Part shown: piece by piece, positions 1-64,000 of the stretch
How positions within the stretch are numbered: position 1 is the first letter of the stretch
Layout: each line of letters starts with the position of its first letter
Origin: Antiquaquibacter soli
Lineage (GTDB): Bacteria > Actinomycetota > Actinomycetes > Actinomycetales > Microbacteriaceae
Direction of reading: 5' to 3'
Assembly (NCBI RefSeq): GCF_030580675.1
Contig: NZ_JAUQUB010000001.1
Location: 1,488,001 to 1,552,000 of the forward strand
DNA length: 64,000 nucleotides
Notes under the pieces: generated by a model
The model's input: only the letters and a program-made list of their open reading frames with translations
The model's database searches: none
Told to the model about the DNA's origin: nothing
Position numbers and translations under genes: made by a program

Positions 1-200
1 ATCGCTTCCTCGGCCTCGGCCACGGCGGCGCGCAGCTCGGCTTCGCGAGCCTTGTACCCGTCGACGACGGCCGCACCGAACTCGCGCGCCTTCGAGTCGA
101 CATCCTCGAAGAAGCGCTTGCCCTCGGGCGTCTTGGCGACCTGGTGAGCGACGACGAATCCGATGGCGACGCCGGCCACCAGCAGAAGAAGGCCCTTCAT
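1..200 (-). CDS. Small membrane-anchored protein, 3' end outside the window
   Basis: The first 66 codons of a gene that runs off the left edge are visible. The protein begins MKGLLLLVAGVAIGF, a hydrophobic segment of about 17 residues that should be a membrane anchor or uncleaved signal. A charged helical stretch rich in Lys, Arg, Glu and Ala follows. The ATG has a clean AGGAG ribosome site six bases upstream. The DUF948 gene lies 42 bp upstream on the same strand, so the two are probably cotranscribed. No catalytic motif is visible and I cannot assign a function. The layout resembles the short YtxH-like or DUF6167-like proteins next to DUF948 genes in Microbacteriaceae, which is recollection rather than proof. 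Confidence 0.7.
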   Translation of the reverse strand, partial: MKGLLLLVAGVAIGFVVAHQVAKTPEGKRFFEDVDSKAREFGAAVVDGYKAREAELRAAVAEAEEA

Positions 201-242
201 GACTGCTCCTAGAGTTCGTGCGGGAAAGCTGAGGCCTCCAGC

Positions 243-620
243 TTACTTCGTCGGCGCGGCGGACCTCCGGCCCTGCCGCAGTCCGACGATCGCCGCGCGA
301 ACCCCCGCCGAGAACCCGGCGATCTTGATGAGCGGTCCGCCGACGGTAGCCGCGAAGAGCGCGACGAGCGAAGAGACATTGCTGGTGGCCTCCTCGACAC
401 TGCTCGTGATCGCATCGACGCGAGCGAGTTGCTTGTTCGTCTCGCTGATCGTCGTCGTCGCCTCTTCGAGCAGCGGGGTCACATTCTCGCTGAGCCCGCG
501 GATGGCGGTGCTCGTCTCATCGAATACTCGGCCGAGCTTGACCAACGGCACGGCGAGGAGCCCGACGAGAACCGCGAAGATGCCGGCAGCGATGAGCCCG
601 GCGATGTCACCACCCGTCAT
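243..620 (-). CDS. DUF948 domain-containing protein
   Basis: This 125-residue protein has one N-terminal membrane segment (about residues 4-26). A long amphipathic helical region follows, with heptad-like spacing of Ile, Leu and Val and many Thr and Ser, as in DUF948 proteins. A second weakly hydrophobic patch and a basic tail close it. I chose the internal ATG at 620 rather than the longer frame to 653 because AGGAGG lies just upstream of it and it places the membrane segment at the N terminus. It lies between rpsD and another small membrane protein on the same strand. DUF948 proteins have no settled function; a cell-envelope or cytoskeletal accessory role is only a guess. Confidence 0.8.
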   Translation of the reverse strand: MTGGDIAGLIAAGIFAVLVGLLAVPLVKLGRVFDETSTAIRGLSENVTPLLEEATTTISETNKQLARVDAITSSVEEATSNVSSLVALFAATVGGPLIKIAGFSAGVRAAIVGLRQGRRSAAPTK

Positions 621-694
621 GGGAGTCCTCCTGGAAACAGCGAAGCGGGCCACCCGATCGGATGACCCGCTCCAGCGTAGAGCGAAATGCGGTA

Positions 695-1324
695 CTAGCG
701 CGCCGCGTAGTACTCGACGACGAGCTGCACTTCGCAGGTCACGGGGACCTCGGCACGCTTCGGACGACGAACCAGGCGGGCCTGGAGCTTGTCCAGCTCG
801 ACCTCGAGGTAGGCCGGGACCTTGGGGAGGACGTCGGCGTGACCGCCGGCGGCGGCGACCTGGAAGACCTCGAGGCCCTCGCTGCGCTCCTTGACATGGA
901 TGAGCTGACCCGGCTTCACGCGGAAGGACGGGCGGTCGACGAGCTTGCCGTCGACGAGGATGTGGCGGTGCACGACGAGCTGGCGCGCCTGCGCGGTCGT
1001 GCGGGCGAACCCGGCACGGAGCACGAGGGCGTCCAGACGCATCTCGAGCTGCTCGACGAGGTTCTCACCGGTCAGGCCCGCCGTCTTGCGCGCCTCCTCG
1101 AACTGGATGCGCAGCTGCTTCTCGCGGATGCCGTACTGCTCGCGCAGGCGCTGCTTCTCGCGGAGGCGCACGGCGTAGTCGCTGTCGGCCTTGCGCTTGG
1201 TGCGGCCGTGCTCGCCGGGAGCGTAGGGGCGCTTCTCGAGGTACTTGGCCGCCTTCGGGGTGAGGGCGATGCCGAGAGCGCGGGAGAGACGGACCTTGCG
1301 GCGGTCCTGGGACTTCGTGGGCAT
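695..1324 (-). CDS. rpsD: 30S ribosomal protein S4
   Basis: This is a full-length 209-residue S4, a primary 16S rRNA-binding protein of the small subunit. It begins MPTKSQDRRKVRLSRALG, the usual actinobacterial S4 N terminus. The S4 RNA-binding fold follows, with the motif RLDALVLRAGFA and then RQLVVHRHILVDG, and the tail ends VEYYAAR. The ATG at 1324 matches family length; the frame stays open 14 codons further upstream, but those codons have no ribosome site. It stands alone, away from the rpsM-rpsK-rpoA operon, as is common in Microbacteriaceae. A leader of up to 168 bases separates it from rarA. Confidence 0.97.
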   Translation of the reverse strand: MPTKSQDRRKVRLSRALGIALTPKAAKYLEKRPYAPGEHGRTKRKADSDYAVRLREKQRLREQYGIREKQLRIQFEEARKTAGLTGENLVEQLEMRLDALVLRAGFARTTAQARQLVVHRHILVDGKLVDRPSFRVKPGQLIHVKERSEGLEVFQVAAAGGHADVLPKVPAYLEVELDKLQARLVRRPKRAEVPVTCEVQLVVEYYAAR

Positions 1325-1492
1325 GGTGGAGCCTTTCGCTACGTGGCCGCGGCGATCGCGGCTCACGGACGTGCATCCGGCCTCTCTCCTGATCGGACAC
1401 GCACGTCGGGGCGCGCCGGGAGCACTGCTTCGAGGAAGGGGATGTGTCCGGCGTCCAGCCGAACCCGACTACTTTACCAGAACAGCGGCCCG

Positions 1493-2824
1493 TCAGGTGC
1501 CGCGGATGATCGCACGCAGCTTCTCCAGGCGAGCGGCGACGTCGCGCTCGTTCCCATTGCTGCTCGGTGAGTAGTACTCGGTGCCCACGAGTTCATCGGG
1601 AAGGTACTGCTGGCGAGCCACGCCGAACTCCGCGTCGTGGGAGTACACGTAGCCCTTGCCGTGGCCGAGACGCTTCGCCCCCGGATAGTGCGCGTCGCGC
1701 AAGTGCTTCGGCACGCGCCCGATGCGTCCCGCTCGGACGTCGGCGATCGCGGCATCCAGGGCGACATAGGCTGCGTTCGACTTGGGGGCCGTCGCGAGGT
1801 AGACGACCGCTTCCGCGAGCGGGATGCGCCCCTCCGGCATCCCGATGAACTGGACGGCGTCAGCGGCGGCCGTCGCGACGAGCAGCGCTTGTGGGTCGGC
1901 CATCCCGACATCCTCCGCCGCGCTGATGATCACCCGGCGCGCGATGAACCGCGGGTCCTCCCCCGCCTCGATCATCCGGGCGAGGTAGTGCAGCGCGGCA
2001 TCGACGTCGGAGCCTCGCACCGACTTGATGAAGGCACTGATGACGTCGTAGTGCTCGTCGCCCTGGCGGTCGTACCTCAGGAGCGCGCGATCGACGGCGG
2101 AGGCCACGATCTCGGGCGTCACGACAGGAAGCGCCGGACCCTCCGCCGCCGCTGCGGCAGCATAGGCCGACGCCTCAAGGGCGGTGAGTGCGCGGCGCGC
2201 ATCGCCGGAGGCGAGCCGCACGATCGCCGCGCGGGCGTCAGCCGAGAGCTCCACCGCTCCGCGGAGCCCGCGCTCATCGACGAGGGCACGATCGACGAGC
2301 TCGCCGAGATCGTCGTCGCTCAGCGGTTCGAGGGTGAGCAGCAGGGACCGCGACAGGAGCGGGGAGATGACCGAGAAGGAGGGGTTCTCGGTCGTCGCCG
2401 CGACGAGGATGACCCACCCGTTCTCGACGCCGGGCAGCAGGGCGTCCTGCTGGGCCTTCGTGAACCGGTGGATCTCGTCCAGGAACAGGACCGTGGACAG
2501 CCCGTAGAGGTCGCGCGCCGAGAGGGCCTCCTCCATCACCTGGCGCACGTCGCGAACGCCGGCCGTGACCGCCGACAGCTCGACGAACTTCCGGCCCGAG
2601 CTCTGCGCAATCGCCTTCGCGAGGGTCGTCTTGCCGGTTCCCGGCGGCCCCCAGAGGATGATCGAGACCGAGCTCTGCTCGCCCGCCGTGCTGCGGGCGA
2701 GCGCCACGAGCGGCGAGCCCGGGGTGAGGAGGTGCTTCTGACCGACCACCTCGTCGAGCGTGCGCGGTCGCATCCGGACGGCCAGCGGGGTCGCGCCCGA
2801 GTTCAGGCCCGGCTGAGCATCCAT
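1493..2824 (-). CDS. rarA: Replication-associated recombination protein A (RarA/MgsA AAA+ ATPase)
   Basis: This 443-residue AAA+ ATPase of the clamp-loader clade acts at stalled replication forks together with SSB and recombination proteins. The Walker A motif GPPGTGKT is at residues 59-66 and Walker B LFLDEIHR at about 113-120. The sensor-1 stretch ATTENPSF follows, and the C-terminal tetramerisation part contains [17 protein letters not shown], which is diagnostic of the RarA/WRNIP1 family. The tail [20 protein letters not shown] is typical. Length matches the family. It is divergent from the cyclophilin gene across 97 bp and precedes rpsD on the same strand. Confidence 0.95.
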
Positions 2825-2921
2825 GCCGCCATCGTAATCCGGACCGCCGTCAGCGTTTTGCCCGCTGCCCGGCCCTCGTCGTAGGGTTCACTGACCCCAC
2901 CATCGTTTCTCGAGGAGCACC

Positions 2922-3710
2922 GTGGCACCCAGCAAGAACACCGAGCGCGAGGCACGCGAGGCTCGGGAGCGCCTGCGCCGGTACAACGCACGCCAGGCTG
3001 TCCACGAGAACCGGCTCACCCGCCGCCGTCGCGACAACATCATCGCGATCATCGGCGTGGTCGCGGTCGCCGCGGCCGCAACCGGCCTCCAGCTCTTCTA
3101 TTTCAACGGCGGCCCCGGTACACCGACGCCGGTCCCCTCGGCGTCGGAGACCCTGGCACCGGAGGGGCAGAACGTCGGCAACGTCCCCGAGCCGGGTTTC
3201 GCCGAGGGCAAGACCTACACGGGGACCCTGGTGCTCAACGGCGACGTCACCCTCGGCGTGACGCTCGACGCCGCCCTCGCACCGCAAGCGGTGTCGTCGA
3301 TCCTCGCCGACTCCCTCACCGGGTACTACGTCGACAAGACCTGCCACCGACTCGTGACCGGCACCGCAGGGCTCATCCAGTGCGGTTCCCTCGACGGCAC
3401 CGGCGCCACGGACCCCAGCTACAGCTACGGGCCCATCGAGAACGCCCCTGCGGACGGTCTGTACCCCGCCGGGACGATCGCGATGGCCCGGGCCGGCAAC
3501 GACGCCTACAGCAACGGTCGACAGTTCTTCATCGTCTTCCAGGACACCACCCTGCCTGCGGACAGCGCGGGCGGCTACACGGTCGTGGGCCAGGTGACGT
3601 CGGGGCTCGACGACCTCGTGTCGAAGATCGCGGACGCGGGTGCCGTCGACGGCGCGAGCGATGGCGCCCCCGTCGTTCCCACGACGATCACGAGCTTCAC
3701 GATCCAGTAA
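2922..3710 (+). CDS. Membrane-anchored cyclophilin-type peptidyl-prolyl isomerase
   Basis: This 262-residue protein has a very basic cytoplasmic N terminus, one transmembrane segment (about residues 40-60), a Pro/Thr/Ser linker and then a cyclophilin domain (about 95-262). The domain includes MARAGNDAYSNGRQFFIVF, the equivalent of the conserved MA...GSQFFI core. It should catalyse cis-trans isomerisation of prolyl bonds in exported proteins on the outer face of the membrane. In the stretch before the core, GLIQCGSLDGTG replaces the usual F-x-I-Q-G-G-D motif, so activity may be reduced. The GTG start has a GAGGAG site. It is followed at 86 bp by the DUF349 gene on the same strand. Confidence 0.9.
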   Translation: MAPSKNTEREAREARERLRRYNARQAVHENRLTRRRRDNIIAIIGVVAVAAAATGLQLFYFNGGPGTPTPVPSASETLAPEGQNVGNVPEPGFAEGKTYTGTLVLNGDVTLGVTLDAALAPQAVSSILADSLTGYYVDKTCHRLVTGTAGLIQCGSLDGTGATDPSYSYGPIENAPADGLYPAGTIAMARAGNDAYSNGRQFFIVFQDTTLPADSAGGYTVVGQVTSGLDDLVSKIADAGAVDGASDGAPVVPTTITSFTIQ

Positions 3711-3796
3711 CACCCGGCCGACGCCGAGGAGGGTGCCCTAAGCTGGTGACCGCCCGAAGCGTCCGAACGGGCACACAGCGCAGGCGAGGGATTGAC

Positions 3797-5026
3797 GTGA
3801 CAGACGAACAGGCTCCGTGGGGTCGTGTCGACGAGACCGGGACGGTCTTCGTCCGCGAGGCGGAGGGCGAGCGCGCCGTCGGCCAGTACCCGGATGGCAC
3901 GCCCGAGGAGGCCCTCGCCTACTTCGAGCGCAAGTACACCGAGCTCGCCGGCCAGGTCACCCTCCTCGAGCAACGCGCCCGTCGCGGCGCTCCCGCGGCC
4001 GACATCGCCAAGACGGTCTCGTCCTTGTCTTCGAGCATCGCGGGCGCGAATGCCGTCGGTGACCTCGCTTCCCTCCAACGCCGCCTTGAGGCCCTCGGCG
4101 GGACCGTGTCGGAGCTCACCGAGAAGCAGTCCGAGGAGGCGCGCGCCGCTGTCGCCGCGGCACTCGTCGAGCGCGAAGCCCTCGTTGCCGAAGCGGAGAA
4201 GCTCGCCGCCCAGGATCCTGCGAAGGCGCAGTGGAAGCAGGTCACCGCCGCCATCGACGACATCTTCGCCCGCTGGCAGAAGCACCAGGCGGAGGGACCT
4301 CGCCTCCCGAAGAACGAGGCCAACGAACTGTGGAAGCGGTTCCGCGCGGCGCGCACCACCATCGACACCCACCGCAAGGCGTTCTTCGCCGAGTTGGACA
4401 GCGTGCACCGCGATGCGCGCGCCGCGAAGCAGCGCCTCGTCGAACGAGCCGAAGCGCTGGTCCCGCAGGGTGCGGACGGCATCGGCGCCTACCGCTCCCT
4501 GCTCGACGAGTGGAAGCGCGCGGGTCGGGCCGGCAAGAAGGTCGACGACAGCCTGTGGGCCAAGTTCAAGGCCGCCGGGGACGCGATCTACGCCGCGAAG
4601 TCGGAGATCGACGCTCGCGACAATGTCGAGTTCGAGGCGAACCTGGCACTCAAGCTCGAGCTGCTCGCCGAGGCCGAACCCCTGCTGACCGAGACCGATC
4701 GGGCCAAGGCCAAGGACGCCCTGCTGAAGATACAGACCCGGTGGGATGCGATCGGCAAGGTGCCGCGCGATCAGGTGCGCGTCATCGAGGACCGGCTCCG
4801 CAAGGTCGAGGCGGCCGTCCGGAAGCTCGACGAGGAGCACTGGAACCGGACCAACCCGGAGCGGCAGGAGCGCGAGCAGGGCTTCCTGGGCCAGCTCAAC
4901 GAGGCCATCGCCAAGCTCGAGCGCGAACTCGATGACGCCAAGGCCTCCGGAGACAAGAAGAAGATCGCCGCGGCGCAGGAAGCGCTCGACGCTCGCCGCG
5001 CGTGGCTCGGCGCCCTCTCCAACTAG
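3797..5026 (+). CDS. DUF349 domain-containing protein
   Basis: This 409-residue, highly charged, helical protein carries about three copies of the DUF349 repeat. Each copy has a W-K or W-D core, for example QWKQVTAAIDDIFARW, EWKRAGRAGKKVDDSLW and RWDAIGKVPRDQVRVIEDRL. The ends are predicted coiled coil. I chose the GTG at 3797 (VTDEQAPWGRV) because GAGGG lies six bases upstream; the same frame is open to 3380, but that part overlaps the cyclophilin gene. The family is widespread in actinobacteria and the repeats recall nucleic-acid or ribosome-associated helical bundles, but its biochemical role is not established. No enzyme motif is visible. Confidence 0.9.
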   Translation: MTDEQAPWGRVDETGTVFVREAEGERAVGQYPDGTPEEALAYFERKYTELAGQVTLLEQRARRGAPAADIAKTVSSLSSSIAGANAVGDLASLQRRLEALGGTVSELTEKQSEEARAAVAAALVEREALVAEAEKLAAQDPAKAQWKQVTAAIDDIFARWQKHQAEGPRLPKNEANELWKRFRAARTTIDTHRKAFFAELDSVHRDARAAKQRLVERAEALVPQGADGIGAYRSLLDEWKRAGRAGKKVDDSLWAKFKAAGDAIYAAKSEIDARDNVEFEANLALKLELLAEAEPLLTETDRAKAKDALLKIQTRWDAIGKVPRDQVRVIEDRLRKVEAAVRKLDEEHWNRTNPERQEREQGFLGQLNEAIAKLERELDDAKASGDKKKIAAAQEALDARRAWLGALSN

Positions 5027-5099
5027 CGCCGGCCCAGAGTTATCCACCGATAACGATCGACAGCGATCGCCATCGGGCGACGCCGACGAGCATGGGCTC

Positions 5100-5639
5100 A
5101 TGGCCCGACTCCCCGCTGTGCTCTCCACCGATGATCTCCCCCTCGCCGAGCTGAGCGCCCTCCGGTGCGACGGCGTGCTCGTCCGGGTCGGGTCGTGCTA
5201 CACCCCGGTCGACCAACCGGACGGCACGGGCATCCGGGCCATCGCGGCCGCGCACGGCATGCACGAGCGGATGATCGCGGAGCGGATGACCGCCGCGTGG
5301 ATCTGGGGTGCGCGCGACGAGGCGCCGACGCCCCACCAGTTCTGCACCGATCTCGGTGCCCGGGTCTCGCACCAGGTGCGGCCGTGGCTCGAGCTGCGTG
5401 AGGTGGTTCTCTCCCCCATGGACATCGCGATGGTCGGCGACCTGGCCGTCACGACACCCGCGCGTACGCTCGCCGACCTGGCGCGATTCCAGCCCGAGTG
5501 GGGCCCGCTCGAGCAGTCGATCGCCGAACGGCTCTCCGCCCTCGCCGACGACCCCGGAGCTGTGCGGGAGGACCTCGAGCGCACGAAGCTCCCGCACAAG
5601 AACCGGGCGATGGCCCGACTGGGGATCAGCCCGAGTTGA
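5100..5639 (+). CDS. AbiEi-antitoxin-like protein, orphan
   Basis: This 179-residue protein starts MARLPAVLSTDDLPLAEL. It has the layout of the type IV toxin-antitoxin AbiEi-like proteins common in Microbacteriaceae: a short winged-helix-like N-terminal part, then a core with RMTAAWIWGA and a later TTPARTLADLARF motif. No AbiEii-like nucleotidyltransferase toxin gene is adjacent. It sits between the DUF349 gene and relA, and its last 14 bases overlap the 3' end of relA in convergent orientation. It may be a domesticated DNA-binding protein rather than an antitoxin. The family call is from pattern memory; the gene itself is well supported by codon use and context. Confidence 0.65.
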   Translation: MARLPAVLSTDDLPLAELSALRCDGVLVRVGSCYTPVDQPDGTGIRAIAAAHGMHERMIAERMTAAWIWGARDEAPTPHQFCTDLGARVSHQVRPWLELREVVLSPMDIAMVGDLAVTTPARTLADLARFQPEWGPLEQSIAERLSALADDPGAVREDLERTKLPHKNRAMARLGISPS

Positions 5640-7875
5640 CCCGGTAGACGTCGTAGACGGCGTCGATCCGGCGCACCGCGTTGAGCACGCGGTCGAGGTG
5701 GGTGGTGTCGCCCATCTCGAAGACGAAGCGGCTGAGCGCGAGGCGCTCGCTCGACGTCGAGACGGTCGCGGAGAGGATGTTGACGTGGTTCTCGCTGAGG
5801 ACACGGGTCACGTCCGAGAGCAGGCCAGAGCGGTCGAGCGCCTCCACCTGGATCTGCACGAGGAACACCGTCTTCGAGTTGGGCGCCCACTCCACGTCGA
5901 TCATCCGCTCCGGTTCCTGGAGCAACGTCTTGACGTTGTTGCAGTCCTGCCGGTGCACGGACACGCCCGCGCCGCGGGTGACGAAGCCCACGATGTCATC
6001 CCCCGGAACCGGCGTGCAGCACTTGGCGAGCTTGACGAGGATGTCGGGGGCGCCGCGCACGAGGACCCCCGAGTCGCTGTTCTTGAGCGCCCGGCTCCGA
6101 GCCTTGGGGACGAACGTGAGGTCGTCCTCGTTCTCCGCCTCGGTGTGCAGCGAGGCGACGACCTTCTCGATGACCGACTGCGTGGAGATGTGCCCCTCGC
6201 CGACCGCCGCATAGAGCGCCGAGACGTCGTCGTAGCGCATCTGAGCAGCGACGGCGGCAAACGAGTCCTGGCTCATGAGCTTCTGGAGGGGAAGGTTCTG
6301 CTTGCGCATCGCTCGCGCGATCGCATCCTTGCCCTGCTCGATCGCCTCGTCGCGGCGCTCCTTCGTGAACCACGCCCGGATCTTGTTGCGGGCGCGAGTG
6401 CTCTTGACGAAGTTGAGCCAGTCCTGGCTGGGTGCCGCATCGGGGTTCTTCGACGTGAAGACCTCCACCGAATCCCCGCTCTGGAGAGTGGACTCGAGCG
6501 GAACGAGCCGACCATTGACCTTCGCGCCCATCGTGCGGTGCCCGACCTCGGTGTGGACGGCGTAGGCAAAATCTACGGGCGTAGCGCCTGCGGGGAGGCC
6601 GATCACCTTGCCCTGAGGCGTGAAGACGTAGACCTCCTTCGCACCGATCTCGAAGCGCAGGCTGTCGAGGAACTCCCCCGGGTCCTCCGTCTCGGCTTGC
6701 CAGTCGGTGATGTGGGCGAGCCACGCCATGTCGGTATCGACAGATGTCGTGGCGCCGTCGTCCCCTTTGCCGCCGGCGACACGCTCCTTGTACTTCCAGT
6801 GCGCGGCGACTCCGAACTCGGCCCGCTGGTGCATCTCGTGGGTGCGGATCTGGATCTCGACCGCCTTGCCCTGAGGACCGATCACGGTCGTGTGCAGCGA
6901 TTGGTAGAGGTTGAACTTCGGCGTGGCGATGTAGTCCTTGAAGCGACCGGGAATCGGGTTCCACCGCGCGTGGATCGAGCCGAGGACGGCGTAGCAGTCG
7001 CGAACGGAATTGACGAGCACGCGGATGCCCACCAGGTCGTAGATCTCGTCGAAGTCGCGGCCACGCACGATCATCTTCTGGTAGATCGAGTAGTACTGCT
7101 TCGGCCGACCCGCCACGGTTCCCTTGATCTTCGACGCCTTGAGGTCGTCATTGACCGCGTCGATGACCTGCTGCATGAACTGCTCGCGCTGCGGAGTGCG
7201 CTTCGTCACGAGGCTCTCGATCTCGACGTAGAGCTTCGGGTGGAGTACGGCGAACGACAGGTCCTCGAGCTCGAGCTTGATGGCCTGGATCCCGAGCCGA
7301 TGCGCCAATGGGGCGTAGATCTCGAGCGTCTCGGTCGCCTTACGAGTCGCGGATGCCTCCTCGACGAACCCCCACGTCCGCGCGTTGTGCAGCCGGTCCG
7401 CAAGCTTGATCACGAGCACGCGAATGTCCTTGGACATCGCCACGACCATCTTCCGCACGGTCTCGGCCTGGGCGCTGTCGCCGTACTTGAGTTTGTCGAG
7501 CTTGGTGACGCCATCGACGAGCATCGCGATCTCGTCTCCGAAGTCGCGACGGAGCAGGTCGAGCGAGTAGTCGGTGTCCTCGACGGTGTCGTGCAGCAGC
7601 GCCGCCGCCACCGTCTTGGAACCGATGCCGAGATCAGCGAGGATCTGCGCGACCGCGACGGGATGCGTGATGTACGGTTCGCCGCTCTTGCGCAGCTGAC
7701 CGCGGTGCGCGCGCTCTGCGGCGGTGTAGGCGCGCTCGATGAGGGCGACGTCGGCCTTGGGGTGGTGCATCCGCACGGTCTTGATCAAGCGATCGACGGC
7801 CCCCGCCGGCTGGGCCCGGGAGAACAGCCGTGGCAAGAGCGTGCGCAGGGAGGCGGTCGACTGAGTCTCGGTCAT
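5626..7875 (-). CDS. relA: Bifunctional (p)ppGpp synthetase/hydrolase RelA/SpoT (Rel)
   Basis: This 749-residue Rel protein makes pppGpp or ppGpp from ATP and GTP or GDP, and hydrolyses it, controlling the stringent response at the ribosome. The HD hydrolase domain contains HDTVEDT (His-Asp at residues 95-96), so hydrolysis should be retained. The synthetase domain contains GRPKQYYSIYQKM (about 256-268) and GIRVLV. A TGS domain follows (FTPQGKVIGLPAGATPVDFAY), then the helical/zinc-finger region with AKCCTPVPGDDIVGF, and a C-terminal ACT domain (about 675-749). Length is normal. It is the last gene of the minus-strand run from yajC through secDF and the rhodanese gene. Confidence 0.97.
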   Translation of the reverse strand: MTETQSTASLRTLLPRLFSRAQPAGAVDRLIKTVRMHHPKADVALIERAYTAAERAHRGQLRKSGEPYITHPVAVAQILADLGIGSKTVAAALLHDTVEDTDYSLDLLRRDFGDEIAMLVDGVTKLDKLKYGDSAQAETVRKMVVAMSKDIRVLVIKLADRLHNARTWGFVEEASATRKATETLEIYAPLAHRLGIQAIKLELEDLSFAVLHPKLYVEIESLVTKRTPQREQFMQQVIDAVNDDLKASKIKGTVAGRPKQYYSIYQKMIVRGRDFDEIYDLVGIRVLVNSVRDCYAVLGSIHARWNPIPGRFKDYIATPKFNLYQSLHTTVIGPQGKAVEIQIRTHEMHQRAEFGVAAHWKYKERVAGGKGDDGATTSVDTDMAWLAHITDWQAETEDPGEFLDSLRFEIGAKEVYVFTPQGKVIGLPAGATPVDFAYAVHTEVGHRTMGAKVNGRLVPLESTLQSGDSVEVFTSKNPDAAPSQDWLNFVKSTRARNKIRAWFTKERRDEAIEQGKDAIARAMRKQNLPLQKLMSQDSFAAVAAQMRYDDVSALYAAVGEGHISTQSVIEKVVASLHTEAENEDDLTFVPKARSRALKNSDSGVLVRGAPDILVKLAKCCTPVPGDDIVGFVTRGAGVSVHRQDCNNVKTLLQEPERMIDVEWAPNSKTVFLVQIQVEALDRSGLLSDVTRVLSENHVNILSATVSTSSERLALSRFVFEMGDTTHLDRVLNAVRRIDAVYDVYRVNSG

Positions 7876-7908
7876 TCGTGCTCCTCCCGATTCAATTCTA
7901 AATCGGGT

Positions 7909-8229
7909 CTATCGAGCATCCGCGGTGACGACGGGGCCCCCCGCAGCCTGCCACGCGACCATGCCCCCCGCGACGTTGACTGCCTCGTGGCCGAGCTCGA
8001 GGAGCGCGGCGGTGACGCGCGCAGACCGCATACCGCTGTGGCAGATGACGAGGATCTCGCCCTCGGGGACGTCATCGAGCCGATTGCCGATCTCCGAGAG
8101 GGGCAGCAGGATTGCACTCGGCGCGTGGCCGGAATCCCACTCGTGCTGCTCGCGGACGTCGACGAGCACGGCGCCCTTCTCGACGGCGGCGATAGCCGCG
8201 TCGACGTCGATCTCGGGCAGGTCGTCCAT
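7909..8229 (-). CDS. Single-domain rhodanese-like protein
   Basis: This 106-residue protein is a single rhodanese domain, beginning with the ATG of MDDLPEIDVDAAIAAVEKGA. The active-site loop reads CHSGMRS, so the sulfur-carrying cysteine is present, and VDVREQHEWDSGHAPSAI is the usual preceding element. It could relay persulfide sulfur or act as a thiosulfate sulfurtransferase; the substrate cannot be read from sequence. The start codon lies two bases beyond the secF stop and relA follows after 33 bp, so it is probably cotranscribed with both. In many actinobacteria adenine phosphoribosyltransferase (apt) occupies this slot. Confidence 0.92.
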   Translation of the reverse strand: MDDLPEIDVDAAIAAVEKGAVLVDVREQHEWDSGHAPSAILLPLSEIGNRLDDVPEGEILVICHSGMRSARVTAALLELGHEAVNVAGGMVAWQAAGGPVVTADAR

Positions 8230-8231
8230 GG

Positions 8232-9230
8232 CTACTTCGCCGACGCGCCGCTCAGCGCCCGAGCTGCGAGCACCTTCTTCGTGTGCGCCTTGATCGCGGG
8301 CTCCCCTTCGCGCAACTGCGAGTACAACGGAGCAGCGATGAAGATCGTCGAGTACGTACCGACCACGATGCCGATGAAGAGCGCGAGCGAGATGTCGCGC
8401 AGTGTTCCCGCACCGAGCACATACGCGCCGATGAAGAGGATGGATGCGACGGGCAGGGCAGCCACCACACCAGTGTTGATCGATCGCACGAGCGTCTGGT
8501 TCACACCGAGGTTCACGGACTCCGCGAACGTTCGCCTCGATTCGTCCCCGTCCTCGGCCGTGTTCTCTCGGACCTTGTCGAAGACGACGACCGTGTCGTA
8601 GAGGGCGTACCCGAGGATAGTCAGGAAGCCGATGACCGCTGCGGGTGTGATCTCGAAGCCGAAGATGCCGTACACGCCCACGGTGATGATGATGACGTGG
8701 AAGAGCGAGAGGTTCGCGGCGAGGGCCATCTTCCAGGTACGGAAGTAGAGCGCCATGAACAGCGCGGCCACGAGGATGAACACGATGAGCGCCCGGATGG
8801 CGGCCCCCGTGATGTCCGCTCCCCAGGTCGGGCCGATGAAGGACGCGGCGACATCCGATACGGGTACGTCGTAGGCGGCGGCCAGGGCGTCGCGGACCTG
8901 GCCGGACTCCTCCTGCGTGAGCTGCTCGGTCTGAACGCGGATCGAGTTCGATCCGACGACGGAGACGCGCGGGTTCGCCTCGGCGACGACGCTGTTCACG
9001 GCGTCGGTGGCGAGCTGCTCCTCGACATCGGCAACCTCGGACACCACGAACTCCGAGCCACCCCGGAACTCGATGCCGAAGACGAAACCGCCCCGGAGGA
9101 TGGGGACGATGATCGAGACGAGGATCAGCACCGCGGCGATCGAGTACCACATTCGACGCTTGCCGACGAAGTCGATCGAGCGAGCGCCCGTGTAGAGGTC
9201 GTTGCCGAACTTGGCGAATGCGCCGGCCAT
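8232..9230 (-). CDS. secF: Protein translocase subunit SecF
   Basis: This 332-residue SecF partners SecD in the SecDF complex, which uses the proton gradient to help pull preproteins through SecYEG. Six membrane segments are recognisable: one near residues 28-46, then a periplasmic loop (about 50-135) and five more. Family signatures present include FGIEFRGGSEF in the first loop and ILGYALYDTVVVFDKVREN in the membrane core. The ATG overlaps the secD TGA by one base (TGATG), which indicates translational coupling. Length is normal. Confidence 0.96.
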   Translation of the reverse strand: MAGAFAKFGNDLYTGARSIDFVGKRRMWYSIAAVLILVSIIVPILRGGFVFGIEFRGGSEFVVSEVADVEEQLATDAVNSVVAEANPRVSVVGSNSIRVQTEQLTQEESGQVRDALAAAYDVPVSDVAASFIGPTWGADITGAAIRALIVFILVAALFMALYFRTWKMALAANLSLFHVIIITVGVYGIFGFEITPAAVIGFLTILGYALYDTVVVFDKVRENTAEDGDESRRTFAESVNLGVNQTLVRSINTGVVAALPVASILFIGAYVLGAGTLRDISLALFIGIVVGTYSTIFIAAPLYSQLREGEPAIKAHTKKVLAARALSGASAK

Positions 9231-10957
9231 CAGGAATCCTTCCCCTTGGTGCGGGTACTGGCGGCGTCGAGCTCGGCCGCCTTGCGCTCGGCGATGGTCT
9301 GACGCTTCGCCGCCTCACGGCTCGCTCCCGATTTCGGTGCGACGACCGGCTCGCGGAACTGCGCACGACCGCGGTACACAGCGCCGAGTGCGTTCGGATC
9401 CAGTCCGCTCGCCGGATGCCCACTCGAGAAGAACTTCGTCGCGGCGAGCAGCTGCAGCATCGGGTGGGTGAAGAGCACCACCACGATGACGTCGATGACG
9501 ACAGTAATACCGAGCGTGAGCGCGAAACCGCGCACGTTGCCGACGGCGAGGAAGAACAGGATGATCGCGGACAGCAGGTTGATCGTCTTCGAGGAGTAGA
9601 TCGTCCGAAGCGCCCGCTTCCACCCGGCCTCGACGGCGCCCTCGAGAGCGCGACCGTCGCGGAGCTCGTCTCTGATCCGCTCGAAGTAGACGATGAACGA
9701 GTCGACCGTCAGACCGATCGCGACGATGAGTCCCGCGACCCCCGCCAGCGACAGGCGGTAGCCCTGGCGCCACGAGAGGATCGCGATGACGAGGTAGGTC
9801 AGGACGGCCGCGACGACGAGCGAAGCGATCGTGACCGTGCCGAGCAGCCGGTACTGGAAGAGCGAGTAGATCACGACGAGGATGAGGCCGATGAGGCCGG
9901 CGATGATGCCGCTCTGGAGCTGCGTCGTGCCGAGTGTCGCGGAGATGGTCTCGTTGGACTGCACCTCGAAGCCGATGGGGAGCGCGCCGAACTTCAGTTG
10001 GTCAGCGAGCACCTTGGCGGTCTCCTGCGTGAAGTTGCCGCTGATCACGGGCTTGCCGTCCGTGATGATCGCGTTGGTCGTGGGCGCGGAGATCACCGCG
10101 CCGTCGAGGACGATGGCGAAGCGGTTGCGCGGGTCGGTGTCGGGGAATCCGTAAAGCCGCTCCGTGACCTGCGCGAACTGCTCCGTGCCCTCGCCGTTGA
10201 ACGTGATGAACACACCCCACACGCCCGTGCTGACGCCCTGGGAGTTGGGAACGAGGCCGCTCGTGGCATCGCTGATCGTCTCACCGGACACCTCGACGGG
10301 CCCGAGGATGTACTTGAAGCTGCCGTCCTGCTCGCACGTGATGAGGGGCTCGTCCGCGGGAGCGACGTTGGCGTTGGTGTCCTCGAGCGTCGAGCAGTCG
10401 AAGTTGAGGTACTCGTCGTAGAGCGCCGGGCTGACCCAGTTCGGGTCGCTCGCGTCCGTCGGCGCCGCGGTCGCGGTCGTCGCGAGCGGCTCGGGGGTGG
10501 GACTGCTCGAGTCGGTCGGCTCCGGCGTCGGGCTCGAGGTGGAGTCGACAGACGACGAGGTCGCGACATCCGTGTAGATCACCGGGCGGAACTCGAGCTT
10601 CGCCGACGACTGGATTCGCGCGAGGGTCTGCGCGTCCGGCTCGCCCGGAATCGAGACGACGACGTTCTGCCCGCCCTGCGTGGTGACCTCGGCCTCGGCG
10701 ACGCCCGCGGCGTCGATGCGGTCACGGATGATCGAGACGGCCTGGTCGAGCTGCTCCTGAGTGACGGTCTGCCCGCTCTCGAGCCGCGGCGCGAGGATGA
10801 TCTGCGTGCCGCCCTCGAGGTCGAGGGCGAGCTTCGGCGCCCACGTGGCAGTGCTGAAGAGCACGCCTCCCGCGAGAAGCGCCGTGAGTCCGACGGTGAT
10901 GACCCCGAGCCACGCGAGCGAACGCCACGCCTTCTTCACGGGAGTTGATCTGGCCAA
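9230..10957 (-). CDS. secD: Protein translocase subunit SecD
   Basis: This SecD of about 575 residues has an N-terminal membrane segment, a large extracytoplasmic P1 region and five C-terminal membrane segments. Family signatures are LALDLEGGTQIILAPR in P1 and GLTVDSFIVYFERIRDEL in the membrane domain. The start is uncertain. I chose the TTG at 10957 (L-ARSTPVKKAW); a GTG at 10939 is the alternative, and the frame stays open to 11041 through a hairpin. P1 contains a low-complexity Pro/Thr/Ser insert (around 10448-10560) including PTPEPTDSSSPTPEP, which is probably a disordered linker. It lies between yajC and secF. Confidence 0.93.
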   Translation of the reverse strand: MARSTPVKKAWRSLAWLGVITVGLTALLAGGVLFSTATWAPKLALDLEGGTQIILAPRLESGQTVTQEQLDQAVSIIRDRIDAAGVAEAEVTTQGGQNVVVSIPGEPDAQTLARIQSSAKLEFRPVIYTDVATSSSVDSTSSPTPEPTDSSSPTPEPLATTATAAPTDASDPNWVSPALYDEYLNFDCSTLEDTNANVAPADEPLITCEQDGSFKYILGPVEVSGETISDATSGLVPNSQGVSTGVWGVFITFNGEGTEQFAQVTERLYGFPDTDPRNRFAIVLDGAVISAPTTNAIITDGKPVISGNFTQETAKVLADQLKFGALPIGFEVQSNETISATLGTTQLQSGIIAGLIGLILVVIYSLFQYRLLGTVTIASLVVAAVLTYLVIAILSWRQGYRLSLAGVAGLIVAIGLTVDSFIVYFERIRDELRDGRALEGAVEAGWKRALRTIYSSKTINLLSAIILFFLAVGNVRGFALTLGITVVIDVIVVVLFTHPMLQLLAATKFFSSGHPASGLDPNALGAVYRGRAQFREPVVAPKSGASREAAKRQTIAERKAAELDAASTRTKGKDS

Positions 10958-11011
10958 CTGCGAACTCTGCTTTCTTCGGCTCGGAGCCCGGATGCGGGCG
11001 CACCGGGAACG

Positions 11012-11039
11012 GCTGGCCCTGCCGCAATGCAGGGCCAGC
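11012..11039 (-). other. Perfect hairpin in the yajC-secD gap
   Basis: The arms GCTGGCCCTG (11012-11021) and CAGGGCCAGC (11030-11039) are perfect inverted repeats around an 8-base loop. They lie just downstream of yajC and about 55 bases upstream of the secD start on the same strand. No T-run follows on the minus strand, so this is not a canonical intrinsic terminator. It may be an intercistronic stem-loop that stabilises or attenuates the transcript. Confidence 0.6.
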
Positions 11040-11054
11040 ACCCAAGGCTAGTGG

Positions 11055-11483
11055 TTACTCGCCGGTCTTCTTGGTCGAACGGGGCTTCTTCGCCGGCTCG
11101 ACGCGTTCGCCGTAGGCGGGCTCGGTCGCTTCCGCCGCCTCCGCGGCCTCGCGCTCGGCCTGCTCGCGGTTCGCGATCTCCATGGCCTCCTCGACCGAGC
11201 GGGGAGCACCCGGCTCGACGGCGGTCTCGTCGACGACCTTCGCGAGCGTCTGGCGGTGCACCGTCACGACGACTCCGGGGCTGATCTCGAGCTCGGCCTG
11301 GTTGGCAACCTCGTCAACCGCCTTGAGGGTTCCGAAGAGGCCGTAGTTGGTCATCACTCGGGCGCCCGGGACCATCTTGGTCTGCAGCTCCTCGGCCTGC
11401 TGGCGGCGCTTGCGGCTGTTGCGGAACATGAAGAAGATCAGCACAGCGAGGATGACGAGCATCCCGATTGTTAACGGGTCCAT
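11055..11483 (-). CDS. yajC: Preprotein translocase subunit YajC
   Basis: This 142-residue protein has one N-terminal membrane segment (about residues 5-20, ending FFMFRNSRKRRQQ), then the conserved soluble stretch MVPGARVMTNYGLFGTLKAV. A long Glu/Ala/Arg-rich tail ends in basic KKPRSTKKTGE. YajC associates with SecDF at the translocon. It sits between ruvB and secD on the same strand, the classic actinobacterial order. The C-terminal tail is longer than in E. coli YajC, as is usual in actinobacteria. Confidence 0.95.
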   Translation of the reverse strand: MDPLTIGMLVILAVLIFFMFRNSRKRRQQAEELQTKMVPGARVMTNYGLFGTLKAVDEVANQAELEISPGVVVTVHRQTLAKVVDETAVEPGAPRSVEEAMEIANREQAEREAAEAAEATEPAYGERVEPAKKPRSTKKTGE

Positions 11484-11564
11484 GGGTTACCTTCCGAGGA
11501 GGAGCGGCCGCGCGGCCGAGTGGCCGTCAGTCTACGGATGCGAAGCTGAGCGACTGCCTAAGAA

Positions 11565-12608
11565 TTATAGGTCATCGCCGAAGAGGCCCGGATTAGCTGG
11601 GGAGCCCGCCGCGGGCGGAGCGAGTTCGAAGTGCCGCCACGCGTCGCGGGTGGCGACGCGACCCCGCGGCGTGCGGGTGAGAAGGCCGATCCGAACGAGG
11701 AAGGGCTCGACCACCGACTCGATGGTCTCCGCCTCCTCGCCGACGGACACGGCGAGGGTGTTGAGGCCGACGGGACCGCCGTCGAACCGGCGCAGGACCG
11801 TCATCATGACGGCCCGGTCGAGGCGGTCGAGACCGAGCGCGTCGACGTCGTACAGGTCGAGGGCGGCATGCACCGCGTCCATGCCTGCACCGGTGCCCTT
11901 GACGAGCGCATAGTCGCGTACTCGGCGCAGGAGTCGATTCGCGATTCGAGGCGTACCGCGCGATCGGCGCGCGATCTCGCCGAGAGCATCCCGGTCCACC
12001 GACAGGTCGAGAAGGCGCGCCGCGCGGGTCAGGACCTGCTCGAGTTCGCCCTCCTCGTAGAACTCCAGGTGGGCCGTGAAGCCGAAGCGGTCGCGCAGCG
12101 GATTGGGCAGGAGCCCGGCGCGGGTCGTCGCGCCGACGAGGGTGAACGGCGCAAGGTCGAGCGGGATCGAGGTCGCCCCGGCGCCCTTGCCCACCATGAT
12201 GTCGATGCGGAAGTCCTCCATGGCGAGGTACAGCATTTCCTCCGCCGACCGCGCCATCCGGTGGATCTCGTCGATGAAGAGCACCTCACCGGGAGTGAGC
12301 GAGGAGAGCACGGCGGCGAGGTCGCCGGCGTGCTGGATGGCCGGCCCGCTCGACATCCGCAGGGGACGCCCGCTCTCCTGCGCGATGATCATCGCGAGGG
12401 TCGTCTTGCCGAGCCCGGGCGGACCCGCGAGCAGGATGTGATCGGGAGTGCGGCTCTGAATCGCCGCGGCCTGGAGCAGGAGCTCGAGCTGTCCGCGCAC
12501 CTTCGACTGCCCGACGAACTCGGCGAGAGACTTCGGACGCAGCGCGCCCTCGAAGGCGAGCTCGGCATCCGACTCCGGGTCCGGGCTGAGAACGGATTGC
12601 GGCTCCAT
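11565..12608 (-). CDS. ruvB: Holliday junction branch migration DNA helicase RuvB
   Basis: This 347-residue AAA+ motor of the RuvAB branch-migration complex drives movement of Holliday junctions during recombinational repair. Walker A GPPGLGKT is at residues 62-69 and Walker B FIDE at about 111-114. [19 protein letters not shown] carries sensor 1 and the arginine finger. The C-terminal winged helix ends [12 protein letters not shown] use the ATG at 12608 (MEPQSVLSP), one base past the ruvA stop; the longer frame to 12698 lies inside ruvA. Confidence 0.97.
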
Positions 12609-12609
12609 G

Positions 12610-13212
12610 TCAGCTCCTCGGCCCGAGGGAGGCGAGGGCCAGGCGAAGGAGCGCGGGCACGGCGGCTCGGTCGGCGTCGGTCGCGACGGCGAGAGCATCC
12701 TCGACCGCTTGGGCCGCGACTCGCTCCGGCCAGCCGAGGCCGACGAGGGCGACGGTCACGTCCTCCCCCACGGTGGTGGCGACCCGAGCTCCGGATGCCC
12801 GAGCCGGTGCCACCACGGAGAGCTTTCCCGCGAGCGACACCGTGATGAGCTTGGCCGTCTTGGGCCCGATACCGGAGACCTTGCGGAATGCCGCGTCGTC
12901 CTCGACCGCGACGGCGTGCGACACCTCGACCGGACTCATCGCAGCGAGCACACCGAGTGCGCTCTTCGGACCGACTCCGGTGACGGACCGGAGCAGATCG
13001 AAGACCTGCAGCTCGTCGGCGTCCGCGAAACCGTAGAGGGAGAGGTCGTCCTCGCGGACGATGAGCGCGGTGTGCAGCATCGCCTCTGCCCCGACCCGGA
13101 GCGCGAGCGCGTGCTGAGGTGTGACCTGCACGCTGAACCCCACTCCGCCAACCTCGATGACCGCCGTGGTTCCGAGGGCGGCGAGAACCGTTCCGCGCAC
13201 CGAGGCGATCAC
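12610..13212 (-). CDS. ruvA: Holliday junction branch migration complex subunit RuvA
   Basis: This 200-residue RuvA has the OB-fold domain I (starting [14 protein letters not shown]), helix-hairpin-helix domain II ([20 protein letters not shown] and [15 protein letters not shown]) and C-terminal domain III, which contacts RuvB. It binds the four-way junction and loads RuvB. The ATG overlaps the ruvC stop by four bases (ATGA), and ruvB follows after one base, so the three are translationally coupled. Confidence 0.97.
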
Positions 13213-13790
13213 GAGCCGACCTTCCGGGTCGCGTTCTCCGCATCACGCCACGCACGCTGAGCGGGAGTCAGCGCGGTCACCCGCACGCCCGGAGCGCTCG
13301 GGGCACCCGAGGCGCCCGACCGCCACGCGTGGCAGATGGCGAGGGCGAGGGCATCCGCCGCGTCCGCCGGTCGGGGGACCTCCTCGAGTCGCAGCACGCG
13401 CGCCACCATCGTTCCCACCTGTCGCTTGTCCGCACTGCCGTACCCCGTGATCGCCGCCTTGACCTCGCTCGGCGTGTGCAGCCCGACGCTCAATCCGCGC
13501 GACGCGGCCACCTGGAGCGCCACCCCACTCGCTTGAGCGGTAGCCATCACCGTGCGGAGGTTGTGCTGCGCGAAGACCCTCTCGAGAGCGACTGCTGCGG
13601 GGGCGAACTCGTCGATCGCCGCCGCGATCCCCTGCGCCACCGCGAGGAGGCGCTGCTCGAGGGCGAGCTCCGGCGGAGTCCGGATGACGGAGACGCTCAC
13701 GAGCGTCGCAACCCGGGTCGGCGATACATCGACGATGCCGACGCCGCACCGGGTGAGCCCAGGGTCGATACCGAGGACTCGAAGTGACAT
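13209..13790 (-). CDS. ruvC: Crossover junction endodeoxyribonuclease RuvC
   Basis: This 193-residue Holliday junction resolvase has the RNase H fold. The acidic catalytic residues lie in LGIDPGLTRCGVG (first Asp), VALERVF (Glu) and the C-terminal DAADALALAICH (Asp pair). It cuts junctions symmetrically after RuvAB migration. The ATG at 13790 gives normal length; the same frame continues upstream, but inside yebC. yebC ends four bases away, so the order yebC-ruvC-ruvA-ruvB forms one transcription unit. Confidence 0.96.
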   Translation of the reverse strand: MSLRVLGIDPGLTRCGVGIVDVSPTRVATLVSVSVIRTPPELALEQRLLAVAQGIAAAIDEFAPAAVALERVFAQHNLRTVMATAQASGVALQVAASRGLSVGLHTPSEVKAAITGYGSADKRQVGTMVARVLRLEEVPRPADAADALALAICHAWRSGASGAPSAPGVRVTALTPAQRAWRDAENATRKVGS

Positions 13791-13794
13791 GCCT

Positions 13795-14553
13795 CTAGTC
13801 TTCGTCCAATTCGGCCTGAACCTCGGGCGACACGGCGAAGTTCGAATAAATGTTCTGAACGTCGTCGGAGTCCTCGAGGGCGTCGATGAGCCTGAACACC
13901 TTGCGCGCGGTCTCCGCGTCGACGTCGACCTCGAGGTTCGGCACGAACTCGGACTCGGCCGAGTCGTAGTCGATACCCGCCTCTTGGAGGGCCGTGCGCG
14001 CCTCGACGAGCTGCGAGGGCTCCGTGATGACCTCGAAGCCACCGCCCTGGTCCTTGACCTCCTCGGCACCCGCATCGAGCACCGCTTCGAGGATCGCATC
14101 CTCGGTCACGGCGTCGGTCTTGGTGATGGAGATGACGCCCTTGCGCTGGAAGTTGTACGCGACGCTGCCGGGGTCGGCGAGGGTGCCGCCGTTGCGGCTC
14201 ATCGCGGTACGGACGTCAGCGGCGGCGCGGTTCTTGTTGTCGGTGAGGCACTCGATGAGCAGAGCCACGCCGTTGGGCCCGTAGCCCTCGTACATGATCG
14301 TCTGGTAGTCGACCGCCTCGCCCGAGATGCCCGCCCCGCGCTTGATCGCGCGGTCGATGTTGTCGTTGGGCACCGAGGTCTTCTTCGCCTTCTGGACGGC
14401 GTCGAAGAGCGTCGGGTTGCCGGCGAGGTCAGCACCGCCGATCTTCGCGGCGACCTCGATGTTCTTGATGAGCTTGGCGAAGGACTTGGCACGGCGCGCG
14501 TCGATGACGGCCTTCTTGTGCTTCGTCGTCGCCCATTTGGAGTGGCCTGACAT
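13795..14553 (-). CDS. YebC/PmpR family transcriptional regulator / translation factor
   Basis: This 252-residue YebC-family protein begins [20 protein letters not shown] and contains [18 protein letters not shown] and the acidic C-terminal half typical of the family. Members have been described as DNA-binding regulators and as factors relieving ribosome stalling, so the exact role here is open. I chose the ATG at 14553 over the longer frame because the MSGHSKW start is invariant. It is the first gene of the ruvCAB unit and diverges from a small hypothetical gene. Confidence 0.95.
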
Positions 14554-14604
14554 GCAGAACATCCTATCCAGGCGCCGGGCCGCCCCCTGCCGTAGCATCG
14601 GCGG

Positions 14605-15003
14605 GTGCCCTCACGCTGGTTCCGAATCGCGTACGCGCGAAACGCTCTCCTCCGCCTCCTCGCGGAAGAACGGCTCGAGCTGGACTCGCTCACGCTGGCT
14701 GAGGGCATCCGCGCGATGCAGCACTTCATCGACGACTGGCGCCCGCAGCACGGCGAGGTCGACGAGCTCGAGGCGCAGTGGGGGCCGGCCGACGACGGTT
14801 TCGAGCTCGCGCTCGTGCGACGGATGCGACGCCACAACCAACCCGAGGTGCGCGTGTCGCTCGTCTTCGGCTACACCGCGCGCGTCGACCGCTCGGAGCG
14901 AGGCACCGCGTCCCTGGGGTCAGCGCGCGACGTTCGAGGACTGACCCCGTTCGAGGTTGTCCGAGGATCCCGACCGAAAGCACGACGCATCGATCAGGAC
15001 TGA
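14605..15003 (+). CDS. Small hypothetical protein
   Basis: This 132-residue frame with a GTG start begins (V)[18 protein letters not shown]. It has a helical N-terminal half ([15 protein letters not shown]) and a region ending [12 protein letters not shown] that looks like a beta strand. The last 35 residues are basic and may be disordered. It is divergent from yebC by about 50 bases, and its last 10 bases overlap the convergent membrane-protein gene. I do not recognise a domain. Third-position GC and the gap it fills favour a real gene, but no clear ribosome site precedes the GTG, so the start is uncertain. Confidence 0.55.
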
Positions 15004-15599
15004 ATCCGCACCCCTGACGACTTGAGCTCGAGCGCGGCGAGCTCGCGCAGCACACGGTCGTCGCCGCGCCTCCACGCGGCCATCGCATCCGTGTCGATCT
15101 TCGCGATCGCGGAGAGCTTCTGCGTGGCGAGGGCCCGCAGGGCGAGGAGGTCGACCCCGGCCGCGCTCTCGAGGACGCGTCGAGCCCGACCGGCCCTTCG
15201 GACGAAGCGGATGCGAGGGATCAACCACAGTACGAGGATCATCACGATCGGGAGTGCGGCGATGCCGATGCCGAGCACGAGCGCCAGCTGCAGCACCGCA
15301 TCCTGCTGCGACTGCCCCGCCGCCTCGAGCGCGCCGCCGGCCTGGCTCGCCCCGTCGAACGGCACCCGGATGCCTCCGCCGATGAGCGGAACGTTGCCGA
15401 GGGACTCCCCCACCTCGGTCATCGTCTCGCGGAACCCGGCGCCCGCCTGCTCCATCTGCTGGCCGAACCCGGCAAGGCTGTTGACCACCGTGAAGACGCT
15501 CACCCCGAGCCAGACCCACAGCCCGATCTGCACGATCGCGATGACGTCCGCGGTGATCTGACGGGCCCGGTGGTCGGCGAAATCCGAGTACAGTCTCAT
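14994..15599 (-). CDS. Membrane protein of unknown function
   Basis: This 201-residue protein has two strong membrane segments (about residues 17-43 and 103-128). Between them is a roughly 55-residue extracytoplasmic loop rich in Gly and Gln. A cytoplasmic C-terminal helical tail carries several Arg-rich patches and LALRALATQKLSAIAKID. No enzyme motif is present. It lies 33 bp downstream of pdxT on the same strand, so it may be cotranscribed with pdxST, though nothing in its sequence suggests a vitamin B6 role. I do not recognise the family. Confidence 0.8.
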   Translation of the reverse strand: MRLYSDFADHRARQITADVIAIVQIGLWVWLGVSVFTVVNSLAGFGQQMEQAGAGFRETMTEVGESLGNVPLIGGGIRVPFDGASQAGGALEAAGQSQQDAVLQLALVLGIGIAALPIVMILVLWLIPRIRFVRRAGRARRVLESAAGVDLLALRALATQKLSAIAKIDTDAMAAWRRGDDRVLRELAALELKSSGVRIQS

Positions 15600-15632
15600 G
15601 CGCCCATGATGCCAGGATGCCCGGCACCCTGA

Positions 15633-16218
15633 TCAGGCGGAGCGCACCTTCGACAGGAAGTACTCGTGAAAGCGGGTGTCCCCCGTGATCTCGGGATGGA
15701 ACGACGTCCCGAGCAGCGCCCCCTGCTCGACGGCGACGATCCGGTCGTCACCCAGAGCCGCGAGGACATCGACGGCGGCACCGACCGACTCGACGACGGG
15801 TGCTCGAATGAACACCGCGTGCACCGGCGGATCGCCGATCACGGGGATGTCGAGATCGGTCTCGAACGAATCGACCTGAGCGCCGAATGCATTCCGCCGG
15901 ACCACGACGTCGAGACCCCCGAGCGTCTGCTGACCCTCGATCGCGTCGAGCACGGTGTCGGAGAGCATGATCAGACCCGCACACGTCCCATAGAAGGGCA
16001 TGCCGTCGGCGATCGCTTGCCTCAACGGCTCCCGCATCCCGAAGAGCCGGCTGAGCTTGTCCATCACGCTCGACTCGCCGCCGGGGATCACGAGCCCGCG
16101 GACGGCGTCGAGCTCCTCCGGGCGGCGTACGGGCCGGGCATCCGCACCCAGATCGGAGAGCACCGCCAGGTGCTCGCGAACGTCGCCCTGGAGGGCGAGG
16201 ACGCCGACCGGGAGCGCG

Positions 16219-16229
<11 letters not shown>
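15633..16229 (-). CDS. pdxT: Pyridoxal 5'-phosphate synthase glutaminase subunit PdxT
   Basis: This 198-residue class I glutaminase hydrolyses glutamine and channels ammonia to PdxS for de novo pyridoxal phosphate synthesis. The triad is intact: Cys83 in GTCAGL, His178 and Glu180 in FHPEIT. Family motifs [13 protein letters not shown] and [10 protein letters not shown] are present. The start overlaps the end of pdxS by 11 bases, which indicates tight coupling of the two subunits. Its product, PLP, is the cofactor of racemases such as the alanine-racemase-like pair in this window. Confidence 0.97.
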
Positions 16230-17121
<892 letters not shown>

Positions 17122-17186
17122 GTTCCTAGATTCTACGCGGGGGTGGATGCGCCGCTCCGCGGCCAATCGAGCACCCGTGGTTGGTG

Positions 17187-17753
17187 TCAGGCCGCGGGCC
17201 AGGCGTTCGCGATCTCCTCGCGAACCTCCCCGAGCAGGCGGGGAACGGCCTTCGTGCCCGCGACGATGGGGAAGAAGTTCGAGTCGAGCGCCCACCTCGG
17301 CACGATGTGCTGGTGCAGGTGCTCGGCGACGCCGGCGCCCGCGATCCGGCCCTGGTTCATGCCGATGTTGAAGCCGTGGCACTGCGCGGTCTCGGTGAGC
17401 ACGCGCATCGCGACCTGAGTGAGCCTACCGATCTCGGCGACCTCCGCGTCGGTGGCTTCGTCATACGTGGCAACATGACGGTACGGGCACACCAGCACGT
17501 GTCCGCTGTTGTAGGGGTACAGGTTGAGCAGCACGTACGCGTGCGTGCCCCGGTGCACGATGAGAGCCTGCTCGTCCGAGAGCGTCGGGGCCGTGCAGAA
17601 GGGACAGTCGTCGCCCGTCGGCTCTTGCTCGCTGTTCGCCTTGATGTATGCGATGCGGTACGGGGTCCACAGCCGCTGGAAGGCGTCGGGGACGGCCGCG
17701 AAGGACGCCGCGTTCTCGACATTGCCGAGCTCGGTGCCGTCGTAGTCGCGCAC
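17187..17753 (-). CDS. HIT family hydrolase/phosphorylase (Ap4A phosphorylase-like)
   Basis: This 188-residue histidine-triad protein carries the motif HLHQHIVPR, a canonical H-x-H-x-H, and an N-terminal CPFC zinc-binding pair. Actinobacterial members next to thrS are usually annotated as Ap4A hydrolases or phosphorylases; diadenosine polyphosphates are by-products of aminoacyl-tRNA synthetases. I place the start at the GTG at 17753, one base past the thrS stop; the frame is open further upstream, but only inside thrS. Coupling to thrS supports a link to nucleotide by-products of the synthetase. Confidence 0.93.
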
Positions 17754-17754
17754 G

Positions 17755-19707
17755 CTAGACCTGAGCCTTGGTGCGAATCGCCTCGAGGATGCTGGCGACC
17801 GCGTCATCCACGGGGATCCCGTTCTCCTGGCTACCGTCCCGAAGCCGGAAGCTCACCGACCCGTTGGCGGAGTCCTCGGCACCGGCGATGAGCTGGTACG
17901 GCACCTTCTGAAGGGTATGGGTGCGGATCTTCTTCTGCATGCGGTCGCTCGAGGTGTCGAGCTCGGCACGCACGCCGTGGGACTTCAGGCGCTCGATGAT
18001 CGCGCCGAGGTAGGCCTCGTGCTCCTCGGAGACGGGGATGCCCACCACCTGCACAGGCGAGAGCCACACCGGGAAGGCTCCCGCGTAGTGCTCGAGCAGG
18101 ATCGCGAAGAACCGCTCGATGGAGCCGAGCAGCGCGCGGTGGATCATGACGGGCTGCTGGCGCGAGCCGTCCGCGGCGGTGTACTCGAGCTCGAAGAGCT
18201 CCGGCTGGTTGAAGTCGAGCTGCACGGTCGAGAGCTGCCACGTGCGCCCGATGGCGTCGGTGGCCTGGACCGAGATCTTCGGGCCGTAGAAGGCCGCTCC
18301 CCCGGGGTCGGCGACGAGTTGCAGTCCGGAGTCGATCGCGACTTCGCGCAGGGTCTCGGTCGCGACCTCCCACTGCTCGTCGGTGCCCACGGACTTCTCC
18401 GGGTCGCGAGTCGACAGCTCGAGGTAGAAGTTCTCGAGCCCGTAGCCGCGGAGTGTCTCGAAGACGAAGTCGAGCTGCCGGGCGATCTCCGCCTTGACCT
18501 GGTCGGGGGTGACGTAGATGTGCGCGTCATCCTGGGTCAGACCGCGCACCCGGGTGAGGCCGTGCAGGGTTCCGCTCTTCTCGTACCGGTACACCGTGCC
18601 GAACTCGGCGAGGCGCAGCGGCAGTTCGCGGTAGCTGCGGCCGCGCGCACGGAAGATCAGGTTGTGCATCGGGCAGTTCATGGGCTTGAGGTAGTAGTCC
18701 TGCCCCTGCCGGGTGACGTTGCCCTCGGCGTCGGTCTCCTCGTCGAGGTGCATGGGGGGGAACATCCCGTCGCGGTACCAGTTGAGGTGCTGGCTGATCT
18801 CGTAGAGGTGCCCCTTGGTGATGTGGGGGGTGTTGACGAGCTCGTACTCATGGGCGAGCAGCCGCTCGCGCATGTAGTTCTCGATCTCGGCCCGGACGAT
18901 GCCGCCCTTCGGATGGAAGACGGCGAGCCCGGAGCCGATCTCCTCCGGGAACGAGAACAGGTCGAGCTCGGCACCGAGCTTGCGGTGGTCGCGACGTGCG
19001 GCCTCCGCCTGTCGCTCCTGGTAGGCGCGCAGTTCCTCCTTGGTCGGCCAAGCAGTGCCGTAGACGCGCTGGAGCTGCTTGTTCTTCTCCGAGCCGCGCC
19101 AGTAAGCGGCGGCGTTGCGCACGAGCGACCAGCCGTTACCGATCATGCGGGTGTTCGGCAGGTGCGGACCCCGGCACAGGTCCTTCCAGTAGACCTCGCC
19201 GGTCTTGCCGTCGACGTTGTCGTAGATCGTCAGCTCGGATCCGCCGACTTCGACGGACTCGCCGTCCTGGCCCTCGGCAGCAGAACCCTTGAGCCCGATG
19301 AGCTCGAGCTTGTAGGGCTCGTTCGCGAGCTCCGCGCGAGCCTCGTCATCCGTCACCACCCGGCGCTGGAAGCGCTGGCCCTGGCGGATGATCCGGTCCA
19401 TCGCCTTCTCGATCGCCTTGAGGTCCTCCGGGGTGAAGGGCTGCTCGACGTCGAAGTCGTAGTAGAAGCCGTCCGTGACGGGCGGACCGATGCCGAGCTT
19501 GGCGTCGGGGTTGATCGACTGAACGGCTTGCGCGAGCACGTGAGCAGTCGAGTGCCTGAGGATGTTGAGGCCGTCCGGCGAATCGATCGTCACCGGCTCG
19601 ACGACGTCCGACTCTGTCGTCGTCGCCGCGAGATCCTTGAGCTCGCCGTTGACGCGCATCGCGACGACGGATCGGTCGGTGAACAGGTCGAATCCGGTCT
19701 TACTCAC
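17755..19707 (-). CDS. thrS: Threonyl-tRNA synthetase
   Basis: This class II synthetase of about 650 residues charges tRNA-Thr. It has an N-terminal TGS-like part ([10 protein letters not shown]), the editing domain with [13 protein letters not shown], and the catalytic core with [29 protein letters not shown]. Class II motif 3 lies in [22 protein letters not shown], and the anticodon-binding domain ends the protein. I chose the GTG at 19707 (VSKTGFDLF); an ATG at 19659 is possible. The frame continues upstream through the tRNA genes, which cannot be coding. Confidence 0.96.
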
Positions 19708-19746
19708 CCTGGCGAGTTTAGTGCCGGTCGGGAGCCGGATATGACG

Positions 19747-19770
19747 AGAGCCCCGGTCTCCCGGGGCTCT
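19747..19770 (-). terminator. Hairpin terminator after the tRNA-Val(GAC) gene
   Basis: The arms AGAGCCCCGG (19747-19756) and CCGGGGCTCT (19761-19770) form a 10-bp stem with a 4-base loop. It lies three bases beyond the encoded CCA of tRNA-Val and about 40 bases before thrS. There is no T-run, as is frequent in high-GC actinobacteria. It probably ends the Gly-Cys-Val tRNA transcript. Confidence 0.65.
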
Positions 19771-19772
19771 TC

Positions 19773-19847
19773 TGGTGGGCGATACTGGGATCGAACCAGT
19801 GACCTCTTCCGTGTCAGGGAAGCGCGCTACCGCTGCGCCAATCGCCC
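19773..19847 (-). tRNA. tRNA-Val (anticodon GAC)
   Basis: The minus strand folds as a standard cloverleaf. The acceptor stem is GGGCGAT paired with ATCGCCC, the anticodon arm is CTTCC-CTGACAC-GGAAG and the T loop is TTCGATC. The anticodon reads GAC, so valine GUC/GUU codons. The discriminator base A is followed by an encoded CCA (19773-19775), unlike the other three tRNA genes here. Confidence 0.96.
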
Positions 19848-19880
19848 GTGCTTGTGAGTCACACCGAGGTGTGGTCCTCG

Positions 19881-19951
19881 AGGTGGCGACGGGATTTGAA
19901 CCCGTGTACACGGCTTTGCAGGCCGTTGCCTCGCCTCTCGGCCACGCCACC
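19881..19951 (-). tRNA. tRNA-Cys (anticodon GCA)
   Basis: The acceptor stem is GGTGGCG paired with CGCCACC, the anticodon arm CGGCC-TGCAAAG-CCG carries GCA, and the T arm contains GTTCAAATC. The discriminator is U, the identity base for cysteine. CCA is not encoded. It lies between tRNA-Gly and tRNA-Val on the same strand. Confidence 0.95.
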
Positions 19952-19991
19952 GCGTGCGGGTAGCGACAGCGAGGCTGACACTTCCCACTCG

Positions 19992-20063
19992 AGCGGATGA
20001 CGAGATTCGAACTCGCGACCCTCACCTTGGCAAGGTGATGCGCTACCACTGCGCCACATCCGC
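19992..20063 (-). tRNA. tRNA-Gly (anticodon GCC)
   Basis: The acceptor stem is GCGGATG paired with CATCCGC, the anticodon arm CACCT-TGCCAA-GGTG carries GCC, and the T arm contains GTTCGAATC. The discriminator is U, and CCA is not encoded. It is the promoter-proximal gene of the three-tRNA cluster on this strand. Confidence 0.95.
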
Positions 20064-20090
20064 GTTGCTCGCATTTCTGCGTGCTGGAAC

Positions 20091-20120
20091 ACACTAACCG
20101 ATGATTCGACGCCGTGCCAA
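20091..20120 (-). promoter_or_regulatory. Probable promoter of the tRNA Gly-Cys-Val cluster
   Basis: On the minus strand TTGGCA (20115-20120) is separated by 18 bases from TAGTGT (20091-20096). This is a good match to the actinobacterial housekeeping consensus TTGACA-N17/18-TAnnnT. The -10 ends 27 bases before the tRNA-Gly 5' end, which is suitable for a short leader. The start site is inferred only. Confidence 0.5.
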
Positions 20121-20160
20121 TTCGTGACACGCCGGGGGCTGTGGCAAGATGGGAGCCCGC

Positions 20161-20233
20161 GGGCGATTGGCGCAGTTGGTAGCGCGCTTCCTTCACACGG
20201 AAGAGGTCATCGGTTCGAGTCCGGTATCGCCCA
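20161..20233 (+). tRNA. tRNA-Val (anticodon CAC)
   Basis: The plus strand folds as a cloverleaf with acceptor GGGCGAT/ATCGCCC, anticodon arm CTTCC-TTCACAC-GGAAG and T arm CATCGG-TTCGAGT. The anticodon CAC reads valine GUG. The body is nearly the same as the tRNA-Val(GAC) 310 bp away in opposite orientation. CCA is not encoded; the bases after the discriminator are CCC. Confidence 0.96.
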
Positions 20234-20269
20234 CCCAGATCTCCCCTTCCCGCGGGCTAGAGTTCCCCC

Positions 20270-21079
20270 ATGGCCCGGCGCGAGCGACGACCCACCCCGG
20301 TGAGCGAATTCCTCTCGGGAGTCGGGATGCTCTTCCGCGGCCTCCGGGTGTGGGCGAGCGCTCCGAGGCTCATGGTGCTCGGCATGATCCCCGCACTCGT
20401 CGTCGGGCTTGCATTCGTCGCGGGAATCATCGCCCTGGGCGCCAACCTCGAGCGGATCGCGGAGGCGGTCACTCCGTTCGCCGCTGGGTGGGAGGAGCCC
20501 TACCGCACCGGGACCCGCATCCTCGCCGGTCTCGGCCTCCTGGCTGCAGCAATCCTCATCGCCGTCTACGCCTACACAACCCTTACCCTCCTCGTCGGCC
20601 AGCCGTTCTACGAGCGGATCTGGATGCACGTCGAGCGTCGCTTCGGCGAGGTACCGGAGTCGGGTCTGCCGTGGTGGCGTGCGTTCTGGAGGGGCGTGGG
20701 GGCGGGCATCCGTCTCGTCATTCCCGCGGTGCTGCTTGCGCTCGCGCTGTTCGTGATCGGTCTGATCCCCGTCGTCGGGCAGATCCTCGTCCTCGTTCTC
20801 GGCGCCGTGTTCGGCGGTTGGCTACTGGCGCTCGAGCTCACCGGCCTTGCCTTCGACGCTCGGGGTCGCACGCTGAGGGAGCGGCGGGCGGCCCTCGGCC
20901 GGTCCCGCGCCAGGACACTCGGCTTCGGCATCGCGAGCTACCTCGTCTTCCTCATCCCCCTCGGGGCGGTGATCATGATGCCGGCTGCCGTCGCCGGCGG
21001 AACCCTTCTCAGCCGCATCGCCCTCGGCGAATCGATCACCCCGCCGGCACAGGACGGGGACGGCCGAACCGAGCCGTGA
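20270..21079 (+). CDS. EI24 domain-containing (CysZ-like) membrane protein
   Basis: This 269-residue membrane protein has four clear hydrophobic segments (about residues 34-57, 84-108, 150-190 as a hairpin pair, and 222-250). It also has the EI24/CysZ motif VGQPFYERIWMHVE after the second segment. E. coli CysZ is a sulfate transporter. Actinobacterial EI24 proteins are uncharacterised, so sulfate transport is only a possibility. No cys genes are adjacent. The 3' end overlaps the convergent DUF2071 gene by 44 bases. Confidence 0.88.
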   Translation: MARRERRPTPVSEFLSGVGMLFRGLRVWASAPRLMVLGMIPALVVGLAFVAGIIALGANLERIAEAVTPFAAGWEEPYRTGTRILAGLGLLAAAILIAVYAYTTLTLLVGQPFYERIWMHVERRFGEVPESGLPWWRAFWRGVGAGIRLVIPAVLLALALFVIGLIPVVGQILVLVLGAVFGGWLLALELTGLAFDARGRTLRERRAALGRSRARTLGFGIASYLVFLIPLGAVIMMPAAVAGGTLLSRIALGESITPPAQDGDGRTEP

Positions 21080-21761
21080 CGCCCGGGCTGAAGAGCACGG
21101 ACTCCGGCGCACCGGAAACAGGCACGCCCGCCGCAGCGAGCAACGAGTCATCGAGACTGAGGAGCTCAGCAGAGTGCAGCTGCCATCGCTCGTGAGAATT
21201 GGGGAGGAAGTGCGTCCGGCCCCATCGTCGCGCGAACAGACCCCAGCGCGCAGTCAGGAAATCGTCCAACGGCGCGGACTCCCCCAGCGGCGCCCCCGGG
21301 CGGATCGAGAGGCGCGAGTGGCCGGCACCGACGTGCCGGTCCGCACGGTATTCGATGGCGTCCGCCGACCGTCGCAGCGAGGTCGACGACCAGAAGTACG
21401 GAATCGAGAACGCCATCCTCGCCGCGACCACAGCGGCCAATCGGGATGCCTCCAGCGAGAGGAACACGACTCCTCGCCGACCTGAGGCATCGATCGCGTA
21501 GAGCCGAACGTTCACTTCCGTGAAGGATCCGAAGTAGGGGATCGCCGGCGATGGGCCTAGCGTGGCGCGCGCGAGTTGGAACGCGATGAGCCCTACCCAC
21601 GTCGCTCCGTCGGCGATGTCCGGCCTGCACCCGGCCGGCAGCAGGGGCGCGATCGTCGCCGGGTCGCTGCGCCAGTGCAGGAAGGTGACATCCCGCCACT
21701 GCTGACTCGCGACCACGCGTCCCGGCAATCCGGGTGGAGCGGGGTCGATCGGCTCGATCAC
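21036..21761 (-). CDS. DUF2071 (YqjF-like) protein
   Basis: This 241-residue protein is recognised by QQWRDVTFLHWRSDPATIAPLLP near the N terminus, then WVGLIAF and the FTEVNVRLYAID...GVVFLSLEAS core of DUF2071/YqjF proteins. The fold resembles acetoacetate decarboxylase, but no function is established. I chose the GTG at 21761 because it overlaps the TGA of the Amt-like gene by four bases (GTGA), implying translational coupling; the frame is open further upstream only inside that gene. It converges on and overlaps the EI24 gene by 44 bases. Confidence 0.85.
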   Translation of the reverse strand: MIEPIDPAPPGLPGRVVASQQWRDVTFLHWRSDPATIAPLLPAGCRPDIADGATWVGLIAFQLARATLGPSPAIPYFGSFTEVNVRLYAIDASGRRGVVFLSLEASRLAAVVAARMAFSIPYFWSSTSLRRSADAIEYRADRHVGAGHSRLSIRPGAPLGESAPLDDFLTARWGLFARRWGRTHFLPNSHERWQLHSAELLSLDDSLLAAAGVPVSGAPESVLFSPGVTARFGRPRPVPAG

Positions 21762-22795
21762 GAGGTCGTCCGGCGGCGACGCAATCGCGCGAGGAGTGTC
21801 CAGAGCAGGAACGACACCCCCGCGGAGTACAGAGACACGACGACGGTGCTGACGAGCTGGTCCTGGATGAATCCGATCTGCCCGGTGAAGAGGAAACCGG
21901 CGTCGTTCGCTACGAGCCCGACGAGAACGAGTCCGACCGCCCCCGCGACGAGGTGGGTGCCCGGGAGGAACCACTGCTCACGACCCGATGCGACTATACG
22001 CCCGAGCGTGACAAGGCAGGCGACGCCGCCGGCGATCACCCCTGTCGATACTGCGGCGACCGGGGACAGCAGGGGTGCACCGGCACTGACCGCCACAAGT
22101 CCGCTCATGAGACCGGCCGCGACAGCAGCGAGCGAACTCGACTGGTGTCGAATGCGCTGCACCGCGAGCCAGCCCACGACGCCTCCCGCACCGCCGAGCA
22201 CTCCGTTACCGACCGCCGTCGCCGCGGCCTCGTCGAAGGCGAGCTCTGCGGCGGCGAGCCACGCGAGCCAGGCGCCCACGAGGAGAGTGACGGCGAGAGC
22301 AGACACCCAGCGGGGCACGACGGTCGCTGGCACATCGGACGGCTCGCTGCGCACGAGGAGGATGCCGAAGGCTGCCGCTCCTCCGGCGACATTGACGACG
22401 AGCGAGCCCGCGTGATCGACGGGCGCGACACCCACGACTCCCGTAATGAAGGTCGCCAGCGCCACCGGCACGAAGACGAGAAGGCTCCACGCCGCCGAGA
22501 AGACGAGGACCGCCGACGTCGGGGGGTCGGTCGCGCGCATGGCCATGGACGCGAGGGTCGCCGCGACGGCGCCCATCATCCCGATCGGCACGAAGAGGCC
22601 CGTCACCGCCTCGGGGATCAGTAGGGCGATGACGACGAACCACAGGGCGGCGCCGAGTGCGGCGCACGCGGCCGAGATGCCGAAGGAGTGGAGCCAGGAG
22701 CCCGCCGGGAGCAGCCTCGAGTACAGGACAGCGAGAGAAGCTGCCATTGCGCCGAGGGAGCCCACGGCCAGAAGGATGATCGGCCAGTCGTGCAC
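21758..22795 (-). CDS. Ammonium-transporter-like paralogue with an altered pore
   Basis: This protein of about 345 residues has some 10-11 membrane segments and aligns along its length with the Amt encoded just upstream. Examples are AAAELAFDEAAATAVGN with FNAGSELAADNTAAIAFVN, and VVNVAGGAAAFGIL with AVHINAGAAALALAL. The first pore histidine is replaced by Asn (about residue 135, VVN for VH), while the second is kept (about 281, GTHLVAG). It is shorter than Amt. I chose the GTG at 22795 with GGGG upstream; an alternative GTG at 22846 lies inside the terminator-like hairpin after amt. A non-conducting regulatory or changed-specificity role is inference. Confidence 0.75.
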   Translation of the reverse strand: MHDWPIILLAVGSLGAMAASLAVLYSRLLPAGSWLHSFGISAACAALGAALWFVVIALLIPEAVTGLFVPIGMMGAVAATLASMAMRATDPPTSAVLVFSAAWSLLVFVPVALATFITGVVGVAPVDHAGSLVVNVAGGAAAFGILLVRSEPSDVPATVVPRWVSALAVTLLVGAWLAWLAAAELAFDEAAATAVGNGVLGGAGGVVGWLAVQRIRHQSSSLAAVAAGLMSGLVAVSAGAPLLSPVAAVSTGVIAGGVACLVTLGRIVASGREQWFLPGTHLVAGAVGLVLVGLVANDAGFLFTGQIGFIQDQLVSTVVVSLYSAGVSFLLWTLLARLRRRRTTS

Positions 22796-22820
22796 GGTCT
22801 GCCCCACGGTCACAACAGTA

Positions 22821-22850
22821 AGGGGTGCCGCTCCGGAGAGCGACACCCCT
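22821..22850 (-). terminator. Terminator-like hairpin after amt
   Basis: The arms AGGGGTG-CGCTC and GAGCG-CACCCCT form a 12-bp stem with one internal mismatch and a 4-base loop, 19 bases beyond the amt stop. The minus-strand sequence after the stem is TACTGTTGTG, only weakly T-rich. It separates amt from the Amt-like paralogue and may reduce read-through. Confidence 0.6.
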
Positions 22851-22869
22851 CAATCACTGTGTGCAGGAA

Positions 22870-24135
22870 CTACTTCGCGTCGGCGAGGACGTAGCCCTCT
22901 TCGCCGTGGACGATGGAGTCGATGCCCGCGATCTCGTCCTCGTTCTTCACGCGGAAGCCGATCGTCTTCTCGATCGCGAAGCCGATGATCCAGGCCAGGA
23001 CGAACGAGTAGATCATCACCGCGAAGGCCGCGATGGCCTGAACGAGCAGCTGGGTTCCGTCGCCGCCCATGAAGAGGCCCGTGCCGTTGGCGAAGAAGCC
23101 CAGGTACAGCGTTCCGATCACACCGCCGACGAGGTGGATGCCCACCACGTCGAGGGAGTCGTCGAAGCCGAGCTTGAACTTCAGGTCGATCGCAAGGGCG
23201 CAGAGCGCACCGGCGAGGACACCGAGGAGGATGGCCCACCCCGGCAGGAGCGAGGCACAGGCCGGCGTGATGGCGACGAGACCGGCGACGGCACCCGAAG
23301 CGGCACCGATCGAGGTCGGCTTGCCGTCGCGGATCTTCTCGACGACGAGCCACGCCAGGAGCGCGGCGGCCGGCGCGATGATCGTGTTGACGAATGCGAT
23401 CGCCGCCGTGTTGTCGGCCGCGAGCTCCGAGCCCGCGTTGAAGCCGAACCAGCCGAACCACAGGAGGCCGGCGCCGAGGAGAACGAACGGCGGGTTGTGG
23501 GGCACGTGGGCACCCTTCGCGAAGCCGACGCGCTTGCCGAGGACGAGCGCGAGGGCGAGCGCCGCAGCACCGGCGTTGATGTGCACCGCGGTTCCACCGG
23601 CGAAGTCGATCACGCCGAGCCCGAAGACGTCCTGGAGGCCGTGGGTGATCCAGCCGCCGTAGGCGAAGCTGCCGTCCTCGGCCAGGCCGAAGTTGAAGAC
23701 CCAGCTCGCGACCGGGAAGTACACGACAGTCGCCCAGATACCCGCGAAGATCATCCACGAGCCGAACTTCGCCCGGTCCGCGATGGCACCCGAGACGAGC
23801 GCGACGGTGATGATCGCGAAGGTGGCCTGGAAGGCGACGAAGGCGAGCGGCGGGAAGGCGGCGCCCTCCGGCGTCTCCAGCAGGTTGCCGAGGAAGATCG
23901 CTCCGGGGTCGATCGTCCACGGGAACAGCGTCCCCTCGGCTCCCGGGAACGCGATCGCGTAGCCGTAGATCGCCCACAGGACGCCGATAAGACCGATCGC
24001 GCCGAAGCTCATCATCATCATGCTGATGACGCTCTTCGCCTTGACGAGGCCGCCGTAGAAGAATGCCAGTCCGGGCGTCATCAACAGCACGAGTGCTGAT
24101 GCCAGGAGAAGGAAGGCAGTGTTGCCCTGATCCAT
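22870..24135 (-). CDS. amt: Ammonium transporter Amt
   Basis: This 421-residue Amt has eleven membrane segments. The twin pore histidines are present: His185 in FAGGTAVHINAG and His334 in LDVVGIHLVGG. The ammonium recruitment and gate region contains FFYGGLVKAKS and GWFGFNAGSE. The start ATG at 24135 (MDQGNTAFLL) has AGAGAGG upstream. A GTAAC-N6-GAAAC element lies 113 bases before the start. No PII gene (glnK) follows; instead an Amt-like paralogue does. It imports ammonium across the plasma membrane under nitrogen limitation. Confidence 0.96.
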   Translation of the reverse strand: MDQGNTAFLLLASALVLLMTPGLAFFYGGLVKAKSVISMMMMSFGAIGLIGVLWAIYGYAIAFPGAEGTLFPWTIDPGAIFLGNLLETPEGAAFPPLAFVAFQATFAIITVALVSGAIADRAKFGSWMIFAGIWATVVYFPVASWVFNFGLAEDGSFAYGGWITHGLQDVFGLGVIDFAGGTAVHINAGAAALALALVLGKRVGFAKGAHVPHNPPFVLLGAGLLWFGWFGFNAGSELAADNTAAIAFVNTIIAPAAALLAWLVVEKIRDGKPTSIGAASGAVAGLVAITPACASLLPGWAILLGVLAGALCALAIDLKFKLGFDDSLDVVGIHLVGGVIGTLYLGFFANGTGLFMGGDGTQLLVQAIAAFAVMIYSFVLAWIIGFAIEKTIGFRVKNEDEIAGIDSIVHGEEGYVLADAK

Positions 24136-24247
24136 TGTGTACCTCTCTGTGTTGCTGCGAAGGATGCACCGTCGGGTCGCGAGAGCGGGTGCCTCGGGTA
24201 CGCCAGCCAGTTTGGCGAGGGGAGGTTTCACCGGGAGTGCCGGGCGT

Positions 24248-24282
24248 GTTTCTGTTCTGTTACACGGGAGGGCCTCGTGTAA
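24248..24282 (-). promoter_or_regulatory. GlnR-like box and overlapping inverted repeat upstream of amt
   Basis: On the minus strand GTAAC (24259-24263) and GAAAC (24248-24252) are exactly six bases apart, matching the GTnAC-N6-GAAAC half of the GlnR consensus known from Streptomyces and Mycobacterium. Overlapping it, TTACACG (24260-24266) and CGTGTAA (24276-24282) form a perfect inverted repeat with a 9-base spacer. Position and consensus suggest nitrogen control of amt; the regulator itself is not in this window. Confidence 0.5.
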
Positions 24283-24333
24283 ACAGTGTGTTTCGGGGGC
24301 CCCCGACCTGCTGGGAAAAAGCCGACCGGGAGG

Positions 24334-25353
24334 CTAGGCCGTGCCGGTGGTCAGCGCGATGAGCCTCGACACCGCGCGGAGGTACTTCTTTCGGTAGCCG
24401 CCGGACAGCATGTCCTCGGGGAACACCGAGTCGAGAGGCACTCCGTCCGCGATGACCCGGACCTGTCCGTCGTAGAGCCGGTCGACGAAGGCGACGAAGC
24501 GAAGGGCGTCCGTCTGGCTTCCGAACACGCTGACCCCGGTGAGCCCGACGGCAGCGAGCCCCTCGACGAGGCGGACATAGCGGGACGGATGCACCCGGGC
24601 GAGGTGGGCGAGGAGGTCCGGGAAGGCGTCGAGGGTGGTCGGTCCGGTCACGGCGGCGAGGTCGGCGGCGACGTCGGCGGAGACGCGCGCGTGGGCATCC
24701 GTGTCCCGCCGACGGTAGTCGAGGCCATCGATGCGCAGGGTCGTGAACCGCGACGCGAGCGAGTCGATCTCGCGCAGGAAGTCCTGCGCGGCGAAGCGGC
24801 CCTCGCCGAGCGCGTTCGGCGGCGTGTTGGACGTCGCCGCCATCCTCGTGCCGGATGCGGCGAGCTCGCCGAGCAACCGGGCCATCAGTCGCGTGTCGCC
24901 GGGGTCGTCGAGCTCGAACTCGTCGATGCACAGCAGCGAGGCGCCCTTGAGAAGCGCGACCGTCTCGGCGTAGCCGAGCGCGCCGACGAGCGCCGTGTAC
25001 TCGATGAAGGTCCCGAAGTACTTGCGTCCGGGAGCGGCGTGCCAGAGAGCGGCGAGCAAGTGCGTCTTACCCACGCCGAACCCGCCGTCCAGATAGATGC
25101 CGGGGAGGACCGGCGTGGACTTGCGCCGGGAGAACAGCCCTCCCCCGCCCCCGCCGCCGAACCCGGAGAGAAACGTCCTGATGGCGGCGACCGCGGCTCC
25201 TTGGGACGGGTAGTCACGGTCGGGTCGGTAGTTGTCGAGACTCGCCGTCGCGAACTGCCGCGGGGGCACGAGTTGAGCGACCATCTCAGCGCCACTGAGC
25301 GAAGGCGATCGATCGATGATCCGGCCGGGGGCGGTCGGGGATTCGGCACTCAT
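24334..25353 (-). CDS. zapE: Cell division protein ZapE / AFG1-like ATPase
   Basis: This 339-residue ATPase of the ZapE/AFG1 family has Walker A GGFGVGKTH (about residues 90-98), Walker B CIDEFELDDPGD and the conserved ATSNTPPNALGEGRF. In E. coli ZapE modulates the FtsZ ring; in actinobacteria the role is not settled. A run of seven glycines (about 66-72) just before the ATPase core is probably a flexible linker. It precedes amt on the same strand with a 198-bp gap containing the GlnR-like box, so the two are probably separately regulated. Confidence 0.92.
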   Translation of the reverse strand: MSAESPTAPGRIIDRSPSLSGAEMVAQLVPPRQFATASLDNYRPDRDYPSQGAAVAAIRTFLSGFGGGGGGGLFSRRKSTPVLPGIYLDGGFGVGKTHLLAALWHAAPGRKYFGTFIEYTALVGALGYAETVALLKGASLLCIDEFELDDPGDTRLMARLLGELAASGTRMAATSNTPPNALGEGRFAAQDFLREIDSLASRFTTLRIDGLDYRRRDTDAHARVSADVAADLAAVTGPTTLDAFPDLLAHLARVHPSRYVRLVEGLAAVGLTGVSVFGSQTDALRFVAFVDRLYDGQVRVIADGVPLDSVFPEDMLSGGYRKKYLRAVSRLIALTTGTA

Positions 25354-25400
25354 GAGCGATCTCGATCTGAATCGGGGGTATGTGTCGAACTCTTACGGGC

Positions 25401-25420
25401 CCCCTGTGCGGTCACAGGGG
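25401..25420. promoter_or_regulatory. Perfect palindrome between divergent zapE and the sulfurtransferase gene
   Basis: CCCCTGTG (25401-25408) and CACAGGGG (25413-25420) are exact inverted repeats around CGGT. The element lies 48 bases upstream of zapE and 84 bases upstream of the sulfurtransferase start, in a 151-bp divergent gap. The symmetry and position fit a dimeric-repressor operator; a short hairpin is the alternative. The regulator is unknown. Confidence 0.4.
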
Positions 25421-25504
25421 CAATGCGTAGATTCGTCGGGGAGCCCGTCAAGCCTAGCCGCCTGAGACCGGGCATCCCGACAGACCCTGACCACTGGAGG
25501 AACC

Positions 25505-26404
25505 ATGCCCGTCGAACTCGACCCGGCCCCGCAGCTCGCCCAGTTCGCCCACCCGGACCGGCTCGTGACGGGAGAGTGGCTCGAAGCCCACCTCGGTACC
25601 CCCGGCCTCGTCGTCGTCGAGTCTGACGAAGACGTCCTGCTCTACGAGACGGGCCATATCGAGGGCGCCGTGAAGATCGACTGGCACACCGACCTCAACG
25701 ACCCCGTCGAGCGTGACTACATCGACGGCGAGGGATTCGCGAAGCTCCTCGGTGCGAAGGGCATCTCTCGAGACACCACGGTGGTGATCTACGGCGACAA
25801 GAACAACTGGTGGGCCGCATACGCGCTGTGGGTCTTCAGCCTCTTCGGTCACGAGGACGTGCGGCTGCTCGACGGGGGCCGAGCCAAGTGGGAGGCCGAC
25901 GGCCGCGCCTACACCACCGAGGTACCGCAACCGACGCCGGTCGACTACCCGGTCGTCGAGCGGGATGACTCGAAGCTGCGCGCGTACAAGGACGACGTCC
26001 TCGCCCATCTCGGCAACCCCCTCGTCGACGTCCGCTCCCCGGAGGAGTACAGCGGGGAGCGCACCACCGCCCCCGCCTACCCGGACGAGGGCGCGCTCCG
26101 CGCCGGCCACATCCCGAGCGCTCAGAACGTGCCGTGGGCGAAGGCCGTCGCCGAGGACGGCACGTTCAAGCCGGTTCCGGAGCTCGACGCCATCTACCGC
26201 GAGGGCGCCGGCCTCAAGGAGGGCGACGACATCGTGGCGTACTGCCGCATCGGCGAACGCTCGAGCCACACCTGGTTCGTGCTCACGCACCTCCTGGGCT
26301 TCGAGAAGGTCCGTAACTACGACGGGTCCTGGACCGAGTGGGGCTCGGCGGTCCGCGTGCCGATCGTCAAGGGCGCCGACCCCGGCGCGGTGCCCTCCCG
26401 CTAG
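25505..26404 (+). CDS. Two-domain thiosulfate sulfurtransferase (rhodanese, SseA/CysA type)
   Basis: This 299-residue protein has two tandem rhodanese domains. The N-terminal one is the inactive copy ([12 protein letters not shown] in the loop). The C-terminal one carries the active-site loop [11 protein letters not shown] with Cys247. It should transfer sulfane sulfur from thiosulfate to cyanide or thiol acceptors. The ATG has TGGAGGAACC upstream. A SufE-like gene follows after 17 bases on the same strand, suggesting a shared job in mobilising sulfur for Fe-S cluster or cofactor assembly. Confidence 0.95.
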
Positions 26405-26421
26405 CGGCTTAGGCTGATCGG

Positions 26422-26859
26422 GTGACCGAGTCGACCCCGCACCAGCTCGCCGAGATCCGCGAGGAGTTCCTCGCGCTCGAGACGAGGGACCGGCTTCAGC
26501 TACTGCTCGAGTTCTCGAACGAGCTCCCCGAGCTCCCCGAGCGGTACCGAGAACACCCCGATCTGCTCGAGCGCGTCGAGGAGTGCCAGTCACCCGTCTT
26601 CATCTTCGTCGAGGTCGACGGGCAGGGGATCGTGCACCTCCACGCCACAGCGCCCAAGGAGGCGCCGACGACCCGCGGTTTCGCGTCGATCCTCGTTCAG
26701 GGGCTCGCGGGACTCACCGCGGACGAGGTGCTCTCGGTGCCCGACGACTACCCCAACACGATCGGACTGACCGAAGCGGTCAGCCCCCTCCGGATCCGCG
26801 GGATGAAGGCCCTGCTCGGCCGCACGAAGCGGCAGGTTCGCGAGAAGATCGCCGCGTGA
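26422..26859 (+). CDS. SufE family sulfur acceptor protein
   Basis: This 145-residue SufE-family protein has its persulfide-accepting cysteine at Cys55 in RVEECQSPVF. The C-terminal part contains PTTRGFASILVQGLAGLTADEV and the LGLTE-like IGLTEAVSPLRIRGM, both family hallmarks. It accepts sulfur from a cysteine desulfurase or, given the neighbour, possibly a rhodanese. The GTG start lies 17 bases after the sulfurtransferase gene, and the stop overlaps the next start by four bases (GTGA). Confidence 0.94.
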   Translation: MTESTPHQLAEIREEFLALETRDRLQLLLEFSNELPELPERYREHPDLLERVEECQSPVFIFVEVDGQGIVHLHATAPKEAPTTRGFASILVQGLAGLTADEVLSVPDDYPNTIGLTEAVSPLRIRGMKALLGRTKRQVREKIAA

Positions 26860-27569
26860 TCGTCAGCCGCGTGCATCCGCAGCCCGCGGAATCGGTCGAC
26901 CTGGATGACGCGGCCTCGCGCGCTCGACTGCTCGACTGGTACTCCCCCGACAGCAGCCAGTGGCTGCGGCTCAACCTCGTGTCGAGCGCGAACGGGAGCG
27001 CCGCAGGGCCGGACGGCACGTCGGAATCGCTCACGAGCGCCAGCGACCGGCGCATCCTGGGGGTGATCCGCGAACTGAGCGCCGCGGTCCTCGTGGGCGC
27101 CGCCTCCGTGCGGACGGAGGGCTACCAGGTCCCCCGCCGCTCCCGCCTCGCGATCCTCACCTCGACAGGCGACCTGCGCGGCCACCGCCTGGACCCCGAC
27201 CAAGCAGAGCGCGTGATCGTCGTCTGCCCGGCCGAAGCGGCCGACGACGCGCGGAGAGCGGTGCCGGGTGCCCTCATCCTCGTCGCCTCCGCGAGTGCCG
27301 GGCGGATCGATCCGGCCGACGCGCTCGCGGTGCTCCGCGACGCCGGCTGCTCGAGCATCGTGTGCGAGGGCGGCCCCACGCTCGCGGGGGCGATGCTGGA
27401 GGCGGGGCTCGTGGACGATGTGTGCCTCACGACGAGCCCGGTGCTGAGGGACGCCTCGCTCCCTCTCCTCGGGGCAGGGCCGCTGTCCGAGCACCCGCTC
27501 GCCCTCCGCCACGTGCTCGTCGACGACGCCGGATTCGTCTTCACCCGCTGGTCGACGAGAGCCGCGTGA
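26856..27569 (+). CDS. RibD C-terminal / dihydrofolate-reductase-fold (pyrimidine reductase family) protein
   Basis: This 237-residue protein matches the RibD C-terminal reductase fold. It contains LNLVSSANGSAAGPDGTSE near the N terminus (the substrate loop), DRRILGVIRELSAAVLVGAASVRTEGY, and the glycine-rich VCEGGPTLAGAMLEAGLVDDV that binds NADPH. No deaminase domain is present, so it is not a full RibD. The substrate is unknown; family members reduce pterin or pyrimidine compounds. The GTG start overlaps the SufE stop. Its 3' end overlaps the convergent hydrolase gene by 29 bases. Confidence 0.88.
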   Translation: MIVSRVHPQPAESVDLDDAASRARLLDWYSPDSSQWLRLNLVSSANGSAAGPDGTSESLTSASDRRILGVIRELSAAVLVGAASVRTEGYQVPRRSRLAILTSTGDLRGHRLDPDQAERVIVVCPAEAADDARRAVPGALILVASASAGRIDPADALAVLRDAGCSSIVCEGGPTLAGAMLEAGLVDDVCLTTSPVLRDASLPLLGAGPLSEHPLALRHVLVDDAGFVFTRWSTRAA

Positions 27570-28728
27570 GCCAGGCCGCGATGGCGCTCTCCCAGCGCTC
27601 GCGGTCGTAGTTCCAGATCTTCGTGTGACGGGCGGTCGTGAACCGCTCGAACGTGACGATGTCGGGCCGCGCGTACGCGAGGGCCTCCGAAGCCGTCGCG
27701 GGTACGAAGCCGTCATCGACGCTGTGCAGGATGAGCACCGGCACCGACAGCTCAGCGGCGCGCGCCACCAGATCGAGGCGGGTGAGGTCGATCGGGGCAG
27801 ACTGCCCGGTGATCGGGCCCGCCCAGCGATTCGAGAGGAGGGTGAGAACCCCCTCGCGGACGAATGGCGGCAGTCGGTTGAGCTGGGCCTGGTAGGCGAG
27901 AGCCGTCACCCAGTCGACGACCGGCGAGTCCAGAACCACTCCCCTCACCACCGAGGCGAGTTCGGAGCGCGTCAGACACTGCAGGACGGTCGCACCTCCC
28001 ATGGACCAGCCCATGAGCACGACCTCGCGGGCGCCGCGATCGAGGGCGAACCGGATCGCCGCCTCGACGTCGCGCCATTCGGTGTCGCCGAGCGCGTAGC
28101 GGTGGTCCGGGCTGGGCGGGGCGTCGCCGTCGTTGCGGTAGGAGATCACCAGGCTCGAGTAACCCGCGGCGCGGAACACGCGGATGGCACGCAACGCTTC
28201 CTGTCGGCGGACCGCGCGACCGTGCACCTGGATGACCCACCGATCCCCTGGCGCCTCGGCCGGCACAAGCCATGCCGGTGCGGGACCGAGCTCGGTGTCC
28301 ACGAACACGTCCTCCCACGGCACTCCGAGTTCACCGGGAGAGAGGTAGAACCACCCGCTGAACCGGCCCGCACGCGCGGAGTGCAGGTCGCCGAAATCGA
28401 CGCCGAGGAGCACGCGCGTCACGGACTCGGCCGAATACTCGAGAATCTCCCCCACGCGGGCGTGTCCGGCATCCTGAGAGAACCACAGGCTGTACTCGCC
28501 CGGCGTGAGCGAGTCCTCCGCCGCTGAGAGAGTGACGGTCGACTCCGTGACCGCGAGGATGCGCAAGTCCTCCGCCCGGCGCCGGGGAGGCGTCACGACC
28601 GTTCGCGCGAAGTAGACCGTCACCGCGGCCGCCGCGCCCACCGCCGACAGCGCGACCGCGCCGAGGGCGAGCGCGGCAGCCACCACTGCGATCCGTCGCC
28701 CCGACCACGAGCCGCCCGTGCGTGCCAT
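27541..28728 (-). CDS. Membrane-anchored alpha/beta hydrolase
   Basis: This 395-residue protein has one N-terminal membrane segment (about residues 12-42), a roughly 110-residue beta-rich linker domain and a C-terminal alpha/beta-hydrolase domain. The nucleophile elbow is GWSMGG with Ser242; the acid is probably Asp in HSVDDGFVP and the histidine lies in TARHTKIW. The catalytic domain should face the outside. The substrate is unknown; the fold resembles the BEM46/YqkD-like serine hydrolases. I chose the ATG at 28728 with GAGGAC upstream. It diverges from the DUF3000 gene. Confidence 0.9.
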   Translation of the reverse strand: MARTGGSWSGRRIAVVAAALALGAVALSAVGAAAAVTVYFARTVVTPPRRRAEDLRILAVTESTVTLSAAEDSLTPGEYSLWFSQDAGHARVGEILEYSAESVTRVLLGVDFGDLHSARAGRFSGWFYLSPGELGVPWEDVFVDTELGPAPAWLVPAEAPGDRWVIQVHGRAVRRQEALRAIRVFRAAGYSSLVISYRNDGDAPPSPDHRYALGDTEWRDVEAAIRFALDRGAREVVLMGWSMGGATVLQCLTRSELASVVRGVVLDSPVVDWVTALAYQAQLNRLPPFVREGVLTLLSNRWAGPITGQSAPIDLTRLDLVARAAELSVPVLILHSVDDGFVPATASEALAYARPDIVTFERFTTARHTKIWNYDRERWESAIAAWLTRLSSTSG

Positions 28729-28799
28729 CAGTCCTCGCCCTCGCATCGCCCGCGGCGTGCCTCGCCGGGGAAATCCGCGCTCAAGCCTAGTGTTCTGCT

Positions 28800-29393
28800 G
28801 TGCCCGACACGCAGACAGCACAGCCTCCTGCTCCCTTCGCGGCGGCCGTCGACTCCATCAAACGTGCCGCGATGCGGCCCGAGCTCGTGGTGAGCGAGAT
28901 TCCCGCCCCCGGTACGCTCGCCCCATGGTCGTTCGCCCTCGCTGCGGATGTCTCCCCCGCCCGTCACGGCGCCGACTCCGATCTCGGGACCGGCCGCTTC
29001 GTCCTGCTCTACGACGCCTCGGCACCTGAAGCATGGGACGGCGTCTTCAGAGTGATCTGCTACGCCCAAGCCCCCCTTGAGAACGAGATGGGCGTCGACC
29101 CGTTCCTCGCGGACGTCACGTGGTCGTGGCTTCTGGATGCGCTCCGCAACCGCGGGGCTCAGCACCTCGCCGCTTCGGGCACAGCCACGCGCATCCTCTC
29201 CACCGGCTTCGGCGAGCTCGAGTCCCAGGGCGACGGCGCCCAGATCGAGCTCCGGGCCTCGTGGACGCCCACGGATGAGCACCTCGGCAGTCATGTGGAA
29301 AGCTGGGGTGACCTGTTATGCATGCTCGCCGGACTCCCGCCGGCGGCCGAGGGAGTGAGCCTGTTGTCTGCCCGCCGAGTAGGTCGTGAGTAG
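28800..29393 (+). CDS. DUF3000 family protein
   Basis: This 197-residue protein carries the actinobacterial DUF3000 pattern: FAAAVDSIKRAAMRPELVVSEIPAP, then GRFVLLYDASAPEAWDG and WSWLLDALRNRGA, ending with a LLCMLAGLPPAAEGV stretch. No catalytic motif is recognised and the function is unknown. The GTG start is 71 bases from the divergent hydrolase gene. Its last eight bases overlap the RNase D start, a gene order conserved widely in actinobacteria, which hints at a link to RNA processing. Confidence 0.93.
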   Translation: MPDTQTAQPPAPFAAAVDSIKRAAMRPELVVSEIPAPGTLAPWSFALAADVSPARHGADSDLGTGRFVLLYDASAPEAWDGVFRVICYAQAPLENEMGVDPFLADVTWSWLLDALRNRGAQHLAASGTATRILSTGFGELESQGDGAQIELRASWTPTDEHLGSHVESWGDLLCMLAGLPPAAEGVSLLSARRVGRE

Positions 29394-30642
29394 CTCCGAC
29401 GAGAATCCTGCGCCGATCGAGGCGCAGGGCCCCGTGCAGGCCGAGCACGCGGTCGTCGAGGTGATCGACGATCGCCACGGCTACCTCGCGGCCGTCGAGG
29501 CGATCCGCGGTGGCCACGGCCCGATCGCGATCGATGCGGAACGGGCATCCGGCTACCGCTATTCGCAGCGCGCCTACCTCATCCAGATCTTCCGGCGCGG
29601 CTCCGGCACCTTCCTGTTCGATCCGCCGGCGATCGGCGACTTCGCCGAGCTCAACGACGTCATCGCGGGTGAGGAGTGGGTCCTCCACGCCGCGAGTCAG
29701 GACCTCACGTGCTTGCGCGAGGTCGGTCTCAACCCCACCCGGCTGTTCGATACGGAGCTCGCTGCCCGGCTCGCCGGCCTACCGCGGGTCGGCCTCGGCA
29801 CCGTCGTCGAGGAACTGCTCGGAGTCCACCTTGCCAAAGAGCACTCCGCGGCCGACTGGTCGACGAGGCCCCTTCCCCAGTCCTGGCTCGTGTATGCCGC
29901 GCTCGACGTGGAGCTGCTCGTCGATCTCAAGGAGAAGCTCGCCGACGTTCTCGAGCGGGACGGCAAGACCGACATCGCGGCCCAGGAGTTCGAGTCCGTG
30001 CTCGCCCGAGACTTCGTCGTCGTCCGCGCGGAGCCGTGGCGCAGACTCGGCGGGCTCCACACGGTCCGCGGACAGCGCGGACTCGCGATCGCTCGGGAGC
30101 TCTGGATGGCTCGGGATGCCTATGCACGCGAGATCGACATCGCGCCGGGACGGCTCGTGCCCGACTCCGCTCTCGTCGCCGCCGCACGGGCGATGCCCGA
30201 GTCCAAGCGCGACCTGGCCGGCATCAAGGAGTTCACGGGGCGCGCGAGCCGCTCCCAGATCGATAGGTGGTGGGCCGCCATCCAGGTCGGTCTGTCCACC
30301 GAGGACCTCCCCGCCCTGCGGGTCGCGGGCGACAGCGTTCCACCTCCGCGGGTGTGGTCTGAGAAGAATCCGGAAGCGGACCGTCGGCTGAAGCTCGCGC
30401 GGGCTGCTGTCACCGAGGTCGCGTCCGCCCTCTCGATACCCTTGGAGAATGTGTTGACGCCCGAGTCCCTCCGGCGGGTCGCGTGGACGCCCCCGGGCGA
30501 GCCCACCGAGTCGAGCATCCGGGATGCTCTCCGGGCGCTCGGAGCGCGGCCGTGGCAGCTTGACGCAACAGCACAGGTGATCGCGCAAGCCTTTGTCGAA
30601 GCCAGCCAAAGCCCCGAACAGGCACCGGACGAGGGTTCGTAG
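29386..30642 (+). CDS. rnd: Ribonuclease D-like 3'-5' exonuclease with HRDC domain
   Basis: This 418-residue protein has an N-terminal DEDDy exonuclease domain with IAIDAERASG (motif I Asp-Glu), HAASQDLTCL (motif II Asp) and YAALDVELL (motif III Tyr and Asp), so all catalytic residues are present. An HRDC domain (about residues 220-300) and a C-terminal helical region follow. It should trim the 3' ends of tRNA precursors and other structured RNAs. The GTG start overlaps DUF3000 by eight bases, so the two are cotranslated. Confidence 0.94.
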   Translation: MSSSDENPAPIEAQGPVQAEHAVVEVIDDRHGYLAAVEAIRGGHGPIAIDAERASGYRYSQRAYLIQIFRRGSGTFLFDPPAIGDFAELNDVIAGEEWVLHAASQDLTCLREVGLNPTRLFDTELAARLAGLPRVGLGTVVEELLGVHLAKEHSAADWSTRPLPQSWLVYAALDVELLVDLKEKLADVLERDGKTDIAAQEFESVLARDFVVVRAEPWRRLGGLHTVRGQRGLAIARELWMARDAYAREIDIAPGRLVPDSALVAAARAMPESKRDLAGIKEFTGRASRSQIDRWWAAIQVGLSTEDLPALRVAGDSVPPPRVWSEKNPEADRRLKLARAAVTEVASALSIPLENVLTPESLRRVAWTPPGEPTESSIRDALRALGARPWQLDATAQVIAQAFVEASQSPEQAPDEGS

Positions 30643-30716
30643 GAAGAATCAAAGGATTCCGGTGCCTCTCGGGAGCCTCCTTAGGATCGTTCCGACCCAA
30701 GGAAAGTGGAGGCATT

Positions 30717-31913
30717 GTGGCCGAGAGAGCTGAAGTCGTATTCGTCGACGGGGTCCGCACCCCGTTCGGTCGCGCCGGCGAGAAGGGCATGTACTGGCAG
30801 ACGCGCGCAGACGACCTCGTGGTCAAGGCGATGATCGGCCTGCTGGAGCGCAACCCGCAGATCCCGAAGGACCGGTACGACGACGTCGCGATCGCGGCGA
30901 CCACCCAGACCGGTGACCAGGGCCTGACGCTCGGCCGCACCGCAGCTCTCCTCGCGGGATTGCCGCGCTCAGTCCCGGGCTACGCCATTGATCGCATGTG
31001 CGCCGGTGCGATGACCTCGGTGACGACGATCGCCGGCGCGATCGGCTTCGGCGCGTACGACATCGGCATCGCCGGCGGTGTCGAGCACATGGGCCGCCAC
31101 CCCATGGGATTCGGCGCCGATCCGAACCCCCGTTTCCTCGCCGAGAAGCTCGTCAGTGCGGATGCCCTCAACATGGGCAACACCGCGGAGCGCATCCACG
31201 ATCGCTTCCCGCAGCTGACCAAGGAGCGCGCCGACCGCTTCGCGATGGGCAGCCAGAAGAAGGCTTTCGCAGCCTACGAGGCGGGCAAGATCCAGCCCGA
31301 TCTGATCCCGGTGGCCATTCGCAGCGACGAGGGCTGGGGGCTGGCGACTCGCGACGAGGCACTCCGGCCCGAGACGACCCTCGAAGGGCTAGCCGGCCTC
31401 AAGACCCCGTTCCGCCCGCACGGCCGAGTGACCGCGGGCAACTCGTCGGGACTCAACGACGGAGCAACTGCGAGCATCATCGCGAGCGCCGACGCCGCCA
31501 AGGAGCTCGGACTGTCCCCCAAGATGCGCATGGTGAGCTTCGCGTTCGCCGGAGTCGAGCCCGAGATCATGGGCATTGGACCTGTCCCCTCGACCGAGAA
31601 GGCGCTCCGCAAGGCGGGCCTCACGATCGACGACATCGGCCTGTTCGAGCTCAATGAGGCCTTCGCCGTCCAGGTGCTCTCGCTGCTCGATCACTTCGGC
31701 ATCGACGACGAGGACCCCCGAGTCAACCAGTGGGGCGGGGCGATCGCCATGGGGCATCCGCTCGCCTCATCCGGCGTGCGCCTCATGATCCAGCTCGCAG
31801 CTCAGTTCGCCGAGCGACCGGATGTCCGCTACGGTCTCACCGCGATGTGCATCGGGCTCGGTCAGGGCGGCAGCGTCATCTGGGAGAACCCCCACTACAA
31901 GGGAGCGAAGTAA
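30717..31913 (+). CDS. fadA: Acetyl-CoA acyltransferase (3-ketoacyl-CoA thiolase)
   Basis: This 398-residue thiolase cleaves 3-ketoacyl-CoA with CoA in the last step of fatty-acid beta-oxidation. The acyl-accepting cysteine is Cys95 in DRMCAGAMTS. The other catalytic residues lie in WGGAIAMGHPLASSG (His) and MCIGLGQGGS (Cys). The GTG start has a GTGGAGG site. The stop overlaps the start of the multifunctional beta-oxidation gene (TAATG), so the two subunits of the trifunctional complex are coupled. Confidence 0.96.
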   Translation: MAERAEVVFVDGVRTPFGRAGEKGMYWQTRADDLVVKAMIGLLERNPQIPKDRYDDVAIAATTQTGDQGLTLGRTAALLAGLPRSVPGYAIDRMCAGAMTSVTTIAGAIGFGAYDIGIAGGVEHMGRHPMGFGADPNPRFLAEKLVSADALNMGNTAERIHDRFPQLTKERADRFAMGSQKKAFAAYEAGKIQPDLIPVAIRSDEGWGLATRDEALRPETTLEGLAGLKTPFRPHGRVTAGNSSGLNDGATASIIASADAAKELGLSPKMRMVSFAFAGVEPEIMGIGPVPSTEKALRKAGLTIDDIGLFELNEAFAVQVLSLLDHFGIDDEDPRVNQWGGAIAMGHPLASSGVRLMIQLAAQFAERPDVRYGLTAMCIGLGQGGSVIWENPHYKGAK

Positions 31914-34060
31914 TGACCACGGCCACCCCCGACCGATTCGCCAAGCTCGCCGAGCTCTCCGCCGACGAGGTCGTCACACACTCCTTCGTGCGGGACGTCC
32001 CGATCTCCGGAGGGAAGACCCTCGCCCTCGTCACCCTCGACAACGGCATGGACCACACCCGCCCGAACACCCTGGGCCCGCAGACCCTTCTCGAGTTCGC
32101 CGGAGTACTGGACGAGCAGAAGGAGCGAGCATCCCGCGGGGAGATCGCTGGCCTCGCCGTCACCGGCAAGCCCTTCATCTTCGCCGCGGGAGCGGACCTG
32201 TCGAAGGTGGGCGAAATCCCCGACCGGGAGACCGGGCTCCAGATGGCGCAACTGGGCCACTGGGCTCTCGGCAAGCTCTCCGAACTCGGGGTGCCGTCCT
32301 TCGTCTTCATCAACGGCCTCGCGCTCGGTGGCGGCGTCGAGATCCCTCTCAACGCGCACTACCGCACGATCGACAGCTCCGTGCCGGCACTCGCCCTGCC
32401 CGAGGTCTTCCTCGGCATCATCCCCGGCTGGGGCGGCGCCTGGCTGCTCCCCAACCTCATCGGAATCGAGAACGCCCTCAAAGTCGTCATCGAGAACCCG
32501 CTCAAGAACAACCGCATGCTCAAGGGCCCCGAGGCCTTCGAGCTCGGGATCGCCGATGTCATGTTCGAGCCCGCGAACTTCCTCGAGGACTCGATCCGCT
32601 GGGCGGACGGGGTCATCTCCGGTCGCATCAAGGTCAAGCGCAAGAACGAGCCGGGCAAGATCGAGCGGGTCGCGAAGTGGGACATCGCCATCGGTATCGC
32701 CGAGAAGATGCTCGCGAGCCGGATCGGACGCGTCGCGAAGTCCCCGTACCGCGCGCTCGACCTCCTCAAGGCCGCCAAGAGCAGCGACAAGAAGACGGGA
32801 TTCGCCGCCGAGGACGAGGCGCTGGCCGACCTCATCAGCGGGGACCAGTTCCGGGCGAGCATCTACGCCTTCAACCTCGTCCAGAAGCGGGCGAAGCGAC
32901 CGGCGGGCGCTCCCGACAAGGCGCTAGCCCAGAAGGTGACGAAGGTCGGAGTGATCGGGGCGGGGCTCATGGCCCGGCAGTTCGCGCTCCTCTTCGTCCG
33001 GCGGCTGCAGGTCCCGGTGGTCATCACCGATCTCGACCAATCGCGCGTCGACGACGGTGTCGCGTGGATTCACCGCGAGATCGACGAGCTTCTGGGCAAG
33101 GGGCGCATCTCCCGCGATGAGTCCAACCGTCTCAAGGCACTCGTGACCGGCACGACGGACAAGGCCGACTTCGCCTCCTGCGACTGGGTGATCGAGGCGA
33201 TCTTCGAGGAGCTCGAGGCCAAGCAGTCCGTCTTCGCCGACGTGGAGAAGTTCATCTCCCCCGAGACGATCCTCGCGACCAACACGTCGTCCCTCTCGGT
33301 CGAACAGATCGGCGCGAAGCTGGAGCACCCCGAGCGAGTCGTGGGATTCCACTTCTTCAACCCCGTGGCGGTCATGCCGCTCATCGAGGTGGTGCGCACC
33401 CCGCACACGACGGATGCTGCGCTCGCGACCGCCATGGAGACGGCGAAGAACCTCCGCAAGAACGCCGTGATCACCCGGGATACACCGGGCTTCGTCGTGA
33501 ACCGGGTCCTCGCCAAGGTTCTCGGCGAGGCGATGCACGCCGTCGAGCAGGGAACGTCGTTTGACACTGTGGTCGAGGCCGTCCGGCCGTTCGGGCTTCC
33601 GATGGACCCCTTCGTGCTCCTCGAGCTGGTCGGCCTCAAGGTCGGAGCTCACGTGCTCGACACCCACCACGCTGCCTTCCCCGACCGGTTCTTCGAGAGC
33701 AAGGCATTGCACGAGCTCGCTGAGTTCGGCCACATTCTCGAGAAGGACGGCAAGGGCAAGGTGAAGGGCATCGACCCGAAAGCCCAGGCCATCGTCGACA
33801 AGCACCGCCCGGCTGGCGCGACGGCGCTCTCCGCGGATGCGCTCCGGATTCGCTTCGAGGACGGCCTCGCCGACGAGATCCACCGGATGCTCGAAGACCA
33901 GGTGGTCGCCGCGGCGGAGGACATCGATCTGTGCATGATCCTCGGGGCTGGCTACCCGTTCCAGATGGGTGGCGTCACGCCCTATCTCGACCGCGTGGGG
34001 GCGTCGGAGCGTGCGTTCGGCGACACCTTCCACCACCCGCCGATCCGCGGCGTGGAGTAG
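31913..34060 (+). CDS. 3-hydroxyacyl-CoA dehydrogenase / enoyl-CoA hydratase fusion (FadB/FadJ type)
   Basis: This 715-residue fusion has an N-terminal crotonase domain (about residues 10-300) with AVTGKPFIFAAGADLSKVGE and INGLALGGGVEI, forming the oxyanion hole. The NAD-binding 3-hydroxyacyl-CoA dehydrogenase part (about 340-520) has KVGVIGAGLMA, and the C-terminal dehydrogenase domain begins near FVVNRVLAKVLGEA. VGFHFFNPVAVMPLIEVV carries the catalytic His. The Rossmann motif reads GAGLMA rather than GxGxxG. It catalyses two consecutive beta-oxidation steps with the thiolase encoded upstream. A 19-bp hairpin follows. Confidence 0.95.
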   Translation: MTTATPDRFAKLAELSADEVVTHSFVRDVPISGGKTLALVTLDNGMDHTRPNTLGPQTLLEFAGVLDEQKERASRGEIAGLAVTGKPFIFAAGADLSKVGEIPDRETGLQMAQLGHWALGKLSELGVPSFVFINGLALGGGVEIPLNAHYRTIDSSVPALALPEVFLGIIPGWGGAWLLPNLIGIENALKVVIENPLKNNRMLKGPEAFELGIADVMFEPANFLEDSIRWADGVISGRIKVKRKNEPGKIERVAKWDIAIGIAEKMLASRIGRVAKSPYRALDLLKAAKSSDKKTGFAAEDEALADLISGDQFRASIYAFNLVQKRAKRPAGAPDKALAQKVTKVGVIGAGLMARQFALLFVRRLQVPVVITDLDQSRVDDGVAWIHREIDELLGKGRISRDESNRLKALVTGTTDKADFASCDWVIEAIFEELEAKQSVFADVEKFISPETILATNTSSLSVEQIGAKLEHPERVVGFHFFNPVAVMPLIEVVRTPHTTDAALATAMETAKNLRKNAVITRDTPGFVVNRVLAKVLGEAMHAVEQGTSFDTVVEAVRPFGLPMDPFVLLELVGLKVGAHVLDTHHAAFPDRFFESKALHELAEFGHILEKDGKGKVKGIDPKAQAIVDKHRPAGATALSADALRIRFEDGLADEIHRMLEDQVVAAAEDIDLCMILGAGYPFQMGGVTPYLDRVGASERAFGDTFHHPPIRGVE

Positions 34061-34071
34061 CAGAGAACGTC

Positions 34072-34113
34072 GACGAAGGCGCGGTCCCGGCTTCCCGGGG
34101 CCGCGCCTTCGTC
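34072..34113. terminator. Strong, probably bidirectional hairpin terminator
   Basis: A 19-bp stem with one G-T pair and the tetraloop CTTC spans the gap between the convergent beta-oxidation operon and the protease gene. It starts 12 bases after the first stop and ends 11 bases before the other. Neither side has a T-run. Its position between convergent genes suggests it ends transcripts from both strands. Confidence 0.8.
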
Positions 34114-34123
34114 ACTATCGGGG

Positions 34124-35632
34124 TTAGAACGAGGCGATGAAACTGTTCAAGATCTCGTCCAGCACGGCCGACTTGTCGGTGTCGTCCACGAGCTGCGCCC
34201 TCACGATCATGAGGTGCGTGTTGTCGACGTCCTTGGCCACCACCACGACGAGATCCGTGGCGGAGCCGCCGCAGCCCGTGAAGTAGTTGTACTGGCCCAC
34301 GTAGAACCCGTCGTTGTACTCACCGGACCCATCGAGGGTGCAATCGACCTGGGAGAACTCGTCGAGCCGAGTGGCGATGTCGTCGCCGACCGCGTCGGGC
34401 GATGCGTAGAGCTCTACCCCGGGGGTCCCCCACGACGACGCGTAGCCGTCGAGGCTCGGCGAGGCCGAGAGCGCCGCGAAACTCACTCCCGCGGCGTCGG
34501 TCGCCGCAGAGCCGTTGACATCGGCCCACGTATCGGGAACGTTCACGCTGAGCGCCCCGCTGTCGTCCGTCACCGTGACAAAGCTGCCCACTGTCGACGG
34601 CGTGTCGGTGCCGGTGTCGCCAGTCGAGGTTGCCTCGAGCTCCTTACCGTTGAACTGGCCCTCGTAATACGTGTTGTCCGACGGGCGATAGACGGTGACG
34701 TCGATCACCGCGTCGTTACCCTGGGTGCGGATGACCTCGCAGTACTCCTCCAGGGTGCCCTGCCGCGCGAGCGCGACGCCGCCCATGTCGACGAGCACGT
34801 CACCGGGCTCGACGCCGATGGAGTCGGCGGGGCCACCCGCCTTGACCGACTTGACCCAGATTCCCTGAGGCGTTCCATCGTCGAGCGGGAACAGGGCTTC
34901 GGCGTTGACGCCGAGGCTCTGGACCGCCTTGCCGTCGATCAGGTCCTGAAGGACCGGCGTCACCTGATCGCGGTGAATCGCGAAGTTGTAGTCGAGCTCG
35001 TCGTTGCCCGCGTAGTTGACTCCCACAACACGGCCGTTGTCGGCGACGAGCGGACCTCCCGAGTTGCCGCCGCGGATGCGCGCGTCGTGCTCGATGACGT
35101 GGTCGAGCGATGCCCACGAGTCCTCCTGAGCGACATCCGCCTTGGAGACGATGCCGCGAGTGAGGGTGAAGTTCGGGTCGCCGAGCGGGAAGCCAGCGGA
35201 GTACACGTCGAGCGCCGCCTTGATGTCGCCCTCGTACCAGCCCATGAACGGGAACCCGGAACCGTCGACCTTGATGACCGCGAGGTCGAGGCACTCCGAC
35301 GCGCCGAGCACGGTCGCCCCGTACGTCGTGCCCTGATCACCGCCGACCCAGACCTTGAGGGTTCCCGCGCCGGTCACGACGTGGTTGTTGGTGACCGCTA
35401 TGCCGTCCTGGTTGATGAAGAAGCCCGAGCCGCGGCCGCCGAAGGCGCTGGGGTCGAGCGTGAGCGGATCGACGAAGGTGCCCTCAGCCTGGATCTGGAT
35501 GGTGGCGGTCTGGACGTCTTCGAACTTCACGGGGCTGGGCCCGCCGAAGCACGAGGTGAGGGTGGCTGCTGCGAAAGCCGCGACGGCGACGGCGCCGAAT
35601 GCGCGCGCCCCGTTCCTGGAAAGCGACGGCAC
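34124..35632 (-). CDS. Lipoprotein trypsin-like serine protease with PDZ domain (HtrA/DegP-like)
   Basis: This 502-residue exported protein has a lipobox LTSC with Cys28 as the lipid-modified residue. The protease domain has His84 in TNNHVV, Asp116 in CLDLAV and Ser191 in GGNSGGPL, so the triad is intact. A PDZ domain follows (about 240-330, GVEPGDVLVDMGGVAL). A C-terminal domain of about 150 residues, unlike standard HtrA, carries two Cys that may pair. I chose the GTG at 35632 because AGAGGA precedes it; an in-frame ATG at 35671 would put 13 extra residues before the signal. It probably degrades or senses misfolded envelope proteins. Confidence 0.9.
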   Translation of the reverse strand: MPSLSRNGARAFGAVAVAAFAAATLTSCFGGPSPVKFEDVQTATIQIQAEGTFVDPLTLDPSAFGGRGSGFFINQDGIAVTNNHVVTGAGTLKVWVGGDQGTTYGATVLGASECLDLAVIKVDGSGFPFMGWYEGDIKAALDVYSAGFPLGDPNFTLTRGIVSKADVAQEDSWASLDHVIEHDARIRGGNSGGPLVADNGRVVGVNYAGNDELDYNFAIHRDQVTPVLQDLIDGKAVQSLGVNAEALFPLDDGTPQGIWVKSVKAGGPADSIGVEPGDVLVDMGGVALARQGTLEEYCEVIRTQGNDAVIDVTVYRPSDNTYYEGQFNGKELEATSTGDTGTDTPSTVGSFVTVTDDSGALSVNVPDTWADVNGSAATDAAGVSFAALSASPSLDGYASSWGTPGVELYASPDAVGDDIATRLDEFSQVDCTLDGSGEYNDGFYVGQYNYFTGCGGSATDLVVVVAKDVDNTHLMIVRAQLVDDTDKSAVLDEILNSFIASF

Positions 35633-35702
35633 GGATGGTCCTCTCGAGAGAATGCGGAATGACACACGCATCCTATAGATGACGAGGATTCGGGCGCGAG
35701 AG

Positions 35703-37643
35703 CTAGGCCGGGTGAGTTCGGGGCGATACCGGGGCGTCGTCCGGCAGTGGTCGGGCGACGGGGATCTTGCTTCCCAGCACCTGCGCCACGACGTCGCGGG
35801 CGATGTCCTGGGGCGTCAGCCCCACCTGCTCGAGGATGTACTCGCGGCTACCGTGCTCCAGGAATTCGTCCGGAAGGCCGAGTTCCGTCACCGCTGTGTC
35901 GACACCTGCGGATCGAAGGTCCTGACGGATGCGAGTTCCGATACCTCCGACGCGGACGCCGTCCTCGATGCTGATCACGATGCGGTGATCTGCGGCAAGG
36001 CCGATGAGCGATTGCGGGACCGGCACCACCCAACGCGGATCGACGACCGTCGCGCCGATGCCCTGTGCAGCGAGGCGCTCAGCGACCTGCAGGCCGATCT
36101 TCGCCATCGGCCCGACCGTGACGATGAGCACGTCCTTGTGGGGCGCCTCGCGGAGCACGTCGACGCCGTCGTCGGTGCGGCGGACCGCGTCGTACTCGGT
36201 CCCAACACTGCCCTTGGAGAAGCGAATCACGGTCGGCGCGTCGTGCACGACGACGGCCTCTCCGAGCTCTTCGCGCAAGCGGGTGGCATCCCGCGGCGCG
36301 GCGATACGGATGTTCGGCACGACCTGGAGGATGGCGAGGTCCCACATCCCGTGGTGGCTCGCACCGTCGGGGCCGGTCACGCCGGCGCGGTCGAGCACGA
36401 ACGTCACGCCGGCCTTGTGCAGCGCGACATCCATGAGCACCTGGTCGAAGGCCCGGTTGACGAACGTCGCATAGAGCGCGACGACGGGATGCAGCCCGCC
36501 GAACGCGAGGCCGGCGGCCGAAGCCACCGCGTGCTGCTCGGCGATACCGACGTCGAGCACGCGGTCGGGGTACTTCTCGGCGAGCTTGTGGAGGCCCGTC
36601 GGACGGAGCATGGCCGCAGTGATCCCCACGAGTCGCGGATCGGCGTCGGCGAGGTGGACGATCTCGTCAGCGAAGACGCTCGTCCACGACGGCTTGCTCG
36701 CGACCTCGATCGGCTCCCCCGTCTCGGGGTCGATCTGGCCCACCGCGTGGAACTGATCGGCGGTGTCGAGCAGCGCGGGCTGGTAGCCGCGCCCCTTCTC
36801 GGTGATGGCGTGCACGATGACCGGCGCCCCGAAGTTCTTTGCCTGCTCGAGCACCTCGATGAGGGCCCGCAGGTCGTGGCCGTGCACGGGCCCGAGGTAC
36901 TTGATGTCGAGATTGGAGTAGAGGGCCTCGTTGTTGGTGAACCGCGAGAGGAACCCGTGTGTGCCACCCCGGATGCCGCGGTAGAGCGCGCGGCCCGGTG
37001 CCCCGAACTTTTCGAACAGGCGCTGGCTGGTCGAGTAGAGGTTGCGGTACGAACGGCGCGTGCGGACGTTGTTGAGGAAGTGGGCCATCCCGCCGATCGT
37101 CGGCGCGTAGGACCGCCCGTTGTCGTTGACGATGATGACGAGGTTGCGGCTGTTGTCGTCGGTGATGTTGTTGAGGGCTTCCCACGTCATCCCGCCGGTC
37201 AGCGCGCCGTCTCCGACGATGGCGACGACGGAGCGGTCCTCCTGCCCGGTCATCGTGAAGGCCCTCGAGATGCCGTCCGCCCAGGAGAGCGAACTGGAGG
37301 CGTGGGAGCTCTCCACGATGTCGTGGGGCGACTCCGACCGCTGCGGGTAGCCGGCGAGCCCTCCCTCGCTGCGGAGCTTGCTGAAGTCCTGGCGACCCGT
37401 CAGGAGCTTGTGGACGTAGCTCTGGTGGCCAGTGTCGAAGATGATCGCGTCGCGGGGAGAGTCGAAGACTCGGTGCATCGCGATCGTGAGCTCGACCACG
37501 CCGAGGTTCGGTCCGAGATGACCGCCCGTCTTCGACACCTCGCGCACGAGGAAGTCACGGATCTCCCCAGCGAGCTCGCCGAGTTGGTCGATGGTCAGTG
37601 CATCCAGGTCTCGTGGACCGCGGATGCCCTCGAGAAGGCTCAT
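35703..37643 (-). CDS. dxs: 1-deoxy-D-xylulose-5-phosphate synthase
   Basis: This 646-residue thiamine-diphosphate enzyme condenses pyruvate and glyceraldehyde 3-phosphate in the first step of the non-mevalonate isoprenoid pathway. The ThDP motif is VGDGALTGGMTWEALNN...VNDN, with SSHASSSLSWADG and GHQSYVHKLLTGR nearby. The transketolase-like middle domain has DRAGVTGPDGASHHG. The start is nine bases from the acnA stop on the same strand, so it is probably cotranscribed with acnA. Confidence 0.97.
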   Translation of the reverse strand: MSLLEGIRGPRDLDALTIDQLGELAGEIRDFLVREVSKTGGHLGPNLGVVELTIAMHRVFDSPRDAIIFDTGHQSYVHKLLTGRQDFSKLRSEGGLAGYPQRSESPHDIVESSHASSSLSWADGISRAFTMTGQEDRSVVAIVGDGALTGGMTWEALNNITDDNSRNLVIIVNDNGRSYAPTIGGMAHFLNNVRTRRSYRNLYSTSQRLFEKFGAPGRALYRGIRGGTHGFLSRFTNNEALYSNLDIKYLGPVHGHDLRALIEVLEQAKNFGAPVIVHAITEKGRGYQPALLDTADQFHAVGQIDPETGEPIEVASKPSWTSVFADEIVHLADADPRLVGITAAMLRPTGLHKLAEKYPDRVLDVGIAEQHAVASAAGLAFGGLHPVVALYATFVNRAFDQVLMDVALHKAGVTFVLDRAGVTGPDGASHHGMWDLAILQVVPNIRIAAPRDATRLREELGEAVVVHDAPTVIRFSKGSVGTEYDAVRRTDDGVDVLREAPHKDVLIVTVGPMAKIGLQVAERLAAQGIGATVVDPRWVVPVPQSLIGLAADHRIVISIEDGVRVGGIGTRIRQDLRSAGVDTAVTELGLPDEFLEHGSREYILEQVGLTPQDIARDVVAQVLGSKIPVARPLPDDAPVSPRTHPA

Positions 37644-37652
37644 GACGAAAGC

Positions 37653-40487
<2,835 letters not shown>

Positions 40488-40546
40488 TGTCCGTCTCCCT
40501 TGCTGACCTGTGGTCAATCCTCGCTGGAGCGCTGAGCGCCTGCCAG

Positions 40547-40565
40547 CAAGGTAAGCCTAAGACTC
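40547..40565. promoter_or_regulatory. Partial DtxR/IdeR-like iron box upstream of acnA
   Basis: The plus strand reads CAAGGTAAGCCTAAGACTC. It matches 14 of 19 positions of the DtxR/IdeR consensus TWAGGTWAGSCTWACCTWA, with a good left half and a poor right half. It lies 60 bases upstream of the acnA start. Iron control of an Fe-S enzyme would make sense, but the match is partial and the site is only a candidate. Confidence 0.25.
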
Positions 40566-40597
40566 GGGATGCCCGGTCGGGCAGTCTCCCCAGTCAC

Positions 40598-40623
40598 AAA
40601 GTATCTCGATATCAAGATACTTT
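40598..40623. promoter_or_regulatory. 26-base near-perfect palindrome upstream of acnA
   Basis: The arms AAAGTATCT (40598-40606) and AGATACTTT (40615-40623) are exact inverted repeats. The eight central bases CGATATCA continue the symmetry with one mismatched pair. The element is AT-rich against a GC-rich background and lies 111 bases upstream of acnA, just beyond the DUF3159 stop. It looks like an operator for a dimeric regulator such as a MarR- or TetR-type protein; which one is unknown. Confidence 0.6.
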
Positions 40624-40626
40624 ACC

Positions 40627-41364
40627 CTACTGGGAAGCGGGCTCCGATTCCGGCTCCGACGCGCCGTCTGCCGGGCCGCGTGACCACGCCGCCCTCACGA
40701 GGAGCCACGTCACCCAGAGCAGCGCCGCGTAGAACGGTACGCCGAGGACGAGTTTCGTGGTGGCGAGGGCCGCCGTCTCACCCGCGAAGTACAAGGGCAG
40801 CTCGACGCCGAGTCGAACGGCGAACAGACCGCACCAGAGGAGGGTCGCGATGAGCGCCACGCGCACCTTCGCGCGGTCCGACCGCCAGGACGACCCCTCG
40901 CCGGTGACGAGGGACGCGATGACGCCGATGAGCGGCCAGCGCACCGCGAGGCTCACCAGGAGGGCGAGCAGGAATCCGGCATTGATGAGGAAGCCGGGCA
41001 CGAAGTTGTCCTCCGGCCGGCCCGTGATGAGCGCGAGCCCGGCAGAGATCCCGACGCCCAGCACTCCCGCCACCGCGGACGTCCACGGCTGCCGGGCGAC
41101 CAGGCGGACGACGACGAAGACGACCGCGATGCCGAGCGGGATGAGCACGGAGGGGACGAGCTCACGGGTGATCGCGTAGACGACGAGGAACCCGAGGCCC
41201 GGGAGCACGGACTCGACGATCCCGCGAACCCCGCCCATCGCGGCGAGCAGGGCCGAGCTCGTCGGGGTCTCCCCGGGGGCGACGCGGCCGAGACCGGACC
41301 GCTTGGCGGCTGCAGCGAAGGCCTCCCGCAGATCCGGCTCGGCGTCGGGGGCTCGATCGCTCAC
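40627..41364 (-). CDS. DUF3159 family membrane protein
   Basis: This 245-residue membrane protein has about six hydrophobic segments and the DUF3159 signatures MGGVRGIVESVLPGLGFLVVY near the N terminus and VRLVARQPWTSAVAG. The N-terminal 30 residues are soluble and basic/acidic. Its function is unknown. The GTG start overlaps the DUF3710 stop by four bases (GTGA), so the two are coupled, a pairing conserved in actinobacteria. Confidence 0.93.
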   Translation of the reverse strand: MSDRAPDAEPDLREAFAAAAKRSGLGRVAPGETPTSSALLAAMGGVRGIVESVLPGLGFLVVYAITRELVPSVLIPLGIAVVFVVVRLVARQPWTSAVAGVLGVGISAGLALITGRPEDNFVPGFLINAGFLLALLVSLAVRWPLIGVIASLVTGEGSSWRSDRAKVRVALIATLLWCGLFAVRLGVELPLYFAGETAALATTKLVLGVPFYAALLWVTWLLVRAAWSRGPADGASEPESEPASQ

Positions 41365-41948
41365 GCGGGTGCACCCGTCGCGGGCATGTGCAGCGGGATG
41401 AGGTCGCGCGGCGGCATCGGCGTCGTGCCGCGCACCACGACGATCGAACGGAAGAGGTCCTCGACCTTCGCGCCCGCCTCGCGATCCGTCGCGCCCTGCC
41501 CCGCGATGACGCCGCGGAGGAACCAGCGGGGACCGTCGACGCCGATGAAGCGGGCGTGTCGGGGTGCGGCCCCGGCGACGGGTATCTCCGCCAGGAGCTC
41601 CGGTCCGAAGACGCCGTCCTGGGGCGTCGTGGTGCCGCCTTGTCGGGCGATCTGATCGACGATCTGTGCGCGGATCTCATGCCACAGGCCGCTCGACCGC
41701 GGCGCGGCGAAGGGCTGGACCTGCAGCGTCGAACCGGCGTAGTCGAGACTGACCGCGACGACCCGCTTGCTGCCCTCCTCCACCTCGAGCCGGAGCCCGA
41801 GCTCCGGCCGCGGGAGGATCTTCACGCCGCCGAGGTCGACGTAGGGACGGACGGCGTTCGCCTCGGCCTCATCGAGAGGGCCGGCTGTCGCGCGGTCGGC
41901 GGGGCCGGACTTCGGCTGCTCGATCGCGCCGCTGTCGGTATCGCTCAC
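41361..41948 (-). CDS. DUF3710 family protein
   Basis: This 195-residue soluble protein is recognised by DLGGVKILPRPELGLRLEVE, LQVQPFAAPRSSGLWHEIRAQI and DGPRWFLRGVIAGQGA, the DUF3710 core. There is no enzyme motif and no known function. The GTG start lies 19 bases after the dut stop, and the gene is coupled to DUF3159. The conserved dut-DUF3710-DUF3159 order suggests a common transcription unit. Confidence 0.93.
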   Translation of the reverse strand: MSDTDSGAIEQPKSGPADRATAGPLDEAEANAVRPYVDLGGVKILPRPELGLRLEVEEGSKRVVAVSLDYAGSTLQVQPFAAPRSSGLWHEIRAQIVDQIARQGGTTTPQDGVFGPELLAEIPVAGAAPRHARFIGVDGPRWFLRGVIAGQGATDREAGAKVEDLFRSIVVVRGTTPMPPRDLIPLHMPATGAPA

Positions 41949-41967
41949 GGAATTCTCCTGATCTGGG

Positions 41968-42402
41968 TTAGTTGTGTCCGGTCGAGCCGAAGCCGCCCTC
42001 GCCCCGGTGGCTTCCGGGAAGGGTCTCGACCGGGATGAACCGGGCCCGCGAGACGGGCATGAGGATGAGTTGCGCGATCCGGTCGCCGACGGCGATCGAG
42101 AACGGCTCGCGCGAATCGGTGTTGAGGATCGTCACCCGGATCTCGCCCCGGTAGCCGGCATCCACCGTTCCCGGGCTGTTCACGATGGTGATGCCGTGGC
42201 GAGCGGCGAGGCCGCTCCGAGGCACGACGAACCCGACGTAGCCGTCAGGCATCGCGATCGACACGCCGGTGGGGACAGTCGCGCGATCCCCCGGTGCGAG
42301 GACGAAGGCTTCGGCGGCGCGGAGGTCGGCGCCGGCATCCCCGGGGTGCGCATACGCAGGCGTGTACGCCGCAGAGATGAGCACGTCGACGTTCTGAGTC
42401 AC
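41968..42402 (-). CDS. dut: Deoxyuridine 5'-triphosphate nucleotidohydrolase (dUTPase)
   Basis: This 144-residue trimeric dUTPase hydrolyses dUTP to dUMP, keeping uracil out of DNA. The five family motifs are visible, including PGDAGADLRA, PRSGLAARHGI, NSPGTVDAGYRGEIRV and RIAQLILMPV. The last, near the C terminus, is GEGGFGSTGHN, the arm closing over the substrate. The GTG start is 70 bases from the divergent DUF3093 gene. Confidence 0.96.
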   Translation of the reverse strand: MTQNVDVLISAAYTPAYAHPGDAGADLRAAEAFVLAPGDRATVPTGVSIAMPDGYVGFVVPRSGLAARHGITIVNSPGTVDAGYRGEIRVTILNTDSREPFSIAVGDRIAQLILMPVSRARFIPVETLPGSHRGEGGFGSTGHN

Positions 42403-42472
42403 GAGTCGAGGCTAGTGGAGAACACTGGGCGCCCCGTGAGCGCCGCTCCCCGAAGTCTGATCGAATAGGGGC

Positions 42473-42907
42473 ATGGTGAAGTACGCCGAACGACTTTGGC
42501 CCGCCCCCTGGCTGTATCTGGCCACCGCGCTCGTGATCCCGGCGAGCCTGCTGGTGTTCCTCCCGATCAGCGAGCTCGCCGGGATCATCGTCGCCGTCGT
42601 GCTCTACGCGGGCTGCGTGGCGCTCCTGCTCCTCGCCGCCCCTCGGATCGAGGTGACGGACGCGGAACTCGTCGCAGGCAAAGCGCGCATCCCGCTCTCG
42701 CTCGTCGGCGCGGTGGCTACGGCGCGCGGCGATTCAGCGCGCCAGGAGCGCGGACCGGGCCTCGACGCGCGGGCGTGGCTCCTCATCCGCGGCTGGGTCG
42801 ACCCGGTGGTCAAGGTCGAGATCACCGACCCGAAGGACCCGACGCCGTACTGGCTGCTTTCCACGAGGCACCCGGATGCTCTCGCCGAGGCCCTTCGCGG
42901 GGACTAG
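42473..42907 (+). CDS. DUF3093 family membrane protein
   Basis: This 144-residue protein has two N-terminal membrane segments (about residues 15-32 and 35-55) and a soluble C-terminal domain with PRIEVTDAELVAGKARIPL and DPTPYWLLSTRHP, both DUF3093 hallmarks. The function is unknown. It diverges from dut, and its last four bases overlap the convergent DUF4193 gene. The neighbourhood dut/DUF3093/DUF4193 is conserved across actinobacteria. Confidence 0.92.
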   Translation: MVKYAERLWPAPWLYLATALVIPASLLVFLPISELAGIIVAVVLYAGCVALLLLAAPRIEVTDAELVAGKARIPLSLVGAVATARGDSARQERGPGLDARAWLLIRGWVDPVVKVEITDPKDPTPYWLLSTRHPDALAEALRGD

Positions 42908-43197
42908 GCCGCGCACTCCAGGCAGATCGGCCCGAGCTTCGACTCGTGGTCGATCTGCGAGCGGTGCTTCACGAGGAAGCAGCTCACGCACGTGAACTCG
43001 TCCGCCTGGGGCGGAAGCACGACGACGTCGAGATCGAGGTCGGAGAGGTCGGCGCCGGCGAGCTCGAAACTTCCGGGGTTGTCGGCGTCGTCGTTGTCGA
43101 TCGACCCCGAGGTCTTGTCCGGCACGCGCTCCTTGAGGGCCTCGATCGACTCCGAGTCATCGTCGGTCTTGCGGGGGGCGTCGTAGTCGGTAGCCAT
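42904..43197 (-). CDS. DUF4193 family zinc-ribbon protein
   Basis: This 97-residue acidic protein ends in a four-cysteine zinc ribbon: FTCVSCFLVKHRSQ then ICLECAA. It starts MATDYDAPRKTDDDSES, the invariant start of DUF4193. The family resembles DksA/TraR C-terminal ribbons and may touch RNA polymerase or nucleic acid, but this is not proven. It diverges from sepH across a 211-bp gap that holds promoters for both, in which I could not pick out convincing hexamers. Confidence 0.93.
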   Translation of the reverse strand: MATDYDAPRKTDDDSESIEALKERVPDKTSGSIDNDDADNPGSFELAGADLSDLDLDVVVLPPQADEFTCVSCFLVKHRSQIDHESKLGPICLECAA

Positions 43198-43408
43198 GCC
43201 TATCCACTTCTTATGTGCGTCGCTCGTGAGGTTCCGTATCGAAAACGGCGGGGACAGTGTGCATCAATCGATTGCGAATAGCAAACCACTGAACGGCCGT
43301 CGCTTTCATGCGTCCGAATCAACTTCCGGCACGCCCTAGTTATTCCCGAGCATCGGCTTCCGCGCGTGTCATCCTGGTCCGGATCGGACGACTGGAGGTC
43401 GTTGAAGC

Positions 43409-44422
43409 ATGCAGGAATTGCGCGTAGTCGGAACCGAGGGCGGCGCCCTCATCGTCGCGTCCGAGGACGGCGTGCGCTACCGCATCCCCGCCGAGGACGT
43501 CGTTCAGGCGGGGCTGCGCCAGGCGCCCATCGATCATGGCGCCTCGCGCCGGATCGCCCCCAAGGACATCCAGGCGCACATTCGTTCCGGGATGTCGGCC
43601 CAGGATGTCGCGTCGATCACCGGGGCACCGCTCGAGTACATCCAGCGATTCGAGGGCCCGGTGCTCGCGGAGCGCGAGTTCGTCGTGAACTCGGCCCTCG
43701 ATGTTCCCGTGCGGACGGCGTCCGACACCGACCCGATGGCGCAGGGCACGACGTTCGGCGTCGCCATCCGGCAGCGGCTTGCCGACGTGTCCGGCACCAA
43801 CGAGCGCTGGGCGAGTTGGAAGGAGACCGGTGGCGGCTGGATCGTCAAGCTGTCCTTCACAGCGAACCAGATCGATCACGACGCGCGGTGGCAGTTCGAC
43901 CCCCGCAAGCAGTCGCTCGTGCCGCTCAACAACGAGGCCGTCACACTCTCCCAGCAGGGCGAAGCGGCAGGCTCTCTCATCCCCCGGCTGCGTGCCGTCG
44001 GCCCCACCGAGCCGGTCGAGGTGGACGCGCCCCGATTCGACAGTGGTGCGTTTCTCGTTGACGACTCACCCGCGGATGAGCCCCCGGCCCCCGCTCCGCC
44101 GGCCCCCGTCGCGCTCCCCCGGTCCCGAGCGGAGGAGGAGCCCGTCCAGGGCAACCAGACGGCCGACCTCCTGGAAGCGCTGCGCCGCCGCCGTGGGGAG
44201 CGCGAGTCGGCTGGCTTCGGCGACGAGGACGCCCGAGCGGCGCACCCCTCGACGGGAGGCATCCGAGTGGTCGACGTCCCGATCGACTCCGTCATCGAGG
44301 ACGAGTCGAACGGGCAGCGCTCCACCGCTCCGCAGCCGACGACGCGGAAGAAGGGCCGCGCCGCGATGCCCACGTGGGACGAGATCGTCTTCGGCGCCCG
44401 CCCCGACGACGACCCCGCGTAG
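43409..44422 (+). CDS. sepH: Septation protein SepH
   Basis: This 337-residue protein has the N-terminal DUF3071/SepH domain (MQELRVVGTEGGALIVASEDG, then KDIQAHIRSGMSAQDVASITG, a helix-turn-helix). A long Pro/Ala/Glu-rich disordered region leads to a C-terminal motif ending MPTWDEIVFGARPDDD. In Streptomyces SepH binds and stimulates FtsZ assembly at division sites; the same role is likely here. GGAGG lies ten bases upstream of the ATG. It converges on the phosphodiesterase-like gene with a three-base gap. Confidence 0.93.
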   Translation: MQELRVVGTEGGALIVASEDGVRYRIPAEDVVQAGLRQAPIDHGASRRIAPKDIQAHIRSGMSAQDVASITGAPLEYIQRFEGPVLAEREFVVNSALDVPVRTASDTDPMAQGTTFGVAIRQRLADVSGTNERWASWKETGGGWIVKLSFTANQIDHDARWQFDPRKQSLVPLNNEAVTLSQQGEAAGSLIPRLRAVGPTEPVEVDAPRFDSGAFLVDDSPADEPPAPAPPAPVALPRSRAEEEPVQGNQTADLLEALRRRRGERESAGFGDEDARAAHPSTGGIRVVDVPIDSVIEDESNGQRSTAPQPTTRKKGRAAMPTWDEIVFGARPDDDPA

Positions 44423-44425
44423 TCG

Positions 44426-45550
44426 CTAGCGCTCGAACCCGCCGAAGCGCAGCAGCGGCACTCGAAGCTCGGTGGGCGATGCGGAGCCGTGCTGCCCCAC
44501 CATGCGCCGGGACGCTCCGGCCGTCCGTCCGTCGTAGTAGGCCACCGCCTTGCGCGCCGCGACGAACAGGTCACCCATTCGGCGTGCGACGACGGGGTCC
44601 ACGGCACCGAACCACCCCGACTCGACGACCTCATCGCGAGTGGCGATCCACGCGCGGTCCGACTCCGCGTCCTTCCAGCGAGCGACGACCGCGTCAGGGT
44701 CGGCGTCCGGCTCGAAGCGCAGCTGCAGGCACCGGGGCTCGCCCGCGACGTGCCGGACGCCGTCGAGCAGGCCGGGATGCTCGTCGACGAGCACGTGGGC
44801 GTGAGCGGGGACGTCGAGCACTCCGTGATCGGCGGTGACGAGCATCCCGTCGCGCGGACCGCACGCTGTCGCGAGCCTCCCGAGGGCCCCATCGACCCCC
44901 TCGAGCGCAGCCGTCCACTCACCCGACTCCCAGCCCTTCGCGTGTGCCGCGACATCCAGTTCCGGGATGTAGAGATAGGCGATACCCCGTGCACCGGAGC
45001 GCAACCAGGCGATGGCCGCATCGACTCGGTCGTCGACGCTCGATCCCGCGAGGTAGCGCGCACCCCTCAGCGCCGCTCGTGAGAACCCGGAATCGCGATA
45101 GCGCTCCGGGCCGATGACCACGGCATCGAGGCCGTCGGCGCTCGCCCGCTCGAAGAGGGTGCGCTCGCGCTGCCAGGTCGCCGGATCCTGTCGCTCGTCC
45201 CACCCCGTGAGCTGGTTGACGACGGCGTCCCGGTCCGGGTCGGCGACGGAGTAGCCCACGATGCCGTGGGCACCGGGGAGCCGGCCGGTTGTCAGAGTCG
45301 TGATCGCGCTCGCGGTCGTCGTCGGGAATCCCGCAGCGATCGCGTCCTTGGGTCCGAGCGCCGCCGCGAGCCGCCGCGCGTGGCCCGACCGGGCGCGGAG
45401 CGCCTCGACTCCGAGGCCGTCGACGAGCACCACGACCGCTCGGTCGACAGACGGCAGAGCGAGGCGACCGCCCTCGCCGAGCACTGCGCGACACGAACTT
45501 TCGAGCACATCGGCCAGGCTCGCAGCGTCGCGTGGGGCCGCCGGTAGCAT
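44426..45550 (-). CDS. Alkaline phosphatase family protein (nucleotide pyrophosphatase/phosphodiesterase fold)
   Basis: This 374-residue member of the alkaline phosphatase superfamily binds metal through [13 protein letters not shown] (Asp) and [14 protein letters not shown] (Asp-His). The nucleophile Thr lies in [16 protein letters not shown] and [13 protein letters not shown] carries the next Asp and His. It probably cleaves phosphodiester or pyrophosphate bonds; the substrate is unknown. No signal peptide is seen, so it is cytoplasmic. The ATG is only 12 bases from the divergent parC start, so the promoters must lie within coding sequence or be shared. Confidence 0.92.
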
Positions 45551-45562
45551 GGGGGCAATCCT

Positions 45563-48016
45563 ATGGCTACCCGCGAAAATCCCCCCACTGTCACGCCTGC
45601 AGGCGAGCGCATCGAGGACGTCGATGTCTCGACCGAGATGCAGGGATCGTTCCTCGAGTACGCGTACTCGGTCATCCATTCCCGCGCGCTCCCCGACGCC
45701 AGGGACGGGCTCAAGCCGGTTCAGCGCCGCATCCTGTACCAGATGACCGAGATGGGTCTGCGGCCCGATCGCGGCCACGTGAAGTCGTCGCGCGTCGTGG
45801 GCGACGTGATGGGAAAGCTCCACCCTCACGGTGACGCTCCGATCTACGACGCGATGGTGAGACTGGCCCAGGACTTCGTCATGCGCGTGCCGCTCATCGA
45901 CGGCCACGGCAACTTCGGCTCGCTCGACGACGGCCCCGCGGCCCCCCGGTACACCGAGGCCCGGTTGCAGGCGGCCGCGCTCGCCCTCACCGACGACCTC
46001 GACGAGGACGTCGTCGACTTCGTACCGAACTACGACAACTCCTTAATGCAGCCCGGTGTGCTGCCTGCCGCGTTCCCGAATCTCCTCGTGAACGGAGCCT
46101 CCGGCATCGCGGTCGGCATGGCCACCAACATGGCGCCACACAATCTCATCGAGGTAGTCGGCGCCGCGAGGCATCTGCTGGAGCATCCGGATGCCCCGCT
46201 CGAGGACCTCATGGCCTTCGTCCCCGGTCCCGACCTGCCCTCGGGCGGGACGATCATCGGGCTCGACGGCATCAAGGACGCCTACGCGACCGGCCGCGGC
46301 GCCTTCAAGACGCGCGCACGTGTGTCCGTCGAGTCGATCACGGCTCGCAAGACCGGTCTCGTCGTCACCGAGCTTCCCTATCTCGTCGGCACCGAGCGCG
46401 TGATCGAGAAGATCAAGGACGGGGTCACGAGCAAGAAGATCAACGGCATCTCGGATGTCACAGACCTCACCGATCGCAAGCACGGCATGCGCCTCGTCAT
46501 CGGCATCAAGACCGGATTCAGCCCGGAGGCGGTGCTCGAGCAGCTCTACCGCCTGACCCCGCTCGAGGACAGCTTCTCGATCAACAACGTCGCTCTCGTC
46601 GAGGGCCAGCCGCGCACCCTCGGACTGCGAGACCTCCTGCGGGTTTACCTCGACCACCGCCTCGAGGTGGTACGTCGGCGCAGCGAGTACCGTCTTGCGC
46701 GGCGCAAGGAACGGCTGCACCTCGTCGAGGGCCTCCTCATCGCGATCCTGGACATCGACGAGGTCATCCAGGTCATCCGCACGAGCGACGACAGCGAGCA
46801 GGCGCGTACCCGCCTCATCGACGTCTTCGACCTCAGCGAACTGCAGGCCGAGTACATCCTCGAGCTCCGGCTCCGCCGCCTGACCCGCTTCAGCCGCATC
46901 GAGCTCGAGGCCGAGCGCGACAAGCTGCAGGCGGAGATCGCCGAGCTCGAGGGCATCCTCGCCGACCCCGCGCGCATCCGCCACCTCGTCTCGACCGAGC
47001 TCGAAGAGGTCGCCGAGCGATTCGGGACCCCCCGCCGCACGCTGCTCACGCAGGCCCGACCCTCGGTCGCGACCTCAGCGGCCGCTCGCAAGAGCGCGCC
47101 GGTGCTCGAGATCGCTGACGCCCCGTGCGAGGTGCTGCTCTCGACGACCGGTCGGGCGATCCGCGTCGACCTGACGGAGGACTCTGCTCCCGGCGCGCCC
47201 CGCCGGCGCAGCAAGCACGACGCGATCCGCTCCCGCGTGACGACCACGAGCCGGAGCGAGATCGGCGCCATCACGGCGAGCGGCCGCCTCATCCGGTTCA
47301 CGGCGGTCGATCTGCCCAGTGTGCCCGCCAACTCCATCCAGCTCGCGGCGGGGGCCAGGATCGGCGAGTACCTCGCGCTCGGCCCCAAGGAGAAGGTGCT
47401 CGGCCTGGTGTCGCTCGACTCGGACCAGCCGATCGCCCTCGGTACCCGGCAGGGCGTCGTCAAGCGGGTCGCGCCCGGAGGCTGGCCGGGCAAGCCCGAC
47501 TTCGAGGTCATCGCCCTCAAGCCCGGTGACGAGGTCGTCGGCGTCGCCCAGGGCGGCGACACCGACGAACTCGTCTTCGTCTCCTCGGATGCCCAGCTCC
47601 TGCACTACCCCGCCTCGGCGGTGCGCCCCCAGGGTGCTGCCGCCGGAGGAATGGCCGGCATCAACCTCAGCGCGAAGGCGAGCGTGGCGTTCTTCGGAGC
47701 GATAGATCCCGGCGTCGACAACGTGGTGGTGACGGTCTCCACGTCGACGGCCACCATCGCGGGAGCCGACCCCGGTCGCGCCAAGGTGTCCTCATTCGCC
47801 GAGTTCCCCGGCAAGGGGCGCGCAACGGGGGGCGTGCGGGCGCACGCCTTCCTCAAGGGCGAAGACGTGCTCGGTCTGGCGTGGGTGGGCCCCGCCCCCG
47901 CTCTCGCGGTGGGTACTGACGGCGCAGCACGCGCGCTCCCCGATTCGGGCTCCAAGCGCGATGCTTCGGGCGCCGTGCTCGAGAACGTCGTCGGGTCGGT
48001 CGGCGAGCAGGTCTAA
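45563..48016 (+). CDS. parC: DNA topoisomerase IV subunit A (second type II topoisomerase A subunit)
   Basis: This 817-residue GyrA/ParC-family subunit has the quinolone region [18 protein letters not shown] and the DNA-cleaving Tyr130 in [10 protein letters not shown]. Its beta-pinwheel C-terminal domain lacks a clear GyrA box (the nearest stretch is PGKGRATGG). This favours decatenation by topoisomerase IV over negative supercoiling. A separate gyrA-gyrB pair would be expected near dnaA, outside the window. The B subunit is 2.6 kb away on the opposite strand. The stop overlaps azlD by four bases. Confidence 0.93.
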
Positions 48017-48345
48017 CGCGACACGCCCAGGAGAGCGAGCAGGGCGAGCATCCCCCACCAGCTCACCAGCCCGCCGAGCAGTCCTACCCACGTCTGACGG
48101 CTCCACCGCCACAGCAGCCAGCTGACAACGGCAGCGACCAGCGCGGGTACCGATTCGGCCCACGTGAGCTCACCCCTCGGCGCGAGAATGCCCGGAACCG
48201 CGATCGCCGCGAGGACCGCCGGCCCGATGAGCGGCAGGTACCGCACGACGCGCTTCGGCGGCCGCAGCCTCCGATCCAGCAGGAACACGACCCGCGTGAC
48301 GAAGGTCACGAGCCCCGAGACCAGCACCGCGACGAGCTCAAGCAC
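48013..48345 (-). CDS. azlD: AzlD family branched-chain amino acid export subunit
   Basis: This 110-residue protein has three to four membrane segments and the AzlD pattern [14 protein letters not shown] near the N terminus, then [19 protein letters not shown]. With AzlC it forms a branched-chain amino acid exporter (BrnFE type). Its start overlaps the azlC stop by eight bases, and its stop overlaps parC by four bases in convergent orientation. Confidence 0.93.
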
Positions 48346-49051
48346 GAGCGGCCTCCTCGTGGCCCATCGCGAGGGCGCCGGCGAAGATGCCCGCGGCCGC
48401 TCCCACGAGGATGCTCACGCCCATCGGCAACCCGCTCGCGGCAAGCGCGGCGAGGCCGCCCACAGCGCCCGCGATGAGACCCGGCAGGTCGCGGACGAGC
48501 GGCAGGGCCAGCAGGAGGAACGTCAGCGGGATTGCGAGCTCCAGGGGCACCCAGTCGGGGATGAACCCGCCCACGAGCACGCCGATGGTGACGAGCGCGC
48601 TCCAACCGACGAGGCACGTGACCCCCGCGGTGAAGTAGTACGCGCGCTTCTCTCGCTCGGTGCCGCCCCCGTCGGACTTCTCGAAGCGAGCGGCCGCCAG
48701 GGCGTAGACCGGGTCGGCGAGGAGGTAGGCGGCCAGGAGCCGCTGCGGCCTCGACCACGACTGGAGGTGGGGCTGGAGGGCGGCGCTGTAGAGCAGGTGG
48801 CGGGCGTTGATGACGGCGACGGTCGCGGCGATGAGTGCGATACCGGCGCCCGCGCCGAGGAGCTGCACCGCGGCGAGCTGCGCCGCTCCCGCGAAGACGA
48901 CCGGCGAGGTCGCGATAGACAGCAGCGGATCGACGCCGGTCGTCGCCATCGCCGCTCCCGCGGCGAGGCCGAACGGGATGTAGCTCAGCACGACGAGAAG
49001 GGCGTCGCGTGCGGCAGCTCCCCGAGCAGCCTGCAGTCGATCCGAGTCCAT
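48338..49051 (-). CDS. azlC: AzlC family branched-chain amino acid permease
   Basis: This 237-residue membrane protein of about seven segments carries the AzlC signatures SYIPFGLAAGAAMATTGVDP, VFAGAAQLAAVQLL and INARHLLYSAALQPHL. It is the large subunit of the exporter for leucine, isoleucine, valine and possibly methionine. I chose the ATG at 49051 (MDSDRLQAARG) with GAGGAT upstream; an ATG eight codons earlier is possible. It is coupled to azlD. No Lrp-type regulator is adjacent. Confidence 0.93.
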   Translation of the reverse strand: MDSDRLQAARGAAARDALLVVLSYIPFGLAAGAAMATTGVDPLLSIATSPVVFAGAAQLAAVQLLGAGAGIALIAATVAVINARHLLYSAALQPHLQSWSRPQRLLAAYLLADPVYALAAARFEKSDGGGTEREKRAYYFTAGVTCLVGWSALVTIGVLVGGFIPDWVPLELAIPLTFLLLALPLVRDLPGLIAGAVGGLAALAASGLPMGVSILVGAAAGIFAGALAMGHEEAARA

Positions 49052-49111
49052 GGCGATCATCCTCGCGGGACGCACGCCGCGGGCGCCACGTCCGATTGGC
49101 GAGCACTGGCC

Positions 49112-50635
49112 CTACACGTGCGGCACGAAGTCCTGCCACGCGCGCCGGCGCTCGCGCCGGGGGTCGGACTCGACGCGGTCCTCGCGGTCGATGATGAGCG
49201 TGCGGCGGGACCGTGCCGAATAGGCGGGCCAGTGCGGACCGGGATGCCCGTCCCGCGCGAACGACAACCAGGCACGGTTCATCCGCCGCCCTGCACGCAC
49301 GAACGCCCGGCGTCCTCCGAGCACGCCGAGAAGTCGGCCGAACGCCCCGGACATGCGATCGAACAGGGCGAAGAGCTCGAGGCCGTGTGTGGCGTCGTGA
49401 CCGGTCAGGCGAAGCAGGCGCGTGGCGACGTCGAATCGGTACATGAATACGGGAGCGAACCGTGAATGTCGCTCTGCGAGCTTCACGCTCGGGAACCAGA
49501 AGGCGAAATCTCCCCCGAAGTCCGCCGCCGGTCGAGCCGCGGGCAGCCCGGGATACTGCGCTTTGAGGGTTCGGCGCGCCTTCTTCTTCGTGCGGGCGAA
49601 GATCGCCCGAATCCGTCGCGGGTTGCTGGCGAGGATGTCGAGTCGCCCACGGAAGAGCGAGCCCTCCCGGTCGTTCGTGCCGATGATGAGCGGCACCCGA
49701 TGCGCACGGCCAGCCTTCACGGCGTCGAGCGGCCGCTCGGGCAGCAGCTCGCCGTCGATCACGGGAGCAAGCGGCATGGTGCCCGGTCGTGCGTCGGGTA
49801 CGAGTCGCTGCATCCTCGTGGTGGCGGCGACGAGGGCGTCGACGCTCGACGAGAGCAGCAGCTCCGCGGCGTCGTCCGACGTCGTGCTCTCGGTGCTCGA
49901 GTCATCCACCTCTTCGCTCAGCAGCTCGAGGAACTCGCCCGCCCATTCCGCCGCGATCTCGGCGGGGTAGACAGCGTTGGCCGGCGAGCTCTGCGCGATC
50001 GCACGTGCGAAGAGCCCTTCGGCTTGGGGCACGGCGAGGAGCGTGGTGACGGCGTTGCCGCCCGCCGATTCGCCGAAGAGCGTCACCCGCGCGGGATCGC
50101 CCCCGAACCCGGCGATGTTGGCCTGCACCCACTCGAGGGCCGCGAGCTGGTCACGCAGTCCGAGGTTGCTGTCGAGTCGGGCATCCGTAGTCGACCACCG
50201 GGAGAAGTCGAGATAGCCCAGGGCGCCGAGGCGATAGTTGAGGTTGACGAACACCACCGGGCCCTCTCGCACGAGTCGCTCGCCCTGACCGCGGATCTCC
50301 CGGGATGACCCGACGCTGTACGCACCGCCGTGGATGAACACCATCACCGGCAACGCGTCCGTCGGCGGGTCGAGTGGCGCGATGACGTTGAGCGTGAGGC
50401 AGTCCTCCGACATGGCCACGCTGGTGGGCGGCCCGGCGAACTGTCCATTACGGTCCTGCGGCGCCACCGGCCCGAAGGCGATGGCGGGCCGGATGCCCGC
50501 CCACGGCACCACGGGCTGCGGGCAGCGCAACCGCAGCGCCCCCACCGGCGGCGCCGCATAGGGGATCCCCCGCCACATGCGCACGCCCCGCCGCACAACT
50601 CCCTCGACGGTACCCCCGGTCACCTCGACGCGCAT
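49112..50635 (-). CDS. Type B carboxylesterase
   Basis: This 507-residue carboxylesterase/lipase has the signature EDCLTLNV and the nucleophile elbow GESAGG with Ser190. IHGGAYSVGS forms the oxyanion hole, GTNDREGSLF carries the acid region and HGLELFALF contains the catalytic His. No signal peptide is present. A Ser/Thr/Asp-rich insert (EEVDDSSTESTTSDDAAE) is unusual and probably forms a surface loop. The substrate cannot be predicted. It lies between azlC and parE on the minus strand, with 60 and 34 bp gaps. Confidence 0.93.
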   Translation of the reverse strand: MRVEVTGGTVEGVVRRGVRMWRGIPYAAPPVGALRLRCPQPVVPWAGIRPAIAFGPVAPQDRNGQFAGPPTSVAMSEDCLTLNVIAPLDPPTDALPVMVFIHGGAYSVGSSREIRGQGERLVREGPVVFVNLNYRLGALGYLDFSRWSTTDARLDSNLGLRDQLAALEWVQANIAGFGGDPARVTLFGESAGGNAVTTLLAVPQAEGLFARAIAQSSPANAVYPAEIAAEWAGEFLELLSEEVDDSSTESTTSDDAAELLLSSSVDALVAATTRMQRLVPDARPGTMPLAPVIDGELLPERPLDAVKAGRAHRVPLIIGTNDREGSLFRGRLDILASNPRRIRAIFARTKKKARRTLKAQYPGLPAARPAADFGGDFAFWFPSVKLAERHSRFAPVFMYRFDVATRLLRLTGHDATHGLELFALFDRMSGAFGRLLGVLGGRRAFVRAGRRMNRAWLSFARDGHPGPHWPAYSARSRRTLIIDREDRVESDPRRERRRAWQDFVPHV

Positions 50636-50669
50636 GTGTCGAGGCTAGGCCTCGCGGGTGAACCTCCGG

Positions 50670-52748
50670 TTACACGTCGATGCGGTCCCGGTCGAGCCCC
50701 TGGCCGGCGATGATGAACTCCTTGCGCGGTGCGACGTCGTTGCCCATGAGCAGCTCGAAGACGGAGGACGCCATCTCTGCGTCGCCGACGTTGACCCGGC
50801 GCAGTGTGCGGTGCGATCGGTCCATCGTCGTGATGGCGAGCTGGTCGGCGTCCATCTCCCCCAGCCCCTTGTAGCGCTGAATCGGGTCCTGGTACTTCTT
50901 GCCCGACTTCTTGAGACCGGCGAGCACGCCCTGGAGCTCGTCCTCCGAGTAGGTGTAGATCGTCTCGTTCGGCTTCGAGCCCGGGTTGATGACGACGACG
51001 CGGTGCAGCGGCGGCACCGCCGCGTACACACGACCGTCACGGATCATGTCGGGCATGTAGCGGAAGAACAGAGTGAGCAGCAGGGTGCGGATGTGGGCGC
51101 CGTCGACGTCCGCGTCGCTCATGATGATCACCTTGCCGTAGCGCGCCGCCTCGAGATCGAAGCTGCGGCCCGAGCCCGCGCCGATCACCTGGATGATCGA
51201 CGCGCACTCGGCGTTGGAGAGCATGTCCGAGACCGAGGCTTTCTGAACGTTGAGGATCTTGCCCCGGATCGGAAGGAGCGCCTGGTACTCGCTGTCTCGG
51301 GCGAGCTTCGCGGTGCCGAGCGCCGAGTCGCCCTCGACGATGAAGAGCTCGCTGTTGGCGACGTCGTTCGATCGGCAGTCGACGAGCTTGGCGGGCAGAG
51401 ACGAGCTCTCGAGGGCGTTCTTGCGGCGCTGGGTCTCCTTGTGGGCCCGCGCGGAGATCCGCGACTTCATCTCGGCCACGACTTTGTCGAGCAGGAGCGC
51501 GGACTGCGCTTTGTCGTCGCGCTTGGACGACGCGTACTTCGCCGCCATGCCCTTCGCGACGACCCCGGCCACGATCGACCGCACAGCCGGCGTCCCGAGG
51601 ACCTCCTTGGTCTGGCCCTCGAACTGAGGCTCGGGAAGGCGAACCGTGAGCACCGCGGTGAGACCCGCGAGCACGTCATCCTTCTCGAGCTTGTCGTTGC
51701 CGGCCTTCAGCCGACGAGCGTTCTTCTCCACCTCGGCGCGCAAGAACTTGAGCAGGCCCTGCTCGAAGCCGGACTGATGAGTCCCGCCCTTGGGCGTCGC
51801 GATGATATTGACGAAGCTCTTGAACACGGTGTCGTACCCGGTGCCCCAGCGCAGGGCGATGTCCACCTGGCACTCGCGCTGCAGCTCGGTCGGCACCATT
51901 GCCCCGCTCTCCTGAAGGACGGGGACGGTCTCGGTGAAGCCGCCTTCTCCCGTGAGGCGCCAGGTGTCAGTGACCGGGGCGTCCGGGGCGAGGTGCTCGA
52001 CGAACTCCGCGATGCCGCCCTCGAAATGGAACGTCTCGCTGCGCGGCTCCTCGCCTCGCTCGTCGGTGAGGTGCAGGGCGAGGTCCGGCACGAGGAAGGC
52101 CGTCTGCCGCATCCGGTCGAGCAGGTCGTCGGTCTGGAAGGTCGCGCCCTTGGTGAAGATCTGCCGATCGGCCCAGTAGCGGATGCGCGTGCCGGTGACG
52201 CCCTTCGCGACCTTTCCGACGACGCGGAGTTCGCTCCCGGAGACGAACGGGGTGAACGGCGCATCGGGCGTGGGTTCGCCCGAGTCGGCGAACACACCAG
52301 GCTCTCCGCGGTGGAACGACATCGCCCAGGTCTTGCCGTCACGGTCGACCTCGACGTCGAGGCGCTCTGAGAGGGCGTTGACCACGGACGCGCCCACGCC
52401 GTGCAGACCGCCCGAGGCCGCGTAGGACCCACCGCCGAACTTTCCGCCGGCGTGGAGCTTCGTGAACACGACCTCGACGCCCGTGAGCCCCGTCTTCGGC
52501 TCCACGTCGACCGGGATGCCGCGGGCGACGTCCCGGACCTCGACGCTCTGGTCCGGATGCAGGATGACGCTGATGCGATTGCCGTAACCCCCGAGAGCCT
52601 CGTCCACGGAGTTGTCGATGATCTCCCACAGGCAGTGCATGAGACCTCGGGAGTCGGTCGAGCCGATGTACATGCCCGGGCGCTTGCGCACCGCCTCCAA
52701 CCCCTCGAGCACCGAGAGGTGCCTGGCGGAATAGTCGGCAGACGACAT
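50670..52748 (-). CDS. parE: DNA topoisomerase IV subunit B (second type II topoisomerase B subunit)
   Basis: This 692-residue GyrB/ParE-family ATPase has the GHKL nucleotide-binding elements RKRPGMYIGSTDSRG, EIIDNSVDEAL and GGLHGVGASVVNALS. The Toprim metal-binding motifs are IVEGDSALGTAK and MSDADVDGAHIRTLLL, with LLPIRGKILNVQKA between. The usual EGDSAGG reads EGDSALG. Length suits a topoisomerase IV subunit. AAGGAGAG precedes the ATG. It pairs with the A subunit encoded at 45563-48016 on the other strand. Confidence 0.94.
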   Translation of the reverse strand: MSSADYSARHLSVLEGLEAVRKRPGMYIGSTDSRGLMHCLWEIIDNSVDEALGGYGNRISVILHPDQSVEVRDVARGIPVDVEPKTGLTGVEVVFTKLHAGGKFGGGSYAASGGLHGVGASVVNALSERLDVEVDRDGKTWAMSFHRGEPGVFADSGEPTPDAPFTPFVSGSELRVVGKVAKGVTGTRIRYWADRQIFTKGATFQTDDLLDRMRQTAFLVPDLALHLTDERGEEPRSETFHFEGGIAEFVEHLAPDAPVTDTWRLTGEGGFTETVPVLQESGAMVPTELQRECQVDIALRWGTGYDTVFKSFVNIIATPKGGTHQSGFEQGLLKFLRAEVEKNARRLKAGNDKLEKDDVLAGLTAVLTVRLPEPQFEGQTKEVLGTPAVRSIVAGVVAKGMAAKYASSKRDDKAQSALLLDKVVAEMKSRISARAHKETQRRKNALESSSLPAKLVDCRSNDVANSELFIVEGDSALGTAKLARDSEYQALLPIRGKILNVQKASVSDMLSNAECASIIQVIGAGSGRSFDLEAARYGKVIIMSDADVDGAHIRTLLLTLFFRYMPDMIRDGRVYAAVPPLHRVVVINPGSKPNETIYTYSEDELQGVLAGLKKSGKKYQDPIQRYKGLGEMDADQLAITTMDRSHRTLRRVNVGDAEMASSVFELLMGNDVAPRKEFIIAGQGLDRDRIDV

Positions 52749-52908
52749 GGCTCTCCTTAGGTCGGGCAGGCCGGGATCGGACTCCAGCCTAGGCGGCTCG
52801 TCCCGGATACGCGTTCAGCGAAATACCCGTCAATTGACGCAATGCTGTAACACGCTCGTGCTTGTATTGGGTAACGGACATCCACCCGCCAGCCGTAAGG
52901 AGCAGACC

Positions 52909-53139
52909 ATGTCTCAGATCACTACCGAGAACGTCGCCGACGAGCTGGACTACTCGCTCACCGCTCTCGACCGTTGCGACAGCTGCGGCGCGCAGGCGTA
53001 CATCCGGGTGACGCTGTCCAGCGGAGAGCTGCTGTTCTGCGCTCACCACGGGGCGAAGTTCAAGGAGAAGCTGTTCCCGACCGCGCTCAACTGGCACGAC
53101 GAGTCGGCGCGGCTTCTCGAGACCTCCGCCGCCGAGTAA
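52909..53139 (+). CDS. DUF7455 zinc-ribbon protein
   Basis: This 76-residue protein carries a compact zinc-binding motif: RCDSCGAQAYIRV, then ELLFCAHHGAKF, giving C-x2-C and C-x-H-H ligands. It is common in actinobacteria in the parE-rpoD neighbourhood. Its function is unknown; the small ribbon could bind nucleic acid or another protein. The ATG at 52909 has AAGGAG six bases upstream. The racemase-like gene begins 17 bases after its stop. Confidence 0.93.
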   Translation: MSQITTENVADELDYSLTALDRCDSCGAQAYIRVTLSSGELLFCAHHGAKFKEKLFPTALNWHDESARLLETSAAE

Positions 53140-53156
53140 TCCCCGCAGCGCCCCCC

Positions 53157-53843
53157 GTGAGTTCCGTCGGCCGAGCCGCGGCCGTGCGGCGATCGGCTCT
53201 CGTCGATCTCGCCGCGCTCGAGGCCAACCTGTTGAGCGCGCTCGAGGCCGACCCGGACCTGATCCTAGATGCCCGTGCCGACGCGTACGGCCACGGCGTC
53301 GGCCCGATCATCCGAACGGCGCTCGCGACGGGCGTCGGCACGGTGCGCGTCTCGCCCGGACAGTCCGTGCTCCCGGGCATCCGGCGCTCAGCGCTCATGA
53401 CCGTGCCGTCGAAACGACGCCTCCTCGGTGCGGAGGCCTACGGGGTCGACGGGTCGGGCATCCCGGTCCTCACGCTCGTCGGCGAGGTGATCGCGGTCAA
53501 GCCCGTGGGTGCCGACGCCGGGGTCTCCTATGGCTACACCTATCGCACCCCGGCGCCGACGACCCTCGCCCTCGTCGCCCTCGGCTACGCCGACGGCGTG
53601 CCGCGGCTTGCGTCGAATCGCGCGAGCGTCGCCATCGGCGGTGAGCCGCTCCCGCTCGTCGGCCGCATCGCGATGGACCAGTTCGTCGTCGATTGCGGCG
53701 ATCGCCACCCGAGTGTCGGGGATGACGCCGTACTCTTCGGCCGAAACGCGCCGAGCGCCCTCGACTGGGCTGCGCACACCGAACGCTCCGCTCTCGATCT
53801 GACGGCGGGGATCGGCTCGCGCGTGGAGAGGGTGTACTCGTGA
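53157..53843 (+). CDS. Alanine-racemase-like subunit A: C-terminal domain with vestigial barrel
   Basis: This 228-residue protein keeps the full C-terminal domain of fold type III racemases. Catalytic Tyr125 is in VSYGYTY, Tyr144 in LGYADG and Met173-Asp174 in RIAMDQ. The N-terminal PLP barrel, normally about 240 residues, is reduced to about 110. In its remnant of the PLP motif (ARADAYGHG) residue 40 is Arg where the PLP lysine should be. Alone it cannot bind PLP covalently. Its stop overlaps the next racemase gene by four bases (GTGA). In this superfamily the catalytic Tyr is supplied across the dimer, so it probably serves as the partner of subunit B. The GTG start lacks a clear ribosome site. 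Confidence 0.88.
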   Translation: MSSVGRAAAVRRSALVDLAALEANLLSALEADPDLILDARADAYGHGVGPIIRTALATGVGTVRVSPGQSVLPGIRRSALMTVPSKRRLLGAEAYGVDGSGIPVLTLVGEVIAVKPVGADAGVSYGYTYRTPAPTTLALVALGYADGVPRLASNRASVAIGGEPLPLVGRIAMDQFVVDCGDRHPSVGDDAVLFGRNAPSALDWAAHTERSALDLTAGIGSRVERVYS

Positions 53844-54883
53844 CCGCCCCTCGGATCGAGATCGACCTCGCGGCGTTCCGCCACAACGTCGCCACGCTCA
53901 GCTCGCTCGTCGCGCCGTCACGGACGATGCTCGCCGTCAAGGCGAATGCCTACGGGCACGGGCTCGTCCCGCTCGCGTTCGCGGCGCTCGAGTCCGGCGC
54001 AGACAGCCTCGCCGTCCTCGAGATCCCCGCCGCCCTCGAGCTGCGCCGCGCGGGCATCACCGCGCCGCTCTTCGCGTGGCTGCACGGACCCGGTGCCGAC
54101 TTCGCCGCCGCCGTGGACGCAGGCATCGACCTCGGCGTCTCCGCGACGTGGCAGGTCGAGGCGATCGCGGCGGCCGCGCACTCGGTCCCCGCGCGCATCC
54201 ATCTCAAGGTCGACACCGGTCTCCACCGCAACGGGGCGAACCCCGAGGACTGGCCCGCGCTCGTCGATGCGGCGCTCGCTGCGGAGCGCGCCGGTCGCGT
54301 CGAGATCTCCGCCCTCTGGTCGCACCTCGCCGATGCCTCGCCCGAGGACGATGCCGCCGCCCTCACCCTCTTCCAGGAGTCGGTCGCGGTAGCGGCCGCT
54401 CGGGGATGCACTCCCCCCCTGCTCCACCTGGCCGCGAGCTCCGCGGGCATCCGGATGCCCGCGGCCCGCCTCGGACTCGTGCGGTTCGGGATCGCGGCGT
54501 ACGGCATCTCCCCCTTCGACGACGAGACCGCGCGCGACCTCGGACTCCGACCCGTGATGAGTGTGCGCGCTCCCGTGGCCGCGGTCGACGGCGGAGTGGC
54601 GTCACTCTCTATCGGCAGCGCAGACGGCATCCCCGCGCCCGCCGCGGGTCGCGCCCAAGCGTGGGTCGCCGGTTCGCGCCATCCGATCGTCGAGATCGGC
54701 ATCGACTCCCTCTCGCTCGACGTGGCGGGCTCCACTGTTGCCGTGGGCGACGAAGTCGTGCTGTTCGGCTCGGGCGACGACGGAGAGCCGACCGCCGAAG
54801 AATGGGCCGACTGGGCGGACACGATCGGGGACGAGATCGTGGCCCGGGCAAGCGAGCGCCTTCCCCGCGTCTACCGGGGCTGA
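53840..54883 (+). CDS. Alanine-racemase-like subunit B: PLP barrel with degenerate C-terminal domain
   Basis: This 347-residue protein has a complete PLP barrel. Lys34 and Tyr38 are in AVKANAYGHG, Arg130 is in KVDTGLHRNG and His162 in WSHLAD. LHLAASSAG carries the phosphate-binding Ser, and Arg215 is in VRFGIAAYG. The C-terminal domain is degenerate. Where VSYG should be it reads VASL, so the catalytic Tyr is missing, and the MDQ motif reads IDS. These are the residues kept by the gene just upstream, so the two look complementary. The GTG overlaps the preceding stop and has a GAGAGGG site. Substrate could be alanine or another amino acid. Confidence 0.9.
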   Translation: MTAPRIEIDLAAFRHNVATLSSLVAPSRTMLAVKANAYGHGLVPLAFAALESGADSLAVLEIPAALELRRAGITAPLFAWLHGPGADFAAAVDAGIDLGVSATWQVEAIAAAAHSVPARIHLKVDTGLHRNGANPEDWPALVDAALAAERAGRVEISALWSHLADASPEDDAAALTLFQESVAVAAARGCTPPLLHLAASSAGIRMPAARLGLVRFGIAAYGISPFDDETARDLGLRPVMSVRAPVAAVDGGVASLSIGSADGIPAPAAGRAQAWVAGSRHPIVEIGIDSLSLDVAGSTVAVGDEVVLFGSGDDGEPTAEEWADWADTIGDEIVARASERLPRVYRG

Positions 54884-54886
54884 GCT

Positions 54887-55546
54887 CTAGAGCCGGCCCT
54901 TGATCGCACGACGCGACCGGGCCGCATAGTCGTCCACGAGAGCGATGCTCTCGCCTGCCGCGCCGAGTTCGACTCCCGCCCGATCGGCCGCGACGGTGAG
55001 CAGTTCGTCCGCGAATGTCGGGTTCATCGGCAGGAACGGGCCGTGCAGGGTCGTCGCGATCGACGACCCGAACCGGGCGACGGGCCACTCGACCGGTCGA
55101 CCGTCGACAGTGGTCCGGGCGCCGTGGTTCTCGAACCCGGCGACGTCGTCGCTCCACACCTCACGAACGATCCGGCGGTCGGTGAGGGTTGCATCGCTCG
55201 GCAGCACCTCCGCACCCGGCAGGACCGTGCCATCGGTCAGCACGAGGGATCGGCCCAGGAGCTGCCATCCCCCGGCCACGGCGAGGAAGGGGACCCCGTC
55301 CGCAGCCCACGAGCGCAGGGTCGGCGCGATCGCCGCAAGATCGTCGAGCACCAGCTGCTGGGCGGAGAGCGGACCGCTGCCGATGTGGACCAGGTGGGCG
55401 ACCTCGGGCAGCGGGGCCCCGACCTCGTGATCGACGACGCGCACCTCGGCGCCTCGCCACTGAGCTCGTCGGCGGAGAGCGAGGACATTGCCGACATCGC
55501 CGTTGATCCCGAGCTCTCGGGGGTAGAGGTGGAGGATCGTGATCAC
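54887..55546 (-). CDS. gatD: GatD-like glutamine amidotransferase subunit lacking the catalytic cysteine
   Basis: This 219-residue protein matches GatD, the glutaminase partner of MurT. It has LYPRELGINGDVGNVLALRR at the N terminus, GFENHGARTT, and LHGPFLPMNP with the catalytic His168. At the nucleophile position, where GatD has a Cys in CGGYQ, it reads VAGGWQLLG: Ala91, codon GCC, so glutamine hydrolysis should be impossible. The rest of the fold is intact, so it is not a decayed gene; it may have a structural or substrate-positioning role. The ATG overlaps the murT stop by four bases (ATGA). Confidence 0.9.
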   Translation of the reverse strand: MITILHLYPRELGINGDVGNVLALRRRAQWRGAEVRVVDHEVGAPLPEVAHLVHIGSGPLSAQQLVLDDLAAIAPTLRSWAADGVPFLAVAGGWQLLGRSLVLTDGTVLPGAEVLPSDATLTDRRIVREVWSDDVAGFENHGARTTVDGRPVEWPVARFGSSIATTLHGPFLPMNPTFADELLTVAADRAGVELGAAGESIALVDDYAARSRRAIKGRL

Positions 55547-56811
55547 GGTCGACCCTCCAGCTCGAGGAAGCCCAGCTGCTTGCGGACGAGCATCATCTGC
55601 TCGTAGTTGACGATCATGGTCTTCACCCCGCGAGAGGGCTTCGGCAGGGCGAGAAACGCGTCAAGCGCGGGGGCGAGCTCCGGGATCACCCGGTGCACCG
55701 GGATCTCGTCGTACGCGAACCGGGTGGCGAGCTGCCAGGCCTTCGTGCCCGTGAGGACATCGACATGATCGAGTCGGGACAGATCCGATCCGTAGATCCA
55801 GGACGGATCCGGCGTGCCCTCGTCGACCGCGACGAACACCTGCTCGGGGTGCGGCTCGAGGTAGTCGAGGTTGACCTGAAGGCTCGGCGGGTTCTTCATG
55901 GTGAGCAGTTCGATGTCTTCGCCGTTCACGTGCAGCACCTCGCCGCGACCGTAGACAGGCTCCATGGCGGCGAGCCCGGATGCCACGGCTTCGCTGTCGA
56001 ACCGATCACCGAGCAAGGCACGAGCCATCGCCGTCGCGGCCGCAGCATCGACGGCGTAGTGCAGCCCCCGCGCGGGCAGCGAGACCGGGAAGCGAGCCCC
56101 TCCGACCGAGAGGGCAGCAGTGCGCCCTTCGAGCGACTCGACGGTCACCGCCGAGTCCTTTCGCACGCCCGCCTCTGCGAGAGCAGGATTGTCGCCGCGA
56201 GCGAGCCACGCCGGCCCCGCGTCGAGCAGGGCCGGGTCGACGGCGAACTCCCATCGCTCGGCGCCCGACCCGGCGATCCGCTCCGCTAGGGCGACGAGGT
56301 TGTGGTCGTCGCCGTTGATCACGAGATGCCGGGTGGCGACGCGGGCGAACTGCTCGAGCATCCCCGCGACTCGGGCGGGCTCGTAGAACCGGTTCAGCTG
56401 GTCGACCTGCAGGTTGACGAGCAGCACGCTGTGCGGGGCGAGCTGCTGAGCGAGGCGGGGCCCGAAGGCCTCGTCGACCTCGAGCACCGCGACATCCTCG
56501 CGCAAACGTCCATCGAGCGGAACGCTCGCGAGCATCGCCGAGGCGATGCCCTGCGGGAGGTTGGCACCGGTCGGATTGGAGAAGACCGACACGCCGTGCG
56601 CGCGCAGGATGCTCACCAGCATGTGCGTCGTCGTCGACTTGCCGTTGGACCCCGACACGAACACGACGCCGAGCGGCATCCGCTCGACGGCTCGTGACAG
56701 GAAGCGCGGGTTCAGGGCGAGCAGAACGCGCCCGGGCACGGCCGAGCCGCCGCCTCGCAACCGCAGCAGAGCGCGCGCGATGCGACCGGCGACGATCGCC
56801 AGAGCCGTCAG
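55543..56811 (-). CDS. murT: MurT-like Mur ligase (Mur ligase middle domain plus DUF1727)
   Basis: This protein of about 422 residues has the ATP loop VSGSNGKSTTTHML (about residues 52-65) and NLQVDQLNRFYEP in place of the usual NLFRDQLDRYGE. Its C-terminal DUF1727 domain contains NPPSLQVNLDYL. It has no cysteine at all, so the four-Cys zinc ribbon of typical MurT is gone, and SWIYGSD replaces the SW-x-WD motif of the GatD-facing domain. The start is unusual. The family N terminus is encoded upstream of the first TTG (56760), and the best ribosome site (AGGAG) precedes a CTG at 56811, just after the rpoD stop. Confidence 0.85.
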   Translation of the reverse strand: MTALAIVAGRIARALLRLRGGGSAVPGRVLLALNPRFLSRAVERMPLGVVFVSGSNGKSTTTHMLVSILRAHGVSVFSNPTGANLPQGIASAMLASVPLDGRLREDVAVLEVDEAFGPRLAQQLAPHSVLLVNLQVDQLNRFYEPARVAGMLEQFARVATRHLVINGDDHNLVALAERIAGSGAERWEFAVDPALLDAGPAWLARGDNPALAEAGVRKDSAVTVESLEGRTAALSVGGARFPVSLPARGLHYAVDAAAATAMARALLGDRFDSEAVASGLAAMEPVYGRGEVLHVNGEDIELLTMKNPPSLQVNLDYLEPHPEQVFVAVDEGTPDPSWIYGSDLSRLDHVDVLTGTKAWQLATRFAYDEIPVHRVIPELAPALDAFLALPKPSRGVKTMIVNYEQMMLVRKQLGFLELEGRP

Positions 56812-56820
56812 GACCCGCTC

Positions 56821-58215
56821 CTACTCGAGGTAGTCGCGCAGCGACTGCGACCGGGACGGGTGGCGGAGCTTGGCCATCGTCTTCGACTCGATCTGGCGGA
56901 TCCGCTCGCGCGTGACGCCGAACGTGTCGCCGATCTGGTCGAGGGTCTTCGGCATCCCGTCGCCGAGTCCGAAGCGCATCCGGATGACACCCGCCTCGCG
57001 CTCGGAGAGCGAGTCGAGCAGGCTCTCGAGCTGCTTCTGAAGCATCGTGAACCCGACGGCATCCGCAGGCACGACCGCCTCGGTGTCCTCGATGAGGTCG
57101 CCGAACTCGCTGTCGCCGTCCTCGCCCAGAGGGGTGTGCAGCGAGATCGGCTCGCGGCCGTACTTCTGCACCTCGATGACCTTCTCGGGGGTCATGTCGA
57201 GTTCGCGGCTCAGCTCTTCGGGCGTGGGCTCGCGACCCAGGTCCTGAAGCATCTGGCGCTGCACGCGCGCGAGCTTGTTGATGACCTCCACCATGTGCAC
57301 GGGGATGCGGATCGTGCGGGCCTGGTCGGCCATGGCTCGCGTGATCGCCTGGCGGATCCACCACGTGGCGTAGGTCGAGAACTTGAAGCCCTTGGTGTAG
57401 TCGAACTTCTCGACCGCGCGGATGAGGCCGAGGTTGCCCTCCTGGATGAGGTCGAGGAACTGCATGCCGCGACCGGTGTAGCGCTTGGCGAGCGAGACGA
57501 CGAGGCGGAGGTTCGCGCCGAGCAGGTGGCTCTTGGCGCGCTGGCCGTCCTTCGCCACCCACTGCAGTTCGCGGCCGAGCTGCGACCGCTGCTCGCTCGC
57601 GGACATGTGCGACAGCTTGTCCTCGGCGAATAGTCCCGCCTCGATCCGCATGGCGAGCTCGACCTCTTCGGCGGCGTTGAGGAGCGCGACCTTGCCGATC
57701 TGCTTGAGGTAGTCCTTGACGGGGTCGGCCGTCGCTCCCGTGATGGCCGTCGAGTAGACGGGGACTTCATCCTCGTCGTCGACGAGGGAGAGCACGAGCG
57801 CGCCGGTGGGCAGCTCCTCGTCCTTACCCGTCGACTTCTCCTCGTCGTCGTCGGAGTCGTCGTCGGAATCCTCTTTCGCCTCGTCGGAGTCGTCGTCGGA
57901 ATCGTCGGCGCTGTCGGAGACAGGCGCCTCCGCGTCGTCGTCCTCGATCTCCTCGATCTCCTCGGGCTCGACGACCTCGTCCGCCGCCTCGTCGATGTCG
58001 TCCGCAGGGGCGGCTTGCTTCGACTTGGAGGCGGCCTTGGCGGGGGCCTTGGCAGATTTCGCCGCGGGCGCCTTGGTCGTTGCCTTCGTCGCCGTCGCCT
58101 TCGCGGTGGTCACCGGCTCCTCCGCGGATTCGGCTGCGGCCTTGCGCACGGTCGTCGCCTTTGACGCCGTCGTGGTCGCGGACTTCGTGGCAGAAGTCGT
58201 GGATCGGGTTGCCAT
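56821..58215 (-). CDS. rpoD: Primary RNA polymerase sigma factor (RpoD/SigA)
   Basis: This 464-residue group 1 sigma factor has an actinobacterial Lys/Ala/Thr-rich N-terminal extension (residues 1-70), then a very acidic Asp/Ser/Glu tract (about 71-135). Region 1.2 ([16 protein letters not shown]) follows, then region 2 ([38 protein letters not shown]), region 3 and region 4.2 ([20 protein letters not shown]). It directs housekeeping promoter recognition. I chose the ATG at 58215 ([11 protein letters not shown]). The acidic tract holds a 23-bp direct DNA repeat. murT follows immediately. Confidence 0.97.
57848..57903. repeat. 23-bp direct repeat in the acidic tract of rpoD
   Basis: The same 23 bases occur at 57848-57870 and 57881-57903, a 33-base period that keeps frame and encodes repeated Asp/Ser/Glu residues (DDSDDDSDE and similar). 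It lies in the disordered N-terminal region, so copy-number change would lengthen or shorten the acidic tract without harming the conserved sigma regions. Confidence 0.85.
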
Positions 58216-58243
58216 GAGAACACCTTCCCGTTTCTGGGCAGTA

Positions 58244-58319
58244 CTAAGACCCATGTCAAGTCCCCTGATCGCACGTGCCCCTCAGAGGGGAATGCGACAA
58301 GGACAAGACCGGGTCTTAG
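58244..58319 (-). promoter_or_regulatory. Inverted repeats in the rpoD upstream region
   Basis: CTAAGACCC (58244-58252) and GGGTCTTAG (58311-58319) are exact 9-base inverted repeats with 58 bases between them. Inside them CCCCT and AGGGG flank a three-base loop. The block begins 29 bases upstream of the rpoD start and could fold as a leader stem-loop, or be two operator half-sites. I see no convincing -10/-35 pair here. Confidence 0.4.
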
Positions 58320-58381
58320 AGACAATTATTGCACGCTTTGAGCCGCCGTCCGGCCATACGGCGCTTCGCTGGCTCCTGCGG

Positions 58382-59710
58382 TCACTGCCCCTTCGACCGC
58401 CGTCGGCGCCACGCCCTTACCAAGACAACCCACAACGGGGCCACGGTTATTCCCTCCTCCTCGTGCAGCCGAGCGCGAGTGCGGCGTCGGGCGATGAGCA
58501 GCATGACCACTCCGAGGGCGACGACGAGGAACTGCACCAGGAAGGCGAGGCGGAACGAATCGAGGGAATAGAGCTCGCTCGGGATGCTCGTGCCGCCGCG
58601 AAGACGATCGATCGCGTCGAGCAGCACTCCGACCAAGAACATCGTCACAAAGCTCGCAGTGAAGCCTCCGACGTTGACCACGCCGTTGGCCGAGCCGAGC
58701 GAGCGCAGCGGATTGAACGTCCTGGCGAAGTCGAACCCGATGAGCGATCCGGGACCGCCCGTCGCGATCACCACGATGAGCACGATGATCAGCCAGGCAG
58801 GCGGCGGCCCCGGCCAGGCGAGCACCGCGACCCACGCCGCTCCCATGAGGGCGACGATGCTGAGCACGATCGAGGACCGGCGGAGCGGGAAGCGCGCCGA
58901 GAGCAGCCCGAGCAGCGGGCCCGTCACGGCGGCCGTGACGACGACGAGGGTGAGCAGGGCAGCCGCGGCAGTGGGCCCGTAGCCGAGCGCGATGGAGAGG
59001 AACGGAAACCCCCAGAGCATCGAGAACATCGTCACCGACGGCTGGGTCACGTAGTGCGACCAGAACCCGAGTTGGGTTCCGGGGCGGGCAAGGCTCTCGC
59101 GGAGCTGACGGATCGACTGGTGCCAGCTCTGGGCGGCCTCGGCAGCCGGGGCCCTGCCCCGCACGGCGACCGCCACCACGACAACCACCACCACCGACAG
59201 CGACGCCGCCGAGAGATAGGTGCGCGTCCAACCCGCTGTGTGCAGGAGAGTGACCAAGGGAAGCGCCGAGAGTACCTGGCCGATCTGGCCGGACGTACCG
59301 AGCAGCTGCGTCACGATGGGCAAGGCGCGACCCTCGAACCAGGAGGCGAGAAGGCGGATCGCGGAGGTGAACGTCATCGCGTCGCCCGCACCGACAAGGA
59401 CACGACCCAGAACGGCGGTGCCGATGTCGGGCGCCAGGGCGAGGGTGACCTGTCCGGCGCACATGAGGGCCGCGCCGAGCAGGATGAGGAACCGAGGGCC
59501 TACGCGGTCGATCATGACGCCCACGGGAACCTGCAGGGCGGCATAGACGAGCAGCTGAACGACGGCCAGGGTCGAGAGCGCCGCCGCCGTCACGCCGAAG
59601 CGATCAGTCGCCTCGATGGCAGCGACGCCGAGCGACGTGCGCTGGAGGACCGAGACGAGGTAGGCGAGGACGACGACCGCGAAGACGAGCCAGGATCGCC
59701 GGGAGTTCAT
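58382..59710 (-). CDS. MFS transporter
   Basis: This 442-residue major facilitator protein has twelve predicted membrane segments. The loop 2-3 signature is GVMIDRVGPRFLILLGAALM, and TSLGVAAIEATDRFGVTAAALS is in the first helices. A roughly 25-residue cytoplasmic loop joins the halves (RGRAPAAEAAQSWHQ). It has the look of the NNP/anion or sugar-phosphate branch, but the substrate cannot be read. A basic C-terminal tail ends RRRRSKGQ. It lies between the PAC2 gene (18 bp upstream) and rpoD on the same strand. Confidence 0.92.
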   Translation of the reverse strand: MNSRRSWLVFAVVVLAYLVSVLQRTSLGVAAIEATDRFGVTAAALSTLAVVQLLVYAALQVPVGVMIDRVGPRFLILLGAALMCAGQVTLALAPDIGTAVLGRVLVGAGDAMTFTSAIRLLASWFEGRALPIVTQLLGTSGQIGQVLSALPLVTLLHTAGWTRTYLSAASLSVVVVVVVAVAVRGRAPAAEAAQSWHQSIRQLRESLARPGTQLGFWSHYVTQPSVTMFSMLWGFPFLSIALGYGPTAAAALLTLVVVTAAVTGPLLGLLSARFPLRRSSIVLSIVALMGAAWVAVLAWPGPPPAWLIIVLIVVIATGGPGSLIGFDFARTFNPLRSLGSANGVVNVGGFTASFVTMFLVGVLLDAIDRLRGGTSIPSELYSLDSFRLAFLVQFLVVALGVVMLLIARRRTRARLHEEEGITVAPLWVVLVRAWRRRRSKGQ

Positions 59711-59728
59711 CGTCCCCCATGCTAGGCG

Positions 59729-60655
59729 CTACTCGCCGATCGACTCGTCCTCTCCCCCGCGCCGGATGGCGAGGAAGTTCTGGAGCTCTGCCGCGATCTC
59801 GTCCGCCGTCGGCAGCTCGCCGTCCTCATCGGTCAGGGGGGACCTGAGGGGGTTGTCCTGCATGTAGCTGTCGTGGCGCTCCTCGAGCGTGCCGACGAGT
59901 TTGGCGAGTTCCTGGTTGTTCTCGACCTGTCCATCGATCTTCGCCGCGAACTCGCGGCCCTCCTCGCGGAGCCGATCGGTCGGGAAGATGAGCCCCGTCG
60001 CCGCGCTGACGCTCTCGAGGGCGGTGACCGCTGCAGTCGGGTACTCCGTGTCGGAGAGGTAGTGCGGGATGAGCAGCACGAATCCAGCGATCGGGTGACC
60101 GAGCTCCTGGAGTCGGTACTCGACGAGGTGGAGCGCGTTCGACGGAACCTGCGTGCGCGGCTTCCACACGGACATCGAGTCGATGAGCTCAAGGCGGTTG
60201 CCGCTCACGGTGACGCCGATCGGTCGCGTGTGCGGAACGGGCATCGGGATGGCATGCACCCACGTCGTCGACTTCACCCGGTACCGCTGCACGAGCTGGA
60301 TGACTGCCGCGGTGAACCGCTCCCACTGGAAATCGGGCTCGAACCCGGTGAGGAGCAGGAACGGCTGGTCGAGTTCGTCCTTCGCGAGGTACAGGGCGAG
60401 GGACGCGGGCCGGTAGTCCGTCAGGTGGTCCTGATCGAAGTACATGGTGGGACGACGCGCCCGATAGTCGAGCAGGGCATCCGTGTCGAACAGGGCGACC
60501 GTCGAGTGTTCGAGGGTGTCGAGCAGGTAGTCGCTCAGTTGCGTCACCGCCGACCCGGCGTCTGCGAAGCCGGTCAGGGCGGCGACGAGCGGCAGTCCCG
60601 GCGGGACATCGACGATGTCCGTGGAGAGGTCGTACAGCCCGTCAGGTTCGCGCAT
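59729..60655 (-). CDS. PAC2 (proteasome assembly chaperone) family protein
   Basis: This 308-residue PAC2-family protein is recognised by PLVAALTGFADAGSAVTQLSDYL at the N terminus and YRARRPTMYFDQDHL. FLLLTGFEPDFQWERF and the later GFVLLIPHYLSDTEYP are also family stretches. A C-terminal acidic helical tail follows. Eukaryotic PAC2 proteins help assemble proteasomes. Many Microbacteriaceae lack proteasome genes, so the bacterial function is probably different and unknown. It diverges from pepA across 81 bases. Confidence 0.92.
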   Translation of the reverse strand: MREPDGLYDLSTDIVDVPPGLPLVAALTGFADAGSAVTQLSDYLLDTLEHSTVALFDTDALLDYRARRPTMYFDQDHLTDYRPASLALYLAKDELDQPFLLLTGFEPDFQWERFTAAVIQLVQRYRVKSTTWVHAIPMPVPHTRPIGVTVSGNRLELIDSMSVWKPRTQVPSNALHLVEYRLQELGHPIAGFVLLIPHYLSDTEYPTAAVTALESVSAATGLIFPTDRLREEGREFAAKIDGQVENNQELAKLVGTLEERHDSYMQDNPLRSPLTDEDGELPTADEIAAELQNFLAIRRGGEDESIGE

Positions 60656-60736
60656 ACGACCACTGTATCCTCGGCCCGCGCACCCACCCCGGCGACGCGA
60701 TCATGCCCACAGCGAACACGCGATTACGATGGCCGG

Positions 60737-62221
60737 ATGACCGTCCCCGCGCTCTCCGTAACCACCGATTCCCCTCTCTCCCTCGAAGCCGACGTGCTCG
60801 TGCTCGGTGTGAGCAAGACCGACGAGGGGCCGCGGCTGCTGTCGGATGAGCCCGCGCTTGCAGAACTCGCCGCCGCCCTCGAGGCGATCGGCGTGACCGG
60901 TGCGCAGGACGAGGTACGGCGCGTTCCCTCCGGCGCGGCGGCGACGGAGAGCATCGCGCTCGTCGGCGTGGGCGGAGGGGATGTCACGGCGCACGACCTC
61001 CGATACGCGGCGGGTTCGGCATCCCGGCAGCTCCGCGGGGTCTCCTCACTCGTCTTCGCGCTCCCGACCTCGGGCGAGGACGACACCTTCGCGATCCTCG
61101 AGGGGGCCGCGCTCGGGGCGTACGCGTTCACGGAGTACCGCTCCGCGTCGCTCGAGTCCACGAAGCTCCCCGCGTCGTCGATCACGGTCGTCGGCCCCGG
61201 CGGAGACGAACTGGTGGCCCGTGCCACCGCCGTCGCTGAGGCCGTGCACACCGTCCGCGACCTCGTCAACACGTCCCCCCTCGACCTGTACCCCGAGACG
61301 CTCGCGGCGCGCGCCGTGGAGCTCGCGGAAGGTTCTGGCGTGTCTGTCGAGGTCCTTGCGGAGGAGGCTCTCCGCGAGGGCGGCTTCGGGGGCATCCTCG
61401 GCGTGGGGATGGGCTCGACGCGAGGGCCGCGACTCGTCAAGCTCGAGTACGCACCCGAGGGGGCGCAGCGGCATCTCGCCCTCGTGGGGAAGGGCATCAC
61501 GTTCGACACCGGTGGGCTCTCGCTCAAGCCGCCGGCATCCATGATCGGGATGAAGTACGACATGACCGGGGCGGCAACCGTCCTCGCCGTGACTCTCGCG
61601 GCGGCCCGTCTCGCCCTTCCGGTTCGCATCACAGGCTGGCTGTGCATCGCCGAGAACATGCCGTCGGGCTCCGCCATGCGACCCGGTGACGTCATCCGAA
61701 TCCGTGGCGGCAAGACGGTCGAGGTGCTCAACACCGACGCCGAGGGCCGGCTGGTGATGGCGGACGGCCTCGTCGCCGCAAGCGAGGAGCAGCCGGACGC
61801 GATCATCGATGTCGCCACCCTCACCGGGGCCGCACTCGTCGCGCTGGGCAACCGCTACGTGGGAACGATGGGCGACACCGCGCTCGTCTCGCGCGTCGTG
61901 GACGCGGGAAATCGCGTCGGCGAGACTCTCTGGCCCATGCCGATCCCGTCCGAGGTCCGCCCTCTGCTCGCGTCTGACGTCGCCGACATCGCGAACGTCA
62001 AGCCCGGCAACACGGCGGCGGGGATGCTCATCGCCGCCGCGTTCCTGCGCGACTTCGTGGGCACCTCCGAGGAGACCGGCCAGCCCATCCCGTGGGCCCA
62101 CCTCGACATCGCCGGGCCGGCGAACAACGGTGCCGCCGGCTGGGGGTTCACCGGCAAGGGACCGACCGGCGTCGCCGTGCGGGCGCTCCTCGAGCTCGCC
62201 GAGGACTTCTCCCGCAGGTAG
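60737..62221 (+). CDS. pepA: Leucyl aminopeptidase (M17 cytosol aminopeptidase)
   Basis: This 494-residue M17 peptidase removes N-terminal residues from peptides using two metal ions. The metal and catalytic motifs are VGKGITFDTGGLSLKP (Lys, Asp) and the family signature NTDAEGRLVMAD. The N-terminal macro-like domain spans about 1-170. I use the ATG at 60737 (MTVPALSVTTD); the frame is open further upstream but crosses the divergent PAC2 gene. lpdA follows on the same strand after 97 bases. Confidence 0.96.
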   Translation: MTVPALSVTTDSPLSLEADVLVLGVSKTDEGPRLLSDEPALAELAAALEAIGVTGAQDEVRRVPSGAAATESIALVGVGGGDVTAHDLRYAAGSASRQLRGVSSLVFALPTSGEDDTFAILEGAALGAYAFTEYRSASLESTKLPASSITVVGPGGDELVARATAVAEAVHTVRDLVNTSPLDLYPETLAARAVELAEGSGVSVEVLAEEALREGGFGGILGVGMGSTRGPRLVKLEYAPEGAQRHLALVGKGITFDTGGLSLKPPASMIGMKYDMTGAATVLAVTLAAARLALPVRITGWLCIAENMPSGSAMRPGDVIRIRGGKTVEVLNTDAEGRLVMADGLVAASEEQPDAIIDVATLTGAALVALGNRYVGTMGDTALVSRVVDAGNRVGETLWPMPIPSEVRPLLASDVADIANVKPGNTAAGMLIAAAFLRDFVGTSEETGQPIPWAHLDIAGPANNGAAGWGFTGKGPTGVAVRALLELAEDFSRR

Positions 62222-62318
62222 TAAGGTTTTTCAGGCGGGTTTCTTCACCCCCCTCGTCCGGCCATCGCCACCACTCGATCGACCGGATCATCAGACCCTT
62301 ACAGAGGAGTTGCTGGGA

Positions 62319-63692
62319 TTGGCTGAGCACACTTTCGACCTTGTTGTTCTGGGCGGCGGGAGCGGGGGGTACGCCGCAGCGCTGCGAGCCAGCCAGCTCG
62401 GCCTGTCCGTCGGGCTCATCGAGAAGAACAAGCTCGGCGGCACCTGCCTGCACGTCGGCTGCATTCCCACCAAGGCGCTGCTGCACTCCGCAGAGGTCGC
62501 GGATGTCGCTCGCGAGTCGGCGAAGTACGGCATCACCACGACGTTCGGCGGCGTCGAGATCTCCGGCGTGACGGCGTACCGCGAAGAGGTCGTGGCGTCG
62601 AAGTACAAGGGCCTCCAGGGCCTCATCAAGGCGCGCGGCATCACGACGATCGCGGGCGAGGGCCGCCTGGTCTCCCCCACGACCGTGCAGGTCGGGGATG
62701 ACACGGTGACCGGCAAGAACGTCGTTCTCGCGACCGGCTCCTACTCCCGGACGCTCCCCGGTCTCGAGATCGGCGGTCGCGTGATCACCTCCGAGCAGGC
62801 GCTCGAACTCGACTTCGTCCCGAAGAAGGTCGCGGTGCTGGGTGGCGGCGTCATCGGCGTCGAGTTCTCGAGCGTCTGGCGCTCGTGGGGATCCGAGGTC
62901 ACGATCATCGAGGCCCTTCCCCACCTCGTGCCCAACGAGGACGAGGCCATCTCCAAGCAATTCGAGCGCGCGTACCGCAAGCGCGGCATCGACTTCAAGC
63001 TCGGTGTCCGCTTCCAGAGCGTGACGCAGGATGACAACGGAGTGGTCGTCACTCTGGAGAACGGCGAGACCGTCGAGGCGGAGCTGCTCCTCGTCGCCGT
63101 CGGCCGTGGGCCGTCGACCGCGAACCTCGGGTTCGAGGAGGTCGGCATCGCGATGGATCGCGGCTTCGTGCTCACCAACGAGCGCCTCGCCACCAACGTC
63201 CCGGGTGTCTACGCCGTGGGCGACATCGTCCCGGGGCTTCAGCTGGCTCACCGAGGATTCCAGCAGGGGATCTTCGTCGCCGAGGAGATCGCCGGCCTCA
63301 ACCCCGTCGTCATCGAGGACGTCAACATCCCCAAGGTGACCTACAGCGACCCCGAGGTCGCGTCGGTGGGCCTCACCGAGGCGAAGGCCGTCGAGAAGTT
63401 CGGTGCCGACGCAGTCAAGAGCTACGACTACAACCTCGCCGGCAACGGCAAGAGCCACATCATCGGGACGTCGGGCTCCATCAAGGTCGTGCGCCAGATC
63501 GATGGACCCGTTCTGGGCGTGCACATGATCGGTGCGCGCGTCGGCGAGCTCATCGGCGAGGCGCAGCTCGCGGTGAACTGGGAAGCCTACCCCGAGGACA
63601 TCGCCCCTCTGCTCCACGCCCACCCGACGCAGAACGAGGCGCTCGGCGAGGCGTTCCTCGCACTCGCGGGCAAGCCGCTCCACGGGATCTGA
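62319..63692 (+). CDS. lpdA: Dihydrolipoyl dehydrogenase (E3)
   Basis: This 457-residue flavoprotein re-oxidises the dihydrolipoamide arms of 2-oxoacid dehydrogenase complexes, passing electrons to NAD. The FAD motif is GGGSGGYAAALRA, the redox disulfide is Cys43/Cys48 in GGTCLHVGCIPTK, the NAD motif is GGGVIGVEF, and the dimer-interface HAHPTQNEALGEA holds the catalytic His-Glu pair. The TTG at 62319 gives the usual MAEHTFDLVVLGGG start and has GAGGAG upstream. sucB begins 60 bases downstream. Confidence 0.96.
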   Translation: MAEHTFDLVVLGGGSGGYAAALRASQLGLSVGLIEKNKLGGTCLHVGCIPTKALLHSAEVADVARESAKYGITTTFGGVEISGVTAYREEVVASKYKGLQGLIKARGITTIAGEGRLVSPTTVQVGDDTVTGKNVVLATGSYSRTLPGLEIGGRVITSEQALELDFVPKKVAVLGGGVIGVEFSSVWRSWGSEVTIIEALPHLVPNEDEAISKQFERAYRKRGIDFKLGVRFQSVTQDDNGVVVTLENGETVEAELLLVAVGRGPSTANLGFEEVGIAMDRGFVLTNERLATNVPGVYAVGDIVPGLQLAHRGFQQGIFVAEEIAGLNPVVIEDVNIPKVTYSDPEVASVGLTEAKAVEKFGADAVKSYDYNLAGNGKSHIIGTSGSIKVVRQIDGPVLGVHMIGARVGELIGEAQLAVNWEAYPEDIAPLLHAHPTQNEALGEAFLALAGKPLHGI

Positions 63693-63752
63693 TCCCGCTG
63701 CGAGTGCCGGAACTAAGCTAAGTAAACAGAAGCGTTATAAGGAGCATCACTG

Positions 63753-64000
63753 ATGAGCGAATCCGTCAACCTTCCGGCACTCGGTGAGAGTGTCACCGAG
63801 GGAACGGTTACCCGCTGGCTCAAGAAGGTCGGCGACCGTGTGGAGGTCGACGAGCCTCTGCTCGAGGTCTCGACCGACAAGGTGGACACTGAGATCCCCT
63901 CGCCCGTCGCCGGCGTGATCGAGGCGATCCTGGTCGCCGAGGATGAGACCGTCGAGGTCGGCACCGCCCTCGTGACGATCGGTGATGGGTCGGGCGCCGG
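63753..64000 (+). CDS. sucB: 2-oxoglutarate dehydrogenase E2 component (dihydrolipoyl acyltransferase), 3' end outside the window
   Basis: The first 82 codons are visible and encode a lipoyl domain. It begins [20 protein letters not shown], and the lipoylation lysine lies in [12 protein letters not shown]. The catalytic acyltransferase domain lies beyond the edge. AAGGAG stands nine bases before the ATG. With lpdA immediately upstream it forms the usual E3-E2 pair; whether it serves oxoglutarate or pyruvate dehydrogenase cannot be settled from the fragment. Confidence 0.93.

Follow-up and report, generated by a model that had tools for sequence, protein, structure and literature searches.

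Two overlapping racemase-like genes of Microbacteriaceae with complementary losses of catalytic residues and a putative composite active site

Racemase-like genes A and B at the parE locus

The window, the whole stretch of 64,000 nucleotides of Antiquaquibacter soli DNA that was analysed, contains two racemase-like genes, subunit A and subunit B (Table 1), which are flanked on one side by a DUF7455 gene and on the other by convergent gatD/murT-like and sigA genes. An earlier note on this DNA had placed both open reading frames and the GTGA that they share at these positions, and reading of the frames and of the sequence found them there. Most A-B pairs occupy one conserved site with the order parE-DUF7455-A-B-sigA. 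Among the 53 other A-B loci, sigA is beside A-B in 44, and murT and gatD are found within the stretch examined in 38; the gatD-like and murT-like assignments are below the NCBIfam cut-offs. A 4-base start-stop overlap (xTGA) is kept in 41 of 54 A-B loci, window included, and translational coupling of A and B through the GTGA overlap is likely.

Table 1. Features of the A-B locus in the window
Feature	Position	Strand	Remarks
Topoisomerase subunit B (gyrB/parE type)	50670..52748	-	site marker; in 52 of 53 other A-B loci
DUF7455 small protein	52747..53139	+	PF24254; directly upstream; in 51 of 53 other A-B loci
Subunit A	53157..53843	+	228 aa; racemase C-terminal catalytic side, barrel cut to about the first 65 residues
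GTGA overlap, A stop and B start	53840..53843	+	4 bases
Subunit B	53840..54883	+	347 aa; complete PLP barrel, C-domain damaged
gatD-like and murT-like genes (lipid II isoglutaminyl synthase type)	54887..56760	-	convergent neighbours

Against Pfam, A covered the whole Ala_racemase_C profile (118 bits) but hit the N-terminal barrel family at residues 16-64 only (15 bits, below the cut-off), in agreement with the earlier claim that A has lost most of the barrel. For B, the match to the N-terminal barrel was complete (187 bits), and that to the C-terminal domain began only at profile position 29 (68 bits). With the alanine racemase model TIGR00492 (NCBIfam alr, cut-off 168), B scored 181.9 and A scored 110; annotation by curated score cut-offs would call B an alanine racemase, and A not. 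In the window (53157-53400), A retains the RADAYGHG segment, the first barrel strand and helix, with Lys changed to Arg, despite the loss of the remaining barrel. This segment is absent from A of the loci L040 and L134-L136 and from the fusions of genus group g71 described below.

Single-chain AF2 models had a pLDDT of 90.1 and a pTM of 0.86 for A, and a pLDDT of 91.8 and a pTM of 0.90 for B. In Foldseek, the A model aligned along solved alanine racemases (5fac, TM 0.84 of the A length, 374 alignment columns). A sequence profile of B and its relatives, in which 5 of the 20 rows are intact racemases, matched 1vfh at 8e-128. Both A and B are under purifying selection: over nine species pairs, of which the most distant are near saturation, dN/dS was 0.14-0.39 for A and 0.05-0.17 for the barrel of B, with one exception of 0.68 in a short stretch, the N part of A, between L071 and L073. 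A sequencing error or a pseudogene was ruled out by this selection, by the overlap and by the reading of 89 two-sided loci.

Complementary residue loss and co-occurrence across the family

In homodimeric alanine racemase, the PLP lysine and the phosphate-binding residues of a site come from the barrel of one subunit, and the catalytic tyrosine and Met-Asp from the C-terminal domain of the other. Subunit A retains the catalytic side (Tyr125, Tyr144 and Met173-Asp174-Gln175) and has Arg40 at the position of the PLP lysine. Subunit B retains the barrel residues Lys34, Tyr38, Arg130, His162, the phosphate Ser and Arg215, and in its C-domain both the catalytic-Tyr loop and MDQ are gone. Domain matches and alignment confirmed these residues of A and B as the earlier note had named them. 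Its statement that B reads VASL in place of VSYG did not stand: the VSYG loop is deleted, and VASL lies beyond the alignment gap. Neither polypeptide thus holds the PLP lysine together with the catalytic tyrosine (Arg40 in A, no Tyr in B), and as judged from the sequences A and B jointly would supply all catalytic residues of one site.

We then aligned 77 A rows and 77 B rows, with 75 loci having both sides, window included; four rows came from loci at contig ends, and the repeats L045 and L093 and the cut row can_L006_71 were dropped. In Geobacillus numbering, every A row has Tyr265 and Met312 (77/77 each) and none has Lys39 (0/77), column 39 being mostly Arg and otherwise Ser, Thr, Gly or missing. 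Column 313 is Asp in 75 and Asn in 2 of the A rows, and column 284 is Tyr in 71 and Phe in 6. On the B side, Arg136, His166 and Arg219 are each present in 77/77 rows, as is Ser or Thr at column 204; Lys39 is present in 76/77 (the remaining row is cut) and Tyr265 in 0/77. Fourteen further pairs, one of which (L177) is the contig of L096, have the same pattern: Tyr265 14/14, Met312 14/14 and Lys39 0/14 on the A side, and Lys39 14/14, the other barrel residues 13/13 and Tyr265 0/13 on the B side, where one B is cut. The complementary pattern has zero exceptions in the 75 + 14 loci, so the predicted co-occurrence of the losses holds across the family.

Because the labels of 41 A and 41 B rows had been assigned using Lys39 and Tyr265, these two columns are not independent for those rows. 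The columns Met312, Asp313, Tyr284, Arg136, His166 and Arg219 are independent of the labels, as are two other findings: at the parE locus the gene labelled A precedes the gene labelled B without exception, and zero rows have lost both Lys39 and Tyr265. As a control, 31 canonical rows retain all these residues where they are not cut; the Bfull, T1 and single groups were sorted by Lys and Tyr and are therefore controls for the other columns only. Two observations run counter to a simple story, namely that Asp313 is still present in 46 of 56 parE-locus B rows and that Gln314 is gone from 15 of 77 A rows.

Among 60 genomes, the window's own included, 8 have the pair, with A and B adjacent in every one; 5 of these genomes belong to the genus group of the window and 3 to other genera, and all 8 also have another racemase match. 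A racemase match of some kind was found in 296 of 299 family genomes. From these matches we considered 50 family genomes of 49 genera that had been picked for at least two matches: all 32 half-domain B-like matches had an A-like partner, with starts less than 1.2 kb apart or in the same frame, a count made by eye, with all 32 loci also read. A separate pair occurs at least once in 28 of the 50 genomes, a fusion in 3, and both in one (G122). A scan of named genomes with the B alignment gave 79 loci, mostly in records labelled Microbacteriaceae or its genera, among them Leifsonia, Herbiconiux, Subtercola, Planctomonas, Diaminobutyricibacter, Homoserinibacter, Protaetiibacter, Pseudolysinimonas and Humibacter, as well as metagenome-assembled genomes labelled Salinibacterium and Rhodoglobus. 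One record titled 'Acidobacteria bacterium', a metagenome-assembled genome, has a typical A-B locus (L046); it is probably mislabelled, as the place of its racemase matches that of G115, a genome of the window's family.

Outside the family, no A-B pair was seen in the list for 102 non-family genomes (of 109 of the order). Leaving aside loci cut by a contig end, neither A nor B was found without its partner in the genomes looked at. What looked like a lone A in G211 proved on closer reading to have B, and the other lone rows are contig ends (L077, L096, L101, L107 and G061). The 8 adjacent pairs in 60 genomes and the 32 partnered B-like matches thus speak against independent occurrence of the two genes, which the earlier note had named as an outcome that would overturn its proposal.

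Split and fused versions at the alr locus

The genome of the window has an intact alanine racemase elsewhere, just before a TsaE-like gene. With this canonical alr present, A-B would be free to change, and the composite A-B site could be real while catalysing a reaction other than racemisation, for example that of a lyase or of a transaminase on a related substrate. We consider this very unlikely, for the Tyr and Met-Asp of the two-base site of the racemase are kept in the A rows.

In four other genus groups the same halves are found at the alr locus itself, as adjacent genes or as one fused chain. Of the 21 loci that are fused or split in this way, 16 were compared with the alr locus of the window's genome and share its neighbours from the glmS-like to the TsaE-like gene, where the names other than TsaE-like are our assignments from likeness. 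In g99 (5/5 genomes), the B-like gene comes first and the A-like gene, in which the Lys is changed to Thr, second. In g42 (6/6) and g95 (5/5), both halves are in one open frame of 601-665 aa, and in g71 (5/5) the barrel, a broken C-domain, an intact second C-domain and TsaE form one protein. Examples of the natural fusions are L124 (629 aa), L126 (621 aa) and L125 (660 aa with TsaE).

The fusion of alanine racemase to TsaE, a tRNA-modification ATPase, with the second C-domain between them, was seen at L125:2573-4555 (+) and at L154-L157, with all five g71 genomes searched. One of the g95 genomes, G280, also carries the parE-locus pair, fused as A-linker-B in a single 832-aa open frame whose linker is about 55 residues long (L147:2682-5180, -). 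An extra racemase, full-length but divergent, occurs in two g95 genomes (L164:3448-4965, -, and L165:2693-3859, +); in it VSYG is replaced by VGYE and MDQ by MNC. In g99 (5/5 searched; L128, L160-L163, L129 and L171-L174), two split pairs are the only racemases over threshold; all of these pairs, including those at the parE locus, were read.

No intact racemase over E 0.001 was found in g42 (6/6), g71 (5/5), g99 (5/5) and G184, 17 genomes, and no further racemase C-domain at E 0.001 was found in g42, g71 and G184. The D-amino-acid transaminase TIGR01121 was over its cut-off in none of 18 genomes, these 17 and the window's own, with weak sub-cut-off matches in 17, and the D-Ala-D-Ala ligase TIGR01205 was over its cut-off in all 18. 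If D-alanine is made in the usual way in the 17 genomes, a complementary pair must make it, although D-alanine could also have another source. Most likely, then, the split or fused versions at the alr locus are the alanine racemase of their genomes, and alanine would be by far the likeliest substrate for them.

These genomes also bear on whether B could be the sole catalyst, using the lysine only in an altered chemistry, with A activating or stabilising it and the Tyr and Met-Asp of A being structural. The PLP barrel of B is complete and B scores above the alr cut-off, and catalytically dead activating paralogues exist in trypanosomatids, as described in passages of PMC3663545. However, the residues missing in B are precisely those that A retains, and the alr-locus split is also found where no other racemase was detected. 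Sole catalysis by B therefore appears unlikely.

Taken together, these results support the composite-site interpretation of the earlier note: the losses co-occur, the genes are not found independently, fusions join the halves, some genomes have only split or fused versions, and the model of A has the racemase fold. We propose, with a probability of roughly 0.86, that A and B are partners in a fold-type III PLP racemase that is an obligate heterodimer and has only one composite active site. They would derive from a duplicated gene, of which B kept the barrel and A the C-terminal catalytic side. Since the Lys and the Tyr of one site are on different subunits, an A-B dimer would have one complete site, Lys34 of B with Tyr125 of A, and one abolished site, while A-A and B-B would have none. 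If so, B expressed alone should fail.

Origins, substrate and known systems

Trees built on samples of the alignment rows rejected a single clade of all degenerate barrels (log-likelihood 160 lower, p-AU 1.5e-33) and also a clade of B and fB (p 6e-5). The degenerate barrels therefore have at least two origins. As to the three alr-locus types fB, sB and tB, neither fB + sB (p 0.279) nor sB + tB (p 0.164) was rejected, and the best tree has fB and tB as one group (91/79). The C-domain tree, which has few columns and poor resolution, did not reject a single clade of all A sides (p 0.257).

An intact racemase tandem is present at the alr locus in L047-L091 (Herbiconiux, Planctomonas and Subtercola loci). 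sB and the intact T1 gene found in Herbiconiux and Subtercola are sisters (99/94), and sA groups with Bfull, the intact second gene of the tandem (SH-aLRT 98). This suggests that the two genes of g99 stem from an intact tandem whose copies lost opposite sides. No listed genome has both A-B and the intact tandem T1-Bfull; we do not count this exclusion as evidence, as one genome set was picked for at least two matches. The ancestor of g99 seems to have had both. The Bfull barrel is nested in B in the barrel trees, but a B clade was not rejected with the core rows (p 0.095) and had p 0.043 with the two most divergent rows. The Bfull C-domain grouped with A in one tree (83/93) and with sA among intact genes in another. 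Bfull may be an ancestor of the two halves or a re-merger of them.

The ratio of the C-domain rate to the barrel rate is 1.22 for B, 1.17 for fB and 1.20 for tB, and 0.80 for canonical alr and 0.75 for T1, as expected if the C-domain of B, fB and tB has lost its catalytic duty. Because the ratio is also raised in the intact Bfull (1.10) and not raised in the split sB (0.69), the rate ratios are supporting but not decisive. Divergence of the C-domain is greater in B than in A in 1241 of 1378 locus-pair comparisons. This divergence, and the loss of most of the barrel from A, would be in keeping with A being a decaying remnant while B works alone or decays too. Such decay is nevertheless the least probable of the explanations considered, as both genes are under purifying selection and co-occur, their start-stop overlap is conserved, the fold of A is confidently predicted, and natural fusions join the halves.

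The parE-locus A-B mostly coexists with another racemase, and its substrate may be alanine or a different amino acid, one possible and attractive candidate being a diamino acid from the group-B cell wall. Cell walls of the family contain D-diamino acids, according to parts of PMC4156110 and PMC10011130, which makes a role as a D-Dab or D-Orn racemase plausible. D- and L-Dab are described for Herbiconiux in part of PMC10011130, and the Herbiconiux loci read have the intact Bfull gene and no A-B. For Humibacter, where A-B is present in L079, Orn and Dab are given in a portion of PMC6346192, and for Salinibacterium a table in PMC7033078 lists Lys/Orn. Since small family genomes with a single racemase match exist in the 299-genome search, Rhodoluna, with D-Ala-D-Dab in a section of PMC4156110, could run counter to the idea of a diamino-acid substrate. 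As murT and gatD are beside A-B in only part of the loci, the neighbourhood does not show a cell-wall role. In the open-licence PubMed Central literature, we found no described source of the group-B cell-wall D-diamino acid. A tentative and rather doubtful extension would be that in Microbacteriaceae the alanine racemase homodimer has repeatedly become a heterodimeric or fused one-site racemase (at least two times, probably three to four), even as the sole alanine racemase, and that D-Dab, D-Orn or D-Lys for the group-B cell wall is made by the parE-locus A-B.

Searches of the open-licence PubMed Central literature gave no account of an alanine racemase that is split or heterodimeric. Alanine racemase is a classic drug target. 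If the proposal is true, a symmetric two-site enzyme has become an asymmetric one-site enzyme, naturally and recurrently, by complementary decay of duplicates. Since an intact single gene, an intact tandem, a split pair and a fused chain can be compared as stages within one family, the debated route from homomer to obligate heteromer is directly testable.

The Alr homodimer (TIGR00492; PF01168 + PF00842; e.g. PDB 1SFT, 5FAC, 1VFH) has the same fold as A-B, and the same catalytic residues when A and B are pooled. In contrast to Alr, which has two sites per dimer, A-B is encoded by two genes with half a site each and would have one. Racemases of the Alr fold for lysine (4DZA), serine (4ECL) and histidine (5ZL6), and of broad specificity (4DYJ), demonstrate that the family changes substrate; unlike the proposed A-B dimer, they are ordinary homo-oligomers. 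The bifunctional MurF-Alr (NF008897) is likewise an alanine racemase in a gene fusion, but its partner is a different enzyme and its racemase part is ordinary, with no fusion to its own complementary half. The nearest systems in kind are the trypanosomatid prozymes (AdoMetDC and the deoxyhypusine synthase heterotetramer), in which, as passages of PMC3663545 describe, duplicated subunits, one of them dead, form a functional heteromer, and which like A-B arose more than once. In the prozymes so described, one paralogue is impaired yet catalytic and is activated by the other, whereas neither A nor B has a complete catalytic site, and the prozymes differ from A-B in fold and in domain of life.
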